Assembly: GCA_900109895.1 (NCBI GenBank)
Contig: FOBR01000022.1
Location: forward strand, 1-64,000
Direction of reading: 5' to 3'
From: a bacterium A37T11
GTDB lineage: Bacteria > Bacteroidota > Bacteroidia > Sphingobacteriales > Sphingobacteriaceae
DNA: 64,000 nt
The notes under the pieces were generated by a model. The model saw nothing but the letters and a program-made list of their open reading frames with translations, was not told the origin of the DNA and searched no databases. Every line of letters begins with the position of its first letter. Position 1 is the stretch's first letter. Shown here piece by piece: positions 1 through 64,000 of this stretch. Position numbers and translations under genes: made by a program.

Positions 1-200
1 ATATTAAATCTGGTTGGCCGGAAACGGCCTGGAAATGATAGCGTAAATATTCCGATACATCGGGGACGAAGCGATTTTTTAAGCCGTTAGAGGGATAAAC
101 TGATTAGTAACCTATACTTTGTAATATTTTAACAGTATATAACAATTTCTAAATGACGTTAGCATTATATTTGCTGGCAGTTAATAATTTACTGGTTTTT

Positions 201-1832
201 ATGAGAAGCATTTTACTTCTGCTTATTTATTCAACTCTTTTTTCATACAGCGGTTTTTCGCAGGGAAAAAAGGATAAACCGAAGGTTAATTGGTTTAACC
301 TGGATCTGAAGGAAGACAGTGTGATGGGCATTAGCACGGAGAAAGCGTACCGTGAATTGCTGCCCGGTAAAAAAGGAGTTCCGGTAATTGTTGCCGTCAT
401 TGATGGAGGTACTGATATTAACCATGAGGATCTGAAAAATGCTATTTGGGTAAATCCGGATGATAGGGTAATCAGTCCGGACGATACGACCGATGCGGAT
501 CATAATGGATATCCAGGTGACGTGCATGGCTGGAACTTTATTGGTAATAAAAATGGCAATGACGTTCATTTTGATAATCTGGAGGTCACCAGGCAATTGA
601 AAGTTTTACGGCCATTATATATGTCAGTCCTGCCAAGTACGCCACTCCCGGAGAAACAACGACGTGAGTTTCTGGCTTTCCAGAAGATGACAGCCGATTA
701 TACCGATAAGCTTGAAAGAGCCCAACTAGGGCAATTAACTTATAACCGTATTAAAAAGGTAGTGGATACCATGCTGAGTCAGTTGAAAAATCCAAAGCCT
801 GAGCTTAAAATGATCGAAGACTATAAAGTTTCAGACCAAATGGATTCAAGGGCTTTGAAATTGTTTAGGTCTGATGTGAAAGACCAGGGTTTTGAAGAGG
901 CCTACAAAGACTTGAAAGAGGGAGTGGAATATTTCAATAATCAGGTGAATTATCACCTGAACATGGGTTTCAACTCACGGGATACCGTGGGTGATAATTA
1001 TGAAAACAGTAACGAGCGTTTTTATGGAAATGCAGATGTGATGGGTCCTGATGCGAAACATGGAACGCATGTGGCTGGTATAATTGGAGCAAATAGGAAC
1101 AACAATATCGGAATAAAAGGCGTGGCCGATCAAGTGCAACTAATGATTGTCCGTACGGTGCCCGATGGAGATGAGCGGGATAAGGATGTAGCAAATGCCA
1201 TTCGTTATGCCGTGGAGAATGGGGCAAAGGTGATCAGCATGAGCTTTGGAAAAGCCTACGTAAAGGACAAGAGGATAGTTGATGATGCCGTTCGGTTTGC
1301 CCGGGAAAAAGATGTACTGTTGGTGCATGCCGCAGGGAACGATGCGCAGGATAATGACAAACATCCAAACTTTCCAAACAGGAACCTGGTGGATAGCCTG
1401 GGAATTAATCAGGGTACTGTTGATAACTGGATAGAGGTAGGAGCGTCCGGATGGAAAAATGATGATAATTTGGTGGCTGAATTTTCAAACTATGGTAGAA
1501 GGTCAGTTGATGTATTTGCCCCCGGGGTACAGCTATATTCAACTTTACCTGGGAATACGTATGATTATGAAGATGGAACAAGTATGGCCGCCCCTGTTGT
1601 ATCTGGTTTGGCGGCCCTTATCCGTTCTTATTACCCCAATTTGAAAGCTTCGGAAGTGAAGGAGATCATACTTAAATCAGTCACTAAAGTGGACCAAAAG
1701 GTAAAAATACGAGGTGATGACGGTAACCGGATGAAAGTTAATTTGAGCGATATTTCTGTTTCAGGCGGGGTGGTAAATGCTTACCAGGCGCTGAAAATGG
1801 CCGCAGAAAAAAAGGAAAGTCTTAAAAAATAA
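201..1832 (+). CDS. Secreted subtilisin-like serine protease (S8 family)
   Basis: Exported peptidase of the subtilase family. An in-frame ATG exists at 153, but the ATG at 201 gives a clean signal peptide (short basic start, hydrophobic core, cleavage near FSQ/G), so I prefer it; the product is then 543 residues. The catalytic triad is visible: Asp in VIDGGTD (about residue 68), His in HGTHVAG (about 287) and Ser in DGTSMAAP (about 461), with the oxyanion Asn in HAAGND (about 380). The roughly 220 residues between Asp and His are far longer than in subtilisin and are rich in charged residues; this insertion is common in Bacteroidota S8 enzymes and may be a cap or propeptide-like element. No substrate can be inferred. 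A small ORF and nth follow on the same strand. Confidence 0.93.
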   Translation: MRSILLLLIYSTLFSYSGFSQGKKDKPKVNWFNLDLKEDSVMGISTEKAYRELLPGKKGVPVIVAVIDGGTDINHEDLKNAIWVNPDDRVISPDDTTDADHNGYPGDVHGWNFIGNKNGNDVHFDNLEVTRQLKVLRPLYMSVLPSTPLPEKQRREFLAFQKMTADYTDKLERAQLGQLTYNRIKKVVDTMLSQLKNPKPELKMIEDYKVSDQMDSRALKLFRSDVKDQGFEEAYKDLKEGVEYFNNQVNYHLNMGFNSRDTVGDNYENSNERFYGNADVMGPDAKHGTHVAGIIGANRNNNIGIKGVADQVQLMIVRTVPDGDERDKDVANAIRYAVENGAKVISMSFGKAYVKDKRIVDDAVRFAREKDVLLVHAAGNDAQDNDKHPNFPNRNLVDSLGINQGTVDNWIEVGASGWKNDDNLVAEFSNYGRRSVDVFAPGVQLYSTLPGNTYDYEDGTSMAAPVVSGLAALIRSYYPNLKASEVKEIILKSVTKVDQKVKIRGDDGNRMKVNLSDISVSGGVVNAYQALKMAAEKKESLKK

Positions 1833-1925
1833 AGGGATCAGAGGTGCTTATTCTTGGCTTATAATATTCTTGACTTTGTTACGTTAATTATTATATTTAT
1901 ACTTTTATACATCCAGCGAGAGCTT

Positions 1926-2114
1926 ATGACAAAAAATTTTACTTCCCATACTACTGAAAGGAAAAAGAGGATGACCATAACACTAGCTCATAAATTGAGT
2001 TTGGAAGATGAGCAGTTTTTATCTTCCTTGGGAATGCGACTCAATAACCGGCTGGTTGATCCTTCGGCCGTATCTGTTAAGAAAATTCTTAGCTTTGCAC
2101 GTAGCTTAAAATAG
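1926..2114 (+). CDS. Small hypothetical protein (62 aa)
   Basis: A 62-residue basic protein starting at the ATG at 1926; the reading frame is open upstream to 1854, but that extension is a hydrophobic, AT-rich stretch that looks like untranslated DNA. The C-terminal half contains an AHKLSLEDEQFL segment and a helical end (KKILSFARSLK), which suggests a small helical, cytosolic protein. No known domain is recognised. It sits 9 bases before nth, so it may be cotranscribed with it. The frame is plausible in codon use but short, so it could be spurious. Confidence 0.5.
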   Translation: MTKNFTSHTTERKKRMTITLAHKLSLEDEQFLSSLGMRLNNRLVDPSAVSVKKILSFARSLK

Positions 2115-2123
2115 AAGGCTGTC

Positions 2124-2774
2124 TTGCTTAAAAAAGAGAGATACCAGGCTTTTGTTGCCTATTTTTCTGCCCACAATCCGGATGCGGAAACGGAGTTGCA
2201 TTATAGCAGCCCCTATGAGTTATTGGTTGCGGTGATCTTATCAGCCCAATGTACGGATAAGCGCATTAATATGGTAACCCCGGCATTGTTTGGGCGGTTT
2301 CCGGATGCTGAAAGCCTGGCTGCTGCTTCAGCGGACGAGATTTTTCCCTATATCAGAAGTGTGAGCTATCCGAATAATAAGTCGAAGCACTTAGTAGGGA
2401 TGGCGCGAATGCTGATGGATGATTTTGGGGGCGTTGTTCCATCGGATATTAATGCCTTGCAAAAACTGCCCGGTGTAGGACGCAAAACGGCTAATGTGAT
2501 TGCTTCGGTTGTTTTCCAAGCCGATGCTATAGCGGTGGATACGCATGTGTTCAGGGTAGCAAATAGGATTGGGTTGACTCTAAAAGCCAAAACTCCTCTG
2601 GCGGTTGAAAAACAGTTAGTACGTTATCTGCCAAAGGAAACTTTGGGCATTGCGCATCACTGGCTTATATTGCATGGACGTTATATTTGTGTGGCCCGAA
2701 ATCCAAAATGTGAAATTTGTCCAATTACCTGGATGTGTAAATATTATGAACAGGTTATAGGAAAACGAAAATAA
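2124..2774 (+). CDS. nth: Endonuclease III (DNA glycosylase/AP lyase)
   Basis: Base-excision repair enzyme that removes oxidised pyrimidines and cleaves the abasic site by beta-elimination. It is 216 residues long, matching E. coli Nth (211). The helix-hairpin-helix motif LPGVGRKTA carries the catalytic Lys (K121), and AVDTHVFRV carries the catalytic Asp (D139). The C-terminal Cys pattern C-x6-C-x2-C-x5-C (C189, C196, C199, C205) is the 4Fe-4S loop. The start is a TTG codon at 2124, which gives an N-terminus aligned with the family; no ATG lies close by. recA follows 59 bases downstream but has its own -7 box. Confidence 0.96.
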   Translation: MLKKERYQAFVAYFSAHNPDAETELHYSSPYELLVAVILSAQCTDKRINMVTPALFGRFPDAESLAAASADEIFPYIRSVSYPNNKSKHLVGMARMLMDDFGGVVPSDINALQKLPGVGRKTANVIASVVFQADAIAVDTHVFRVANRIGLTLKAKTPLAVEKQLVRYLPKETLGIAHHWLILHGRYICVARNPKCEICPITWMCKYYEQVIGKRK

Positions 2775-2807
2775 ATTAAAAAAATTAGTAATTATAATAA
2801 ATATGGT

Positions 2808-2815
2808 TATATTTG
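2808..2815 (+). promoter_or_regulatory. -7 promoter element of recA (TATATTTG)
   Basis: TATATTTG is a perfect match to the Bacteroidota -7 consensus TAnnTTTG. It lies 18 nt before the recA ATG at 2834. No good -33 TTG is seen. Its position overlaps a TTG that could otherwise extend the recA frame, which argues for the ATG start. Confidence 0.6.
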
Positions 2816-2833
2816 AACCAAAATACTAATATA

Positions 2834-3841
2834 ATGAGTAGTCAGGAAAAGCTTAAGGCATTGCAACTTACCTTGGATAAATTGGAAAAATCCTATGGTA
2901 AGGGTACGGTTATGAAATTAGGTGATTCGGCTGTTGAGCCGATCGAGTCAATTTCTACAGGTTCAATTGGATTGGACATTGCGTTGGGAATTGGCGGGGT
3001 GCCCAAAGGACGAGTGATTGAAATTTATGGGCCGGAATCATCGGGTAAAACGACACTGGCTACGCATATTATTGCAGAGGCCCAAAAGAAGGGAGGCATT
3101 GCCGCCTTTATTGACGCTGAACATGCTTTTGATAAATATTATGCCCGTAAACTGGGTGTGGATATAGAAAACCTGCTGATTTCCCAGCCGGATAATGGCG
3201 AGCAGGCACTTGAAATTGCAGATAACCTGATCCGTTCCGGGGCTATTGACGTCATTGTTATTGACTCCGTGGCAGCGTTGGTACCCAAAGGTGAAATTGA
3301 AGGGGAAATGGGCGATTCAAAGATGGGATTGCAGGCCCGGTTGATGTCACAGGCTTTGCGGAAACTTACGGGCACGATCTCAAAAACCAATTGTTGTTGT
3401 ATTTTTATTAACCAGTTGCGTGAAAAGATCGGGGTAATGTTTGGCAATCCGGAAACGACCACGGGAGGGAATGCGTTAAAATTTTATGCCTCCGTTCGGC
3501 TTGACATTCGTCGTACCTCACAGATTAAAGATTCTGACGAGGTTTCGGGCAATAGGGTGAAGGTAAAGATTGTAAAAAACAAAGTGGCCCCGCCTTTCCG
3601 CATTGCTGAATTTGACGTGATGTTTGGCGAAGGGATATCAAAGGTGGGTGAGATCATTGATCTGGGTGTTGATTTCAATATTATCAAAAAATCAGGTTCA
3701 TGGTTTAGCTATGGGGAAACCAAATTGGGCCAAGGGAGGGATGCTGTAAAGGCTCTGCTGCACGATAATCCGGATTTGATGGATGAATTGGAAGAACGCA
3801 TAAAAAGCGAAGTGACTGCTGAAAAGCTGGAAGAGAAATAG
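2834..3841 (+). CDS. recA: Recombinase RecA
   Basis: ATP-dependent strand-exchange protein for homologous recombination and SOS induction. It has 335 residues from the ATG at 2834; a TTG seven codons upstream lies inside the -7 box and is rejected. The Walker A motif GPESSGKTT is at residues 66-74. The L1/L2 DNA-binding region is present ([25 protein letters not shown] split over two loops), as is the acidic C-terminus ([18 protein letters not shown]). It follows nth, so two repair genes are adjacent. A strong hairpin terminator lies 35 bases after the stop. No LexA-type operator could be recognised in the short upstream region. Confidence 0.99.
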
Positions 3842-3875
3842 GCTGAAACCTATTGTTAGTTTTGTTTGATTTGAG

Positions 3876-3911
3876 TAACTAAGATGGCATTGCTGTCTTA
3901 GTTATTTTTTT
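3876..3911 (+). terminator. Rho-independent terminator of recA
   Basis: A perfect 9-bp stem (TAACTAAGA / TCTTAGTTA) with an 11-base loop is followed by a run of seven T. The right arm overlaps the stop codon of the convergent small gene on the minus strand. Confidence 0.88.
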
Positions 3912-4134
3912 GTGCAGCCTCGTCCTCAATCGCTTGTTCATGATTTACTTTAGCGTTTTGCATGGCTGATTTGCTGGCAACAAACCAAGAAACAGTAATG
4001 GCTAGTATCACAAGTACCGCCAATACGATTAACCCAACAACGCCTCTTTTACGGTCCTTGCTAAGCAACCATATGAGTGCGCCAATCAAGGGGATGACAA
4101 ACACTAAAAAAAAGAAGAAACTGGGTGCACTCAT
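3898..4134 (-). CDS. Small membrane protein with two TM helices (78 aa)
   Basis: A 78-residue protein of unknown function. Residues 5-23 (FFFFLVFVIPLIGALIWLL) and 32-52 (VVGLIVLAVLVILAITVSWFVA) are two predicted membrane helices joined by a short basic loop (SKDRKRG), which predicts a hairpin with both ends outside under the positive-inside rule. The C-terminal tail is hydrophilic and acidic (EQAIEDEAAQKNN). It stands alone, convergent with recA and sharing its terminator hairpin. No domain is recognised; small two-TM proteins of this kind are common and mostly uncharacterised in Bacteroidota. Confidence 0.75.
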   Translation of the reverse strand: MSAPSFFFFLVFVIPLIGALIWLLSKDRKRGVVGLIVLAVLVILAITVSWFVASKSAMQNAKVNHEQAIEDEAAQKNN

Positions 4135-4281
4135 GTTTTTATTTTTGCAAAGGTCGCAAAAAGCAGCATTAAAAGCTCTTAGAATTTATATTTTTTTGTA
4201 CTACCATTAAACCTTTTTTTTAACTCCCAGTCAAACCCTGCAAACAAACAGTTCGTATTTTATTTTCCGTAAACTTCTTTT

Positions 4282-7128
4282 ATGAGAAGGATTTTTAAGT
4301 ATTGTTTACTGGTAGTTTGCTTTTTTTCCTTGTATTCAAAGTCTTTGAAGGCGCAGTTTAGGCTTTCAGGTAAGGTTTTGGATAGTTTGACCTTAAATGG
4401 TTTGCAGGGTGCAAGTGTAAAACTGGTAAGTAGTAATGATTCGATAGTTAGTTATGGATCTGCTGGCGAAAATGGCAGGTTTACCATTACGGTGCCTAGA
4501 GCCGGAAAATACCGTATTTCAGCCAATTTTTTAGGTTATAAATCGACATCATTTCCAGTAATGATCAAATCCAATGAACGTTCGAAAACGGTGAATGTGC
4601 CCTTGCCCGCTGAAATTAAAGAGCTGGATGCGGTGGAAATTACCGCGCCTGTACCCATGGTAGAAGTAAGAGGCGATACTACTGAATTCAATGCGGCGGC
4701 ATATAGTACAGAACCTTATGCCGATGCTGATGCGCTGGTGGGCCAGATACCCGGGGTGGAAATTGATGATGAAGGTAAGATCAAAGCACAGGGTGAAGAT
4801 GTGCAGCGGATCATTGTCGATGGTAAGGAATTTTTTAGTTCAGACCCACGCGTGGCATTGAAGACCTTGCCTGCGGATGTCATTGAAAAAATTCAGATCA
4901 TTGATGAACAGAGTGAACAGGCGCGTTTTACGGGCTTTGACGACGGACAACGCCACAAAATCATTAATATCGTTACGAAAAAAGACCGCAGGCATGGATA
5001 TTTTGGCCGGTTGGCAGGGGCTATGGGTAGCAATAAGCGGTACAATGGTGGGGGAAATATAAATTTCTTTAACAATAGCCGACGGCTGAGTATACTGGAA
5101 GTATCCAACAATGTAAATCAGCAGAATTTTTCAATGGCTGAAATTGGTGCTGAAGATGATGGAGGTGGTCGTGGCGGTGGTGGTCGAGGAAGCCGACGTG
5201 GTGGCGGTGGAGGTAACGGCGGTCGTAGCGGCGGTAATAATGGACAATCAAAAACCAACAACGTATCCATTAATTATAACAATACCTGGCTGGATGAACG
5301 AATGGAATTTAGTGGGGACTATACGTATAACACTCGGAATAATGATGTGAATTCTATCAATAACCGGCAATTATTTGTGGGGGATGGCGAAGACCAATTC
5401 AGAGTGCAGCAAAATTTGAGCAATAGTATCAACAATAGCCACCGGGCAAATATAAAGATGGAGTTTAAGCCCGATTCAAACCAGTCGATGGTTTTTACCC
5501 CAACGTTTAGTTATCAGCAAAATAATCGGCTCAGTACGAATACCAGCAATACGGTCAATGAAAGCCAGGACCCATTGACAAGCGCAAATAGTAATAATAA
5601 CAACCAGAATAGGAATGTTAATATCGCAGGCAATTTTACCTACCGTTTTCATTTGGGAAAACCGGGCCGTACCATTTCGCTGAGTGCCAATGGTTCTTAT
5701 AGTTCCAATAAAGGATTGGCCCAGGCGCTATCTTTTACTCACTATCTGGAAAATCAAGAACGGATAGATACGGTGAATAACCAAAATAATTCATTGGGTA
5801 ATGGTAACGGCATTACAGGGCGGTTTGCTTATACGGAGCCCCTGGATAGTTTTAGCCGTATACAGGCCAATTACAGTATTCGAAATACGGCAAATTTCTC
5901 TAACCGCCAAACGTTTAATTTTTTGGCGGAAACCGGGCAGTATTCCGAATTAGATGATAGGCTGTCAAACGAATTTAGGAATGAATATCTTTACCATAGT
6001 GGGGGCTTAAGTTATCAGTGGTCTAAGAATATCGTGATGTTTGATTTTGGTATGGACTACCAGCGGGCGGAGATGCAAAACCACAAGGTATTTCCAACAG
6101 AGGTAAAAGCAAGCGAATCGTTTGTGAGTTATTTGCCCAATGCCAATTTGCGCCTACGTTTTTCAAGGGAAATGAACTTGCGTTTTGAATATTCTACCGA
6201 GACCAACCCGCCTTCTATTGATCAACTGCAGGACGTAACCACCTCCACCAATACGCAGTCTGTAAAGTCAGGTAATCCCGACCTTAAACAGGAATTTCAA
6301 CAGCGGTTCCGCGTAAGTTTCGATAAGGTGAACCGGCAAACGGGCGCAAACCTAAATGTTAGCCTGAACGCCGATTTTTCTAAAAACCGGGTAGTGAATT
6401 CGGTTATCATTGTTAAAAGCGATACTACCATTAATGGCTTTGAACTTCGTCGTGATGGCCAGTTCACCCGGCCCGAAAATTTAAATGGCTATTATAGTCT
6501 GCGTGCAAATGCTAGTTACGGCACTCCCATCAAGGCCTTAAAGATCAATATGAACCTTTCAACTAATGTGTTCAGAACGCGTGATGTGGGCCTGATGAAT
6601 GGGTCTTTATCCGCTTCAAACAGTTATGGATTTAGCCAAAAGGTGGGAATAAATAGCCATATCAGCGAAAAATTGATCTTTGGTCTTAGCTATAATGGCA
6701 GTTTTAATGTGGTAAAAAATAATTTACTTACAGATCCAAGCAGCAATAGCAATTATTTCAACCAAACCATCCGCAATGACGTTACCTGGATTTTTTGGAA
6801 AGGGATACGGATCAATTCATCGGTCTTGTACAATTATAATTCAGGTTTAACGGGCGGCCTTAATCCTTCGTTTGTGACCTGGAACGCTTCTATCGGTAAA
6901 AAATTATTTTCCCGACAGGAAGCCGAGATTACCTTTTCGGCATATGACCTGCTAAATAATAGTACTAATGTATCCCGGGATATCACGCAGTCCTATATTC
7001 AGGATAGCCAAACTTTAAATATGTTGCGGCAATATTTCACCTTGGGCTTTACCTATAACTTGCGCAATTTTGGAGGCCGCCTGATGGGCAACGGGGGTGG
7101 ATTTAGGCGTGGCGGAGGAAGGGGTTAA
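4282..7128 (+). CDS. Outer membrane beta-barrel protein with carboxypeptidase-regulatory-like domain
   Basis: A 948-residue TonB-receptor-like outer membrane protein. The N-terminus is a signal peptide ending near LKAQF. Residues about 27-110 form a CarboxypepD_reg-like beta-sandwich, followed by a plug-like region (ALVGQIPGVEIDDEGKI, then IIVDGKEFFSSDPRVAL) and a long barrel whose repeated Asn/aromatic strands resemble the OMP_b-brl_3 family. A Gly/Arg-rich segment occupies residues 294-322 and a second one ends the protein (GGGFRRGGGRG). No SusD-like partner is next to it and no substrate can be proposed. It is not a typical SusC because of this lack. Its stop codon shares four bases with the convergent tsaD gene. 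Confidence 0.88.
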   Translation: MRRIFKYCLLVVCFFSLYSKSLKAQFRLSGKVLDSLTLNGLQGASVKLVSSNDSIVSYGSAGENGRFTITVPRAGKYRISANFLGYKSTSFPVMIKSNERSKTVNVPLPAEIKELDAVEITAPVPMVEVRGDTTEFNAAAYSTEPYADADALVGQIPGVEIDDEGKIKAQGEDVQRIIVDGKEFFSSDPRVALKTLPADVIEKIQIIDEQSEQARFTGFDDGQRHKIINIVTKKDRRHGYFGRLAGAMGSNKRYNGGGNINFFNNSRRLSILEVSNNVNQQNFSMAEIGAEDDGGGRGGGGRGSRRGGGGGNGGRSGGNNGQSKTNNVSINYNNTWLDERMEFSGDYTYNTRNNDVNSINNRQLFVGDGEDQFRVQQNLSNSINNSHRANIKMEFKPDSNQSMVFTPTFSYQQNNRLSTNTSNTVNESQDPLTSANSNNNNQNRNVNIAGNFTYRFHLGKPGRTISLSANGSYSSNKGLAQALSFTHYLENQERIDTVNNQNNSLGNGNGITGRFAYTEPLDSFSRIQANYSIRNTANFSNRQTFNFLAETGQYSELDDRLSNEFRNEYLYHSGGLSYQWSKNIVMFDFGMDYQRAEMQNHKVFPTEVKASESFVSYLPNANLRLRFSREMNLRFEYSTETNPPSIDQLQDVTTSTNTQSVKSGNPDLKQEFQQRFRVSFDKVNRQTGANLNVSLNADFSKNRVVNSVIIVKSDTTINGFELRRDGQFTRPENLNGYYSLRANASYGTPIKALKINMNLSTNVFRTRDVGLMNGSLSASNSYGFSQKVGINSHISEKLIFGLSYNGSFNVVKNNLLTDPSSNSNYFNQTIRNDVTWIFWKGIRINSSVLYNYNSGLTGGLNPSFVTWNASIGKKLFSRQEAEITFSAYDLLNNSTNVSRDITQSYIQDSQTLNMLRQYFTLGFTYNLRNFGGRLMGNGGGFRRGGGRG

Positions 7129-8126
7129 ATACTCCAACGGGCCAGAGGGGCAATATCCTGACCGACAAAATCGCGGGCTAAAAATTTAAAATAACCGGCG
7201 ATGGCAATCATGGCCGCGTTATCTGTACAATATTCAAACCTAGGGATAAATACCTGCTTATTGTTTTTTTCGCCGAACTCCAGCAAAGCATTTCTCAAAC
7301 CCGAATTGGCGGATACGCCACCTGCTATGGCGATGCTGTTTACGCCCGTCTGTAAAACGGCTTTTCTCAGCTTATTTAGTAGGATACTGACAATGCGATG
7401 CTGAACGGAGGCGCAGATATCCGAAAGATTTTCAGATACAAAATGGGGTTGTTCAGCTACTTTTTGTTTGATAAAATATAGAATGGCCGTTTTTAATCCA
7501 CTAAAGCTAAAGTTCAGACCCGGAATCTGCGGTTCTGGAAATGAATAGGCCAAGGGATTGCCCGACTGGGCATATCGGTCAATCAATGGGCCTCCGGGAT
7601 AGGGTAATCCCAGTATCTTAGCGGTTTTGTCAAAGGCTTCGCCGGCGGCATCGTCCATGGTTTGTCCAATGACTTCCATTTTAAAATAGTCTTTCACCAG
7701 CACAATTTGCGTATGTCCTCCTGACACCGTCAGGCACAGAAACGGAAAATCCGGTTTCGCATCGTCAATAAAATGTGCCAATATATGTGCTTGCATATGG
7801 TTTACTTCGATCAATGGAATGCCCAGGGCAAGGGCAAAACTTTTGGCAAAGGAGGTTCCCACCAATAAAGAGCCTAAGAGGCCAGGCCCTCTTGTAAATG
7901 CTACAGCTTCGATAGTCGCCTTTTGAATGCCGGCTTGTTTAATGGCTTGCTCAACGGTGGGTATAATGTTCTGCTGGTGGGCCCTGGAAGCTAACTCAGG
8001 TACTACACCGCCAAATTTTTCATGGACGGTTTGATTCGCTATCATATTGGATGCGATGTTGCCCTCAATACAAATTGCTGCAGAAGTTTCATCGCATGAC
8101 GACTCAATGCCGAGTATTACGCTCAT
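7125..8126 (-). CDS. tsaD: tRNA N6-adenosine threonylcarbamoyltransferase TsaD
   Basis: Transfers the threonylcarbamoyl group to A37 of ANN-decoding tRNAs, with TsaB and TsaE, using TsaC product. It has 333 residues, the normal length. The metal-binding His pair is in VNHMQAHILAHF (H110, H114), the nucleotide-binding loops are GPGLLGSLLVG and TVSGGHTQ, and the late Asp motif CTDNAAMIA is intact. The gene lies leftward, ends in a 4-base overlap with the barrel protein, and starts 21 bases after ribBA in the same orientation, so cotranscription with ribBA is likely. Partner genes tsaB, tsaC and tsaE are not in the window. Confidence 0.98.
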   Translation of the reverse strand: MSVILGIESSCDETSAAICIEGNIASNMIANQTVHEKFGGVVPELASRAHQQNIIPTVEQAIKQAGIQKATIEAVAFTRGPGLLGSLLVGTSFAKSFALALGIPLIEVNHMQAHILAHFIDDAKPDFPFLCLTVSGGHTQIVLVKDYFKMEVIGQTMDDAAGEAFDKTAKILGLPYPGGPLIDRYAQSGNPLAYSFPEPQIPGLNFSFSGLKTAILYFIKQKVAEQPHFVSENLSDICASVQHRIVSILLNKLRKAVLQTGVNSIAIAGGVSANSGLRNALLEFGEKNNKQVFIPRFEYCTDNAAMIAIAGYFKFLARDFVGQDIAPLARWSI

Positions 8127-8147
8127 TATTTGTTTAATTTTTGGGCT

Positions 8148-9362
8148 TTATACATTCTTCATAATGCTATGGCCCATGCGATCACGTTTGGTACGGAGGT
8201 AAAGTTCATTGTATTTGTTGGAAGCAATTTCAATGGGGATGTTTTCTACGATTTCCAAGCCATATCCGGTCAATCCGGCCCGCTTTGTGGGGTTGTTGGT
8301 CATCAGTTTCATTTTTGTAATCCCCAGATTGCGCAGTATTTGAGCGCCGATGCCATATTCCCGGTGATCGGGCTTAAAGCCTAGCTGAATATTCGCGTCT
8401 ACGGTATCCAGCCCGTTTTCTTGGAGGTTATAAGCGTGCAATTTGTTAATTAAACCTATACCCCGGCCCTCCTGATTCATATACACGATGGCGCCCTTGC
8501 CTGCCGCTTCGATCATTTCCATGGCCTTATGTAATTGCGGTCCGCAATCACACCGGCAGGATCCAAAAATATCGCCTGTGAGGCATGAGCTATGTACCCG
8601 AACTAATATGGGCTCATCGTGCTCCCAAGTACCTTTTGTAAGGGCCAAATGCTGCTCGCCAGTGTTCTTGATGGTGTAGGCTGTCAATTCAAAATCGCCC
8701 CAATCTGTCGGTAATTTAACCGATACCTCACGGCTAATCAAAGAATCTTTTTCTAACCGGTATTCAATCAGGTCTTCAATGGAGATGATTTTTAAATCAA
8801 AACGTTCTGCTACATCCATAAGGTCTGGTAAGCGGGCCATTTCGCCATCATCTTTTAAAATCTCAACCAATACCCCTGCTGGTTCCAGTCCGGCAAGCCT
8901 TGCCAGATCCACAGCCGCTTCGGTGTGGCCAGCCCGCCTAAGCACGCCGCCATCTTTGGCGATCAGCGGAAAAATATGCCCTGGCCTGCCCAATTCTTCA
9001 GGTTTAATTTTCGAGTCTATTAAGGCTCTGATGGTCTTTGACCTGTCAGAAGCTGAGATGCCTGTGGTGCATCCATATCCCTGGAGATCTACAGAAACGG
9101 TAAAGTTGGTTTCAAAAGCCGCGGTATTATTACCGACCATTAAGGATAGATCCAGTTCTTGACAACGCTGTTCTGTCAGTGGGGCGCATACCAAACCCCT
9201 ACCGTGGGTAGCCATAAAATTAATTACTTCTGGGCTTGCATTACGAGCTGCGGTGATGAAATCGCCTTCATTTTCGCGGTCTTTGTCATCAACTACAATG
9301 ACTACTTTACCGGCCTTTATATCTTCGATTGCTTCTTCAATCGTATTTAATTGAATGTTCAT
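8148..9362 (-). CDS. ribBA: Bifunctional DHBP synthase / GTP cyclohydrolase II
   Basis: Carries both entry reactions of riboflavin synthesis: ribulose-5-phosphate to 3,4-dihydroxy-2-butanone-4-phosphate (RibB, about residues 1-200) and GTP to the diaminopyrimidine precursor (RibA, about 205-404). RibB motifs include [10 protein letters not shown] and [11 protein letters not shown]. RibA shows the zinc-binding Cys set in [18 protein letters not shown] and the NQEGRGIGL loop. Length 404 fits the fused form. The start ATG at 9362 aligns with the family. It is upstream of tsaD and downstream of the LptG-type permease, all leftward with short gaps. I see no FMN riboswitch in front of it. ribF is elsewhere in the window. 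Confidence 0.98.
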
Positions 9363-9392
9363 TAACTATGTGGTATTAAGAATGCTGTAAAG

Positions 9393-10877
9393 TTACGGCA
9401 CTTTTGCGGGTATTTGTTTGTTTTTTTGGGCCGATCTAAACAGTTTGATAATAAACTGACCAGCTTGCCTAAGTTTGGTTTTATATAGCTCCGCATCAAA
9501 AAGGGCAGAGTCTGTTGCCGCTTTATAGATCAGAAATATAGCAAGCGGTGTGAGTACAATAATGGCTGTCCACATGCCCCATGAAGGCGAGATGGAACCT
9601 TCTTTGGCTGATTTTTCTGACACTGTGTAAATAATATGGTATATCAGAAAAAAAATAATGGCCATAACTACCGGTAGGCCCAGGCCACCCTTACGGATGA
9701 TGGCACCCAAAGGTGCACCAATTGAAAACAGAAGCAGGCAAGATACGGCCAAGGTAAATTTACGGTGGTATTCCATAATATACCTTCGGATGCTGAGGCT
9801 ATAATCTGAATCGACAGTCGATTTCATCCGTAATTCATCCTTTATATAGCGCGCCTGGTTAAGAGCTTGGTTATATACATTCATTTTCTGGTGCACTGGG
9901 ATTACCTCGGCCAGGCTATTTTGATACACAACAGGCCTTAGCGGCTTTTTCTGAACCGAATTGGGCCGGTTATACGGATGGTAAACCTGATAGTAGGAGG
10001 ATATGGCATTGAAAACAGTATGCCTTGAGCTGTCATTTAACTTGGTCACTGAATCTGTATAAAAGCTCAGCTGTTTCAAATTGAGCATCGCATAATGATT
10101 TTTGAATAGCTCCTCGTCCGTATGCTGCATTTGAAACGACGACATATCAAATTTTTGCTGGGTCTCCTTAAAATAATACCGCGTAAACCGCTGCCTGGGA
10201 TTGTATACTTTGCCGTCAGATGTCTCCTCATACCTCACCCCATTGCGCAACTTCAGGATCATGTATTTGTTGTCGGCAGAATTATACATTTCTCCCTCTT
10301 TGGCTAATATAACGCCCATGCCTGCTGCACCGCCCGTTTTATGCTCATAGATCATCATGTTATAAAGGTGGTATCCATCTTTACTTTTATCTCGGGCCCG
10401 GATGGAATAACCCGGAATGCTGCTGTTAAAAATACCGTCTTTAATAAGAAAATCGGCCTTTTTATTCCGTACGTCCCATAGTAAAGACCCCATTTTTAAG
10501 TTGGCTATGGGTAATATGTAGTCACTGAATAAAAAAGCGCTAATACTAAATACGGTGACAACGATGTATAAAGGCATCATGGCTTTACGCAAAGAGATAC
10601 CGGCTGCTTTAATAGCAACTAGTTCATAACTCTCTCCTAAATTTCCGAAGGTCATGATGGATGAAAGCAGCATGGAAAGGGGCAAAGCCATCGATATTTG
10701 TGTGGCTGATGCGTACCAAAGCAATTCCATAATGGTATACCACTCGAACCCCTTGCCAATTAAATCATCAATGTATTTAAACAAAAATAACATCAACAAT
10801 ACAAACATGACAATGAAAAAGGTCACGATAAAGGGCCGTATAAAAGCCTTTAATAATAAAACGTGTATCTTATTCAT
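9393..10877 (-). CDS. LptF/LptG-family permease
   Basis: Membrane component of the lipopolysaccharide export ABC transporter type (YjgP/YjgQ family). Three N-terminal helices are visible (about residues 13-34, 53-75 and 99-118), followed by a long periplasmic region (about 125-370), then three C-terminal helices (about 385-465), the standard layout for LptF and LptG. Length 494 is longer than E. coli LptG (360) because of an insertion in the periplasmic part, which is usual in Bacteroidota. Sequence alone does not decide between LptF and LptG. A -7 box lies 23 nt upstream, so transcription probably starts here and may run on into ribBA and tsaD. Confidence 0.9.
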   Translation of the reverse strand: MNKIHVLLLKAFIRPFIVTFFIVMFVLLMLFLFKYIDDLIGKGFEWYTIMELLWYASATQISMALPLSMLLSSIMTFGNLGESYELVAIKAAGISLRKAMMPLYIVVTVFSISAFLFSDYILPIANLKMGSLLWDVRNKKADFLIKDGIFNSSIPGYSIRARDKSKDGYHLYNMMIYEHKTGGAAGMGVILAKEGEMYNSADNKYMILKLRNGVRYEETSDGKVYNPRQRFTRYYFKETQQKFDMSSFQMQHTDEELFKNHYAMLNLKQLSFYTDSVTKLNDSSRHTVFNAISSYYQVYHPYNRPNSVQKKPLRPVVYQNSLAEVIPVHQKMNVYNQALNQARYIKDELRMKSTVDSDYSLSIRRYIMEYHRKFTLAVSCLLLFSIGAPLGAIIRKGGLGLPVVMAIIFFLIYHIIYTVSEKSAKEGSISPSWGMWTAIIVLTPLAIFLIYKAATDSALFDAELYKTKLRQAGQFIIKLFRSAQKNKQIPAKVP

Positions 10878-10900
10878 GGATATTCCCTGTCCTCACCATA

Positions 10901-10908
10901 CAAATATA
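10901..10908 (-). promoter_or_regulatory. -7 promoter element before the LptF/G gene (TATATTTG)
   Basis: The plus-strand sequence CAAATATA reads TATATTTG on the minus strand, a perfect TAnnTTTG match. It lies 23 nt before the ATG at 10877, between this gene and the START-like gene upstream. Confidence 0.55.
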
Positions 10909-10928
10909 CGGAGAATAAAGATTCTTTG

Positions 10929-11306
10929 TTAGGCCCCTAATACACTAAGCAGATACTGGATTTGATTGTCCCAGATCATTTTCCGCTCGCTAAGGGCATC
11001 TTCTGTAGCAAAATCAGTGATGGACAGTGCAACATCATTGGTCAGGTCGTCCTGTAAAATTTCCATTTCAAAATAGTAGGGATCATCATCAAGCCATTTA
11101 AACCGGACAAGCTTATTTTCTTTAACGCTAACCATCCGGGCATCGTGGTTTTCACCATCCCACTCAAAAGTATAAACATGGTCCTTATAATTTACATTGT
11201 CTGCAAACCATTGGGAGAGCGCATTGGGCTCGCTCAGAAAAGAGAACAGGATTTTAGGGGAAGATTTTATTTCATATTCCAGGGTAAATTTTATTTTTTC
11301 TGCCAT
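10929..11306 (-). CDS. START-like domain protein (AHSA1/polyketide-cyclase fold)
   Basis: A 125-residue cytosolic protein that looks like a single START/Bet v1-type domain: an N-terminal beta strand (KFTLEYEIKSSPKILFSFLS), an early helical segment with EPNALSQWFADNV, beta strands with FEWDG and MVSVKENKLVRFKWLDD, and a long C-terminal helix ending in QIQYLLSVLGA. The fold typically binds a hydrophobic ligand, but no ligand is evident. Small START-like proteins of this size are conserved through Bacteroidota. It lies 51 bases before the LptF/G gene in the same direction and divergent from the tRNA gene. Confidence 0.8.
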   Translation of the reverse strand: MAEKIKFTLEYEIKSSPKILFSFLSEPNALSQWFADNVNYKDHVYTFEWDGENHDARMVSVKENKLVRFKWLDDDPYYFEMEILQDDLTNDVALSITDFATEDALSERKMIWDNQIQYLLSVLGA

Positions 11307-11375
11307 TTCCGTTTCTTAATAATTTCCTCAAAAAAGTCCTTTTCAACTTTTTTTCTAAAGAAAAGGATTTTAAAC

Positions 11376-11383
11376 TATATTTG
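11376..11383 (+). promoter_or_regulatory. -7 promoter element of the tRNA gene (TATATTTG)
   Basis: A perfect TAnnTTTG box 13 bases before the mature tRNA 5' end. No clear -33 TTG precedes it. Confidence 0.55.
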
Positions 11384-11396
11384 CAAACTATTTTTT

Positions 11397-11470
11397 GGCG
11401 GGGTAGCTCAGATGGTTAGAGCGTAGGATTCATAACCCTAAGGTCGGCAGTTCGATCCTGCTCCCCGCTA
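11397..11470 (+). tRNA. tRNA-Met (CAT anticodon)
   Basis: A 74-base cloverleaf folded by eye. The acceptor stem is GGCGGGG with CCCCGCT (a G-U at the first pair), the D stem GCTC/GAGC, the anticodon loop TTCATAA with CAT, and the T arm GGCAG-TTCGATC-CTGCT. There is no encoded CCA; CAA follows. The anticodon stem TAGGA/CCCTA has an A-C mismatch at pair 31:39. The acceptor end starts with G and pairs at position 1, unlike an initiator tRNA, so elongator tRNA-Met is the best reading. A lysidine-modified tRNA-Ile with CAT cannot be excluded by eye. It stands alone with its own promoter box and terminator. Confidence 0.92.
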
Positions 11471-11473
11471 CAA

Positions 11474-11502
11474 AGCCTGGAAACTCGTTTCCGGGCTTTT
11501 TT
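11474..11502 (+). terminator. Terminator of the tRNA gene
   Basis: An 11-bp stem AGCCTGGAAAC / GTTTCCGGGCT with one G-U pair and a two-base loop is followed by six T. The hairpin core is nearly the same as the one after the YceI gene at 18136. Confidence 0.88.
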
Positions 11503-11684
11503 ATTGATTAAAGTTATATTCTACAAACTATTGATTAGCCTGATATTCTTTGTTTATGGAGGCCAATCTCTTTTCTTTAAGAAAATGTGTTCTCTTAAAT
11601 TAGTGTTATAGCCCGCATGCAATAGAAAATTTGTTTTTCTCATAGAAATTAACCAAGTTTGCGTTTGTAAATGCGGAGGTTTTT

Positions 11685-12404
11685 ATGAATTCACTCAATG
11701 CAAACTGGTTTATAGAGTTGCCACTTGATTTTGAATATAAGAAATATCAGTTATTGGCCTATTTACAGGAAATCAACAGCCACTTTCACAAAACCCAGTT
11801 GTATCCCAATTTAAACGACCTCGTTTATCATTACAACAACCTGACTAAATTTAAAAAGGATAAATCCACGTTACAAAATTCATTTCCGGTCAGGCTAACC
11901 CATGCTGATACAGAAGCATTGCGGCTTACTTATGAAAAAATGGTAAAAGACGATGTGCTAATGAAAGAAATTGAGCGCATTATAACCTATTCGTTAAAAA
12001 AGCTTGATCCGGCTATTAAAGAGGGTAAAGAGATTTATGAATTTGTGGAGAGCCATTTAACCATTGAAGCGATAGGTGTGGTGCCTTTATACCTGTCTCA
12101 GGGTTATTTATTGCTGAAAAACGGTGATGAACGCGGAACGATGGTGTATGAATATCAGATCACTATTTTTGAAGGAAAAGATGAAAAATACCGGGGGGTA
12201 CATACCAATTATTTAACCCGGTACGACAGCCATTTTGTGTACGGTACTCCTGAATCCATCCGAAAAGACCTAATTAATCAGCGCAAAGATTTGCCTAATC
12301 CGGCCGTATATCAGGTGGAAAGCGATATAACGTTTCCGGTTGAACCTACCTTACTGCCTTTGGCAAAACGCAGTCTGGTCAAATATATTGCTACAGCAAG
12401 CTAA
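11685..12404 (+). CDS. Conserved hypothetical protein (239 aa)
   Basis: A 239-residue protein without signal peptide or membrane helix, so probably cytosolic. The N-terminus opens with NANWFIELPLDFEYKKYQLLAYLQ, followed by an amphipathic helical region and a C-terminal mixed alpha/beta part (VYEYQITIFEGKDEKYRGVHT). No domain is recognised. The ATG at 11685 is preceded by a strong Shine-Dalgarno sequence (GGAGG, 8 bases upstream), rare in this window. It is convergent with the ECF sigma gene and shares the last four bases with it. The preceding 180 bases after the tRNA terminator hold no other gene. Confidence 0.82.
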   Translation: MNSLNANWFIELPLDFEYKKYQLLAYLQEINSHFHKTQLYPNLNDLVYHYNNLTKFKKDKSTLQNSFPVRLTHADTEALRLTYEKMVKDDVLMKEIERIITYSLKKLDPAIKEGKEIYEFVESHLTIEAIGVVPLYLSQGYLLLKNGDERGTMVYEYQITIFEGKDEKYRGVHTNYLTRYDSHFVYGTPESIRKDLINQRKDLPNPAVYQVESDITFPVEPTLLPLAKRSLVKYIATAS

Positions 12405-12988
12405 CCGGTTTTCAGAACGACTTCTTTGCTATACATCATTTTTCGGAGGTTGTTCAAGGCATAGCGCATACGTCCTAACGCCGTATTGATGCTAACTTGG
12501 GTTACTTCGGCAATTTCTTTAAAACTCATATCGCCATAATGACGCATGATCAGCACTTCTTTTTGGTCGTCAGGCAAAAGCTGGATCATTTTACGCAGGT
12601 CAATGTAAGTTTGCTCCCTTACAAGGCGGTCTTCAACACTTTCGTCATATACCTGGAGTACCTCAAAAATGTCGAAATCATCATTATTTACAACAACAGG
12701 TGTGCGTTTTTCCTTGCGATAATGATCAATGACCAGGTTATGGGCAATACGCATCACCCAAGGTAAAAATTTACCCTCTTCATTATAACGGCCTGATTTG
12801 AGCGTTTTGATCACTTTGATAAAAGTATCCTGAAAAAGATCCTCCGCCAAATAACTATCTTTTACCAGCAAATAAATAGAAGTATAAATTTTAGATTTAT
12901 GCCGGTTAACCAGTTCTGCAAGGGCGGCTTCCTTACCGCCTAAATATAGTTGAACCAGTTCGTTCTCATTCTTCGTTTGTAGTTCCAT
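12401..12988 (-). CDS. ECF-family RNA polymerase sigma factor
   Basis: Sigma-70 family alternative sigma factor of the extracytoplasmic-function type, 195 residues. Region 2 includes the core-binding and -10 recognition helices (YLAEDLFQDTFIKVIKTL, then FLPWVMRIAHNLVIDHYRKEKR, about residues 50-110). Region 4 has the helix-turn-helix LPDDQKEVLIMRHYGDMSFKEIAE, then VSINTALGRMRYALNNLRK (about 137-185). The linker is acidic (DDFDIFEVLQVYDESVED). No anti-sigma factor gene is adjacent: the upstream neighbour is divergent uvrA and the downstream neighbour is convergent. This suggests control by its own expression or by a distant partner. Confidence 0.93.
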   Translation of the reverse strand: MELQTKNENELVQLYLGGKEAALAELVNRHKSKIYTSIYLLVKDSYLAEDLFQDTFIKVIKTLKSGRYNEEGKFLPWVMRIAHNLVIDHYRKEKRTPVVVNNDDFDIFEVLQVYDESVEDRLVREQTYIDLRKMIQLLPDDQKEVLIMRHYGDMSFKEIAEVTQVSINTALGRMRYALNNLRKMMYSKEVVLKTG

Positions 12989-13138
12989 GCTACGCTACTT
13001 TTACCCTTTTTATGCGTTTAAAAAGTTATATAAGTAGTAGTTTTCCGTATATTTTGCCTCCGAAGTTTTTTTGTTGAACTATATTTTTTCAAAGCAAAGC
13101 AATTTTTTTAAAAAAACAAAGAATAAATATCAAAATAA

Positions 13139-13167
13139 TTTGTTCTGCGGTATTATGCGTATTTTTG
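13139..13167 (+). promoter_or_regulatory. uvrA promoter (TTTG, 17-nt spacer, TATTTTTG)
   Basis: TTTG at 13139-13142 and TATTTTTG at 13160-13167 are separated by 17 bases, a match to the Flavobacterium-type promoter TTG-N17-23-TAnnTTTG. The -7 box ends only 6 nt before the uvrA ATG, so the transcript should have almost no leader. Confidence 0.7.
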
Positions 13168-13173
13168 TGTTGC

Positions 13174-15975
13174 ATGAATAAACAAGCTGAAGAAACTCCA
13201 AAAACCCACATCCTTATTAAAGGAGCGAGGGTACATAATTTAAAAAATATTGACGTTGCTATTCCTAAAAATAAATTGGTGGTTATTACCGGGATGTCGG
13301 GTTCCGGTAAATCATCCTTAGCTTTTGACACCCTTTATGCGGAAGGGCAGCGCCGTTATGTAGAGAGTTTATCTTCCTACGCCCGCCAATTTTTAGGCAG
13401 GATGAATAAGCCTGAAGTAGACTATATACAAGGCATAGCCCCCGCTATTGCCATTGAACAAAAAGTTGTTAGTAGCAATCCGCGTTCTACGGTTGGAACA
13501 TCTACTGAGATTTACGACTATCTTAAGTTGTTATTTTCTCGGATTGGCAAAACCATATCGCCGGTTTCGGGGCAGGTGGTTAAAAAAGATACCGTAACGG
13601 ATGTGGTCAATTATATCGGTACATTAACAGAAGGAACCGCCGTAACCATCTTATTCCCTCTACATCCTCACAACAACCGGAAAATTAAAGAAGAATTGGC
13701 TATTTTACTGCAAAAGGGTTTTGTTCGCGTGCAATATCAGGATGCGATCCATAAGATCGAGGACTTGATGGCGAACACCAAGGTGGTTAATAAAACGGCC
13801 AAGCCAGGCGAATTGAAGGTTATTATTGACCGTATACGGGTGGAGCATAGCGATGAAACCTTAAGCAGAACTGCCGACTCAATACAAACGGCGTTTTTTG
13901 AAGGGAAGGGCGACTGTTTTGTAGAGGTAAATGGTCAGGAACATTTTTTCTGCGATCGGTTTGAGCTGGACGGAATAGCTTTTGAAGAGCCGACCCCAAA
14001 TTTTTTTAGTTTTAACAATCCTTATGGTGCTTGTAAACGCTGTGAGGGTTATGGAAAAGTGATCGGTATTGACCCTGATCTGGTAGTTCCGGATAAAAGC
14101 CGGTCGGTATATGATGGGGCTATTGCTCCTTGGCGGGGTGAAAAAATGGGCGAATGGCTTAATAAACTAACAAAGGTGGCCATTAAATTCGATTTTCCCA
14201 TCCACAGGGCCTTTTCCGATTTGACAGAGGCCCAGAAAAATTTACTATGGACCGGAAATAGCCATTTTAGGGGGCTGAATGACTTTTTCGCGGAACTTGA
14301 AGAGCAAACCTACAAAATACAATATCGGGTAATGCTGTCACGCTACAGGGGAAAAACAGATTGTCCCGATTGCAAGGGCACCAGGCTTCGTAAGGATGCT
14401 TCCTATGTTAAATTAAGCGATAAGTCTATTACAGATGTGGTGCTGATGCCGCTTGATAAGGCAGTGATTTTTTTTGATAATCTTGATTTAAATGAAACAG
14501 AAAGCAAGATTGCTAAAAGGCTGCTGCTTGAAATTAATAACCGGCTTAAGTTTTTGACGGACGTTGGTTTGGGTTATCTTACCTTAAACAGGCTTTCAAA
14601 CACCTTATCAGGCGGTGAATCTCAACGGATCAGGCTAGCCACTTCCTTGGGCAGCTCGCTGGTTGGTTCTGTATATGTATTGGATGAGCCAAGCATCGGG
14701 CTTCATCCCCGCGATACCTTGCGGCTTATCAGTGTGCTCAAATCCTTACGGGATGTAGGAAATACCGTATTGGTTGTTGAACATGAACAAGAAATGATGC
14801 AAGCTGCCGACTTTCTGATTGATATTGGTCCGGAAGCTGGTATTCATGGCGGTGAGCTTATTTTCTCAGGAAAATATCAGGAAATGCTAAAAAGCAAGCA
14901 TAGCCTCACTGGTAAATACCTTAGCGGCCGTTCTACAATTGAAGTACCCCAGCATAGACGTAAGTGGCAGGAATCCATACTTATTAAAGGAGCTCGTGAA
15001 AATAACCTGAAGGGCATAGATGTGGAGGTACCGCTGTATGTATTTACCGTAGTTAGCGGCGTTTCTGGTTCGGGAAAGACTTCGCTTATTAAGCGTATTC
15101 TGTATCCGGCTCTTCAGAAAGCAACCGGTAATTATTCAGGGGAGCAAACGGGCCAGTTTGATGCACTGGAAGGGGCTGTTACGAAAATAGCGCAGGTAGA
15201 GCTGGTAGATCAAAATCCCATCGGCCGCTCTTCACGCTCAAATCCGGTTACGTATGTGAAAGCTTGGGACGAAGTCAGGGCCCTTTATACTTCGTTGCCT
15301 GCAGCAAAGGCAGGCGGCCTTAAACCTGCAAGCTTTTCATTTAATGTAGAGGGTGGGCGGTGTGACGTATGCCAGGGTGAGGGAGAAGTAAAGATTGAGA
15401 TGCAGTTTATGGCAGACATCTTTCTTCCCTGTGAAGCCTGCAATGGCAAACGCTTTAAGCAACATGTGCTTGACGTGCAGTACCAAGAAAAGAATGTGGC
15501 GGAGGTATTGGACATGAGTATTGATGAGGCGCTGGAATTTTTTTCAACCCAACCTAAAATTGTTGCCAAGCTGCAACCGTTGGCTGATGTGGGGTTGGGT
15601 TATGTAAAACTGGGGCAATCATCCAATACCCTTTCTGGTGGTGAGGCGCAGCGTATTAAATTGGCTTCTTTTCTGGTGAAAGGCAATAACAGTAAAAATA
15701 CCGTCTTTATTTTTGATGAACCCACTACCGGTTTGCATTTCCACGATATTAAGAAGCTGCTTCGGTCATTTGACGCATTGATAGCCCAAGGAAATACGAT
15801 TCTGGTTATTGAGCACAATATGGACGTAATCAAAAGTGCCGACTGGGTGATTGATATTGGACCTGAAGGCGGTGAAGGTGGTGGGCAATTAGTAGTAGCT
15901 GGTACCCCCGAGAAAGTGGCCTCCTGCAAGCAATCATACACGGGGCAGTTTTTGAAAGGACACCTGGTTTCATAG
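13174..15975 (+). CDS. uvrA: Excinuclease ABC subunit A
   Basis: Damage-recognition ATPase of nucleotide excision repair, 933 residues. Two ABC ATPase modules are visible: Walker A GMSGSGKSS (near residue 37) and GVSGSGKTS (near 629), and two signature motifs, LSGGESQRIRLA and LSGGEAQRIKLA, with matching DEPSIGLH and DEPTTGLH Walker B regions. The zinc-finger cysteines are present (CPDCKGTR and CDVCQGEG...CEACNGKR). The ATG at 13174 is chosen over an in-frame TTG at 13165 because that TTG lies within the -7 promoter box. It is divergent from the ECF sigma gene. uvrB and uvrC are not nearby, as is usual. Confidence 0.98.
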   Translation: MNKQAEETPKTHILIKGARVHNLKNIDVAIPKNKLVVITGMSGSGKSSLAFDTLYAEGQRRYVESLSSYARQFLGRMNKPEVDYIQGIAPAIAIEQKVVSSNPRSTVGTSTEIYDYLKLLFSRIGKTISPVSGQVVKKDTVTDVVNYIGTLTEGTAVTILFPLHPHNNRKIKEELAILLQKGFVRVQYQDAIHKIEDLMANTKVVNKTAKPGELKVIIDRIRVEHSDETLSRTADSIQTAFFEGKGDCFVEVNGQEHFFCDRFELDGIAFEEPTPNFFSFNNPYGACKRCEGYGKVIGIDPDLVVPDKSRSVYDGAIAPWRGEKMGEWLNKLTKVAIKFDFPIHRAFSDLTEAQKNLLWTGNSHFRGLNDFFAELEEQTYKIQYRVMLSRYRGKTDCPDCKGTRLRKDASYVKLSDKSITDVVLMPLDKAVIFFDNLDLNETESKIAKRLLLEINNRLKFLTDVGLGYLTLNRLSNTLSGGESQRIRLATSLGSSLVGSVYVLDEPSIGLHPRDTLRLISVLKSLRDVGNTVLVVEHEQEMMQAADFLIDIGPEAGIHGGELIFSGKYQEMLKSKHSLTGKYLSGRSTIEVPQHRRKWQESILIKGARENNLKGIDVEVPLYVFTVVSGVSGSGKTSLIKRILYPALQKATGNYSGEQTGQFDALEGAVTKIAQVELVDQNPIGRSSRSNPVTYVKAWDEVRALYTSLPAAKAGGLKPASFSFNVEGGRCDVCQGEGEVKIEMQFMADIFLPCEACNGKRFKQHVLDVQYQEKNVAEVLDMSIDEALEFFSTQPKIVAKLQPLADVGLGYVKLGQSSNTLSGGEAQRIKLASFLVKGNNSKNTVFIFDEPTTGLHFHDIKKLLRSFDALIAQGNTILVIEHNMDVIKSADWVIDIGPEGGEGGGQLVVAGTPEKVASCKQSYTGQFLKGHLVS

Positions 15976-16018
15976 GTATGGGGCATCCATTCGTGTTACA
16001 AAATGGAGAATGGATAAA

Positions 16019-16044
16019 ACACTATGGTTTTAATAGTATTTTTT
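16019..16044 (+). terminator. Possible weak terminator after uvrA
   Basis: A 5-bp stem ACTAT/ATAGT with a 7-base loop is followed by A and six T. Just before it, a perfect 8-bp inverted repeat ATCCATTC/GAATGGAT is not followed by T. Confidence 0.35.
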
Positions 16045-16121
16045 CTTATTGAAAATAAGCGCTTTATTAAAATAACCTAAAAAATAATTTTTTAATACCT
16101 ACTAAATTAATATACAATAAA

Positions 16122-16129
16122 TATATTTG
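16122..16129 (+). promoter_or_regulatory. -7 promoter element of cobA (TATATTTG)
   Basis: A perfect TAnnTTTG box, 37 nt before the cobA ATG. The leader contains AAGGGGCA about 8 bases from the start, a usable ribosome binding site. Confidence 0.5.
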
Positions 16130-16166
16130 TTCCTGTCATTAAATTTTTAAGAAAGGGGCAACTGAA

Positions 16167-16967
16167 ATGGCTATTGAAGAAAAGAAAAATACATATGTGG
16201 ATCCCAGAATTACCCTGGTAGGGGCAGGGCCGGGTGATCCTGATCTGATCAGTGTAAAAGGGGTAAAAGCATTGAAAAGCGCTGATGTGGTCATTTATGA
16301 TGCACTGGTAGATGAATCGTTGCTGAAATATGCACCAGACAGTGCGGCAAAGGTTTTTGTAGGTAATCCAAGCGGTGAAGAGAATTTTTCCCAGGATATG
16401 GTTAACCAGCTTATGGTTGACTATGCGCTAAATTTTGGCCATGTTGTACGCCTGAAAGGTGGCGATCTTTTTGTCTTTGGCCGTGGTTATGAAGAGCTGG
16501 ATTTTGCGACTTCTTACAGTATTCCTACTTTCGTAGTGCCGGGTATTTCAAGTGCAATCTCGGTACCGGGCCTTCAGGGTATTCCGGTAACCCATAAAGG
16601 TGTTAGCGAAAGCTTGTGGGTGCTTACGGCTACGGATGCCGACGGAAATATTTCAAGCGAACTGGGTGAGGCTGCCCGGAGTAAAGCAACAGTGGTTATT
16701 CTTTTGGGTTTCCAATATCTGCAGAAAATTGTTCATATTTTTAAGGAGGCAGGAAAAGAACAGTTACCAGCTGCCATTATTCAAAACGGATCTATGAAAA
16801 ACGAACGGGTAGCGATCGGAAAAGTATCGGATATATCTTCAATAGCCAGTGAACAGGGAATTGATAATACCGGCCCAGTATTGCTGGTTTTTGGAACCGC
16901 GGTTTCCCTGCATACCCGTGCCTTGGGTAGTGGTCAATGGCTCACGATTAATAAAGTATTTGCTTAG
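16167..16967 (+). CDS. cobA: Uroporphyrinogen-III C-methyltransferase-like protein
   Basis: SAM-dependent tetrapyrrole methyltransferase of the type that makes precorrin-2 for siroheme or cobalamin, 266 residues, no fused synthase or CysG domain. The N-terminal glycine loop LVGAGPGDPDLISVKG, the LKGGD motif and VVPGISSAISVPGLQGIPVTHKG are clear. Several usually fixed positions differ: GGDPFVFGRGGEE reads GGDLFVFGRGYEE, and the common VGKR segment reads VGNPSGEE. It may therefore be a diverged paralogue. No sulfite reductase or cobalamin genes are next to it; the OsmC gene follows 45 bases later but has its own promoter. Confidence 0.85.
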   Translation: MAIEEKKNTYVDPRITLVGAGPGDPDLISVKGVKALKSADVVIYDALVDESLLKYAPDSAAKVFVGNPSGEENFSQDMVNQLMVDYALNFGHVVRLKGGDLFVFGRGYEELDFATSYSIPTFVVPGISSAISVPGLQGIPVTHKGVSESLWVLTATDADGNISSELGEAARSKATVVILLGFQYLQKIVHIFKEAGKEQLPAAIIQNGSMKNERVAIGKVSDISSIASEQGIDNTGPVLLVFGTAVSLHTRALGSGQWLTINKVFA

Positions 16968-16975
16968 AGCAGTAT

Positions 16976-17006
16976 TTTGATTTGCCGCTGTCAAAGCGTA
17001 TTTTTG
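16976..17006 (+). promoter_or_regulatory. OsmC-gene promoter (TTTG, 19-nt spacer, TATTTTTG)
   Basis: TTTG at 16976-16979 and TATTTTTG at 16999-17006, spaced by 19 bases, lie entirely in the gap after cobA. The -7 box ends 6 nt before the ATG at 17013. Confidence 0.68.
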
Positions 17007-17012
17007 TAGAAG

Positions 17013-17447
17013 ATGAAAGTTACGTTAAACAGGGTAAACCAGGCCGTTCATTTTGAAGGCAGTGCTGCTTCTTCGCCGGTTAAAGTTCATATTGACGGCT
17101 CGCCCAGTATTGGGGGGGAGGGGTTAGGTATCAGGCCCATGGAATTGGTGTTGATGGCATTGGGTTCTTGCAGTGCCTTAGATCTCATCAGCATTCTTAA
17201 AAAGCAGCGGCAGGATATTAGTGATTTACAAATCGAGGTAACGGGACATCGTACGGATGCTGTACCTTCAGTTTTTACCCATATTGACATTCTTTTTCAA
17301 TTATTCGGTACGGTTGATACGGAAAAAGCCGCGAAAGCGGCCGCATTGGCAGTTAAAAAATATTGTTCTGTACATGACATGCTAAGTGCAGGTGGCGTTG
17401 ATATTACGTACCAAGTGGTTATAAATCCTACAATAACATCATTTTAA
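17013..17447 (+). CDS. OsmC family protein (thiol peroxidase fold)
   Basis: A 144-residue OsmC/Ohr-like protein. The two conserved cysteines of the family are present: C53 in LGSCSALDLISIL and C118 in KKYCSVHDML, the pair used to reduce organic hydroperoxides in characterised members. The Gly-rich GGEGLGIRPMELVLMAL segment before the first Cys forms the usual helix start. It is closer to the generic OsmC/YhfA type than to Ohr, so a role in peroxide detoxification is a family-level inference. Start ATG at 17013; the -7 box lies only 6 nt upstream. Confidence 0.9.
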   Translation: MKVTLNRVNQAVHFEGSAASSPVKVHIDGSPSIGGEGLGIRPMELVLMALGSCSALDLISILKKQRQDISDLQIEVTGHRTDAVPSVFTHIDILFQLFGTVDTEKAAKAAALAVKKYCSVHDMLSAGGVDITYQVVINPTITSF

Positions 17448-17566
17448 TAGTAATATATGTGTTTTGACATTGGTTAAACAAATGTGAATACATGTTGGAA
17501 CACTTATTGGTAATACATTATAAATACAATAAATTTTATTATTCAGTTTTAAAAATAATTAGCGTT

Positions 17567-18097
17567 ATGGCAACTAAATGGGTTATTGATCCCACACATT
17601 CAGAGGTAAATTTTAAAGTAAAGCACTTGGTTATCTCTACCGTATCTGGTACATTCACAAATTTTGAAGGAAGCTTAGAGTCCAACAGTGAAAGTGATTT
17701 TAGCAATGGTTCGGTCAATTTCAGCGCAGATGTAAACAGCATTGACACAAAGCAAGATCAACGGGACGAACACTTAAAATCGCCCGATTTTTTTGATGCG
17801 GCAGCTCATCCTAAAATTACGTTTAAGTCTACCTCCTTTACTAAAAAAAGCGACGATGAATATACGCTTAATGGCGATTTGACCATCAAAGGCATCACCA
17901 AACCGGTGTCACTTGATGTTGAGTTTGGGGGCGCAGTAACTGACCCATATGGCAATTTTAAAGCTGGCTTTGAAGTAACTGGAAAAATTAGCCGTAAAGA
18001 ATTTGGACTTACCTTAAGCCCAGTAACCGAAGCGGGTTCAGTTGTGGTAGGAGATGATATTAAACTGCAGGCCAGTGTACAGTTTGTAAAACAATAG
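17567..18097 (+). CDS. YceI family lipid-binding protein
   Basis: A 176-residue YceI-like protein, an extended lipocalin-like beta-barrel that binds isoprenoid chains in characterised relatives. The motifs WVIDPTHSEVNFKVKHL, ADVNSIDTKQDQRDEHLKSPDFFDAA and the C-terminal GRKEFGL-like SRKEFGLTL are typical. The frame is open upstream to 17492, but that part is AT-rich with no family similarity, so the ATG at 17567 is chosen. Unlike many YceI proteins there is no signal peptide, so it is likely cytosolic. A strong terminator follows. Confidence 0.93.
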   Translation: MATKWVIDPTHSEVNFKVKHLVISTVSGTFTNFEGSLESNSESDFSNGSVNFSADVNSIDTKQDQRDEHLKSPDFFDAAAHPKITFKSTSFTKKSDDEYTLNGDLTIKGITKPVSLDVEFGGAVTDPYGNFKAGFEVTGKISRKEFGLTLSPVTEAGSVVVGDDIKLQASVQFVKQ

Positions 18098-18135
18098 TCC
18101 CAACTTTATATTTAATAAGGCATTTGATAAAAAAG

Positions 18136-18168
18136 GTGGCCTGGAAATGTTTCCGGGCTATTTTTTTT
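18136..18168 (+). terminator. Terminator after the YceI gene
   Basis: A 9-bp stem GCCTGGAAA/TTTCCGGGC with one G-U pair and a two-base loop is followed by TA and eight T. It overlaps the 3' end of the convergent membrane-protein gene and may work in both directions. Confidence 0.87.
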
Positions 18169-19204
18169 CAATTCCACGCCAAATCTTTTCTGCTTGGCGG
18201 CCCACCATAAAAAAAGAAATCGCAAGGATCGCGAAAAATATTGCCCGGTTCATTGTATCCCAAAAATATTCAAAATAACGAGTATATACGTTGATGACGA
18301 CGAAGACCATCCCAAATTCACGGGCAAATAGGTCTTGTTTTTTAAATCCGTAAATCGTCATAGCAAGCGCCGCACTGGTGGAAAGAATGCCCCACCCAAT
18401 TAAATGCCATTGTTTAACAGATGACCAAATCTGGAAATCGCTGTAATTTCCGAAGATCGATAATAGCCAAAGTGATATTAGCAGGTAGCACAACCCGACC
18501 ACATAACTCACCGTTTGAAAGGGGAGCAAGATTTTAACACGTGTTTGGCCAAATAGCGCAAGTGCGGTAACAAGAACACCAAATAGCGTGAAACGCAAAG
18601 GGTAGTTCATTCCCCAGAAACTAAAACCCCAGTTACTTTGGTGGGCTGTTTCGGTGGCAAACCAAATACCCAATGCCAACAACATAAATATCCATATTAA
18701 ATTAGAACCTAATTTGACGGCCAGGACAGCATAAATGATAATAGATGTAAGAAAAAGAAGGGAATAATTTCCGCTTTTGGTGCCTAATACTTCCCCCATA
18801 TAGCCTACGGCAGTAGCTGTGGCAAAGACTCCCAATGCCATCATAGCTTCATTACTGAAAGACTTATCAGGATGATATTTTTTATGACGGAACCCTAAAT
18901 AGTAAAATAAGATTGCCAATACCCAACAAAAGGCACTTATCAGTAAATCTGGTGTTTCATAGAGGCTTTCAACCCATCGCATGATGCCTTTATCCACGAA
19001 AATTGAAAGAAAGGCCAATACCACACACGATAGTGCAATCCAAAAGGAATATTGGGCAAGGCGCTGCCAATCAAATCCCTTTACCGCAATGTTGCTCCTT
19101 ATTTTTCCTGCAGTTTCGGGGTCGATCAGTTCTTCTGCTACCCAATGCGTTATGGCATCATTTAGCAGTTGCTGTTCCTGTTGGTTAACCTGTAGTTTGC
19201 GCAA
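18158..19204 (-). CDS. DUF2157-like multi-pass membrane protein
   Basis: A 348-residue integral membrane protein with about nine or ten hydrophobic helices from residue 50 to the C-terminus. The first 50 residues are soluble and helical (LLNDAITHWVAEELIDPETAGKI), the layout of DUF2157-type proteins. Function is unknown. No in-frame ATG lies near the N-terminus, so the start is taken as TTG at 19204, eight bases after the ribF stop; this points to translation as the last gene of the ftsX-DUF3098-uppP-truB-ribF unit. Confidence 0.8.
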   Translation of the reverse strand: MRKLQVNQQEQQLLNDAITHWVAEELIDPETAGKIRSNIAVKGFDWQRLAQYSFWIALSCVVLAFLSIFVDKGIMRWVESLYETPDLLISAFCWVLAILFYYLGFRHKKYHPDKSFSNEAMMALGVFATATAVGYMGEVLGTKSGNYSLLFLTSIIIYAVLAVKLGSNLIWIFMLLALGIWFATETAHQSNWGFSFWGMNYPLRFTLFGVLVTALALFGQTRVKILLPFQTVSYVVGLCYLLISLWLLSIFGNYSDFQIWSSVKQWHLIGWGILSTSAALAMTIYGFKKQDLFAREFGMVFVVINVYTRYFEYFWDTMNRAIFFAILAISFFMVGRQAEKIWRGIEKK

Positions 19205-19212
19205 GTTTAAAT

Positions 19213-20187
19213 TTATCTAAAAATCAAGCTGCGAATATTCTTTTCATCGATGGAAATCTGTGCTACCATGGCCTCAACTGAATCAAATTTCTGATCTGAC
19301 CGTACAAAATGAAGAAATTTTATGCGCATTCGCTTGCCGTAGAGGTCCTCGTCAAAATCAAACAGATGCGTTTCAATGCTAAAGTTTAGTCCATCAATCG
19401 TTGGACGGTTACCTATATAATTCATTCCGTACAGCGTTTTTAAAACTTCAGGAGGGGAAAATACATCATCCGAATGATTGGAGGGGGCTAATATGGCTGC
19501 CTCAACCGCATATATACCAAATCCAGGAATTAATTTATAAGGCTCATCTACCTGCATATTGGCGGTTGGAAAGCCAAGTCCTCTTCCCAATTGTTCACCA
19601 CGCACAATGGTGCCAGTAAGCTCAAATGGATACCCCAAATAGGTATTCGCAGTGGCAATATCGCCATTAACTAGCGCTTCCCTAATCTTACTGGATGACA
19701 CCGCAACATCATTGATATCTTGTTCAGGGATCTCTTGCACAGCGTAGCCGTAAATAGCTGAAAATTTTAGGAGGTCTCGCATAGACCCTTCCCTGTCTTT
19801 TCCGAATCGGTGGTCATAACCAATCACCATTTTTTTAGTACCAATCTTACCTACCAAAATATCCCGGATATAGGCCTCAGGCGTAAGATTGGAAAAATCG
19901 CGGGTAAAAGGTGTAATAATGAGATGGTCAATTCCTGAAGCTGCCAGCAATTCAATTTTTTCGCTCAAATCACTAATTAGCCTTAAACTGTCATCCTCAG
20001 GATGCAATATCATACGCGGGTGCGGAAAAAATGTCAGTAATACCGTCTCTCCTCCAAGTTCGTTTGCGCATTTCTTAAGCGTACTGATAATTTTTTGATG
20101 GCCAATATGCACGCCATCAAATGTGCCGATAGTAACCACCGCCGTATCCAATGGGATAAATTCTTGGAGATTTCTATATATTTTCAT
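19213..20187 (-). CDS. ribF: Bifunctional riboflavin kinase / FAD synthetase
   Basis: Converts riboflavin to FMN and then FAD. The N-terminal adenylyltransferase domain shows TIGTFDGVHIGHQKI and FFPHPRMIL, with the KKMVIGYDHRFGKDREG loop; the C-terminal kinase domain shows RGEQLGRGLGFPTAN and the FDFDEDLYGKRMRIKFL end. Length 324 is standard. The ATG at 20187 overlaps the truB stop by four bases, so the two are translationally coupled. Together with ribBA this window holds both ends of the flavin pathway. Confidence 0.97.
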   Translation of the reverse strand: MKIYRNLQEFIPLDTAVVTIGTFDGVHIGHQKIISTLKKCANELGGETVLLTFFPHPRMILHPEDDSLRLISDLSEKIELLAASGIDHLIITPFTRDFSNLTPEAYIRDILVGKIGTKKMVIGYDHRFGKDREGSMRDLLKFSAIYGYAVQEIPEQDINDVAVSSSKIREALVNGDIATANTYLGYPFELTGTIVRGEQLGRGLGFPTANMQVDEPYKLIPGFGIYAVEAAILAPSNHSDDVFSPPEVLKTLYGMNYIGNRPTIDGLNFSIETHLFDFDEDLYGKRMRIKFLHFVRSDQKFDSVEAMVAQISIDEKNIRSLIFR

Positions 20188-20894
20188 CTGTTAGCTACGT
20201 TTAAGCCTTCTGCTTTTAATCTAACTAATTCTTGTACCAGATCAGGTAGTTGCCACGCTTGGTCAACCTTAAATTGACCACTGCGGGTTCTCCTGAGATT
20301 GCTTAAATAGGCACCGCAACTAAGTTTTTGCCCCATATCATGGGCCAACGACCGGATATAGGTGCCTTTGCTGCATACCACCTTAAAGTCTACTTCAGGT
20401 AGTGCAATCCGGGTAATTTCAAACGTGCTTATGGTTACGGTACGGCTTTTGGTTAGTACTTGCTCGCCGCGACGGGCTTTTTCATATGACCGTTCCCCGT
20501 CAATTTTTACTGCAGAGTGTGCCGGAGGAAATTGCTGAATTTCACCTTCAAAGGATGCAGCTGCATTTACTATGCCCGCTTCCGTAAGGTGGCTAATATC
20601 TGTATACCCCACTATTTCTGTTTCCAAATCATAGGAGGGCGTGGTAGCTCCAAGCACAATTGTACCTGTATATTCCTTTTCCTGTGCTTGGAGTTCATCT
20701 ATTTTCTTGGTCAATTTGCCCGTACAAATCACCAAAAGACCGGTTGCCAGGGGATCAAGTGTGCCGGCATGGCCTACTTTGAGCTTTAAAGGCTTTAGGG
20801 CATATCTAATTTTACTGACCACGTCAAAACTTGTCCATTTGTGGGGTTTGTCCAGCAGCAACAGTTCACCCTCTGCAAAGTTAAATTTTAGCAT
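20184..20894 (-). CDS. truB: tRNA pseudouridine-55 synthase TruB
   Basis: Makes pseudouridine 55 in the T loop of tRNAs. The catalytic Asp is D47 in GHAGTLDPLATG; other motifs are LLLDKPHKWTSFDVV at the start and CSKGTYIRSLAHDMG. It has 236 residues, shorter than E. coli TruB (314) because the C-terminal PUA extension is missing, as is usual in Bacteroidota. It abuts uppP with no gap and overlaps ribF by four bases. Confidence 0.97.
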   Translation of the reverse strand: MLKFNFAEGELLLLDKPHKWTSFDVVSKIRYALKPLKLKVGHAGTLDPLATGLLVICTGKLTKKIDELQAQEKEYTGTIVLGATTPSYDLETEIVGYTDISHLTEAGIVNAAASFEGEIQQFPPAHSAVKIDGERSYEKARRGEQVLTKSRTVTISTFEITRIALPEVDFKVVCSKGTYIRSLAHDMGQKLSCGAYLSNLRRTRSGQFKVDQAWQLPDLVQELVRLKAEGLNVANR

Positions 20895-21689
20895 TTAAAT
20901 AACCTGTAAACTATGGCCGCTCAGTAACATGATTAGAATGACGCCACCAATAATGATGCGGTACCACCCAAATGCTTTGAAACCATATTTGGTCACGATG
21001 CCAATAAATGATTTGATGGCTATTATAGCCACAATAAAACCCACTAAATTTCCTATCGCCAACAGTTTGATTTCTTCACCGGTTATGGAATTTCCATCTT
21101 TAAAATAGTCCAGCAACTTTTTACCGGTTGCTGCTACCATGGTAGGTACTGCCAGAAAAAAAGAGAATTCTGCTGCGGCTTTGCGAGTCAGCTTTTGCTG
21201 CATGCCTCCAATAATAGTGGCTGCTGATCGGGATGTTCCTGGTATCATCGCCAAGCATTGAAAAAGGCCGATCTTAAAGGCAGTTAAGTAACTTATATCG
21301 TCAGAATCATTCAGCAAAGGTTTATTAAACCACCGGTCAACGTACAGAAGAATCACCCCGCCCATGACCAGGGAGACGGCTACCGTTGTGGGGCTTTCAA
21401 GCATATTGTCAATTAAATGGCTAAACAATAAGCCAAAAACAGCTGCTGGAATAAAAGCTACGACAAGTTTGAAGTAAAAATCGACAGAACGGAAAAAACG
21501 TTTAAAATAAAGTACCACTACTGAAAGAATGGTACCTAATTGGATGGCCACTGTAAAGAGCTTAACGAAAGGCGTTGGCTCCATTCCCATGAGCGCTGTG
21601 CCAATAATCATGTGGCCGGTAGAAGATACGGGAAGGAACTCAGTCAGGCCTTCAATAATGGCCAGAACCAGGGTTTCAAATAGATTCAT
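20895..21689 (-). CDS. uppP: Undecaprenyl-diphosphatase UppP
   Basis: Integral membrane phosphatase (BacA family) that recycles undecaprenyl pyrophosphate to the carrier lipid of peptidoglycan and O-antigen synthesis. The two active-site motifs are present: [15 protein letters not shown] (about residues 13-27) and [14 protein letters not shown] (about 150-163). It has 264 residues and about eight helices. Its start overlaps the DUF3098 stop by one base, and truB follows directly. Confidence 0.97.
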
Positions 21690-21934
21690 TAATTCTCAGG
21701 CTTTTTACGCTTAGTCAAAATGGCAACAATACCTAATATAAAGCCTCCCACTACGATGATTGGGGCAAGGGTAATTTTGGTGAAACTATATATATCCGTT
21801 GTGCCAGACATTAATATGAAACCTAATATGACCACGCCAATGCTGGCAAGGAACAGCTGATAGTTCATTTTGCCAAACACTAATTGCTCCTTTTTAGGTT
21901 CTTGAGTGTTTTTATATTTAAATTCTTGAGCCAT
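21689..21934 (-). CDS. DUF3098 small membrane protein
   Basis: An 81-residue protein with two hydrophobic helices ([18 protein letters not shown] and [15 protein letters not shown]) and a basic C-terminus (KRKKPEN). It matches the DUF3098 family, which sits between ftsX and uppP in many Bacteroidota and has no assigned function. The ATG at 21934 follows almost directly on a tandem repeat array; the ribosome binding region is therefore made of repeat sequence and degenerate repeat remnants, with no Shine-Dalgarno motif. Confidence 0.87.
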
Positions 21935-21938
21935 TTTA

Positions 21939-22019
21939 ATTTACTATTTACGATTTACGATTTACGATTTACGATTTACGATTTACGATTTACGATTTAC
22001 GATTTACGATTTACGATTT
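21939..22019. repeat. Tandem heptanucleotide array (ATTTACG)n
   Basis: Ten perfect head-to-tail copies of the 7-base unit ATTTACG span 21946-22015, with a partial copy after them (22016-22019) and one degenerate unit (ATTTACT) before them at 21939-21945. On the transcribed minus strand the unit is CGTAAAT. The array fills nearly the whole gap between the ftsX stop (22039) and the DUF3098 start (21934). Perfect short repeats of this kind can change copy number by slippage. Confidence 0.97.
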
Positions 22020-22038
22020 TATATTTTTAAGGGCTATA

Positions 22039-22917
22039 TTATCTATACAGGTCGTTTGAGCGTAACCTTAGGTATTTGCTTACCGCAAAAAAAGTACTGA
22101 AACCAGCGATGACAATGCCAAGGGCTATCACTCCTAAAAAGATGACCGCAAATTCAAAATAATTTCGGAGTATAACTAATTCAGGTATCTGTTGCTGCCC
22201 AAAATACAAAATTGCAAGCAACAACAAAATGGAAATAAGCGCGCCTAATAAGCCATGTAATAGGCCATAACCTAAAAAAGGGCGACGTATAAAACCTCTG
22301 GTGGCGCCCACCATCTGCATGCTTTTAATCAGGAATCGCTGTGAATAGATTGCTAGTCTGATCGTATTATTGATCAAGGCAATGGCTATAATTAAAAGTA
22401 TTGCTGCAAAACCAAGGATAATAATGCCGATAATCCGAATATTCTTATTGACCATATCAATCAGCGATGGCTGGTAAACCACTTCTTTTACCAGTTTGTT
22501 TTCACTCATTTGTTTGATAAAGGTATCAATGCTAGGATTATTGGCATATTCGGCTTTTAAATAAACATCTATGGATGATAGGAGCGGATTGTACCCAAGA
22601 AATTTCACAAAATCTTCACCCAAATCTTTCTGCAGGTTAATGGCGGCAAGTTCTTTACTAATATACTGCGTGCGTAGCACCTTTTCATTGGTGTCCAATT
22701 TCTTTTGTAACGCAAGCACATCACCCTCACTGGCCGACTCATTGACAATTATATTCAGGACAATGTTTTCTTTCACATAGTTTGAAAGATTTTTGGCGTG
22801 TACCAAAAGCAAGCCCAAAAGGCCCGTCATCATCAATACCAGTGCAATACTGATGACTGTGGAAATATAAATCGATTTTGTTTTACCCGCCGATGCACTT
22901 TCTTCAAACTCTTCCAT
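22039..22917 (-). CDS. ftsX: Cell division protein FtsX
   Basis: Permease-like partner of FtsE that transmits ATPase activity across the membrane to control division-site peptidoglycan hydrolases. The layout is a cytosolic N-terminus, TM1 (about residues 18-40), an extracytoplasmic domain (about 41-160), then three C-terminal helices (about 165-190, 222-243, 262-283). An ATG two codons upstream (22923) is also possible; I chose the second ATG because it gives the usual MEEFE start. ftsE is not adjacent. It heads the leftward operon of DUF3098, uppP, truB, ribF and DUF2157. Confidence 0.95.
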   Translation of the reverse strand: MEEFEESASAGKTKSIYISTVISIALVLMMTGLLGLLLVHAKNLSNYVKENIVLNIIVNESASEGDVLALQKKLDTNEKVLRTQYISKELAAINLQKDLGEDFVKFLGYNPLLSSIDVYLKAEYANNPSIDTFIKQMSENKLVKEVVYQPSLIDMVNKNIRIIGIIILGFAAILLIIAIALINNTIRLAIYSQRFLIKSMQMVGATRGFIRRPFLGYGLLHGLLGALISILLLLAILYFGQQQIPELVILRNYFEFAVIFLGVIALGIVIAGFSTFFAVSKYLRLRSNDLYR

Positions 22918-22992
22918 ATGCAATGGTTTTGACGGCGAAGTTAATAATTAGATGTGATACATAGGATACCAGGGCGTAGATTTTTTGAAGAC

Positions 22993-24021
22993 TTACCTTT
23001 TTTCCTGCCCTTGGTTGGGGCTTTTTTGTGCAAAACTATAGAGTAGATAAAACAAAAAAGGCAGAATAAAGATGCTTCCCAATAATAGCGCCCATGCCAG
23101 CGCATCAATGGTCTTTTGTTCCCCCTGTTGCTCAAGCAAGGACAAGTAGGACCCGCCCTTTAGCAATACAATTCGTGGGAAATGCTGATAGGTTGCCGCA
23201 AACAACACCATAGCGATCTCAAAACCGGCTAGCAAGCGCATGGCCAGCACCTGGCTGCGTTGCAGGGACCACCACAAAAAAGGAAGAGATACACTAGCAG
23301 CCACGATGGCGGTAGTGCCTGCTGTGCGCCCAAAAATCCAGGATAGTAAGGGAATATGCTCCAAATGGGCGGCTACGAAAACCGCTGCTCCGCAGGCTAC
23401 CGCTATGAGCAACATGATTCGGGCCTTCCGGGTAAAAGCCTGCCGGTCTATCGGGGAATCTGTCTCGCCGATAATAAAAATAGCAGCTAAATAGGCACAA
23501 ATGCTCACCGTAAACAAGCCTACTGCCACTGTAAATGTACTTAACCAGCTCCAAATATAAGCGGTCATAAAGTCAGTGGCATGCGTATCAATGTGCCCTG
23601 TCACGGTACTTCCTGCTATAATACCTAAAAAAAAAGGGGTAATGATGCTTGAATAAATAAAAATCGGCGTATATATCTGCTGCATATCATCCTTTACCGC
23701 ATCGTAGTTGCGGTATACGAAAGCGGTGCCACGGGCAATAATGCCAAGCAACATGGCCAGTAGTGGTATATGGAGGTGCAATGACATGGTGGTATAGATT
23801 TTGGGAAAACCCACAAACAAGATCACGATGGCGATAATGAGCCACATGTGGTTGGCTTCCCAAACGGGTCCGATAGCTTGGTACATGGTATTTCGCGTCC
23901 GTCCCCGATTTTTTCTGGAAGTAAACAGTTCAATAATACCAGCCCCAAAATCTGCGCCGCCCAATAACAAGTAAAGCAGGATGGCGGTCCACAAATACAC
24001 AATGACTATGTAAAGCATCAT
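22993..24021 (-). CDS. cydB: Cytochrome bd ubiquinol/menaquinol oxidase subunit II
   Basis: Second subunit of the bd-type terminal oxidase, 342 residues with about nine membrane helices. Typical segments include GGADFGAGIIELF, GPVWEANHMWLI and FPKIYTTMSLHLHIPLLAML. It overlaps the end of cydA by four bases, so the two are coupled. Together they reduce oxygen with quinol electrons (menaquinol here, given mqnB in the window) and support growth at low oxygen. Confidence 0.97.
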   Translation of the reverse strand: MMLYIVIVYLWTAILLYLLLGGADFGAGIIELFTSRKNRGRTRNTMYQAIGPVWEANHMWLIIAIVILFVGFPKIYTTMSLHLHIPLLAMLLGIIARGTAFVYRNYDAVKDDMQQIYTPIFIYSSIITPFFLGIIAGSTVTGHIDTHATDFMTAYIWSWLSTFTVAVGLFTVSICAYLAAIFIIGETDSPIDRQAFTRKARIMLLIAVACGAAVFVAAHLEHIPLLSWIFGRTAGTTAIVAASVSLPFLWWSLQRSQVLAMRLLAGFEIAMVLFAATYQHFPRIVLLKGGSYLSLLEQQGEQKTIDALAWALLLGSIFILPFLFYLLYSFAQKSPNQGQEKR

Positions 24022-25322
24022 AACGAATGTTGATTAACCATGCGGATCTGGCGGTACAGTAAGAAAATCACGACTGCAGATAAAGAAAGATAAACGGCTG
24101 TAAAAATATAAAATGAAAATGCAATCCCTGGCATCGGGGTTACTGCGTCGGCCGTGCGCATTATGCCATAGATAATCCAAGGCTGCCTACCAACTTCCGT
24201 AACAGTCCAACCGGCTTCTAAGGCCATAAATCCAAGCGGAGTAGCCAGTGCAAACATGCGCCAAAACCAAATTTTTTCCAACCATCCACGCTTTTTCCAC
24301 AAAGCCAGAAAATAAATGATAGCAATAGCCAGCATCCCCATCCCGATACCCACCATGATCTGAAAGGCAAAATGCACCACCATGACAGGCGGTTGTTCAT
24401 CTTTCGGTATGCGGTCCAGACCGGTGACTTCAGCGTTGAAATCACCATGGGTCATGAAGCTAAGGACACCAGGTAGCTCTACCCCATAATTCACCTGTTG
24501 GGTGGCTGTATCCGGGATTCCTCCGATCAACAGACCTGCGCGTGGGCCGGTGTGAAAATGGGCTTCCATAGCGGCCAGTTTGGCCGGCTGCCTTTCCCCA
24601 ACATCTTTTGCAGAAATATCTCCACTTATGGGCTGCAGTAATGCGGCCACTGCGCCAAAGATTGAAGCGATCTGAAAAGCCTTTCGATGGAAAAGTACCT
24701 GACGTTTTTTCAGTACCATCCATCCGTGTATGCCGGCTACCGCAAATCCAGTAGCAGAAAAGGCAGCGATCATCATATGCAGCGACTGGGAGAACCAAGC
24801 GTCGTTAAACATAGCCTTTATAGGGTCGGCGTTTAGATACTTGCCATCGGCATAGTCAAAGCCGGTAGGGCTGTTCATCCAGGCATTGGCTGCCACCACC
24901 AGAATGCCCGATGCAAGGCCGCTTACGCCGACCACTACACCACAAAACCAATGGAACCACCGATTGAAACGATCCCACCCGTATAAGAAAAAGCCAAGTG
25001 CAATGGCTTCTACAAAAAAAGCGGTGCCTTCCAGTGAAAATGGCATGCCAAAGATAGGGCCGGCATGTTCCATAAACCTGGGCCATAGCAAGCCGAGTTC
25101 AAACGATAGCGCAGTGCCTGACACGGCCCCGGTGGCAAAAAAGATGGCTACACCGCGGCTCCACGCTTTGGTAATCGACCGGTATACTTCCTCTCCGGAA
25201 CGTAACCATAAATAATGCGCCACTGCCATAAAAAAGGGCATGACCATACCGATGCAGGCAAAGATAATATGAAAGCCCAGGGAGAGGGCCATTTGTGACC
25301 GGGCAGCAATAAAATCATCCAT
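24018..25322 (-). CDS. cydA: Cytochrome bd ubiquinol/menaquinol oxidase subunit I
   Basis: Haem-carrying subunit of the bd oxidase, 434 residues from the ATG at 25322. A TTG 11 codons upstream is open, but the ATG places the axial His at residue 18 (SLGFHIIF), matching His19 of E. coli. The other motifs are QSLHMMIAAF for the second haem b ligand region and GWTVTEVGRQPW. The Q loop (GDISAKDVGERQPAKLAAMEAHF, in two parts) is of the short type, which fits the length being below the 522 of E. coli CydA. It is not preceded by a perfect -7 box. Confidence 0.97.
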   Translation of the reverse strand: MDDFIAARSQMALSLGFHIIFACIGMVMPFFMAVAHYLWLRSGEEVYRSITKAWSRGVAIFFATGAVSGTALSFELGLLWPRFMEHAGPIFGMPFSLEGTAFFVEAIALGFFLYGWDRFNRWFHWFCGVVVGVSGLASGILVVAANAWMNSPTGFDYADGKYLNADPIKAMFNDAWFSQSLHMMIAAFSATGFAVAGIHGWMVLKKRQVLFHRKAFQIASIFGAVAALLQPISGDISAKDVGERQPAKLAAMEAHFHTGPRAGLLIGGIPDTATQQVNYGVELPGVLSFMTHGDFNAEVTGLDRIPKDEQPPVMVVHFAFQIMVGIGMGMLAIAIIYFLALWKKRGWLEKIWFWRMFALATPLGFMALEAGWTVTEVGRQPWIIYGIMRTADAVTPMPGIAFSFYIFTAVYLSLSAVVIFLLYRQIRMVNQHSL

Positions 25323-25375
25323 GGAGGCTTTGCTAAATGAATAGTAATATAACAATTTAACGACCTAAAGGTAGT

Positions 25376-25412
25376 AACAAAAAAGACGCAGTATTGAAGT
25401 TTTGCGTCTTTA
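25376..25412 (-). terminator. Terminator of the spt-acyltransferase unit
   Basis: A 9-bp stem AAAGACGCA/TGCGTCTTT with a loop of about 12 bases. On the minus strand it is followed by a T run, so it ends transcription coming from the GNAT gene at 25442, before cydA. Confidence 0.82.
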
Positions 25413-25441
25413 ATTTTATTCAGAAAGATTCTGTATTACGT

Positions 25442-27801
<2,360 letters not shown>

Positions 27802-28036
27802 TTAACATATCATGTCTTATTATTCCGGATTCTTCCCTGGAATAAGCCTGCTTTAATAGTTTGTTAATAAAACGTCAAAAGTAAGATATTCTCGTCAAAT
27901 AAATGGCAGGTATTTATTTATATTAACGTTTTTTTACTTTATTGTTGCTGTTTGCCTGTCTATTAAGATTTTTTATTCCTTGTAATTTAACCAAATTTTG
28001 CCACTTTTACACCGTAAATATAACAAAAATAATTAA

Positions 28037-28504
28037 ATGAACGAACCAAAAACGTTAACTGCCGTTGCCGAATTTCACCATGTATTTAAGCATCCGGTGC
28101 TTGAAAAGCCATCTATCCCTGACGAAAAACGCTGTCGCCTGCGCGTAGCGCTGCTGAGCGAAGAGTTGAAAGAGCTTGAAGCAGCTATCCTAAGCAAAGA
28201 CCTTACCGAAATTGCCGATGCCCTTTGCGACATTCAATATGTGCTATCCGGAGCAATCCTTGAATTTGGGTTGGGGGACAAATTTAAGGAACTTTTTGAT
28301 GAAGTGCAGCGTTCAAACATGAGTAAAGCTTGTAAAAATATAAAAGAAGCTGAAGATACCGTAGCGCACTATCAAGCCAAGGGGGTCGATTGCTTTTTTG
28401 AAGAGCAGGATGGTCACTTTCTGGTTTACCGGACAGAAGACCACAAAACATTGAAATCGCTGTATTATTCTCCGGTTGATCTCCAAACGATCCTGGAACG
28501 CTAG
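28037..28504 (+). CDS. MazG-like nucleoside triphosphate pyrophosphohydrolase family protein
   Basis: A 155-residue all-alpha NTP-PPase-like protein. The magnesium-binding acidic motif is visible as E42, E43, E46 in LSEELKELE and E58, D61 in EIADALCD, the EExxE...ExxD arrangement of MazG and HisE-type enzymes. These enzymes hydrolyse (d)NTPs to monophosphate and pyrophosphate; which nucleotide this one prefers cannot be told. The C-terminal third (HYQAKGVDCFFEEQDGHFLVYR) is an extension outside the helical core. It stands alone, divergent from spt, with a strong terminator. Confidence 0.83.
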   Translation: MNEPKTLTAVAEFHHVFKHPVLEKPSIPDEKRCRLRVALLSEELKELEAAILSKDLTEIADALCDIQYVLSGAILEFGLGDKFKELFDEVQRSNMSKACKNIKEAEDTVAHYQAKGVDCFFEEQDGHFLVYRTEDHKTLKSLYYSPVDLQTILER

Positions 28505-28510
28505 CGCAGT

Positions 28511-28549
28511 TTTAGCAAAAAGCCCTGATCCAGGGCTTTTTTTGCTAAA
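28511..28549. terminator. Bidirectional terminator
   Basis: TTTAGCAAAAAGCCCTG pairs with CAGGGCTTTTTTTGCTAAA around a 3-base loop, giving a very stable long hairpin with internal A and T runs. It serves the MazG-like gene on the plus strand and the TonB receptor on the minus strand, whose stop codon lies inside it. Confidence 0.9.
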
Positions 28550-31052
28550 ATTTAAGATTCATGCCTAACAGAAAATTGGTTCCGGCCTGTGGAAAGTAGA
28601 AATTGTTGGTATATATGGTAGGGTCTCCCTGATAAATGGAGCTATACGTATAGCCGTTGGGTTCATACTTTTCATTAAAAATATTGTTGATAAGCAGCAC
28701 CCATTCCATGCGTTTTACGCCTTTAAAAGACAAACCATAAGCCAGGCGCAGGTTGTTTACAAAAAAAGCATCCAAGCTTCTTGAATTATTTTGAGTATTG
28801 TCCAGGTATTGCATAGAGACATATTTTGACAATAGTGAAACTTCGATGTGGCTGTCAGGCTTTAAGGTGAGAGTGCTAGATCCAGTTAGGGAAGGCGATA
28901 AAGCAATGTCCGTCAATTTGAAATGATTAACCTTTTGATCCACAACTTTATAATCTTCATCATAGATGCTTACATATTCCTCAAAATTTTTAACCTTGTT
29001 TCGGCTCCATCCGGCCGCGACCGACCAGATGAATTTTTTAACAGGCCGCCAGGTGACGTCGGCTTCCAATCCCAGGCGATAACTGTCTGGCACGTTAAGG
29101 CGAGTTTGTGCACCTACATCGTTAATCTGGCCAGTTAAAATGAGTTGATTTCGGTAAAACATGGCATATCCATTTATCCCGGCACTAACTTCCTGGCCAC
29201 TGGTGCGGTAGCCCAGCTCCACATCCTGCATCTTTTCTGGTTTGGGCCTGCTGTCTGGAGTAGAATTTTCATAATCGTCGCCGATGGGTTCTTTATGGCC
29301 CATTGCGTAGGAAAGGTAGATGTTGTCTGTGTTAGAAACCTGATATGTGACCCCTAGCTTCGGATTGAAAAATGAAAGGTCAGCGTTTTGCTGCAAGTTA
29401 TTTAAATTACGGTCGTATCCCAGAAAGTTGTAAGTGACACGCCTAAATTGCAGGTCGGCAAAAATACCAAAAGCGCCCAAAGTATAATCTGCCTTTCCAT
29501 AGATATTGAAATCCGTTTTTTTAGCATCGTTGTCGTAATACCGGTAATCGGTCGAAAATGTGCCGTCCTCATCTTTGTCATGGGGTCCTTCTACAGAAAA
29601 AAGCGGGTAATCTGACCAGATGATATTGCCGAAGTGGCCTCCTTTATAAATGTTATATGCACCGCCTAGGTTCAGGTTTAATTGGTTACATGCTTTATAA
29701 TCGCCTGAAAAAGTTAAACCATAAAAATAATTGGAAAGCCAGCGGTCTCTGACCAGGTCGGTCGATTTTAACGTATCTCCATTTAAAACGACAGGCTCTA
29801 GTCCATATTTTGTATAAGAAGCACCGGGCTTATATTCTTCGTAATAACCTTTTCCTCGCGTATAATGCAATGCTCCATTAATAAGCAATCGCTGATTTAA
29901 TTGGTTTGAGTACAATAGCTGGTAGTGATCTTGTTGGTAAACGTCATTCTGGTTTTTATATAAAAACGAATTGTACGTGCGTGGGTCACTTTGGAGAATG
30001 TTATCAGCATCGTCACCTTCCAATCCATTGGCATCTATATATCCCTGTAGGTCGGCGGCAGTACCAAATAACTTTTCTTGGGGCACACCATTCCATGCCT
30101 GATACGTTTTTTCCTTACCCGAAAAGACGTTGGCGCGCAACAGGCTATTTTTGCCATACCAAGCGCCACTCAGGTAAAAAGAAGAAAGCTTAGACTTTGC
30201 GCGGTCTATAAAACCATCAGACTGCACCCTGGAGAGTCGCCCGTCAAAAGCAAACTGACCGCCGATAAGTCCGGTACCCACTTTCACCGTATTTTTCCAG
30301 GTATTGTATGAACCAAACGAATTATTAAGCTCGGCGTAAGCCGTATCAGTGCGGGTACTGGTCTGAATATTGATACTAGCCCCAAAAGCCCCAGCGCCAT
30401 TGGTTGACGTCCCAACACCCCGCTGTATCTGGATATTATCGATAGATGAAGCAAAATCGGGTAGGTCTACAAAAAAGGTGCCCATACTTTCTGCATCATT
30501 ATAAGGAATACCATTTATTGTAACATTGATGCGCGTGGGGTCGCTTCCCCTAATCCTTAAACCCGTATAGCCAACGCCTGCTCCTGCATCAGAATAGGTA
30601 ACCACTCCGGGCGTCTGGTCAAGCAGATACGGCAAATCCTGGCCTAAATTATTTTTTTCAAGTATTGTTTTTGAAATGTTTTTGAACGTTGTCGCCGAAT
30701 GTTGCCCCGCACGGGTGCTCCGTACGATGACCTCCTCAGCCAGGAAGCCACCAGGAAATAATAGGATCTCTAATACACTATCCTGTGGCAATTGAACCGC
30801 ACGTTGCTGCGCCTTAAACCCAAGATAACTCGCCTCCAACACAGTTGGACCAGCTTTCAATCGGCTAAAAACGGCCTGGCCCTGACGGTCTGTTTGCGTA
30901 GCCATCTGCCTGTCGGCAATCCGGAGCGTTGCTCCTGCCAGTGGCGAATGGTCATGTTGGTTTAAAACAGTTATCCGCAGGGATTGTTGTGCCCATAAGG
31001 ATACGGGCAACAATAAAATAGCCAACACCAGGCTCACGTTTAATTTGTTCAC
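28545..31052 (-). CDS. TonB-dependent outer membrane receptor, probable thiamine transporter
   Basis: An 835-residue outer membrane receptor that should import its ligand using TonB energy. Signal peptide to about residue 22 (VSLWAQ), a CarboxypepD_reg-like domain (about 25-105), a plug (TPGVVTYSDAGAGVGYTGLRIRG in two parts, then INVTINGIPYNDAE, about 125-230) and a 22-strand-type barrel ending in NFLLGMNLKF with the C-terminal Phe. A TPP riboswitch lies directly upstream on the same strand, which strongly suggests that the substrate is thiamine or a thiamine precursor, as in the OMR1-type receptors of Bacteroides. No inner-membrane thiamine transporter is adjacent. Confidence 0.9.
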   Translation of the reverse strand: MNKLNVSLVLAILLLPVSLWAQQSLRITVLNQHDHSPLAGATLRIADRQMATQTDRQGQAVFSRLKAGPTVLEASYLGFKAQQRAVQLPQDSVLEILLFPGGFLAEEVIVRSTRAGQHSATTFKNISKTILEKNNLGQDLPYLLDQTPGVVTYSDAGAGVGYTGLRIRGSDPTRINVTINGIPYNDAESMGTFFVDLPDFASSIDNIQIQRGVGTSTNGAGAFGASINIQTSTRTDTAYAELNNSFGSYNTWKNTVKVGTGLIGGQFAFDGRLSRVQSDGFIDRAKSKLSSFYLSGAWYGKNSLLRANVFSGKEKTYQAWNGVPQEKLFGTAADLQGYIDANGLEGDDADNILQSDPRTYNSFLYKNQNDVYQQDHYQLLYSNQLNQRLLINGALHYTRGKGYYEEYKPGASYTKYGLEPVVLNGDTLKSTDLVRDRWLSNYFYGLTFSGDYKACNQLNLNLGGAYNIYKGGHFGNIIWSDYPLFSVEGPHDKDEDGTFSTDYRYYDNDAKKTDFNIYGKADYTLGAFGIFADLQFRRVTYNFLGYDRNLNNLQQNADLSFFNPKLGVTYQVSNTDNIYLSYAMGHKEPIGDDYENSTPDSRPKPEKMQDVELGYRTSGQEVSAGINGYAMFYRNQLILTGQINDVGAQTRLNVPDSYRLGLEADVTWRPVKKFIWSVAAGWSRNKVKNFEEYVSIYDEDYKVVDQKVNHFKLTDIALSPSLTGSSTLTLKPDSHIEVSLLSKYVSMQYLDNTQNNSRSLDAFFVNNLRLAYGLSFKGVKRMEWVLLINNIFNEKYEPNGYTYSSIYQGDPTIYTNNFYFPQAGTNFLLGMNLKF

Positions 31053-31121
31053 TTTATGAATTGTTTTGTTAAACTCAGCTGCTGTCAGGGGTTGCCACAG
31101 CTTTATTTAGTTAACATGACC

Positions 31122-31230
31122 TCCCTACGCCGGCATTACCCGGATCAGGTGCTCAGTGGCCGAAGCCGCTGATGGGTATGATCTCAGCCTTAATTTGTGT
31201 TTCTGAATGAACGCGAAACAAGGCACCCCT
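31122..31230 (-). promoter_or_regulatory. TPP riboswitch (THI element)
   Basis: Read on the minus strand, the region carries the conserved THI-box pieces in order: GGGGTGCC, GGCTGAGATCATACCC, ACCTGATCCGGGTAATGCC and GCGTAGGGA. The peripheral P3-type arm CAGCGGCTTCGGCCACTG lies between them. It sits about 70 bases before the receptor start. A short hairpin (GCTGT/ACAGC) follows without a T run, so the switch may act on translation initiation. Confidence 0.96.
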
Positions 31231-31241
31231 ATTTGATAGGA

Positions 31242-31249
31242 CAAAGATA
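31242..31249 (-). promoter_or_regulatory. -7 promoter element of the riboswitch transcript (TATCTTTG)
   Basis: A perfect TAnnTTTG box on the minus strand, ending about 11 bases before the first conserved riboswitch base, so the transcript would start just ahead of the aptamer. Confidence 0.7.
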
Positions 31250-31275
31250 GTATTTTTTCGCTTTAAGCTTTCTGC

Positions 31276-31674
31276 TTATTTGTATGGATAGAAAACATAG
31301 TTTGCCCCTTCGGGAACTACGACAAAAAGACACATAAAATCTTCAGGCTTTTTATAGGTTTTAATAAAACGATCTTTAAATTCTTCTTTAATGACGCCTT
31401 TTTCAATAAACTCTTCCATCATAGAGGCTTGGATAGACCAGGAGGTGCCCAGATCGTGTTTATCGAGTATTAGTTCGCCAAGGGCCACTTCGTGTTGATG
31501 AGCTACAAAAATAGGGTATGATGAAAGACCCTCGGCCATAATTTCAATAGCCACCTCCTTAATTGAATCGCTATAAAAATCCAGGTCTTTTTTTAAGCTT
31601 TTGAGTGGGCTTTCTTTATCAGGTACCTGTTCATCATCACCTGCCAGTGGCTGGAATAAATCTTGTAAATCCAT
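31276..31674 (-). CDS. Conserved hypothetical protein (132 aa)
   Basis: A small soluble protein without signal or membrane helix. The sequence has an acidic N-terminus, a helical middle (DFYSDSIKEVAIEIMAEGLSS) and a C-terminal beta-rich part (FMCLFVVVPEGANYVFYPYK). It starts 15 bases after rlmD in the same orientation, so it is probably cotranscribed and may relate to rRNA methylation or simply share expression. No domain is recognised. The frame ends shortly before the promoter of the riboswitch transcript. Confidence 0.75.
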   Translation of the reverse strand: MDLQDLFQPLAGDDEQVPDKESPLKSLKKDLDFYSDSIKEVAIEIMAEGLSSYPIFVAHQHEVALGELILDKHDLGTSWSIQASMMEEFIEKGVIKEEFKDRFIKTYKKPEDFMCLFVVVPEGANYVFYPYK

Positions 31675-31689
31675 GTTTCGTCTTACATT

Positions 31690-33138
31690 TTACGTAATAT
31701 TTGGTATGTTTTTCAATGTTAGCAATACCACATTTTCTACATGTTGGGTGTGCGGGAACATATCAACGGGTTTTATTCTTTTCACTTCATATTTTTCTGA
31801 AAGCATAGCGATGTCCCTGGCTTGCGTAGCCGCATTGCAGCTCACATAGACCATTCGCGGCGCTTCAAGTGCTAATAACCGTGCCACCACATCTCCATGC
31901 ATACCGGCGCGGGGCGGATCGGTAATTACCACATCGGGCTTACCATGCAGCCGGATAAATTCGTCGTTAAGAACGTCTTTCATGTCGCCGGCATAAAACC
32001 GGGTGTTTTTGATGCCATTTAGTGAGGCGTTAACCCTGGCATCTTCAATGGCAGTAGGTACATATTCAATACCGATTACTTCCCGGGCTTGATGGGCTAC
32101 AAAATTGGCAATCGTGCCGGCGCCTGTATACAGGTCATAAACAAGCTCCCCACCCGTAAGTCCGGCAAAATCGCGTGCTATCTTATATAAGGCATGTGCC
32201 TGCAAGGAGTTGGTTTGGTAAAACGACTTTGCACCAATTTTAAATTGGAGTATTTTACCTGACAGGTCATCAACGGGCATGGTCTCCAGTATGTAATCCC
32301 TCCCATGATAGCACACCACTTCCTGGTCAAAAATTGTATCGTTCTTTTTTTGATTAACAATATACAACAGCGAGGTGATCTGTGGAAAGGCCGCTTTCAG
32401 GTATTCCATCGTCCCATCAATCTGCTGCGCTAAAGGGTAAGCAAAAACAACGATGACCATCAATTCGCCTGTACTTGCTGTACGGATAATGAGGTTGCGG
32501 AGGGCCCCTTCATGCAAGCGCAGGTCATAAAATGATAGCTGGTGTGCCAAGGCAAATGCCCGCAAACCATTACGGATTGCATTGGAAGGGTCCTGTTGCA
32601 GGTAACAATGGTGTATATCCAATATTTTGTCAAAGCGTAGGGGCACGTGGAAGCCAAGTGCATCCATGCTACCATGATCCACCAAGCCATCTTCAGCCTC
32701 GTTGAGCCAGCGTTTGTTGGAAAAAGTGTATTCCAACTTATTGCGATAGTACTTTGTTTGGGCAGAAGGAAGGATAGATTCCATAGTAACCGTATCGATC
32801 TTTCCAATACGACTGAGGGCATTTCCTACACTTTGTTGTTTATAAATAAGCTGGGCGTCATAGCTCATGTGTTGCCATTTACATCCACCACACGTACCAA
32901 AATGTTCGCAAAAAGGGTCAACCCGATGTGTGGAAGGTTTAATAAGTTGCGTAATGCGAGCTTCACCAAATTTCTTTTTCTTGCGGAAGACTTCCACATT
33001 GACCACATCGCCAGGTATAGCCTTTTCAATAAAAAGCACCAAATCATCCGCTCTGCCCACCGCCTTGCCTTCTTCGGCAATATCAATCACCGCTATTTCG
33101 TTAAAATAACTTTTTTCGCGTGGACTTCTTTTGCTCAT
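31690..33138 (-). CDS. rlmD: 23S rRNA (uracil-1939-C5)-methyltransferase RlmD
   Basis: SAM-dependent RNA m5U methyltransferase of the TrmA/RlmD family. Domains in order: an N-terminal TRAM RNA-binding domain (about residues 10-65), the iron-sulfur cysteines in CEHFGTCGGCKWQHM, and the methyltransferase domain with YDLYTGAGTIANF, DPPRAGMHGD and the catalytic Cys in VYVSCNAATQARD. Length from the ATG at 33138 is 482 residues. A TTG three codons upstream is open, but it lies in the -7 box, so the ATG is chosen. Whether the target is U1939 or U747 (RlmCD type) is not decided by sequence. Confidence 0.93.
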   Translation of the reverse strand: MSKRSPREKSYFNEIAVIDIAEEGKAVGRADDLVLFIEKAIPGDVVNVEVFRKKKKFGEARITQLIKPSTHRVDPFCEHFGTCGGCKWQHMSYDAQLIYKQQSVGNALSRIGKIDTVTMESILPSAQTKYYRNKLEYTFSNKRWLNEAEDGLVDHGSMDALGFHVPLRFDKILDIHHCYLQQDPSNAIRNGLRAFALAHQLSFYDLRLHEGALRNLIIRTASTGELMVIVVFAYPLAQQIDGTMEYLKAAFPQITSLLYIVNQKKNDTIFDQEVVCYHGRDYILETMPVDDLSGKILQFKIGAKSFYQTNSLQAHALYKIARDFAGLTGGELVYDLYTGAGTIANFVAHQAREVIGIEYVPTAIEDARVNASLNGIKNTRFYAGDMKDVLNDEFIRLHGKPDVVITDPPRAGMHGDVVARLLALEAPRMVYVSCNAATQARDIAMLSEKYEVKRIKPVDMFPHTQHVENVVLLTLKNIPNIT

Positions 33139-33144
33139 AGGCAG

Positions 33145-33152
33145 CAAATTTA
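33145..33152 (-). promoter_or_regulatory. -7 promoter element of rlmD (TAAATTTG)
   Basis: A perfect TAnnTTTG box on the minus strand, ending 6 nt before the rlmD ATG at 33138. No -33 TTG at the expected distance. Confidence 0.55.
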
Positions 33153-33173
33153 CAAATAATACGAATAAAATGG

Positions 33174-33181
33174 TACTTTTG
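33174..33181 (+). promoter_or_regulatory. -7 promoter element of argH (TACTTTTG)
   Basis: A perfect TAnnTTTG box, 34 nt before the argH ATG, divergent from and 21 bases away from the rlmD box. Confidence 0.5.
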
Positions 33182-33215
33182 CCGCTTTAACAAGCACAAA
33201 ATTTAATCCCTGCAG

Positions 33216-34550
33216 ATGAAGATTTGGCAAAAAAATACCGATGTGAATGCATTTGTTGACCATTTTACGGTAGGAAAAGACCGGGAGCTGGATCTACAAC
33301 TTGCAGCTTTTGATGTGTTGGGCTCGCTGGCCCATACACGTATGTTAGAAAGCGTCAAATTATTAAGTTCTGATGACCTCGTCCTGATACAGAATGAACT
33401 AAAAAATCTTTACCAAGAAATTCAAAAGGGTAATTTTCACATTAGCGAAAACGTAGAAGACGTACACTCGCAAGTTGAGTTCCATTTAACTCAACGTATT
33501 GGTGAAGCAGGGAAGAAGATTCATAGCGGTCGTTCAAGAAATGACCAAGTGTTGGTTGATCTGAAGCTTTTTTTTAGGGATGAAATTGAAAAGCTGACTC
33601 TAAATACCGCATCATTGTTTGATAGGCTACTGAAATTAAGTGAGGCCCACAAGTTGGTTTTGTTGCCAGGATACACGCATTTGCAGATAGCAATGCCATC
33701 TTCGTTTGGACTTTGGTTTGGAGCGTATGCGGAGAGTCTTTCAGATGATCTTCAAATGTTGCTTGCCGCATGGAAAGTTTGCAACAAGAATCCTTTGGGT
33801 TCTGCTGCCGGCTATGGGTCATCATTTCCACTAAACAGACGGATGACCACAGAACTTCTTGGCTTTGATGATTTGAACTATAACGTGGTTTATGCCCAAA
33901 TGGGCCGCGGGAAGACTGAACGGATATTGGCACAGGGAATGAGCACCGTTGCAGCTACATTGGCCAAATTGGCTATGGATGTTTGCCTTTACATGAGCCA
34001 GAATTTTGGATTTATCAGCTTCCCTGACGAATTAACAACGGGTTCGAGTATTATGCCGCATAAAAAAAATCCGGATGTATTTGAACTGATCCGGTCGCGC
34101 TGCAACAAAATACAGGCACTACCCAATGAAATTGCTATGATGACCACAAATTTGCCCTCAGGATATCACCGCGATCTGCAATTGTTAAAAGAAAATTTAT
34201 TTCCGGCATTAACCTCCTTAAATGAATGTTTAGTTATGGCGGAATTTATGCTTGAAAATATTTGTGTACGGGAAGGAATTTTGGACGATCCAAAATACGA
34301 TTATTTATTTAGCGTAGAAGTGGTCAATAATGAAGTGCTTCGTGGGGTGCCATTTAGGGAGGCCTACAAAAATGTAGGGATGGCCATTGAAAAGGGCGAA
34401 TTTATTCCATCCAAAATCGTGCATCATACGCATGAAGGTAGTATCGGAAATCTATGTAATACAGAGATCGAACGGTCTTTTAAAGAGGTTTTGCTCCAGT
34501 TTAATTTTGAAAAGGTTCACCTTGCACTAAATCGACTGGTCGCCCCTTAA
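33216..34550 (+). CDS. argH: Argininosuccinate lyase
   Basis: Last enzyme of arginine synthesis, splitting argininosuccinate into arginine and fumarate. It has 444 residues. The fumarase/aspartase superfamily signature GSSIMPHKKNPD (near residue 275) contains the catalytic Ser loop; SGRSRNDQV and GYTHLQIAMPSS are the other conserved regions. Other arg genes are not in the window, so it is a separate transcription unit here. A 19-bp perfect inverted repeat starts at its stop codon. Confidence 0.97.
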   Translation: MKIWQKNTDVNAFVDHFTVGKDRELDLQLAAFDVLGSLAHTRMLESVKLLSSDDLVLIQNELKNLYQEIQKGNFHISENVEDVHSQVEFHLTQRIGEAGKKIHSGRSRNDQVLVDLKLFFRDEIEKLTLNTASLFDRLLKLSEAHKLVLLPGYTHLQIAMPSSFGLWFGAYAESLSDDLQMLLAAWKVCNKNPLGSAAGYGSSFPLNRRMTTELLGFDDLNYNVVYAQMGRGKTERILAQGMSTVAATLAKLAMDVCLYMSQNFGFISFPDELTTGSSIMPHKKNPDVFELIRSRCNKIQALPNEIAMMTTNLPSGYHRDLQLLKENLFPALTSLNECLVMAEFMLENICVREGILDDPKYDYLFSVEVVNNEVLRGVPFREAYKNVGMAIEKGEFIPSKIVHHTHEGSIGNLCNTEIERSFKEVLLQFNFEKVHLALNRLVAP

Positions 34551-34590
34551 CCATAAAAGGACAGCCAATCAGCTGTCCTTTTATGGTTAA
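34547..34590. terminator. Bidirectional terminator, 19-bp perfect inverted repeat
   Basis: Arms 34547-34565 and 34572-34590 are perfect inverted repeats of 19 bases around a 6-base loop (CAATCA), with the core AAAAGGACAGC/GCTGTCCTTTT. The left arm includes the argH stop codon, and the right arm ends 3 bases before the stop of the convergent protease gene. Confidence 0.9.
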
Positions 34591-34593
34591 ATG

Positions 34594-36720
34594 CTACCTT
34601 TTCTCAAGCGAAACAAAGTCGGCCATTACCTTAAGACTTTCATCCTCTATAAAGTCATAATTTGTTTTTGGAATAGGATCTCCCTTTTTAAGCGGAGGAA
34701 GTCCTTTTAGCTTACGGCGCTCATTGGCCCGTTCCAAGTTTTTAGCTTCCAAATCATCGCGTTCTTTCTTCATTACCGATTCCTGTAACGAAACAGAGGT
34801 TTCATTCTCGCGTTTATTGAGATAGGCAATATCGTCCAGTAAATATTTATATTCAGGAGAAGCCTTCATACGTTTCTCGTGCTTTGCTTCAAGCACTGTT
34901 TTATCGGCCGTTAGATTTGAAAAGGGGGTAAACGAAGAAGTTTTTATCTGGTCCCATGGCAGGGCTGAAGGCTCTGAACTTTCACCATATTTATTAGCAG
35001 GATAGATCATCGGAAATTCAATGTCAGGTGAAACTCCCTTGTGTTGAGTACTACTACCATTTATTCGATAAAATTTAGCCATTGTTAGATTAATCTGCCC
35101 AAACTGAGGAGACCCCTCTGGAGCATTTATTTTAATTTTTCCGGCCTGAGCCTGCGCTTTCAAAAGCAATTTATTAGCAGGGCTAATTACCCGGCTCATA
35201 TCGATGGCCGATTGAACTGTACCTTTACCGTATGATTGAGTGCCAATAATGATACCCCTTCCATAATCTTGAATTGCTGCGGCAAAGATTTCAGAAGCTG
35301 ATGCGCTGAAGCGGTCTATTAAAACACCCAATGGCCCATCCCAGGAAATACTTGGATCCTTGTCTTCATCTACCTCAACCTGGTTACGCATATCCCTTAC
35401 CTGTACTACAGGGCCTTCTTTAATAAATAAACCTGTCAGATCAATAGCTTCGGTTAAAGAGCCGCCACCATTGCTGCGCAGATCCATGACAATCGCATCA
35501 ACGTGCTGTTGTTTGAGCGTATCCAGTAACAAACGAACATCCCTGGTCGTGCTCTTATAATTCGGGTCTCCGTCGTTTGCCGCCTTGGCATCCATATAAA
35601 AACCTGGCAGTTTAATGATGCCGACTTTAACGACTTTACCATCTTCGCCAGTGACTTCTTTAACTTCTTTCTTGGCCGATTGCTCTTCAAGGATAATTTT
35701 ATCGCGTACCAGGGATACGATCTTTGGTTTAGCGCTGAGTTCCTGTCCGGCAGGAATAACTTTTAAGCGCACCACTGTGCCTTTTGGACCTTTAATCTTA
35801 CTCACCGAGTTGTCCAGACGCCAGCCAATAATATCTTCAAATTCACCGTCTTTACCTTGGGCTACGCCAATGATCCGATCATCAACCTGTAACGCCTTTG
35901 ATTTAAAAACGGGTCCGCCAGGAATAATTTCTGCTACTTTGACCACTTCATTTTCCAAACCAAGCCTGGCTCCGATTCCCTCAAATGACCGGGCCATATT
36001 TTCATTGAAATCCTGGGCAAAATAAGGGTTAAAGTAATTTGTATGGGGATCAATCGCACCTGTAAAAGCGTCCATAATGCGTTGGAAAACGTCATTGCTA
36101 TTGGTCTGCTTTGTTTGCGAGATCAGGTTGTCATAACGTTTTCTAAGTGTTGTCCGGTTTTTTTCGTCGTTGCTTTTGTCGGTACTGCTAAGCCGTAAAT
36201 TGAGAAGATCATATTTAATGCGCTTCTTCCAGGCCTCATCAGCCTCTTTCACGCTGTTAAACCATGCTTTTTTTTCACGATCGAAAACAAAGGTATCGCT
36301 TTGATTAAAATTAAAGGGATCATTTATCTGGGCAACGGCATACTTAAAACGTTCCAAGGCCCGTTGTTCATAGATATTGAATATATAAAACATAGACGAC
36401 AGGTCGCCCTCCTTAAAATCATCGCAAATCGTTTTTCTATACTGTTCAAACTGTTTAATGTCACTAGCAAGAAAATAATTTTTTCCTTCGTCCAGGTCTT
36501 TCAGGTATCGGTCAAAAATAATGGACGATAACGAATCGTTCAGCGGAACTTTTTTATAATGGACACTTTCAAACAATCCCACTATATCCTTAACTATAAC
36601 TGCATGTTGGGCATCAGGCTTTAATTTAATGGAGCCATCGTCGTCAAGGTTTACACGTGGATCTGCCGAACAGGCCATCGCTGCAACCATAAATAAAGCC
36701 AAAAACACTTTTTTCAACAT
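34594..36720 (-). CDS. prc: Carboxy-terminal processing (tail-specific) protease, S41 family
   Basis: Envelope protease that degrades or trims proteins from the C-terminus (Prc/Tsp type). From the ATG at 36720 the product has 708 residues and starts with a lipoprotein signal whose lipobox is AMACS; an ATG eight codons upstream (36744) is possible. After an N-terminal helical domain comes a PDZ domain (about residues 250-325) and the S41 domain. The Ser/Lys dyad fits DRFSASASEIF (Ser about 474) and SYGKGTVQ (Lys about 499), with Asp about 485, as in E. coli Tsp. A charged helical C-terminal domain follows. It is convergent with argH. Confidence 0.94.
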   Translation of the reverse strand: MLKKVFLALFMVAAMACSADPRVNLDDDGSIKLKPDAQHAVIVKDIVGLFESVHYKKVPLNDSLSSIIFDRYLKDLDEGKNYFLASDIKQFEQYRKTICDDFKEGDLSSMFYIFNIYEQRALERFKYAVAQINDPFNFNQSDTFVFDREKKAWFNSVKEADEAWKKRIKYDLLNLRLSSTDKSNDEKNRTTLRKRYDNLISQTKQTNSNDVFQRIMDAFTGAIDPHTNYFNPYFAQDFNENMARSFEGIGARLGLENEVVKVAEIIPGGPVFKSKALQVDDRIIGVAQGKDGEFEDIIGWRLDNSVSKIKGPKGTVVRLKVIPAGQELSAKPKIVSLVRDKIILEEQSAKKEVKEVTGEDGKVVKVGIIKLPGFYMDAKAANDGDPNYKSTTRDVRLLLDTLKQQHVDAIVMDLRSNGGGSLTEAIDLTGLFIKEGPVVQVRDMRNQVEVDEDKDPSISWDGPLGVLIDRFSASASEIFAAAIQDYGRGIIIGTQSYGKGTVQSAIDMSRVISPANKLLLKAQAQAGKIKINAPEGSPQFGQINLTMAKFYRINGSSTQHKGVSPDIEFPMIYPANKYGESSEPSALPWDQIKTSSFTPFSNLTADKTVLEAKHEKRMKASPEYKYLLDDIAYLNKRENETSVSLQESVMKKERDDLEAKNLERANERRKLKGLPPLKKGDPIPKTNYDFIEDESLKVMADFVSLEKR

Positions 36721-36983
36721 TTCTACTATTAATTTAAATTTCATTTTTTTTATCCCGGTTGTAATATCGGAATTAGCCGATAAATTTACTCAAAAAATCA
36801 ACCATTTTTATTAACGCTCATGATTGCTTTTATATATGATAATTGAAATATTAATGGTTGCAATAAATTTTTCTCTATTAACCTATTTATCTCTAATTAA
36901 ATAAGTAAATATTTTTTAAGTATATTATAAAAAGCTGCAACTTTAGCTGGCGTTATGCGTATACCATTTTTACAATGAAAAGA

Positions 36984-38108
36984 TTATATTCCGGTATGCT
37001 GATCATTTTGACTTTCCAAAATCTTGTTTTTTAGATTATTGTATTCATTCAGGGCCAAAACCGCTGCGGTATAGTCGCCAGTTTGATTGTAAATTTCGCC
37101 TAATACATCCTGTATGGCAAGCTGAAGGGGTATCAAATTGTTTTTTCGTGCGATGCTTTCAGCTGACTTATAGTCCAAAATGGCGAGCTTAAAATCGCCT
37201 ATTAAGTATTTTATATGTGCTAGGTTGTAAAAAATATAAGCCATTTCTCCCGAATTTACTTGTCCAGGAAGCGCTATTTTTTTAGCTTGAAGGTAAAACC
37301 AGCTCGCTTGAGCATATTTTTGTTGCATTTCGTAAATGGTGGCTAACGACTTAAAAGCCCCAATATGGCCAGCAACATCATGAGCACTTTTGAACAGCGG
37401 AATCGCTTTTCTGATAATAGTGCGTTCTGCTTCTTCATAATGCTGTTGCCTGGCCATTTCCAGCGAAATACCAACCAATGCTTGCGCTTGTGCCCGCTTG
37501 TCTTTTAATTTTTGAGCAATCGCCAGCGATTGCTCAAAATAATTAATGGCTTGTACGTTTTTTCCAAGATACTGTTTATAGAGCGCCAAATTTTGTAAGA
37601 TTGTCAATTCCGATAACTGATCATTAGTGGCTTGTTTGCCCTTTAAGGCTTCCTCAAATAGGCTAGTAGCCTTTTCATAGTTATCTTTGCTGACCATCAT
37701 TATGGCCAGACTGTTTTGTGCACCGGCCGCTTCCCCCAACTTGCCTGAGAATAGATGCCCATTAATAATTCTTTGGAGATCTTGTTCACTTTTCAAAGAG
37801 CTGGCGGGACCCACAGGCGCATAAAATAGTTCTTTAAGCTGCAAAAAAAATTGTTGTTTATCGAGAAGGGAGTCAATTTTGGGTGCCTCAACTTGTTTTA
37901 TTTCATACCCTTTGGCAAGGATTTCCTGCTTTGATTGCGGAGCTGGCAAATTATAAACCTTTGGTCCAATACCTGTAAATCCGGAATGGTAGCGAATGGT
38001 ATCAGCATTCGCTGTTTGAGCAAATAAGAAGGTAGTAGGATAAGATGATAGCCAAATTATAAAAAGGAATATATGGAAATAGAAGCCATTTTTTTTCATT
38101 CTAATCAT
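36984..38108 (-). CDS. Secreted tetratricopeptide-repeat protein
   Basis: A 374-residue protein with an N-terminal signal peptide ending near FLFAQ (an ATG at 38099 is an equally good start). From about residue 110 it contains six or so TPR-like helix pairs, such as NYEKATSLFEEALKGK, NVQAINYFEQSLAIAQKL, YAQASWFYLQAKKIAL and FKLAILDYKSAESIARKN. It stops right after the last repeat (EYNNLKNKILESQ), at the point where TPR-containing kinases and regulators of Bacteroidota usually continue into a coiled coil and effector domain. It may be a stand-alone scaffold or a shortened relative. It is flanked by a 239-base AT-rich gap with no gene. Confidence 0.8.
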   Translation of the reverse strand: MIRMKKNGFYFHIFLFIIWLSSYPTTFLFAQTANADTIRYHSGFTGIGPKVYNLPAPQSKQEILAKGYEIKQVEAPKIDSLLDKQQFFLQLKELFYAPVGPASSLKSEQDLQRIINGHLFSGKLGEAAGAQNSLAIMMVSKDNYEKATSLFEEALKGKQATNDQLSELTILQNLALYKQYLGKNVQAINYFEQSLAIAQKLKDKRAQAQALVGISLEMARQQHYEEAERTIIRKAIPLFKSAHDVAGHIGAFKSLATIYEMQQKYAQASWFYLQAKKIALPGQVNSGEMAYIFYNLAHIKYLIGDFKLAILDYKSAESIARKNNLIPLQLAIQDVLGEIYNQTGDYTAAVLALNEYNNLKNKILESQNDQHTGI

Positions 38109-38232
38109 TGCTTTTTAATAACCATGAAGCTTGCATGGGTGGTTACTGTTTTATCACCAACTTTATTACCAAAGTCATACCAAGCTTGTTGTTTAATGGA
38201 AAGCTACATGCAAATATGCGTATAATATTTAT

Positions 38233-38240
38233 TAGATTTG
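38233..38240 (+). promoter_or_regulatory. -7 promoter element of rarA (TAGATTTG)
   Basis: A perfect TAnnTTTG box 29 nt before the rarA ATG. It overlaps a small palindrome AGATT-TGCT-AATCT. Confidence 0.45.
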
Positions 38241-38269
38241 CTAATCTGTTTGGTAATTAAAATAATTAT

Positions 38270-39550
38270 ATGGCAACTATTCCCCCATTGGCTGAGCGAA
38301 TGCGGCCCAAAACGATTGATGATTATGCCGGACAGCAACACCTGGTTGGCAAAGGTGCCGTATTAAGAAAGGTTATTGAAAGTGGAAATATACCCTCCAT
38401 GCTGTTCTGGGGACCTCCCGGCGTTGGCAAAACCACACTGGCATTTATTATTTCCGAACGGCTAAGCCGGCCATTTTTTAGTCTTAGTGCTATTAACTCG
38501 GGTGTGAAAGATATTCGGGAAGTGATCGACAAGGCCACAGAAATTAAAAAAGAGGGGGGTGAACAGCCGATCCTGTTTATTGATGAAATCCATCGATTTT
38601 CAAAATCACAGCAAGATTCTTTGCTGGGAGCTGTAGAGCGAGGTTTGGTTACGCTGATCGGCGCCACGACCGAGAATCCTTCATTTGAAGTGATATCTGC
38701 GTTGTTGTCACGTTCACAGGTATATGTTTTGCAGCCACTGAATGAAAACGAATTAATTGCCTTATTAAAAAGAGCCATACAGGAGGATCCCTATTTAAAG
38801 AAAAGAAAGATTGAAATCCGCGAATACGAGGCTTTACTAAGGCTGTCTGGAGGTGACGCCCGCAAATTGCTGAATGTTTTGGAATTGGTTGTTAATTCAG
38901 CAACGAATGACCCTTTGATCATAGAAAATGAGCTGGTATTAAAACAAGTTCAGCAAAATATGGCCATTTATGACAAGGCGGGTGAACAGCATTATGACAT
39001 TATTTCGGCGTTCATTAAATCCATTAGGGGAAGTGATCCTAACGCGGCCGTATATTGGCTGGCCCGTATGGTAGAAGGAGGGGAAGACCCTTCGTTCATT
39101 GCCCGCCGGTTGCTGATACTCGCCTCAGAAGATATTGGAAATGCCAATCCCAATGCCTTGTTACTGGCCAACACCTGTTTTCAGGCTGTAAATGTTATTG
39201 GTTGGCCGGAATCAAAAATTATTTTAGCGCAAACAGTTACTTACTTAGCCTCATCAGCTAAAAGTAACGCAGCCGTTGAAGCCATCAGCCAGGCGCAGGC
39301 AATAGTCAAACAAACCGGAGACCTTTCAGTACCGCTTCATTTGCGAAATGCACCAACTAAACTGATGAAAGATATGGGGTACGCCAAAGATTACCGATAT
39401 GCACATTCATATTCGGGTAACTTTATTGTCCAGGAATTTTTGCCCGAAAAAATTAGCGGAACGATCATTTATAATCCGGGTCATAACCCCGCAGAAGATA
39501 AACTACGCGAAAGATTACGTGAGCTGTGGAAAAACAGGTATAAATATTAG
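38270..39550 (+). CDS. rarA: Replication-associated recombination protein A (RarA/MgsA)
   Basis: AAA+ ATPase acting at stalled replication forks, related to clamp loaders. It has 426 residues. Walker A is GPPGVGKTT, Walker B is LFIDEIHRF, and sensor regions GATTENPSFEV and GDARKLLN are present; the C-terminal domain with ASEDIGNANPNAL forms the oligomerisation part. It adds to the cluster of repair functions in the window. It is convergent with rnc, 32 bases from its end, with no obvious hairpin in between. Confidence 0.96.
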   Translation: MATIPPLAERMRPKTIDDYAGQQHLVGKGAVLRKVIESGNIPSMLFWGPPGVGKTTLAFIISERLSRPFFSLSAINSGVKDIREVIDKATEIKKEGGEQPILFIDEIHRFSKSQQDSLLGAVERGLVTLIGATTENPSFEVISALLSRSQVYVLQPLNENELIALLKRAIQEDPYLKKRKIEIREYEALLRLSGGDARKLLNVLELVVNSATNDPLIIENELVLKQVQQNMAIYDKAGEQHYDIISAFIKSIRGSDPNAAVYWLARMVEGGEDPSFIARRLLILASEDIGNANPNALLLANTCFQAVNVIGWPESKIILAQTVTYLASSAKSNAAVEAISQAQAIVKQTGDLSVPLHLRNAPTKLMKDMGYAKDYRYAHSYSGNFIVQEFLPEKISGTIIYNPGHNPAEDKLRERLRELWKNRYKY

Positions 39551-39582
39551 CAAATTTAAATTTCAGAACCAGCATTTAGCCA

Positions 39583-40314
39583 TTAAATTACGTGTAAGCT
39601 TTCACAGGCTTTTTCAGCAGCCAATTTTTCGGCGTTCTTTTTATTATAATCCCGGCCTGTGCCCCACACTTGTCCTTCAATAACGGCATCAATGGTGAAC
39701 AGTTTTGAATTTTCCTGTAAGGCATTTTCAACCACCACAAATGATATCTCTTTACCGGCCTGCTGGCACCATTCAATAAGCCGGCTTTTAAAATTGGTTT
39801 CAGTTTGTTCCAGTTGATGAATATCTACGTGTTGCTTTATGATGCGCGTAACCAGGAAATGACGCGTAAACCGATATCCTTTATCCAGATAAATGGCTCC
39901 AACAAGGGCTTCAAAGGCATCACCAAGTAAAGAAGTTTGCTTAGCCTGTGGTCCTATCATACGCGTATCAAATTGAATAAGCTCATTGAGGCCAAGTTTT
40001 CGTGCCAGTAGGTTCAGGTGATTTCGACTGACTATTTTTGACCGCATTTCTGTCAAAAATCCTTCATCCTTATAAGGGTATTTTGTAAATAAAAGTTCAG
40101 CAATTACTGAACCCAAAATAGCATCGCCTAAAAACTCAAGTCGTTCATTACTGTTTTTTGTCCCTTCTTTGATGTTTTTTGCCACAGACTTATGTCGAAA
40201 TGCCATGTGGTATAAATGCATATTACCAGGAACAAATCCCAATAAATTCTTAAGCGCTTTCACATATTTGCGCTGAGGTGAAAAATGCAACTTATAAAAA
40301 CCGGAAATAGACAT
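39583..40314 (-). CDS. rnc: Ribonuclease III
   Basis: Double-strand-specific endoribonuclease for rRNA and mRNA processing. The RNase III signature NERLEFLGDA is at residues 56-65 with the catalytic acidic residues E60 and D64; a second acidic motif is in LLGDAFEALVGAIYLD. The C-terminal dsRNA-binding domain runs from NFKSRLIEWCQQ to AEKLAAEKACESL. Length 243. It follows fabF by 27 bases in the leftward order acpP-fabF-rnc, a conserved arrangement across Bacteroidota and many other bacteria. Confidence 0.97.
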   Translation of the reverse strand: MSISGFYKLHFSPQRKYVKALKNLLGFVPGNMHLYHMAFRHKSVAKNIKEGTKNSNERLEFLGDAILGSVIAELLFTKYPYKDEGFLTEMRSKIVSRNHLNLLARKLGLNELIQFDTRMIGPQAKQTSLLGDAFEALVGAIYLDKGYRFTRHFLVTRIIKQHVDIHQLEQTETNFKSRLIEWCQQAGKEISFVVVENALQENSKLFTIDAVIEGQVWGTGRDYNKKNAEKLAAEKACESLHVI

Positions 40315-40341
40315 CTGAAATAATTCGAGAATCGGTATTTT

Positions 40342-41595
40342 CTAGTCCTTGTATTTTCTAAAAATAACAGAAGCATTATGTCCGCCAAAACCAAATGTAT
40401 TGCTCATCGCGGCATTAATAACCCGTTTCTGGGCTTTATTAAATGTAAGGTTAAGCCGTGGATCCAGTGCTTCGTCATCCGTGAAATGATTAATGGTGGG
40501 TGGCACAGTGTCATTTTTTATAGCTAAAATGGAGGCAATTGATTCAATTGCACCAGCTGCACCCAATAAATGGCCGGTCATTGATTTGGTTGAACTAATG
40601 TTTAAATTATAAGCGTGATCACCAAATAAAGCCATGATGGCCTTGATTTCACTAATGTCCCCTAATGGGGTGGATGTTCCATGTACATTAATATAATCAA
40701 TATCATTAACACTTAATTGGGCGTCACGTAGTGCATTTCCCATTACCAGCCGGGCACCTAACCCTTCCGGATGCGGAGCCGTGATGTGGTTGGCGTCAGC
40801 ACTCATGCCGCCGCCCACAATTTCAGCATAAATCTTCGCTCCGCGTTCCTTGGCATGCTCCAAACTCTCCAAAATAATCACTCCGGCGCCTTCGCCGGCC
40901 ACAAATCCATCCCGGTCCTTATCAAAAGGGCGTGAAGCAGTAGCCGGATCGTCATTTCGGGTTGACAATGCATGCATGGCGTTGAAACCGCCTATGCCAG
41001 CCTCATTTATAATAGCTTCTGAACCTCCGGAGATAATAATGTCGGCCGTGCCAACACGAATATAATTAAGTGAATCAATAAGGGCATTGGTAGAGGAAGC
41101 ACAGGCAGAAACAGTAGAAAAGTTAGGCCCATGCAATCCATATCTCATAGAAATGTGTCCTGGCGCTATATCCAGGATCATTTTTGGGATAAAAAAGGGA
41201 TTAAACCTTGGTGTGCCGTCGCCGTTGGCAAAATGGCTCACCTCATCATAAAACGTTTTAAGGCCGCCGATCCCCGAACCCCAAATAACTCCAATACGGT
41301 TTGTATCAAGTTTAGAGAAATCCAGGGCTGCGTCTTTTACTGCTTCATCAGTAGCAGCAAGTGCAAAATGTACAAATGGGTCTACCTTTCGAGCCTCTTT
41401 ACGGTCTAAAAAATTCTCAGGATTGAAGTTTTTAACTTCGCAAGCAAACCTGGTTTTAAATTTAGAAGCGTTAAATTGGGTGATAGGAGCAGCTCCGCTT
41501 ACTCCTTTGATCAAACTGTCCCAATATTCAGGAACAGTATTTCCAATAGGAGTAAGCGCGCCTAGTCCTGTTACTACTACTCTTTTAAGCTCCAT
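40342..41595 (-). CDS. fabF: 3-oxoacyl-[acyl-carrier-protein] synthase II
   Basis: Chain-elongating condensing enzyme of type II fatty acid synthesis, 417 residues. The catalytic triad Cys-His-His is visible: C165 in VSACASSTNA, H305 in NVHGTSTP and H342 in SMTGHLLGAAG. The C-terminal SNTFGFGGHNASVIF motif completes the thiolase fold. It is 26 bases downstream of acpP in the same operon, so acyl carrier and elongating enzyme are made together. Confidence 0.98.
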   Translation of the reverse strand: MELKRVVVTGLGALTPIGNTVPEYWDSLIKGVSGAAPITQFNASKFKTRFACEVKNFNPENFLDRKEARKVDPFVHFALAATDEAVKDAALDFSKLDTNRIGVIWGSGIGGLKTFYDEVSHFANGDGTPRFNPFFIPKMILDIAPGHISMRYGLHGPNFSTVSACASSTNALIDSLNYIRVGTADIIISGGSEAIINEAGIGGFNAMHALSTRNDDPATASRPFDKDRDGFVAGEGAGVIILESLEHAKERGAKIYAEIVGGGMSADANHITAPHPEGLGARLVMGNALRDAQLSVNDIDYINVHGTSTPLGDISEIKAIMALFGDHAYNLNISSTKSMTGHLLGAAGAIESIASILAIKNDTVPPTINHFTDDEALDPRLNLTFNKAQKRVINAAMSNTFGFGGHNASVIFRKYKD

Positions 41596-41621
41596 TTATA
41601 CGTTTTGGCCTAATAAATTAG

Positions 41622-41858
41622 TTAGTTAACGTTTTTTTCTAAGTAAGCAATGGCTTGCCCAACGGTGCTAATGGTTTCAGCCTGATCATCAGGGATGGCC
41701 ACATTGAATTCTTTTTCAAACTCCATGATAAGTTCTACAGTGTCCAACGAATCGGCACCCAAATCATTGGTAAATGAAGCCTCTGGTGTTACCTCGTTTT
41801 CGTCAACACCTAATTTCTCAACGATAATTGCTTTTACTCTTGAAGCGATATCAGACAT
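41622..41858 (-). CDS. acpP: Acyl carrier protein
   Basis: A 78-residue acidic four-helix protein. The phosphopantetheine attachment Ser is S37 in [12 protein letters not shown]. It carries the growing acyl chain for FabF, FabD and others, and presumably also feeds lipid A and phospholipid synthesis. First gene of the leftward acpP-fabF-rnc unit; its promoter should lie in the 170-base divergent gap before 42029, where I see only degenerate -7 matches. Confidence 0.98.
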
Positions 41859-42028
41859 GATTTTATGGATTAATTGTTTAATAAATCAGTGCAAAGAAAA
41901 ATAAAATTCGGTTAATATCAAACCTTTTTCGGTTTTAGCTTACTAAACTTGTATTTTTAGAAATTAATAAAATAATAATTTTTATTGGATTTTGTTTTTG
42001 TATTTTCGCCAATAAAATTCAATTTGTT

Positions 42029-42448
42029 TTGAACAAGCTTACATTAAAACTTGAGCTGGATCTTGATTTTAAACTGCTGGGCATTACCTGCCAACTGAAA
42101 GATTACCGGCTTTGTTATCATATAAACAAGTTTACAGGCCTTCAACTGGCGAAAACAGAAGATCATGAGGTAGACTATTTAAATAAACAAATTTTATTTT
42201 TCAGCAGATATATTTTTATTCCACCCATGGCAGAAACAGAATATTATCTTTTGGCAAACCGTGGAATTAACGGAGGATTCCTCATTCCGGAGATGAGAGG
42301 GGCTGATTATTTTTTTTTGATAAGAAATTTTATCGATGACGAAAACTTCGCCACACTTCATCATGCCATTTCTGGAATAAAAGATGTATTGACTGCTACA
42401 GAAATTGAGCCCCATAAATTGAAATCTAAAGAAAATCTGGTATTTTAG
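42029..42448 (+). CDS. IPExxxVDY family protein
   Basis: A 139-residue protein of a family named for its conserved motif, seen here as IPEMRGADYF. The N-terminus LTLKLELDLDFKLLGITCQLKDYRLCYHINK is typical and includes an alternating hydrophobic-acidic strand. Start is TTG at 42029: there is no ATG near the family's N-terminus. The family is restricted to Bacteroidota, commonly sits just before pyk as here, and has no known function; the repeated linkage makes a role near glycolysis or lipid synthesis possible, but this is only inference. Confidence 0.85.
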   Translation: MNKLTLKLELDLDFKLLGITCQLKDYRLCYHINKFTGLQLAKTEDHEVDYLNKQILFFSRYIFIPPMAETEYYLLANRGINGGFLIPEMRGADYFFLIRNFIDDENFATLHHAISGIKDVLTATEIEPHKLKSKENLVF

Positions 42449-42475
42449 CCGATTCTAAAGATAATAAAGAATACC

Positions 42476-42492
42476 GCGATACATCGTATCGC
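42476..42492 (+). promoter_or_regulatory. Hairpin in the pyk leader
   Basis: A perfect 7-bp stem GCGATAC/GTATCGC with a 3-base loop lies 23 bases before the pyk ATG. It is not followed by a T run, so it is not a terminator; it could affect RNA stability or translation. No ligand-binding RNA class is recognised. Confidence 0.5.
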
Positions 42493-42515
42493 ATCTCTAA
42501 ACTAAAATAATTTCA

Positions 42516-43946
42516 ATGGAAAAAGTTCAAAAACGAACTAAAATTGTTGCAACACTAGGCCCGGCGTCAGCAAAAAAGGAAATTTTAACCAGCATGGTTG
42601 CAAAAGGAGTGGATGTTTGCCGTCTCAATTTTTCCCACGGCGACCAGGAAGATCATCTTAAAACCATTCAGACCATCCGGGAAATCAATGCCCAGCATAA
42701 AATTAATGTTGGAATTTTGGCCGATCTTCAAGGGCCTAAAATAAGGATCGGAAAAATGAAAGAAGGAGGGGCCTTGTTGTTAAACGGCCACCGCCTTAAA
42801 ATTACAACCCATGAACAGATTGGTGATGAGAATATGATCTATATCACTTATCAGGAATTCCCGAAGGATGTAAATGTGGATGAAATCATTTTATTAGATG
42901 ATGGAAAGATTCAAATGAAGGTTTTGGCCACGAATTTACACGACACGGTAGACTGTGAAGTGATTCATGGAGGGGTATTAACGTCGCGTAAGGGTGTGAA
43001 TTTACCCAATACCAATGTGTCCATTCCAAGTTTGACAGAAGAAGATCTGTCTAATCTAAACTTCGCATTGGATCACGATGCAGATTGGATCGCCATGTCT
43101 TTTGTGCGCAAAGCAGAAGACATCATATTATTGAAAAAAATCATTGCAGAAAGGGGTAAGACGGCCAGGGTAATCGCTAAAATCGAAAAACCTGAGGCTA
43201 TTGAAAATATTGACTCCATCATTGAGGTCACCGATGCTGTGATGGTTGCCCGAGGTGATTTAGGCGTAGAGTTGCCAATGGAAGAAGTGCCCGTACTTCA
43301 AAAAATGATCGTAGATAAATGCCGTGCGGCCTCAAAAACGGTCATTGTAGCTACTCAAATGCTTGAAAGTATGATAACCACACCACGAGCCACGCGTGCT
43401 GAAGTTAATGATGTAGCAAATTCTGTATTGGATGGAGCTGATGCGGTAATGCTGAGCGGAGAGACCTCTGTAGGGGAATTTCCCGAAATTGTAATTGAAA
43501 CGATGAGTAAAATCATTAGGTATGTAGAAAAAACTTCTTATCGTTATTTTAATCCCAAAAATAAGTCTTATAATCCTGAAAGCTATATTCCCGATTCTAT
43601 ATGTGCTTCCTCCGTTTATTTAGCCAAAGAAACGAGTGCTAAAGCCATTGTGGCCATGACTTCTTCTGGCTACACCGCATTTGAGATATCCAGTTATCGG
43701 CCAAATGCAGATATTTATGTATTCACAAGTAATGTATCGCTATTAAATACCGTAAGCTTGCTCTGGGGAGTGCGTGGTTTTTACTATGATGGATTTGAAA
43801 GTACCGATGGCAGTATCCATGATGTTAACAAGAAGCTAAAGGAACTCAATTTGGTTACTAAAGGCGAGATTGTGGTCAATACAGCGTCAACCCCTTTACA
43901 TAAAAAAGGTAAAACGAATACGATCAAAGTAACAGAAATAAAATAA
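42516..43946 (+). CDS. pyk: Pyruvate kinase
   Basis: Final step of glycolysis, phosphoenolpyruvate and ADP to pyruvate and ATP. It has 476 residues. The N-terminal TKIVATLGPAS and VCRLNFSHG motifs, the substrate-binding MVARGDLGVELPMEEVP and the VIVATQMLESM segment are all present; a C-terminal allosteric-type domain follows. It is 67 bases after the IPExxxVDY gene. A long hairpin terminates it. Confidence 0.98.
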   Translation: MEKVQKRTKIVATLGPASAKKEILTSMVAKGVDVCRLNFSHGDQEDHLKTIQTIREINAQHKINVGILADLQGPKIRIGKMKEGGALLLNGHRLKITTHEQIGDENMIYITYQEFPKDVNVDEIILLDDGKIQMKVLATNLHDTVDCEVIHGGVLTSRKGVNLPNTNVSIPSLTEEDLSNLNFALDHDADWIAMSFVRKAEDIILLKKIIAERGKTARVIAKIEKPEAIENIDSIIEVTDAVMVARGDLGVELPMEEVPVLQKMIVDKCRAASKTVIVATQMLESMITTPRATRAEVNDVANSVLDGADAVMLSGETSVGEFPEIVIETMSKIIRYVEKTSYRYFNPKNKSYNPESYIPDSICASSVYLAKETSAKAIVAMTSSGYTAFEISSYRPNADIYVFTSNVSLLNTVSLLWGVRGFYYDGFESTDGSIHDVNKKLKELNLVTKGEIVVNTASTPLHKKGKTNTIKVTEIK

Positions 43947-43967
43947 TAAACTATTTTAAAATTGTTT

Positions 43968-44002
43968 GCATGAAGCGACTGGATTACTCAGTCGTTTTAT
44001 GC
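43968..44002. terminator. Terminator hairpin after pyk
   Basis: GCATGAAGCGACTG pairs with CAGTCGTTTTATGC over 14 bp with two G-U pairs and a 7-base loop, a very stable structure. T runs are short on both sides. It lies at the 3' end of both pyk and the convergent small ORF. Confidence 0.75.
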
Positions 44003-44268
44003 AATATTTTACTGCTGGCAGTCAGTTTTTTGACAACATGCTTCCTGGCCGGAGATGGTAAATTCAGGCTATTAATGACAATCCTTCCCGGACCTATAGT
44101 GTCATTGCTTATAAGGGATGGTGCCGCGTTTTTAAGGGTAGAATGTTTTGAGGTAGAATCCGGATAACTTTCCTTCAGGAAAGCTTTAGGACAGCTTTCT
44201 TTTGCAATCACCGTCAATAAAGGAGTCATATACAAAGCCAAGCAAAATACAAATTTAAAGGCTCTCAT
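43984..44268 (-). CDS. Small putative secreted protein (94 aa)
   Basis: An orphan 94-residue frame with a convincing signal peptide (MRAFKFVFCLALYMTPLLTVIA) followed by a short polar chain with one Cys (KESCPKAFL) and no known domain. Support for it being a gene: a perfect minus-strand -7 box 27 nt upstream and a hairpin at its end. The mature part is low in complexity and rich in Ser, Lys and Pro, so structure is hard to predict. It could be spurious; the opposite strand offers only a 65-residue frame beginning inside the pyk hairpin. Confidence 0.5.
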   Translation of the reverse strand: MRAFKFVFCLALYMTPLLTVIAKESCPKAFLKESYPDSTSKHSTLKNAAPSLISNDTIGPGRIVINSLNLPSPARKHVVKKLTASSKILHKTTE

Positions 44269-44295
44269 TACTAATAGGTCTTTGTTTTAGTTACA

Positions 44296-44303
44296 CAAAG
44301 ATA
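44296..44303 (-). promoter_or_regulatory. -7 promoter element of the small secreted ORF (TATCTTTG)
   Basis: A perfect TAnnTTTG box on the minus strand, 27 nt before the ATG at 44268. A TTG lies about 25 bases further upstream, slightly outside the usual spacing. Confidence 0.5.
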
Positions 44304-44381
44304 AGAACTTATTTTTGAAAGTTATTGACAACCCGAGTGTTAAAAATTGTTAAATGACGTTCCAAAACCTGTAAGCTTCTG

Positions 44382-44389
44382 TATTTTTG
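44382..44389 (+). promoter_or_regulatory. -7 promoter element of the kinase gene (TATTTTTG)
   Basis: A perfect TAnnTTTG box ending 6 nt before the ATG at 44396, the same spacing as at uvrA and the OsmC gene. No -33 TTG at the right distance. Confidence 0.6.
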
Positions 44390-44395
44390 TGTAGC

Positions 44396-46180
44396 ATGAA
44401 GCGAAAAAGTATCAGTTTGATCATTGGTTTGATGGCTGCTGCCTTGGTAGGAGTAATTGGTATGCAGTATTATTTCATATGGAAATCATACCTTTTGCAG
44501 TCGCAATTGTTTGATGAATCAGTCAAGGCTGCTATGGGGGCAGTTGTCCAAAATGCAGGGAAGCGGGAGATGGTGCGCTTTATTTCTGATCAGGAGCGAA
44601 AAAGTAGCCGCATGATACAACAGCGGGTGGAGGAACAAAGCCGTCGTGTCAGGATTGACTATTTAAGAAAAAATGTAACCGAACAGGAAATCACTTTTAA
44701 CAAAAAAGAAAAGGAGCTGAAAGAGCGTTTTCCCACAACCATAGAACTTGACAATTCGTTTTATGAGACCTATTTAAGACATCCATCCCGAAATTATTCG
44801 GTTAAGTTAGATATTCAGGGCTCTATTGGGGGAATAGTACAAGACAACCAGCTGGTAGTATATGCCGAAAATCCTTCACCCTTTCCAAAAAAAGCTAAAG
44901 ATGACAGCGTGCGTTATTTTGTGGTGGATGTTTCAGGGCAAGACCGGCATCTTTTAATAGCATTACCGCCGCGGTTTGACAGAAAATTGGCTTCTGAACT
45001 GGCCCATCTTGAAGAACAGGAAAGGATAGAGCAGGCTAACGAATTTTTCGACTCTGCAAATACGGGTACAGCTGGTCTAATTCAAAATCTGGCCAATGAA
45101 TTTGCTTTGTCAAAGCGCCCCCTAAATCAACGCATTGATTATCCTTATATACAGGATCAGCTAGATCGGGAATTTAAAGCCAGGGGAATTCATTCACCAT
45201 TTAATGTGGAAATTCATGATAGGAACCGACTGCTTTTTAAGCTGGCCAATTTTCAGCCAATGCCCGACAACGCTGGCATCTATCAAGTGTCCCTTTTTCC
45301 AAATGATCCTAACAAATTACCAGGCTCATTGACAGTATTTTTCCCAAATAAAAGCAATATCCTGCTGGGAAGCATCCATGTGATGCTATTTTCTTCAGCA
45401 GGGTTGCTGTTAGTGCTAATCGGATGTTTTGCTTATACCATTTTTATTATATTAAAGCAGAAAAAAATATCTGAAATGAAAACGGACTTTATAAATAATA
45501 TGACGCATGAATTTAAAACGCCTGTTGCCACCATCATGATAGCGAGTGAGTCACTAAAAGATCCCGAAATAGGACAAAACAAAAATCGGGTAGATCGCTT
45601 GGCCAGTATCATATACGATGAAAATGTCCGTCTGGGCAATCACATTGAAAGGGTGCTCAATATTGCACGGATAGACAAAGGGGATCTCAAACTTGATAAA
45701 AAGGAAATAGACGTAAATGAGCTGATCCCCGTGGTAGTGGATAGCATGGAATTACAATTGCAGAAGCGTGAAGCCAGCGTCACTTTGGAGCTTCAGGCTA
45801 CCTATTCGCGTGTGATGGCCGATGAATTGCATCTGTCCAACGTGTTGTCAAATTTGATGGACAACGCAATTAAATACAGTAAAGATAAGCCAGACATTTA
45901 CATAAGCACAAAAAATGTGGGAAAGCTTTTATACATAACCGTAGCCGATAAGGGAATTGGTATGAGTAAAGACCAGCTATCAAAGATTTTTGATCAATTC
46001 TACCGTATTCCGACCGGAAACCGTCATGATGTTAAAGGATTTGGATTAGGGTTGAGTTACGTGAGTGACATTATTAAACGGCTTAATGGACATATAAAAG
46101 TGAAGAGTGAAAAAGAAAAGGGGACCGAGTTTGAAATTACCTTGCCGCTTTGCAAGGAAATAGAACCTATAAAGAAATAG
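44396..46180 (+). CDS. Sensor histidine kinase, RprX-like
   Basis: A 594-residue membrane kinase. TM1 is about residues 7-27, a large periplasmic sensor region spans about 30-325, and TM2 is about 325-355. The HisKA H-box NNMTHEFKTPVATIM carries the phosphorylated His (H371), and the ATPase domain shows the N box LSNLMDNAIKYS, DKGIGMSKDQ and GFGLGLSYV. The in-frame TTG upstream lies in the -7 box, so the ATG at 44396 is chosen. It is followed 18 bases later by its response regulator. The pair resembles RprX/RprY of Bacteroides, from memory of their motifs; the input signal is unknown. Confidence 0.92.
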   Translation: MKRKSISLIIGLMAAALVGVIGMQYYFIWKSYLLQSQLFDESVKAAMGAVVQNAGKREMVRFISDQERKSSRMIQQRVEEQSRRVRIDYLRKNVTEQEITFNKKEKELKERFPTTIELDNSFYETYLRHPSRNYSVKLDIQGSIGGIVQDNQLVVYAENPSPFPKKAKDDSVRYFVVDVSGQDRHLLIALPPRFDRKLASELAHLEEQERIEQANEFFDSANTGTAGLIQNLANEFALSKRPLNQRIDYPYIQDQLDREFKARGIHSPFNVEIHDRNRLLFKLANFQPMPDNAGIYQVSLFPNDPNKLPGSLTVFFPNKSNILLGSIHVMLFSSAGLLLVLIGCFAYTIFIILKQKKISEMKTDFINNMTHEFKTPVATIMIASESLKDPEIGQNKNRVDRLASIIYDENVRLGNHIERVLNIARIDKGDLKLDKKEIDVNELIPVVVDSMELQLQKREASVTLELQATYSRVMADELHLSNVLSNLMDNAIKYSKDKPDIYISTKNVGKLLYITVADKGIGMSKDQLSKIFDQFYRIPTGNRHDVKGFGLGLSYVSDIIKRLNGHIKVKSEKEKGTEFEITLPLCKEIEPIKK

Positions 46181-46198
46181 CCGTAGGCTGCAGCATTT

Positions 46199-46903
46199 AT
46201 GAATGTGATAAAAAAAATTTTATTAGCTGAAGACGACCCCAACTTGGGAGAAATTCTAAGTGATTACCTGGAATTAAAGGGAAAATTTGAGGTTAAATTG
46301 TGTGCAGATGGAGAGGAAGCCATACGGATCTTTAACCGGGAGGATTTTGATCTTTGCATTCTTGATGTCATGATGCCAAAAAAAGATGGATTTACATTAG
46401 GTAAAGAAATCAGAAAAGTGAACGCAAAGGTTCCCATCATTTTTGCAACAGCCAAAGGCATGATGGAAGATAAAGCCGAAGCTTTTGGGTTGGGAGGCGA
46501 TGATTACATCACAAAGCCATTTAGAGTAGAAGAATTGCTGATGCGTATCAATGCATTGTTAAAGCGGGTATTGTTAACGGATGACCAAGTGCAGGAAAAA
46601 CTACCGGATAGTTTTGAGATTGGTGAATATCACTTTGATTATACTTCACAGCAAATATCTCGCAATGGATTGGCGCAAAAGCTTTCCACCAAAGAGGCTG
46701 AATTGCTGCGTATGCTGTGTCTTAAAAAAAATGAAGTGCTTACCCGAGAGGAGGCACTCCTTAAAATATGGCATGACGATAATTATTTCAATGGCCGCAG
46801 CATGGATGTATTTTTAAGCAAACTACGCAAATATCTTCGCGATGACCAAAAAGTGGAAATAGTAAACGTTCACGGTAGGGGCTATAAATTGTTAGTAAGC
46901 TAA
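46199..46903 (+). CDS. OmpR-family response regulator, RprY-like
   Basis: A 234-residue DNA-binding regulator. The receiver domain has the acidic pocket E11-D12-D13, the phosphoacceptor Asp D56 in CILDVMMPKKDGF, Thr T84 and Lys K106 in YITKPF. The C-terminal winged helix (about residues 135-232) shows LSTKEAELLRML, then NGRSMDVFLSKLRKYL and HGRGYKLL. The wording of the receiver and effector parts is close to RprY of Bacteroides. It is the partner of the upstream kinase and ends in a 4-base overlap with the convergent bestrophin gene. Confidence 0.95.
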   Translation: MNVIKKILLAEDDPNLGEILSDYLELKGKFEVKLCADGEEAIRIFNREDFDLCILDVMMPKKDGFTLGKEIRKVNAKVPIIFATAKGMMEDKAEAFGLGGDDYITKPFRVEELLMRINALLKRVLLTDDQVQEKLPDSFEIGEYHFDYTSQQISRNGLAQKLSTKEAELLRMLCLKKNEVLTREEALLKIWHDDNYFNGRSMDVFLSKLRKYLRDDQKVEIVNVHGRGYKLLVS

Positions 46904-47781
46904 CGGATAATCTCCGCAACATGAATCCCGATATTGTTGACCATCTTTTCAATGGGAAGATCATCCGGATCAGTACCAAAAGGATCTTCTATTGATTCTG
47001 CGATGACTTCTAATGAAGCCATCACATAAAAGATAAATGGTACCGTGGCCATGACGAAATAGCCCATCGAAACCACATAACCAAGGGGGAGCGTAAGTAC
47101 ATAAATAAAAATAAATTTTTTAATAAATGAACTGTAAGATATCGGAATGGGCGTGTTTTTAATGCGTTCGCAAGCCCCGCATATATCTGCAAACGATTGT
47201 AGCTCTTGACTCATTACAATAAGTTGGTCGCCAGTAATCAATTTTTCCAAATACAATTGATTAATTCGTTCAACGATTAGCGAGGCCACTTGGTTAGGCC
47301 CATGTTTTTGGCTATCCAATGTCTCAAATTCCGGATGTTCCTTTTCATCCAACATAAACCGGGTCTTGTTTGAGCGAAGGTGATCAAAAAGCGTACTAGC
47401 AAATAACGGGATTGATTTTGTGAAAAAACCTCTGTTTAATTGATCATCAGATTCAAGGAAAGCCTGTATTTTAATGGCCAGATTTCTGCTAACATTCGTA
47501 AGCATCCCCCATTGTTTTCGTGCCTCCCACCACCTGTCATAAGCCGTATTCGTACGGAAAACTAACAGAAGTGACATAACAAAGCCAAGTAAGCTATGTA
47601 ACACGGTGATATTTTTAATCCAATTTTTTTCTGATAATTTTAAATACTCTATTTCCCAAAAAGCAATACCCCCTGAATAAAGGGCTATTAACAAAATCAA
47701 CGGAAACAATTTACGTACGGTATCTGAGCGTTGTAGTGAAAACAGCGCTTGAAACCAATCTTTCGGATTATAAACAATCAT
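46900..47781 (-). CDS. Bestrophin family protein (putative anion channel)
   Basis: A 293-residue membrane protein of the bestrophin/UPF0187 family; characterised bacterial members form pentameric ion channels. The conserved VFRTNTAYDRWWEARKQWG motif (about residues 75-93) and the C-terminal IEDPFGTDPDDLP motif are clear, and about four hydrophobic helices are seen. Ion selectivity cannot be told from sequence. The start ATG at 47781 has a perfect -7 box only 4 nt upstream. Confidence 0.92.
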   Translation of the reverse strand: MIVYNPKDWFQALFSLQRSDTVRKLFPLILLIALYSGGIAFWEIEYLKLSEKNWIKNITVLHSLLGFVMSLLLVFRTNTAYDRWWEARKQWGMLTNVSRNLAIKIQAFLESDDQLNRGFFTKSIPLFASTLFDHLRSNKTRFMLDEKEHPEFETLDSQKHGPNQVASLIVERINQLYLEKLITGDQLIVMSQELQSFADICGACERIKNTPIPISYSSFIKKFIFIYVLTLPLGYVVSMGYFVMATVPFIFYVMASLEVIAESIEDPFGTDPDDLPIEKMVNNIGIHVAEIIR

Positions 47782-47785
47782 ACAG

Positions 47786-47793
47786 CAAATTTA
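47786..47793 (-). promoter_or_regulatory. -7 promoter element of the bestrophin gene (TAAATTTG)
   Basis: A perfect TAnnTTTG box on the minus strand that ends 4 nt before the ATG, so any leader would be minimal. Confidence 0.52.
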
Positions 47794-47825
47794 AACGAAA
47801 ATGAAGGTTTTCCTGTAAAAAATCG

Positions 47826-47833
47826 TATATTTG
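47826..47833 (+). promoter_or_regulatory. Possible -7 element upstream of the TPR gene (TATATTTG)
   Basis: A perfect TAnnTTTG box, but 194 nt before the ATG at 48028. If used, the mRNA has a long leader in which only a 23-codon frame at 47868 is seen. Confidence 0.35.
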
Positions 47834-48027
47834 TATATAGCGTATCTAATGAGGTTATTGACAAATATGGAATCATTAATTTGTTGTTCAACAGAAGATT
47901 ATTTGCATAAGAATAAATATGTGGAAAACTTATGTTAGTTGGAAGCCATATTTAAACCTATTTTGTTTTGACAAAGCTAGGGTAATATGGTGTCCCGCTT
48001 TTTACAGTTCTTAAGACGGTTGATTTG

Positions 48028-49434
48028 ATGGAAGAAGATTTTGAGTTTGGTTTTTCTGAAGATCCCAGATTCTCAGTTGAACGATATGAGGAGATGATCC
48101 GTAACCAGGATCAGTATTTTTTTGACGCCCAGGCCTTTGAAGGAATTATTGATTATTACATTGAGAAAAATGATCCGATAAAAGCGTTGCAGGTAGTTGA
48201 ATACGCAGTTAGCCAGCACCCGTTTGCGGCCGTATTTTTCATAAAACAGGCCCACCTGTTTATGCTGACACAGCAAACAGAGCGTGCCATGGCGGCATTA
48301 GATAAAGCAGAAACGCTTGAGCCTTCAGAGCCCGATATTTTCCTGATCAGGGGAGGTATTCTGGGTAGTGTTGATCGGTACGAAGAGGCTTTTGAGAATC
48401 TGGAACACGCCCTTAGCCTTACTGAAACACCCGATGATATCTACCTCCAAATGGCGATGATATATCAAAATCAGGGAGACTATGAGAGTTCAGTCAAAAG
48501 CCTTAAAAAGTGCCTGGAGCTCAATATGGAAAATCAGGATGCACTTTATGAATTGGCATTTTGTTATGATGTACTGGATAAACAAGAGGAGAGCATTAAC
48601 TTTTATCTCCAGTATATCGACAACGAGCCCTACTCATATGCTGCCTGGTATAATCTGGGCAATGCATACCATAAAATTGATGCATTTGAAAAGGCTATAG
48701 ATGCCTATGATTATACCATCCTGATCAAGGAAAACTTTGGCTCGGCCTATTTCAACAAAGGAAATGCGCTGGTCAATTTGGAACGTTATGCAGAAGCAAT
48801 TGACGTTTATAAGCACACTTTTGAATATGAACCACCGGGCGCTGATACGTATTGTGCTATCGGGGAGTGCTATGAAAAGCTGGAGCAGATGGATGAAGCG
48901 CGCTCTTACTATAAAAAGGCCGTTAAGATCAATCCCAAGTTATGCGATGCCTGGTTTGGCATTGGAGTAACGCTTGATTACGAAGAACGTTATTTTGAAT
49001 CACTGCATTTTTATAAAAAAGCATTGGAGCTGGATGACCAAAATCCGGATTATTGGTTTGCCGTAGCCGATGCACGGTACAAATTAGGGCAGATTGCAGA
49101 AGCCGAGCAAGCTTATGCAAAGGTCGTCGAATTGAACGGGGTGGATGTAGAAGCCTGGCTGGACTATTCTGCGATTCTTTACGAACAAGGAAAACTTTTT
49201 GAAGCCAAGGATATCATTACCGAAGCTATCCGGGCAAATCCGGATGCAGCAGAACTTTATTATCGCATGGTTGCCTACTTATTTGCTACAGGAGGGTTTA
49301 CCGATGCTCTGGCCACGCTTGAACAGGCACTACATTTAAACGCGGATAAGTACCCTATTTTATTTGAGTATTTACCTCAGCTTCAGCAAAATAAAGTAAT
49401 AATTGATATTATTGGCAAATATACAAGCAGATAA
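48028..49434 (+). CDS. Tetratricopeptide-repeat protein (468 aa)
   Basis: A cytosolic protein made almost entirely of TPR units, from about residue 30 to the end. Clear repeats include PIKALQVVEYAVSQHP, AMAALDKAETLEPSEPD, NLGNAYHKIDAFEKAIDAY, YFNKGNALVNLERYAEAID and ALELDDQNPDYWFAVADA; I count around a dozen. No signal peptide. A TTG one codon upstream is in frame; the ATG is preferred. Such all-TPR proteins are protein-binding scaffolds; the partner is unknown. aroE follows 63 bases later with its own -7 box. Confidence 0.9.
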   Translation: MEEDFEFGFSEDPRFSVERYEEMIRNQDQYFFDAQAFEGIIDYYIEKNDPIKALQVVEYAVSQHPFAAVFFIKQAHLFMLTQQTERAMAALDKAETLEPSEPDIFLIRGGILGSVDRYEEAFENLEHALSLTETPDDIYLQMAMIYQNQGDYESSVKSLKKCLELNMENQDALYELAFCYDVLDKQEESINFYLQYIDNEPYSYAAWYNLGNAYHKIDAFEKAIDAYDYTILIKENFGSAYFNKGNALVNLERYAEAIDVYKHTFEYEPPGADTYCAIGECYEKLEQMDEARSYYKKAVKINPKLCDAWFGIGVTLDYEERYFESLHFYKKALELDDQNPDYWFAVADARYKLGQIAEAEQAYAKVVELNGVDVEAWLDYSAILYEQGKLFEAKDIITEAIRANPDAAELYYRMVAYLFATGGFTDALATLEQALHLNADKYPILFEYLPQLQQNKVIIDIIGKYTSR

Positions 49435-49449
49435 CTTGTAAATAAACGG

Positions 49450-49457
49450 TATATTTG
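49450..49457 (+). promoter_or_regulatory. -7 promoter element of aroE (TATATTTG)
   Basis: A perfect TAnnTTTG box 40 nt before the aroE ATG, in the gap after the TPR gene. Confidence 0.5.
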
Positions 49458-49497
49458 CGCCGCCCTAATCGGTAATAGGGGTTTATCGTTTTTTTAA

Positions 49498-50277
49498 ATG
49501 AAAAAATTTGGTTTAATTGGTTATCCACTTAAACATTCTTTTTCCAAGCAGTATTATAATGATAAGTTTGAAAAAGAAGGGATTACTGATTGTGTATATG
49601 AACTTTTACCTTTGCAACAGATCAGCGAGCTGCCAGGCCTGCTGAAGGCAAGCCCGGAACTCTGTGGATTGAATGTCACCATTCCTCATAAAATCGGAGT
49701 AATGTTTTATTTAGATAAAATATCTCCCGAAGCCAAGGAGGTAGATGCCGTCAATTGCATCAAGATTATCAAGAGAAACCCCGTAGAATCGTTTTTTTGC
49801 GGAGAAGTGGGGGTTGATAAGGTTCAATTGGCAGGGTTTAATACCGATGTGTATGGCTTTGAAGAATCGTTAAAGCCGTTGCTTCCAAAGCGGCCTATCA
49901 AGGCGTTGGTATTGGGGGATGGGGGAGCCGCAAGAGCTGTATTTTATGTACTGAAGAAACTCCATATTGATTTCTCGGTCGTTTCACGTCGGGCTACCAG
50001 TAAGCAATTATCTTATGAACAGGTGAATCCTGAGGTTATCGCCCAGCATTTACTGATCATCAACACCACCCCGCTAGGAACTTTTCCAGACGTGGAAGCC
50101 TGCCCTCAGATACCATATGAATATTTAAGCAAAGACCATTTGCTATATGACTTGGTCTATAATCCTGCAGAAACAGCCTTTTTAAAACGTGGGGCCGCAA
50201 GGGGAGCTACGGTTAAAAACGGTATGGAAATGCTGGTTTTGCAAGCTGAAAAGAATTGGGAGATCTGGAATAACTAG
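49498..50277 (+). CDS. aroE: Shikimate dehydrogenase
   Basis: NADPH-dependent reduction of 3-dehydroshikimate to shikimate in aromatic amino acid synthesis. It has 259 residues. The substrate site is GYPLKHSFS and NVTIPHK, with the catalytic Lys in the latter; the catalytic Asp is in GFNTDVYGFEESL. The nucleotide loop reads LGDGGAARAVFYVL. Shikimate feeds chorismate, the precursor of menaquinone by the futalosine route, to which mqnB in this window belongs. gldD follows 29 bases later. Confidence 0.95.
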   Translation: MKKFGLIGYPLKHSFSKQYYNDKFEKEGITDCVYELLPLQQISELPGLLKASPELCGLNVTIPHKIGVMFYLDKISPEAKEVDAVNCIKIIKRNPVESFFCGEVGVDKVQLAGFNTDVYGFEESLKPLLPKRPIKALVLGDGGAARAVFYVLKKLHIDFSVVSRRATSKQLSYEQVNPEVIAQHLLIINTTPLGTFPDVEACPQIPYEYLSKDHLLYDLVYNPAETAFLKRGAARGATVKNGMEMLVLQAEKNWEIWNN

Positions 50278-50306
50278 GTGTAGCCTGGTAATATCGTAAA
50301 TTAGCT

Positions 50307-50891
50307 ATGAAATTAAATCTCAGTTTGGGCTATTTAGTAGCTATTTTATGGTTAATTGGCTGCAGGGGATCACACAATACACCCAAACCCCAGGCCTATC
50401 ACCGCATTATTTTTCCTGAAAAAAGATTTCAGGCTTATCATGCCCCGTGCCATTTTTCCTTTAACTATCCCAGCTATGCAGGCATACAGTTAGATCAAAG
50501 GCATGCCCAGGAACATCCATGTTGGTTTGATATTACGTTCCCAAGCTTTAATGCGCGGCTTTATTTAAGTTATTATACTTTTCACACCAAAACAGAACTC
50601 GACCAATTGACTGAAGACGCTCATAGCCTAGCTTTCGCACATACCATAAAAGCCACGGCCATTGATGAAGGCCAGATCAGTATACCAGCACAGTCCGTGT
50701 ATGGTATTTATTACGAAATTGGCGGAAATGCCGCATCAGCCATTCAATTTTACATAACTGACAGCACCAAGAATTACTTAAGAGGCGCTTTATACTTTAA
50801 TGAACGTCCAAAACTTGACTCGGTACAGCCTGTAATCGATTTCATAAAAACAGATATTGACACCCTCATAAAATCTTTTCAATGGAAGTAA
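50307..50891 (+). CDS. gldD: Gliding motility lipoprotein GldD
   Basis: A 194-residue lipoprotein. The signal ends in the lipobox LIGC with the lipidated Cys at 19. The motifs KPQAYHRIIFPEKRFQAY, HPCWFDITFPSFNARLYLSYY are those of GldD, named in Flavobacterium johnsoniae as required for gliding. Many non-gliding Bacteroidota also carry gldD, so its presence alone does not show motility; the other gld genes are not in the window. It sits between aroE and an MBL hydrolase on the same strand. Confidence 0.9.
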   Translation: MKLNLSLGYLVAILWLIGCRGSHNTPKPQAYHRIIFPEKRFQAYHAPCHFSFNYPSYAGIQLDQRHAQEHPCWFDITFPSFNARLYLSYYTFHTKTELDQLTEDAHSLAFAHTIKATAIDEGQISIPAQSVYGIYYEIGGNAASAIQFYITDSTKNYLRGALYFNERPKLDSVQPVIDFIKTDIDTLIKSFQWK

Positions 50892-50897
50892 ATATCG

Positions 50898-50905
50898 TAT
50901 TTTTG
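50898..50905 (+). promoter_or_regulatory. -7 promoter element before the MBL gene (TATTTTTG)
   Basis: A perfect TAnnTTTG box within the 18-base gap after gldD, ending 4 nt before the ATG at 50910. No -33 TTG upstream. Confidence 0.5.
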
Positions 50906-50909
50906 TGCT

Positions 50910-51551
50910 ATGCATATAAAATCATTTGTCTTTAATCCCTATCAGGAAAATACATACCTAATTTATGACCATGACAAATCTGCGGTGATTATTGATCCGG
51001 GAATGTATACCGTTAGGGAAGAAAACGAATTGCAGGAATTTATTACTGAAAACAGGCTCCATCCCGAATTACTATTAAATACCCATTGTCATATTGACCA
51101 TGTTTTGGGTAATAAATTTATATACGACCAGTATGGTTTGCTCCCTGCTTTTCATGAAGGAGAGCTTCCATTATTGCTCGAAGTACAAAATTATGCCCCG
51201 CAAATGGGGATTCGATATGAAATGTCGCCCATTCCTGAAACCTTCTTACAGGAAGAAGGATTCATAAAATGGGGAAAGGCAAATACATTACACCTCATCT
51301 TTGCACCAGGACATTCTCCAGGGCATTTATGTTTTTATGACCAGGAACATCAATTTTTAATTGGAGGTGATGTTCTTTTCAAAAACAGTATCGGACGTAC
51401 GGACCTTCCCGGAGGAAATCACGAGCAATTATTGCAGAACATTCGTGAAAAAGTATATACCCTTCCTGTAGATACCATTGTATACCCGGGTCATGGACCC
51501 GAAACCACCATTGGGGATGAGAAACTGAATAACCCATATATACGTGCTTAA
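50910..51551 (+). CDS. Metallo-beta-lactamase-fold hydrolase (glyoxalase II-like)
   Basis: A 213-residue MBL-fold hydrolase. The zinc motif NTHCHIDHVLGN, the later His in APGHSPGHLCFY and Asp in IGGDVLFKNSIGRTDLPGG, and the final His in VYPGHGPETTIGDE are all present. The pattern matches the YcbL/glyoxalase II-like group, short enough to lack the C-terminal HAGH domain. Its natural thioester substrate is unknown. It starts 18 bases after gldD. Confidence 0.92.
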   Translation: MHIKSFVFNPYQENTYLIYDHDKSAVIIDPGMYTVREENELQEFITENRLHPELLLNTHCHIDHVLGNKFIYDQYGLLPAFHEGELPLLLEVQNYAPQMGIRYEMSPIPETFLQEEGFIKWGKANTLHLIFAPGHSPGHLCFYDQEHQFLIGGDVLFKNSIGRTDLPGGNHEQLLQNIREKVYTLPVDTIVYPGHGPETTIGDEKLNNPYIRA

Positions 51552-51565
51552 TTGATAATAGAAGT

Positions 51566-52777
51566 ATGAACACGGCCTTCTATATTGCGAAACGGTATCT
51601 GTTTTCCAAAAAATCGGTCAATGCCATCAATATTATCTCCATCATCAGCCTAATTGGCGTATTGGTAAGCAGCGCGGCACTAATCATCATTTTATCCATA
51701 TTTAATGGTTTGGAGACCTTGGTACTTTCCATGTATAGTAGTTTTACGCCCGATATACGGATAGAAGCTGTTAAAGGAAAATATTTTGTGCCAGACAGTG
51801 CATTTTTAAAATACCTGAAAGAAAATAAAAAAATTGTATCCTACAGCGGTATATTGCAGGAAAAAGTACTCTTGCGTTATGGGAACAATCAGGTTATCGG
51901 TACCATTAAAGGCGTTAGTGATGGTTTCAAACCAGGGCCCGATGTGGATAGCTTGATGTATGACGGTGATTTTTTGCTTTATAAGCATCAAAAGGATGCG
52001 GCCGTGATTGGTGCCCAAATACAAATGCAGTTGGGAGTGAATTTAGGGGATACCCTATCGATTGATGTATATTCACCCCGAAAGGGAGTTCAGAATGCCA
52101 TAAATCCTGCCGATGAATTTAACATCCGGTCTATTTTGCCAACAGGCGTGCTAAAATCTCAGCAACAGCTTGACCCACTCATCATCACTCCGTTAACATT
52201 TGCACGGGATGTATTGGGTGAATATGATCAGCTTTCGGCCATTGAAATAATAAGTAAGCATCCAGCGCAGGCAGCGGCACTACAACACGACTTATCTAAT
52301 TTTTTAAAGGGCCGGTTTATTGTTAAGAACCGGGTACAGCAAAATGCCTTACTTTATAAAATTCTTAATTCTGAAAAATGGGCAGTTTTTTTTATCCTGA
52401 CTTTTGTATTAATCATAGCAACCTTCAACATCATTGGTTCGTTAACCATGCTCGTTATTGATAAAAGTAAAGATATAACAGTGCTAAGAAGCCTCGGGGC
52501 AGCCAACGTGCTGGTACGCCGCATCTTTTTTTTAGAAGGAATGATGATCTCTTTGATTGGCTGCATACTGGGTATGCTTTTAGGGTGCAGTGTATGTCTT
52601 CTCCAGCAATATTTTGGCTTTATTAAAATGGGCGATAATAATTTTATTGATGCCTATCCCGTGGAAATTCAATGGGAAGATTTTACCACCGTATTCTTTA
52701 CTGTCACTATAATTTCAGGTATCGTTTCGATTTTGGCATCCAGACTTAGCCTGCGCGGATCAGAACGCCTCCATTAA
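51566..52777 (+). CDS. FtsX/LolC-type ABC transporter permease
   Basis: A 403-residue membrane subunit of the lipoprotein-releasing type. TM1 at about residues 20-48, a large periplasmic domain (about 50-270) and three C-terminal helices (about 275-300, 318-345, 370-395). Motifs AKRYLFSKKSVNAINIISIISLIGVLVSSAALIIIL (split) and VLRSLGAANVLVRRIFFLEG resemble LolC/LolE. It lacks a neighbouring ATPase (LolD). I infer a role in moving lipoproteins to the outer membrane. It follows the MBL gene by 14 bases. Confidence 0.9.
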   Translation: MNTAFYIAKRYLFSKKSVNAINIISIISLIGVLVSSAALIIILSIFNGLETLVLSMYSSFTPDIRIEAVKGKYFVPDSAFLKYLKENKKIVSYSGILQEKVLLRYGNNQVIGTIKGVSDGFKPGPDVDSLMYDGDFLLYKHQKDAAVIGAQIQMQLGVNLGDTLSIDVYSPRKGVQNAINPADEFNIRSILPTGVLKSQQQLDPLIITPLTFARDVLGEYDQLSAIEIISKHPAQAAALQHDLSNFLKGRFIVKNRVQQNALLYKILNSEKWAVFFILTFVLIIATFNIIGSLTMLVIDKSKDITVLRSLGAANVLVRRIFFLEGMMISLIGCILGMLLGCSVCLLQQYFGFIKMGDNNFIDAYPVEIQWEDFTTVFFTVTIISGIVSILASRLSLRGSERLH

Positions 52778-52798
52778 TTTAAATTGACAGCCGAATAA

Positions 52799-53446
52799 TC
52801 ATATTTGCTGGTTTATTGCAGAAATCATATCCATTAAAAAACAATTCAGATGGCTTATCGCCAGCCCAACCTGCCAGTTTGCCCGGTTCCGTTTCTCCAC
52901 ATAATTAGAGATAGCCCTGATCTGGATAGCCGGAATACCTGTTTGTAAAGAGGCATAAAATACAGCAGCCCCCTCCATACTTTCAACTGTCGGGTTAAAT
53001 CGTTGGATGGCGGCCTGGATGGACAAATCATTACCGTGCACACAATTTACGGTAATACCTTTAACCTTTAGCAATCCGTCCAGCGGCAATATAAGATGAT
53101 CAGTCGGGGCTGGGGGTGTCAATGTATTTTCGCCAAAACCAAGCGATTTGACCGTCAAAAACTCATCCCCATCCTCTGCTCCCAATTCAGAAAAGGTATC
53201 CTCGAATACCGAAACAACTGACCCAAGAGCTATTTCACGATCAAAGCATCCGGCAATGCCCGCATTTATAATAAGGTCATATTGGTGGGTAGCAAGGCAG
53301 CCACCTAAGGCAAATGACGTAGCAGCTATTCCTACACCAGTTATCAGCACATCGGTATTCGGAATCCGTGCAGCATATTTATCCAAAAGCGGCGCAATTT
53401 CAGCATCAGTAGCGGCAACGATCAAAAATCTATTGGCAGTATTCAT
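52799..53446 (-). CDS. mqnB: Futalosine hydrolase
   Basis: Removes the hypoxanthine base from futalosine to give dehypoxanthinyl futalosine, a step of menaquinone synthesis by the futalosine pathway. A 215-residue nucleoside-phosphorylase-fold protein with AGIAGCFDREIALGSVV near residues 62-78 and the late VESMEGAAVFYASLQTGIPAIQIRAISNYV. The short length and the SMEGAA/RAISN pairing favour MqnB over MTA/SAH nucleosidase. Other mqn genes are not in view. It is divergent from queD, with a -7-like TTATTTTG 7 nt before its ATG. Confidence 0.9.
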   Translation of the reverse strand: MNTANRFLIVAATDAEIAPLLDKYAARIPNTDVLITGVGIAATSFALGGCLATHQYDLIINAGIAGCFDREIALGSVVSVFEDTFSELGAEDGDEFLTVKSLGFGENTLTPPAPTDHLILPLDGLLKVKGITVNCVHGNDLSIQAAIQRFNPTVESMEGAAVFYASLQTGIPAIQIRAISNYVEKRNRANWQVGLAISHLNCFLMDMISAINQQI

Positions 53447-53543
53447 TTGCGTGCAAAATAACTATTTGACGATAAAGATAAAAACCAATGCTATTAAAAA
53501 AGCTATGAAGAGCATTCATCACTCATAACTCATAAGTAAATAT

Positions 53544-53551
53544 TATCTTTG
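53544..53551 (+). promoter_or_regulatory. -7 promoter element of queD (TATCTTTG)
   Basis: A perfect TAnnTTTG box ending 6 nt before the queD ATG at 53558. No -33 TTG is seen. Confidence 0.55.
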
Positions 53552-53557
53552 TAAACT

Positions 53558-53971
53558 ATGATTTATATTACACGCAGGGAACGGTTTAATGCGGCCCACA
53601 GGCTGTATCGCACCGACTGGAGTCTGGAAGAAAATGAACGTGTTTTTGGCAAATGTTCCAATCCAAACTGGCATGGGCATAATTATGAACTTTATGTCAC
53701 CATAAAAGGTGAGGTGAATCCCGAAACAGGATTTGTAATGGATCTAAAGGTTCTCAAAGATACCATACTTCATGAAGTTATCGATAAATTGGATCACAGA
53801 AATGTGAACATGGATGTTGATTTTATGAAAGGTAAGATGGCATCTACCGAAGTGTTGGCCATGGAGATTTTTAAGCAGCTTCAACCGCACATCCAGCGGC
53901 ACCATGCACAATTGCATAGTATACGCCTGCACGAAACAGAGAATAACTATGTTGAATATTTGGGCGAATAG
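53558..53971 (+). CDS. queD: 6-carboxytetrahydropterin synthase (QueD/PTPS)
   Basis: Converts 7,8-dihydroneopterin triphosphate to 6-carboxy-tetrahydropterin on the route to queuosine. It has 137 residues. Zinc ligands are H14 (FNAAHRL), H39 and H41 (NWHGHNYEL), and the catalytic Cys is C33 (GKCSNPNW). The C-terminal [12 protein letters not shown] carries the substrate Glu. The next gene folE starts 1 base after its stop and makes the substrate, so this is a coherent two-step unit. A 6-pyruvoyl-tetrahydropterin synthase reaction is the alternative. Confidence 0.93.
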
Positions 53972-53972
53972 C

Positions 53973-54614
53973 ATGAATCCGATAAACCAAAACACGCCCA
54001 ATCACGATGAAGACATGGACGGATACATTAAAATTGACAGGTATAACGACGAAAAAATTAACCGCATAAAAGAACATTATACAGATATATTGCAGGTATT
54101 AGGGGAGGATCCGAGTCGTGAAGGATTGCAGAAAACCCCAGAGCGGGTTGCCAAAGCCCTTCAATTTCTAACTCATGGATATGACTTGGACCCTGCCGCA
54201 GTGCTCCATACGGCCATGTTTAAAGAAGATTATAGCCAAATGGTCGTCGTTAAAGATATAGAAGTCTTTTCCATGTGCGAACACCATATGCTTCCTTTTT
54301 TTGGAAAAGCACATATTGCATATATTCCAAATGGCTACATTGTTGGGTTAAGTAAAATTCCGAGGGTTGTTGATATTTATGCACGGCGCCTTCAGGTACA
54401 GGAGCGGCTCACGAATGAAATACGCGATTGCATCCAGGAAACACTTAAGCCAGCAGGCGTTGCCGTAGTTATCGAATGCAAACACCTGTGCATGGCCATG
54501 CGTGGCGTACAAAAGCAAAATTCAGTCACCACCACGTCGGCCTTTACCGGTGAGTTTGCCAACGATAAGACCCGGGCAGAATTTTTAAGATTAATAACTG
54601 CTAGCCTGCATTAA
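53973..54614 (+). CDS. folE: GTP cyclohydrolase I
   Basis: Converts GTP to 7,8-dihydroneopterin triphosphate, entry to folate and, with QueD, to queuosine. It has 213 residues from the ATG at 53973; the frame is open upstream to 53904 inside queD, but only the later ATG agrees with gene order. The zinc site uses [11 protein letters not shown] and [23 protein letters not shown] and [14 protein letters not shown] are conserved. Spacing of one base to queD indicates coupled translation. Confidence 0.97.
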
Positions 54615-54641
54615 AAACAAACCACTGCGCATATTAAAATT

Positions 54642-55526
54642 ATGAAGAGAGCATTTATTTTCCCCGGTCAGGGCTCCCAGTTTGTGGGAATGGGCAAAGA
54701 ATTATACGCCCATAATAATAGTACCCAAGAATTATTTGAAAAAGCAAATGATCTTTTAGGATTCCGGATTACAGATGTGATGTTTCACGGTACAGAAGAT
54801 GATTTAAAACAAACAAAGGTTACGCAGCCAGCCATCTTTCTGCATTCTGTTATCCTGGCAAAGGCATTGGGTGAGGGTTTTGAGCCAGCAATGGTCGCTG
54901 GACATTCGTTAGGCGAATTTTCAGCACTGGTTGCTGCCGGAGCGCTCAGCTTTGAAAACGGGCTGCAATTGGTAGCAAAACGGGCAAACGCTATGCAAAA
55001 AGCCTGTGAGATCCAGCCGTCAACCATGGCAGCCATTTTAGGATTGGATGATTTTACGGTGGAAGATATCTGCCATCGGGTGAGTGACGTAGTGGTTCCG
55101 GCAAATTACAACTGCCCGGGACAAGTCGTAATATCCGGAACCATTGCAGGGGTCGACAGAGCGTGCGAACTGATGTTAAGTGCCGGTGCTAAAAGAGCAA
55201 TTAAGCTCAATGTTGGCGGAGCATTTCATTCGCCACTGATGGAATTGGCCCGGGTTGAGCTTCAGGAAGCCATTGAAGCTGTAACGATTCAGTCTCCCAT
55301 TTGTCCCATTTACCAAAACATAGACGCATTACCACAAACAGATCCCTCAAAAATCAAATATAATTTAATCGAACAGCTCACAGGGGCCGTAAAGTGGACC
55401 CAGACGGTATTACACATGATCGAAGATGGATGTGATTCATTTACGGAGGTTGGTCCCGGAAATGTGTTGCAAGGCTTGGTGAAAAAAGTTGATCGGCAAA
55501 AGGCCACTCAGGCCGCCACAGTTTAA
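54642..55526 (+). CDS. fabD: Malonyl-CoA:ACP transacylase
   Basis: Loads malonate onto the acyl carrier protein, which FabF and others then use. It has 294 residues. The oxyanion motif FPGQGSQFVGMG, the catalytic Ser S89 in GHSLGEFSAL and His H196 in GGAFHSPLM are visible. It follows folE by 27 bases in the same direction. A strong terminator closes the unit. acpP and fabF are about 13 kb away in a separate operon. Confidence 0.97.
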   Translation: MKRAFIFPGQGSQFVGMGKELYAHNNSTQELFEKANDLLGFRITDVMFHGTEDDLKQTKVTQPAIFLHSVILAKALGEGFEPAMVAGHSLGEFSALVAAGALSFENGLQLVAKRANAMQKACEIQPSTMAAILGLDDFTVEDICHRVSDVVVPANYNCPGQVVISGTIAGVDRACELMLSAGAKRAIKLNVGGAFHSPLMELARVELQEAIEAVTIQSPICPIYQNIDALPQTDPSKIKYNLIEQLTGAVKWTQTVLHMIEDGCDSFTEVGPGNVLQGLVKKVDRQKATQAATV

Positions 55527-55548
55527 GAATATTCTATAGATAACAAAT

Positions 55549-55583
55549 AACGCTGTGGTGATTAGGTTTCCGCAGCGTTTTTT
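55549..55583 (+). terminator. Terminator after fabD
   Basis: A 10-bp stem AACGCTGTGG/CCGCAGCGTT with one G-U pair and a loop of about 12 bases is followed by TTTTTT. Flanking AACAAA/TTTGTT extends it. Confidence 0.88.
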
Positions 55584-55627
55584 GTTATTTTTTTATTAAT
55601 TTTACTAAACTAATTGAGATATATTGT

Positions 55628-58600
55628 GTGAACACCTCCTTCAAAATACGGATATTACTGTTGCTGCTGACGCTCTGCTTTGCAGGAACAGCCGTTACCG
55701 TACGCCTTACCTTCCATAAAGAGGAGGTATTATTGCTGGACGCCCGCCACATTGAGCGTAACCTCCAGCAAAAAGAAGAAGTGGTCAAAAACTTGCTGGC
55801 AGACTCAGCCTGGTTTAATTCGCTTAGGCAAATCGATGAAAATAACGATCTGGCACAAGACATAATTAACAATCTTGGAGATAAACAATCCATATTTGTA
55901 TACGTCTATTCAAACAACGAGCTGGTTTTTTGGGGATCAGATCAAATTGTACCAAAGACTGACGCCGGGATGCCGGATGGCATCAGTATGATCCAGGCAG
56001 ACAATGGATGGTATACAGCTTTTAAAAAGGAAGGCGGGGGGCAATCTGTTGTTTGCCTAATTCCCGTTAGGACCAAATTCCCGCTACAGAATAACTATTT
56101 GCAAGACCATTTTTCGCCCGATATTTTAAAGTCACAAAATCTGGAGATTGCTGAAAATACGGACAGTACTGTTTATAACATACGTACCACAGATGGCCAG
56201 TACCTCTTTTCGGTTAAGTTAAGCCAGGAAACCACCAACACCTTTTATTCGGTTATTGAATTAATTATGTGGATGCTGGCAGTCATTACAGCGACCATTT
56301 TTGTAAATACCATCTGTGTGTGGATAGCCCAAAAAGGATATATATTGCTGTCCATCCAATTGTTTTTTTGCTATTTTTTAATCATAAGGTATATTGACCT
56401 AAGCAGTAATTGGCTGGCTGGTCACTTTTATGGCGGGTTATTTGACCCACGGAATTTTGCATCCAGTTTTTTCTTTCCCTCCATTGGAGCATTTCTCCTC
56501 AATGTCTTATCCTTTACCTGGTTCATGTGTTATGTTTTTGCCTATAGGTATGATCTGAAAATTTCGGATTCAAAACGGGGAAAGTGGTGGGGATGGGTTC
56601 TATTTGTGGTATTTGGATTTTTTATTTACGTCATTTGCCTACAGGTTACAAACATATTTAATGGCCTTATCGTCAATTCAAATATAAACTTTGACGTTAC
56701 CAATATCCTTAACCTCAACTTTTATAGCTGGCTGGGCATCCTTATCTTGTGCCTTACACTGCTTGATCTTTATTTCTTGATCGAAGTATTACTTATAGGA
56801 ATATGGCAATTCGGGTTTACAAAAGAAAAAGCGCTTTTTGCATTTGTTATTATGCTTTTGGTGCTTACTATTTTTAAAATAACCATCCATGATCTTTCCG
56901 TATCGTTTTTTCTTTTTTCAGCCATCGTTTTTTTAAGAGGATGGTTTAATTATCAAAATAGAGATTTCAATTTAGTCGTCTTTATTTCTATCTTGCTTTT
57001 ATTTGCCACCATTGCTTCCATTAAGCATGCCGCCTTTCAGGCCCAAAAGCACTTGCAGGCACAGGAAGTAACCTTGCAGCGACTAAGTACATCAGACGAC
57101 CCCAATGCCGTATTGCTTTTCTTTGATCTGGAGAAAGAAGTTTTAAAAGATCCATTGCTTATTGATTATTTCAGGTTTCCTAACTATGACAAGCTTCAGA
57201 TATTAAATGAACACTTTCGAAAAGTATATTTAACCGGTTACTTGTCGCGTTTTGAGTGCAATATGTCTGAATACAATGCCGAATTCAAATCAATCGGCTC
57301 AGGATCTGAAGCAAAATTGCAGCAATACCTGGAGAAAGTAGTGGATGGTTCTTTCAGACTTTCTAAAAAACTCGATTTTTATCGGATCACAAACAGCATC
57401 GCCAGCATTGAATATTTCGGCCTGCTGCCCATTGTTTATCATAATGAAACCATTGGCACGCTGCTTATCACTTTAAATAACCGATCTTTCGGTAGGCGTA
57501 CCGTGTCATTTCCGGACGTACTGGTGGACGGTAAGGTCGATAATTCAAATGAGCTGGAAAATTATGCTTACGCATTTTATCGGGATGGAAACTTAGTGAG
57601 CCAATTTGGCGATTATGTATACAGCCTTTCAGACAAATCCTATCCAAAAAGATTGGATAGTTTAACCCAATTTAATGAAAGAAACTATAGCCATTTGATC
57701 TATTGGCCAAATGCACATACATTGATCGTATTAAGCAAGCCCATCACAAGCACCTGGACGCAACTGGCTTCCTTATCTTTCCTGTTTCTTGTATTCCTGT
57801 TTTTTTCCATTATTGCCTATGGCTTAAAATGGATATTTAAAACCTTAAAAGATTATGACTTTAGCTTAAGGAACCTCAGGTGGTCTATCCTGATATCCCA
57901 GAGCAGGATTTTATATAGTACGCGTATACAAGCGTTCGTGGTACTGGCCGTAGTGCTTACTTTAATAATCGTGGGGATTATCACGTTTTTTAGCATCAGC
58001 CTGCAATATAAAAAACAACAAGAAGAAACAACAGTAAAAGATGTTACAGAAATTGCATATCGGTTAGAAAACAGGTTTTTCAACAATGATTTCTTAAAAA
58101 AACCCATTTATTCGACCAAAGAATTTAATATTGCCGCCGAAGCAAATGCCACTGATCTTAACCTCTACGACAAATCAGGAGAACTCATTTACTCTTCTCA
58201 ATTAAGAATTTATGATTTAGGGCTGATCTCCAGATTCATGAATCCAAATGCGCTATTAAATATGCAGCGATTGCAACGATCTGAGTACTTTCATCGCGAA
58301 CAAATCGGAAACCTGAATTATATTGTAGCATACGCACGTATTAAGAATGACCAAAACGAAACCATAGCTTTCTTAAGTCTTCCTAAATTTTCCAACCAAA
58401 AAGAAATTGATGAACGCATAGGTTTATTATTAAATACACTCATTAATATTTATGCACTGGTTATTGTAGCACTGGGTTTATTTGCTGTTTTTGTGGCTAA
58501 CCAAATCACCTCACCACTCACACTGGTGCAGCGGAGCCTTGCCCGCACCACCATTGGCAGGATGAATGAACCAATTTTTTGGAAACGCAATGATGAAATT

Positions 58601-59362
58601 GGCAGTCTTATTAAGGAATATAATACCATGATCGTAGCCCTGGAGCACAGTGCAGAACGCATTGTACGGTCAGAGCGTGAATCGGCCTGGCGGGAAATGG
58701 CAAAACAAGTGGCCCACGAGATTAAAAACCCGTTAACACCCTTAAAATTAGGCGTACAGTTATTAGAACGCTCCTGGAAGGAACACGATCCAAAGTTTAA
58801 TGAAAAATTTGAAAAGTTCAGTAAATCATTTATTGAGCAAATAGAAAGCTTGTCACGTATCGCATCCGAATTTTCTGATTTTGCAAAATTACCTGATACC
58901 AAACTCGATGATCTGAACCTACGTGAAATTATTGAAAAGGCCGTTGAAATCTTTAATAACAACGGGGCCGTAATAGCGCTGCATGCAGAGGATGGCGATA
59001 CGCTCCAACTAAAAGGAGATCATGACCAATTGTTACGTTCGTTTATTAACTTGTTGAAAAATTCATTGGAAGCTAAACTAAGTCGCAGGAAGTGTGAGAT
59101 CGATATATCCATCTTTAAAAAAGAAGACACCATTATCGTAACCATAAAAGATAATGGAAAAGGTATTGATCCGGATGTTCAGGCGCGCATTTTTCAACCC
59201 AATTTTACCACGAAAAGCTCCGGAACGGGGTTAGGGCTGGCTTTTGTAAAGAAAACCATAGAAAGTATGGGCGGTGCCATTTATTACGAAACAAAATTGA
59301 ATGTAGGAACAACTTTTATGATCCATATTCCGCAACAGCCAGGAAAGATTACTTTGTCCTAA
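55628..59362 (+). CDS. Large NtrY-like sensor histidine kinase with many TM helices
   Basis: A 1244-residue orphan kinase with a GTG start at 55628. By eye there is a first TM helix (7-27), an outside region (28-205), a block of about seven hydrophobic helices (207-470), a second outside region (470-720), two helices (about 720-795), a third outside region, a final helix (938-962), then a HAMP domain, a HisKA domain and the ATPase domain. The phosphorylated His is H1030 in AHEIKNPLTPLKL, the NtrY-style H-box, and NLLKNSLEAK, DNGKGIDPDVQ and GTGLGLAFVKKT form the ATP lid. No PAS domain is obvious. No response regulator is adjacent. A convergent gene lies behind. Confidence 0.88.
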   Translation: MNTSFKIRILLLLLTLCFAGTAVTVRLTFHKEEVLLLDARHIERNLQQKEEVVKNLLADSAWFNSLRQIDENNDLAQDIINNLGDKQSIFVYVYSNNELVFWGSDQIVPKTDAGMPDGISMIQADNGWYTAFKKEGGGQSVVCLIPVRTKFPLQNNYLQDHFSPDILKSQNLEIAENTDSTVYNIRTTDGQYLFSVKLSQETTNTFYSVIELIMWMLAVITATIFVNTICVWIAQKGYILLSIQLFFCYFLIIRYIDLSSNWLAGHFYGGLFDPRNFASSFFFPSIGAFLLNVLSFTWFMCYVFAYRYDLKISDSKRGKWWGWVLFVVFGFFIYVICLQVTNIFNGLIVNSNINFDVTNILNLNFYSWLGILILCLTLLDLYFLIEVLLIGIWQFGFTKEKALFAFVIMLLVLTIFKITIHDLSVSFFLFSAIVFLRGWFNYQNRDFNLVVFISILLLFATIASIKHAAFQAQKHLQAQEVTLQRLSTSDDPNAVLLFFDLEKEVLKDPLLIDYFRFPNYDKLQILNEHFRKVYLTGYLSRFECNMSEYNAEFKSIGSGSEAKLQQYLEKVVDGSFRLSKKLDFYRITNSIASIEYFGLLPIVYHNETIGTLLITLNNRSFGRRTVSFPDVLVDGKVDNSNELENYAYAFYRDGNLVSQFGDYVYSLSDKSYPKRLDSLTQFNERNYSHLIYWPNAHTLIVLSKPITSTWTQLASLSFLFLVFLFFSIIAYGLKWIFKTLKDYDFSLRNLRWSILISQSRILYSTRIQAFVVLAVVLTLIIVGIITFFSISLQYKKQQEETTVKDVTEIAYRLENRFFNNDFLKKPIYSTKEFNIAAEANATDLNLYDKSGELIYSSQLRIYDLGLISRFMNPNALLNMQRLQRSEYFHREQIGNLNYIVAYARIKNDQNETIAFLSLPKFSNQKEIDERIGLLLNTLINIYALVIVALGLFAVFVANQITSPLTLVQRSLARTTIGRMNEPIFWKRNDEIGSLIKEYNTMIVALEHSAERIVRSERESAWREMAKQVAHEIKNPLTPLKLGVQLLERSWKEHDPKFNEKFEKFSKSFIEQIESLSRIASEFSDFAKLPDTKLDDLNLREIIEKAVEIFNNNGAVIALHAEDGDTLQLKGDHDQLLRSFINLLKNSLEAKLSRRKCEIDISIFKKEDTIIVTIKDNGKGIDPDVQARIFQPNFTTKSSGTGLGLAFVKKTIESMGGAIYYETKLNVGTTFMIHIPQQPGKITLS

Positions 59363-59387
59363 AGGCACAGGTAGTAAAACCGATAAG

Positions 59388-60338
59388 TTATTTAAGGGTA
59401 ACACTACTGCGACCCATCAAGGAGTTGTCAGAGTAGAGAACAAAAGTATAAGTGCCTTTTTTTATTCTTTCGCTGGGCGTCCATGAAAAATTATATAACT
59501 TTCCGTCATTTGAAAAATAAATATTTGTTTTCAAGGTATACTGCATATCTTCATCTCCCAATTTAAAAACATTGTTACTATCGATGATCAGATTCCCATT
59601 TGGATCAATTATCCGCATATATAAATCATAATTACCTTTTTTAATCACCGGATTATCTGCAATGCTAAGTGAAATTTTGAATTGATCACAGCGCCTGGCG
59701 CGGGTTTCCGTATTTTCCTCTCCGTTACTATGCAAACTAACCCCGTTTACAGAAAATGAAGATATTTTGAGATAAGAAGCTATTTTAACCAGATCCTGTA
59801 ACGATGACTTTTGGCTCTGGAGCTTTGCTACCTTTCCACGTGTATCCTTAATGGTGTTAAGCAAGCTATCGCGCTCCTTGCCTATTTGCGTGTTTTTTTG
59901 CTTTAATAATTTAATTGCAGAAATATGTTTGGATAATAATAATTGCAGTGCTTTTACGTCTTGCCACGCTTGATTGATTTCCTTCCTGTCCAGTTGATTT
60001 TTAGAAAGTTTAAAACGGAGCAGGGCAATTTTTGCCCTGGCAGTTTCTTCTTCAAGTTTCATAGAGGAAGTTAGTTGAACACCGTTATTGTAAGATGCCG
60101 AATTCAGATCAGACTCCATCCTGTCAATCACAGCCCCCACCCGGATCCTATCATCGCTTAACTCGGCAATGCGCGCATCTGAATCTTTATATTTAAAGTA
60201 AAAATAAATATTTGTTGCCAATAAAGCTGCAATAGCAACTAAAAAGAAATAAATTTTGCTCGAATCCTTTGGAGGGGGAGAATTTCCCGGTTTTTGTGCC
60301 TGCTCTTGAAAATCGTATTTCTTTAAAATAGCTTTCAA
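59388..60338 (-). CDS. Membrane-anchored coiled-coil protein of unknown function
   Basis: A 316-residue protein. Residues 1-28 are cytosolic (KKYDFQEQAQKPGNSPPPKDS), TM is about 29-48, then a long coiled coil (about 50-185) with regular Leu, Lys and Glu spacing, then a C-terminal beta-rich domain (about 200-316) beginning SFSVNGVSLHSNGE and ending SDNSLMGRSSVTLK, where a carbohydrate-binding-like sandwich is possible. The type II topology places the coiled coil outside the cytosol. Function unknown; proteins with this plan are seen in Sphingobacteriaceae. Confidence 0.8.
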   Translation of the reverse strand: MKAILKKYDFQEQAQKPGNSPPPKDSSKIYFFLVAIAALLATNIYFYFKYKDSDARIAELSDDRIRVGAVIDRMESDLNSASYNNGVQLTSSMKLEEETARAKIALLRFKLSKNQLDRKEINQAWQDVKALQLLLSKHISAIKLLKQKNTQIGKERDSLLNTIKDTRGKVAKLQSQKSSLQDLVKIASYLKISSFSVNGVSLHSNGEENTETRARRCDQFKISLSIADNPVIKKGNYDLYMRIIDPNGNLIIDSNNVFKLGDEDMQYTLKTNIYFSNDGKLYNFSWTPSERIKKGTYTFVLYSDNSLMGRSSVTLK

Positions 60339-60428
60339 ACTAAATTTCTTTACATTATTATTAATATTAATGCAAAAATTGTTCCAACCATAACTCTGGC
60401 CCTTTGACAGGCAAATTTTGTAATAATT

Positions 60429-60458
60429 TTTGCTATGTAGCCTGGTTGTTTATCTTTG
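60429..60458 (+). promoter_or_regulatory. Promoter of the GHL10 gene (TTTG, 18-nt spacer, TATCTTTG)
   Basis: TTTG at 60429-60432 and TATCTTTG at 60451-60458 are spaced by 18 bases, matching TTG-N17-23-TAnnTTTG. It lies inside a possible upstream extension of the coding frame, which shows that the extension is not translated and places the start at 60478, 19 nt downstream. Confidence 0.72.
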
Positions 60459-60477
60459 CCGCCTGGCAAGATTGAAA

Positions 60478-62025
60478 ATGAATAGACAAGTGCGTTACCT
60501 CACTAGCTTAATGCTGGCCATTTATTTGGTGCCGGTCCGGGCAGCTTTTTGCCAGCAATTAACTGAATTTCCAAAAAGAGAATTCAGGGGTATATGGGTT
60601 GCTACTGTTGTTAACATTGACTGGCCTTCAGCACCTGGTTTAAATCCGGAGACACAAAAACAGGAATTAATCAGGCTGTTAGATAATCATCAGAGAGCGG
60701 GCATTAATGCCATTCTTCTTCAAATCAGGCCATCTGCCGACGCGCTTTATGCCAAAAGCCGTGAACCCTGGAGCCGCTTTCTCACTGGTAAACAAGGTCA
60801 GGCCCCGCAGCCTTTTTATGATCCACTTTCCTATGCCATTGATGAAGCACACAAGCGCGGAATGGAGCTCCACGCTTGGCTAAACCCATACCGTGCCACT
60901 TTTGATTTAAACCCAGCCAATATAAGTTCCGATCACGTTACCCGTACCCATCCAGAGTGGTTTTTCATTTATGGTGGAAGAAAGTTATTTAATCCCGGTT
61001 TGCCTGCCGTACGCGAATACATTGTTAATGTAGTCATGGACGTAGTAAGAAATTATGATATTGACGGTATACACTTCGATGATTACTTTTATCCATATCC
61101 AGAACGCGGTAAACCGTTGTCAGATGAAGTAACCTATCAACTATATGGCAAAAATTTCCATAATATTGATGATTGGCGTCGCAATAATGTCGATCAGCTG
61201 ATAGAAACACTGGCAGACAGTATCCATGCCGTCAAGAAATATATAAAGTTTGGGGTAAGCCCTTTTGGTATTTGGGATAATAAAAAACAACACCCAGATG
61301 GATCAGAGTCAAGCGGATTCAGCGGATACAGGCAATTGTATGCAGATGCCAGGAAATGGATGCAGCAAGGTTGGGTAGATTACATTAATCCACAAATCTA
61401 TTTTCCCTTTAGCAATCGTTCTGCAGCATTTGATAAATTGACCGATTGGTGGAGCGCCAACACTTATGGTCATCACCTATACATTGGCCAGGCCCTTTAT
61501 CGAGCTGAAGAACGCAGTGATGGTTGGAATGACCGCCGGCAAATACCAAATCAGTTACGTTACCTGCGTCAAAACAACCGTATTCAGGGAAGTGTTTTTT
61601 TTAGTTCAAAATCGTTAATGAACAATTTTGCAGGTTTAAGAGACAGTCTCCAATACGGCTTTTATAAGTACAAAGCGCTACCGCCCGCTATGAACTGGCT
61701 AGATAGCATAGCCCCCACTCCCCCCAGTAATCTTAGGGCCAGTATAACAGGCAAACATGCCATAACCTTAACATGGACAATTCCCGGGCCAGCAGCCGAT
61801 GGGGATATGGCTTACGGATTTGTCGTATATCGGTTCATGGATGGAGAACCCCTCAACCTCCAAAAGGCAGAAAATATTTTAAATATTGGATACGATGGAC
61901 AATATACACAGTTTACCGATAATTCATTAATGGCCAATCACAGCTATATATATGTGGTAACAGCAATAGACCGAATAAAGAACGAAAGTGAACCAAGCAG
62001 CCCTTTACAGATAATCCTTCGGTAG
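60478..62025 (+). CDS. GHL10 glycosyl-hydrolase-like family protein (YngK/DigH-like)
   Basis: A 515-residue secreted protein. Signal peptide ends near AAFCQ. The GHL10 domain starts EFRGIWVATVVNIDWPSAPG, followed by ILLQIRPSADALY, GMELHAWLNPYRATF and DGIHFDDYFYPYP, where acidic residues of the barrel active site lie; it ends about residue 410 and is followed by a fibronectin type III-like domain (about 425-515). E. coli DigH (YddW) of this family cleaves denuded peptidoglycan glycan strands, so a cell-wall role is a reasonable inference. Start at 60478 is set by the promoter at 60429-60458. It overlaps the convergent M23 gene by 21 bases. Confidence 0.9.
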   Translation: MNRQVRYLTSLMLAIYLVPVRAAFCQQLTEFPKREFRGIWVATVVNIDWPSAPGLNPETQKQELIRLLDNHQRAGINAILLQIRPSADALYAKSREPWSRFLTGKQGQAPQPFYDPLSYAIDEAHKRGMELHAWLNPYRATFDLNPANISSDHVTRTHPEWFFIYGGRKLFNPGLPAVREYIVNVVMDVVRNYDIDGIHFDDYFYPYPERGKPLSDEVTYQLYGKNFHNIDDWRRNNVDQLIETLADSIHAVKKYIKFGVSPFGIWDNKKQHPDGSESSGFSGYRQLYADARKWMQQGWVDYINPQIYFPFSNRSAAFDKLTDWWSANTYGHHLYIGQALYRAEERSDGWNDRRQIPNQLRYLRQNNRIQGSVFFSSKSLMNNFAGLRDSLQYGFYKYKALPPAMNWLDSIAPTPPSNLRASITGKHAITLTWTIPGPAADGDMAYGFVVYRFMDGEPLNLQKAENILNIGYDGQYTQFTDNSLMANHSYIYVVTAIDRIKNESEPSSPLQIILR

Positions 62026-63384
62026 TTCCGCTTCCGTCTTGTTAATACCTAACAGATAATCGGGAAGTAAATGTTTCATACGCTGATCACGAAGATCATA
62101 AAAAGCGAATACATCAGGCGACAATGACAAAATATCATCCGGATTCAATTTTTTAAGGATTTCCATTTGTTTGGAAATATGCTGGTTGAATGCTGCCAGG
62201 TATTTACTCTCAATCGGTTCTGTTGGAGGGAAATATTGCCTTAATGCATCCACCTGCTTGCCGTTTTTCCAAAAGCGATAACAAACATGAGGTCCGGTTG
62301 CCAGACCGGTACTCCCAACATATCCAATTAACTGGCCTTGGCTCACGTGTTGTCCCTTTTTGGTCGCGCGGCGGCTCATATGCAGGTATTGGGTCGTATA
62401 GGTATCATTATGCTTAATCTTTACATAATTCCCATTAAAAGGACTAAATGCCGATTCAATAACCACCCCACTTCCTGTAGCAATAATAGGCGTTCCCTGC
62501 GGTGCAGCGAAGTCAGTGCCAAAATGGGCTTTCCATCGCATTTGTACCGGGTGAAACCGGCTTAACGAATACCTGGATGAAATCCGGCTATATTTAAGCG
62601 GCGCCTTCAGAAAACTCCGTCGCAGGCTTTTGCCCTGATCGTCATAATATTCTCCTGCTTTACTACTATCCGGCTGAAAATAATAAGCCTGAAATTCCTT
62701 ATCATTCTGCGAAAATACGGCAGATAAAATTTTGCCAACACCTATTGGCTGTCCATTCACATACGATTGCTCATACTGTATCTTGAACCAGTCCCCGGCA
62801 TTAAGCCGGTAAAAGTTTACGGCCCAACCATAAATTTCGGCCAATTGCACGGCCAATTCAGGGCTGGCATGCTGTTCCTGAAGCGTTTCATACAATGATC
62901 CATTGATCACACCCGCTACCTTTTCCACCCTTTTATCCACCGTTTTTTTTCCTGCATAGACCTTTAAGGAGTCTCGCAGGTCATAAACAATGTAGTCTAC
63001 CTGATTAGGCTGATAGACCAGAAATGCAATTTTTGAAGTATCCGTATTGCTTTTGAAGATCGTATATGAATTGCCGGCAGACATCTTTCGTACATTAAAT
63101 ACTGGCATGGATTTCTCGGCAATTTCAGCAATACGGCTTAACTCAACATGCTGTTTTTTAAGAATTGCCGATAATGATTCATTGCGGGAAACAGTATATA
63201 TCGAAGTTTTGTAGGGATCCATGGGAATACCGAAAAGTATTTCTTTTTTAGCAACAGGTATACGCTCAGGGCTTAATGAAATCTGTTCAGCATCATCAAA
63301 AAAAGAGGAGAAAAAAACAAATCCACCAACCAACAAAAATAAGAACAGTATTATAAGAGGGAGTGCATTTTTCTTTAGTTTCAT
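62005..63384 (-). CDS. M23-family peptidase with LysM-like/OapA-type domain
   Basis: A 459-residue envelope protein. TM or signal anchor about residues 8-26; a LysM/OapA-type region about 60-110 (SIYTVSRNESLSAILKKQHVEL, split); a connecting beta domain; then the M23 domain about 275-385. Metal-site residues are H287 and D291 in HFGTD, H335 in YLHMS and H366 in GPHVCYRF. Where the lysostaphin/LytM family has H-x-H, this protein has H366-V-C368, so one zinc ligand is Cys rather than His. It would act on peptidoglycan cross-links if active. Its 3' end overlaps the GHL10 gene by 21 bases. Confidence 0.9.
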   Translation of the reverse strand: MKLKKNALPLIILFLFLLVGGFVFFSSFFDDAEQISLSPERIPVAKKEILFGIPMDPYKTSIYTVSRNESLSAILKKQHVELSRIAEIAEKSMPVFNVRKMSAGNSYTIFKSNTDTSKIAFLVYQPNQVDYIVYDLRDSLKVYAGKKTVDKRVEKVAGVINGSLYETLQEQHASPELAVQLAEIYGWAVNFYRLNAGDWFKIQYEQSYVNGQPIGVGKILSAVFSQNDKEFQAYYFQPDSSKAGEYYDDQGKSLRRSFLKAPLKYSRISSRYSLSRFHPVQMRWKAHFGTDFAAPQGTPIIATGSGVVIESAFSPFNGNYVKIKHNDTYTTQYLHMSRRATKKGQHVSQGQLIGYVGSTGLATGPHVCYRFWKNGKQVDALRQYFPPTEPIESKYLAAFNQHISKQMEILKKLNPDDILSLSPDVFAFYDLRDQRMKHLLPDYLLGINKTEAELPKDYL

Positions 63385-63542
63385 GATTGTTTCATGGAAT
63401 AATAAACATTTTATAACAGTTTAGGACCAAAAACATAAAATCCGGTTATTACAAAGAAAACATAATTTATTAAAGACTCCATGAAATTTAACAAATTTTA
63501 GCCGCCTTGAATAAAATAACCCATAAGAACGGGCCAAGTAAT

Positions 63543-63550
63543 TATCTTTG
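63543..63550 (+). promoter_or_regulatory. -7 promoter element of the helicase gene (TATCTTTG)
   Basis: A perfect TAnnTTTG box ending 5 nt before the ATG at 63556. Confidence 0.52.
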
Positions 63551-63555
63551 CAATT

Positions 63556-64000
63556 ATGCAAACCGTCCCACCCTTAAAGATATTAAAAGCCTCTGCGGGT
63601 TCTGGTAAAACATTTAGTCTCACCCTTCAATATTTGTTCCTTTTGTTGTCTGGCGAAAATAAATTCCGCGAGATATTAGCCGTTACCTTTACCAATAAAG
63701 CTACAGCCGAAATGAAACAAAGAATTATGGACGTTTTGGAGGCACTGGCCAAAGAATCGAGACTTACAGGCACTGACAAAGCCAGCAGCTACCGAACTTT
63801 TATTTTACAAGAATTCGCAACATGGGACGAAGAAATGCTGCAACAAAAGGCCAGTCATATTTATCGGCAGATCCTGCATGATTACAGTCGATTTTCAGTC
63901 AGTACCATTGATGGCTTTGTTCAAAGAGTGATTAGGAGTTTTACCTTTGAACTGGGCATAGATGCTTCCTATAAACTGGAGATGAACCTTCGAAAAGTCA
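63556..64000 (+). CDS. UvrD/REP-family helicase, AddA-like (5' part only)
   Basis: The first 148 codons of a gene cut by the window end. The Walker A motif ASAGSGKTF (residues 12-20) is followed by ILAVTFTNKATAEMKQRI (motif Ia region, 40-57) and STIDGFVQRVIRSF (about 116-129), which are hallmarks of the exonuclease/UvrD-helicase superfamily 1A, close to AddA-type subunits of recombination helicase-nucleases. The rest, including a possible C-terminal nuclease, is outside the window. The start ATG at 63556 has a -7 box 5 nt upstream. Confidence 0.88.
   Translation, partial: MQTVPPLKILKASAGSGKTFSLTLQYLFLLLSGENKFREILAVTFTNKATAEMKQRIMDVLEALAKESRLTGTDKASSYRTFILQEFATWDEEMLQQKASHIYRQILHDYSRFSVSTIDGFVQRVIRSFTFELGIDASYKLEMNLRKV

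Follow-up and report, generated by a model that had tools for sequence, protein, structure and literature searches.

An array of ten exact ATTTACG units between ftsX and the gene of a DUF3098 membrane protein in bacterium A37T11 is, judged by sequence comparison, a member of a class of heptamer repeats that is scattered through the Sphingobacteriaceae, changes fast in length and sequence and is often found before gene starts. The reading that we favour, and hold to be reasonably likely, is that of a heptanucleotide microsatellite born of slippage and tolerated or mildly favoured as an mRNA-sense leader free of Shine-Dalgarno (SD) sequence, which would loosen the coupling between ftsX and DUF3098.

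The array and its genomic surroundings

The window, i.e. the whole stretch of DNA analysed, comprised 64,000 nt. TRF detected a repeat of period 7 at positions 21939–22019 (11.6 copies, 98% matches), and direct inspection of the sequence resolved it into ten exact units (21946–22015, ATTTACG on the plus strand and CGTAAAT on the minus-strand mRNA), one degenerate end unit on the DUF3098 side (21939–21945, ATTTACT or AGTAAAT on the mRNA) and a partial unit on the ftsX side (22016–22019, ATTT or AAAT on the mRNA), in agreement with the ten units and degenerate edge copy of the initial annotation. The full spacer measures 104 nt (21935–22038). On the minus strand, ftsX stops at 22039 and DUF3098 opens with an ATG at 21934, which leaves 11 nt between the exact array and that ATG, and 4 nt between the degenerate unit and the ATG; the distance of 4–11 bases given earlier is confirmed by these ORF coordinates. 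The presumed order on the mRNA is repeated CGUAAAU followed by AGUAAAU, UAAA and AUG. Within the window the array had been described as the only one of its kind, which is also correct: the remaining three TRF rows were two-copy repeats with nothing comparable among them, and a search for two adjacent units (≤ 2 mismatches) returned 11 matches versus 0.68 expected from shuffled sequence, ten of them within the array and one stray match at 58208. Head-to-tail 7-nt units beyond chance expectation place the array with the heptanucleotide long simple sequence repeats (SSRs) and STRRs.

Pfam searches identified FtsX (22039–22917; PF18075, PF02687) in front of the array, the DUF3098 membrane protein (21689–21934; PF11297) directly behind it, UppP/BacA (20895–21689; PF02673) as the next gene of the cluster and TruB (20184–20894; PF01509) farther downstream, all on the minus strand. 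ORFs were called mechanically and gene starts were deduced from them; for ftsX an in-frame ATG is present at 22917, and the mechanical ORF opens at a TTG at 22923. A promoter within the ftsX–DUF3098 gap was considered and rejected, since the motif TAnnTTTG had no match in the 470 nt from 22400 to the DUF3098 start. The closest named relatives of FtsX belong to Olivibacter (81% identity), followed by Parapedobacter, Daejeonella, Pedobacter and Sphingobacterium, which suggests a genome within the Sphingobacteriaceae or very close to them; in the genome set compared, its genus is represented by this one genome.

The ftsX–DUF3098 gap in relatives

The gap could be read in 28 family relatives, taken from the 29 best among 58 that gave a match (one locus, L065, was left out). 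Its median length was 3.5 nt; in 26 relatives it ranged from −1 to 40 nt, with eight overlaps (−1 nt, TAATG), and the other two had gaps of 94 and 102 nt. A CGTAAAT array was found in none of these 28 gaps, nor in the 65 named loci read. The initial annotation had suggested looking for the same array at this place in sister genomes, and the outcome was negative in every relative read, which argues against a conserved control of DUF3098 and UppP. On the evidence of these loci the array at ftsX–DUF3098 is lineage-specific.

The 102-nt gap was identical in sequence to that of Olivibacter sitiensis and contained degenerate CAACTNN heptamers. In the named loci (65 of 80 read) the median gap was 9 nt and seven gaps reached at least 84 nt; some of these contained different repeats with units of 7 or 8 nt (Mucilaginibacter). 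Long gaps are undercounted here, since a number of the 15 unread loci visibly open with long repeat-like gaps. The repeats in the long gaps of relatives differ, which suggests that unlike short repeats entered the gap on separate occasions in separate lineages. Gaps of six Mucilaginibacter loci displayed octamer-like repeats, CACTAATT, TCATTGGG and similar.

Recurrence of the unit within the genome

Across the 5.09-Mb genome, seven sites carried at least three exact units (0 matches for the reversed control), and a two-unit search with ≤ 1 mismatch produced 99 matches versus 19 for the reversed pattern. At least two adjacent AWTTACG units were present at 36 sites, of which 28 were non-coding when only ATG-opened ORFs were considered and 26 under a wider ORF call; the two sites falling within ORFs under the wider call (L031 and L046) were retained among the 28. 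Such a multitude of mainly intergenic loci in one genome is a hallmark of long SSRs and STRRs. The idea of a unique, single-locus array was rejected, as the unit recurs genome-wide, and the array at ftsX–DUF3098 is one case of a genome-wide class before unrelated housekeeping genes. Genes behind the arrays, named from their sequences without a database, included ilvC, hisC, uxuA, rsmI, aroG-chorismate mutase (aroG-CM), cysD and an argE-like deacetylase, with no contingency-gene theme.

Ten of the 36 sites were located inside ORFs of approximately 390–442 aa (wider ORF call). One of these ORFs was scanned against Pfam and proved to be FecR, and the nine others resemble it around the repeat. In these ten FecR-type ORFs (L031 and L046 among them) the CGTAAAT repeats encode VNRKS and fall at one of two positions, either behind a hydrophobic (membrane-like) segment or in the loop that follows E(A/G)YFEV, with some units altered such that in-frame stops are avoided. 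Elsewhere, a pair of near-identical genes (L024 and L123) seems to stem from a duplication; their leader arrays, with 6 and 7 units, are near-identical as well.

Orientation and register to the start codon

At 14 of the 28 non-coding sites an mRNA-sense CGTAAWT array ended ≤ 20 nt before an ATG, while an antisense array within 20 nt of an ATG was seen at only one. Random placement of the arrays within their own gaps and in random orientation gave a mean of 4.99 such sites, and 14 was reached in none of 20,000 trials. The other half of the 28 sites was not placed before a start. A separate search restricted to the 20 nt before an ATG yielded 15 leaders (one FecR-internal match was left out), in which the last unit (≤ 1 mismatch) was separated from the ATG by 4 nt (nine leaders), 3 nt (three) or 6 nt (three); this closeness is partly by construction, owing to the restriction of the search, for which the random-placement test corrects at the 28 sites only.

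According to PMC6847099, Bacteroidetes largely lack SD sequences, and in F. johnsoniae SD-free initiation is favoured by A at positions −3, −6, −12 and −13. No G peak was present in the sampled ATG leaders of our genome. The array leaders had A at −6 in 12 of 15 cases (versus a fraction of 0.39 in 267 sampled ATG leaders), at −3 in nine and at −13 in nine; with A at −12 in just two of the 15, the fit to the F. johnsoniae preference is partial.

Single CGTAAWT heptamers before ATG were not enriched (188, with the reversed pattern at 182). On its own, therefore, the heptamer does not mark leaders in general, and a general leader motif of this kind was rejected. A three-frame stop insulator was likewise discarded: all three frames were stopped in 8 of 16 arrays in the sense and 9 of 16 in the antisense direction (background 0.21 and 0.22), which is not strand-specific.

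Arrays in related genomes

Among 300 genomes of the order, 22 contained the three-unit pattern (2 for the reversed control); across the phylum it was present in 13 of 395 genomes, eight of these outside the family (3 for the reversed control). A set of 29 arrays was compiled from 28 of 31 relative loci (a duplicate filter removed L091, L094 and L172, the former two being viewed separately). Twenty of these arrays had a same-orientation, ORF-opening ATG ≤ 38 nt downstream, although one of the twenty (L171) is doubtful, its flanking genes running the opposite way. Arrays recurred in the orthologous leaders of ychF, lptB, argH, aroG-CM, rsmI and the argE-like gene (named from sequence), the last three of which bear them here and in another genus. 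Copy numbers differed between species in the leaders of ychF (GGTGAAA; 6, 9 and at least 13 copies in a 140-nt view), aroG-CM (CGTAAAT; 3 versus 7) and lptB (3 versus 4), a variation between relatives that is typical of long SSRs and STRRs; the first 400 coding nt were 84–87% identical in the species with differing ychF and aroG-CM copy numbers. Other species had other heptamers, or none, at such genes.

Of 65 readable leaders of ychF (30 of 30), aroG-CM (11 of 30) and rsmI (24 of 30), the 30 loci in each case being the best of 61 genomes, seven reached the threshold. All seven did so at lag 7, whereas lags 5, 6, 8, 9 and 10 gave no such leader. Five of the seven were previously known array loci, and without these five the count was 2 of 60, approximately the 2.7% baseline (22 lag-7 arrays in 827 intergenic stretches). 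Hot-spot genes were rejected on this ground, and the return of arrays in a small number of orthologous leaders is no more than suggestive. Four exact ATTTACG units were also present in each of seven viral_contigs stretches (L417–L423); these may be host DNA. A viral carrier was set aside.

Origin and effect of the array

Differences in copy number between species suggest that slippage in 7-nt steps grew the array in the ftsX–DUF3098 spacer of this lineage. If the gap is transcribed, as we presume, the array would sit in the DUF3098 leader in CGUAAAU orientation. Such a leader is A-rich, G-poor and weakly structured, usually has A at −6, and may be permissive for initiation; the array would then persist because this orientation does no harm to starts without an SD sequence, or helps them mildly. 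The main likely effect would be on spacing. Relative to most relatives, in which the two genes are a few nucleotides apart or overlap in TAATG, the spacer is lengthened, which would weaken translational coupling, and translation of DUF3098 is probably separated from that of ftsX by the array.

The initial annotation had proposed a rheostat tuned by slippage, in which copy number sets the output of DUF3098 and UppP and is selected to vary. Much of its description stands: the array lies outside coding sequence, takes up most of the gap, adjoins the DUF3098 start and sits within the initiation region, and similar arrays elsewhere vary in copy number between species. There is also a precedent in the AGAT tract before uspA2 of Moraxella, cited in PMC4679880, where repeats between promoter and start alter expression. 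The tuning itself, however, does not sit well with a gap that lacks the array in every relative read, nor with sister arrays placed before ordinary metabolic and housekeeping genes rather than contingency genes. A version based on RNA structure was rejected, since the predicted mean unpaired probability at −20 to +20 is almost flat over 1–20 copies (0.61–0.67, and 0.60 with no copies). We consider a rheostat at this locus very improbable.

Another possibility is that the units are sites for an RNA- or DNA-binding protein which controls a regulon of CGUAAAU-array genes, as proposed for the TAACTGA repeats of Beggiatoaceae. One unit in many leaders of one genome, with fixed orientation and spacing, would agree with this, as would the array-bearing rsmI, aroG-CM and argE-like genes of a second genus. 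On the other hand, orthologous genes in other species carry different heptamers or none, many units are degenerate, starts are not preceded by an excess of the single motif, and orthologous leaders stay at about the baseline once known array loci are removed; such a regulon appears improbable to us. A purely neutral microsatellite, with position and orientation simply marking where expansions are tolerated, would account for the turnover and degeneracy of units and for their lineage-specific presence. Without some selection on leaders, it is difficult to account for 14 sense arrays versus one antisense array at ≤ 20 nt from an ATG, although selection against the antisense orientation alone would suffice for this bias. 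Strict neutrality is in our judgement unlikely, and the slippage-born, tolerated or mildly favoured leader remains the preferred reading.

Period seven and known heptamer repeats

In cyanobacterial STRR heptamers, period 7 dominates among the longer units, and Mrazek reportedly described in 2007 long SSRs with 7-nt units, with period 7 again dominant among longer units. Relative to long SSRs and STRRs, the new elements here are the Sphingobacteriaceae-type set and its register to the ATG. No description of ATTTACG arrays in Sphingobacteriaceae was found in the literature searched, which lacked most subscription papers.

In surveys of exact runs, four of the seven short-period arrays found in 464 kb of this genome had period 7, as did all five of those found in 400 kb from a relative (G315). 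A mismatch-tolerant survey of intergenic DNA from five genomes (samples of 464, 400, 400, 200 and 200 kb; lags 4–16) gave 22 arrays at lag 7, nine at its harmonic 14, seven at lag 11 and no more than three at every other lag; simulations at lag 7 produced ≤ 0.05 arrays per genome. The unit sequence varied from array to array across the five genomes. Period-7 arrays between co-directional genes had 8% G on the sense strand versus 17% in the background.

Among described systems, the closest are the TAACTGA repeats of Beggiatoaceae, Cyanobacteria and a few Bacteroidetes (MacGregor 2015, PMC4679880), which are likewise tandem intergenic heptamers, mostly in one orientation and a few nucleotides before starts, and for which sister strains are reported to differ by indels in steps of 7 nt. 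Our array does not share their unit: the unit here is ATTTACG/CGTAAAT, one unit takes the place of another from species to species, and nothing points to a regulator. The GGGNATC repeats of Xanthomonas and Nostoc (Rehm 2015, PMC4692102, which also mentions Calothrix heptamers) are similar as genome-wide heptamers that favour one strand close to starts and stops, yet they are G-rich and quadruplex-forming, whereas the ATTTACG unit, with one G (or one C) and no G run, is of a different kind.

A wider generalisation, which we regard as doubtful, would be that in Sphingobacteriaceae and their relatives a 7-nt expansion process writes ever-changing arrays into intergenic gaps, of which sense ones 3–6 nt before the AUG are kept as leaders for SD-free initiation, with selection acting on period and register, not sequence. 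Should the preferred reading hold, what looked like a rheostat at a single locus would be one instance of a mutational habit shared by the family. Orthologous genes whose heptamers before the AUG differ in number or sequence would then be natural experiments on SD-free translation starts, and the 7-nt preference, reported earlier without an established cause, would be testable in culturable Pedobacter and Olivibacter.

A global period-7 character of intergenic DNA was rejected: the lag spectrum of 47.5 kb of intergenic DNA had no global lag-7 periodicity, and the arrays are sporadic. Period-11 intergenic arrays were also observed, four in the G016 sample and three in the G051 sample, where simulation expects none.
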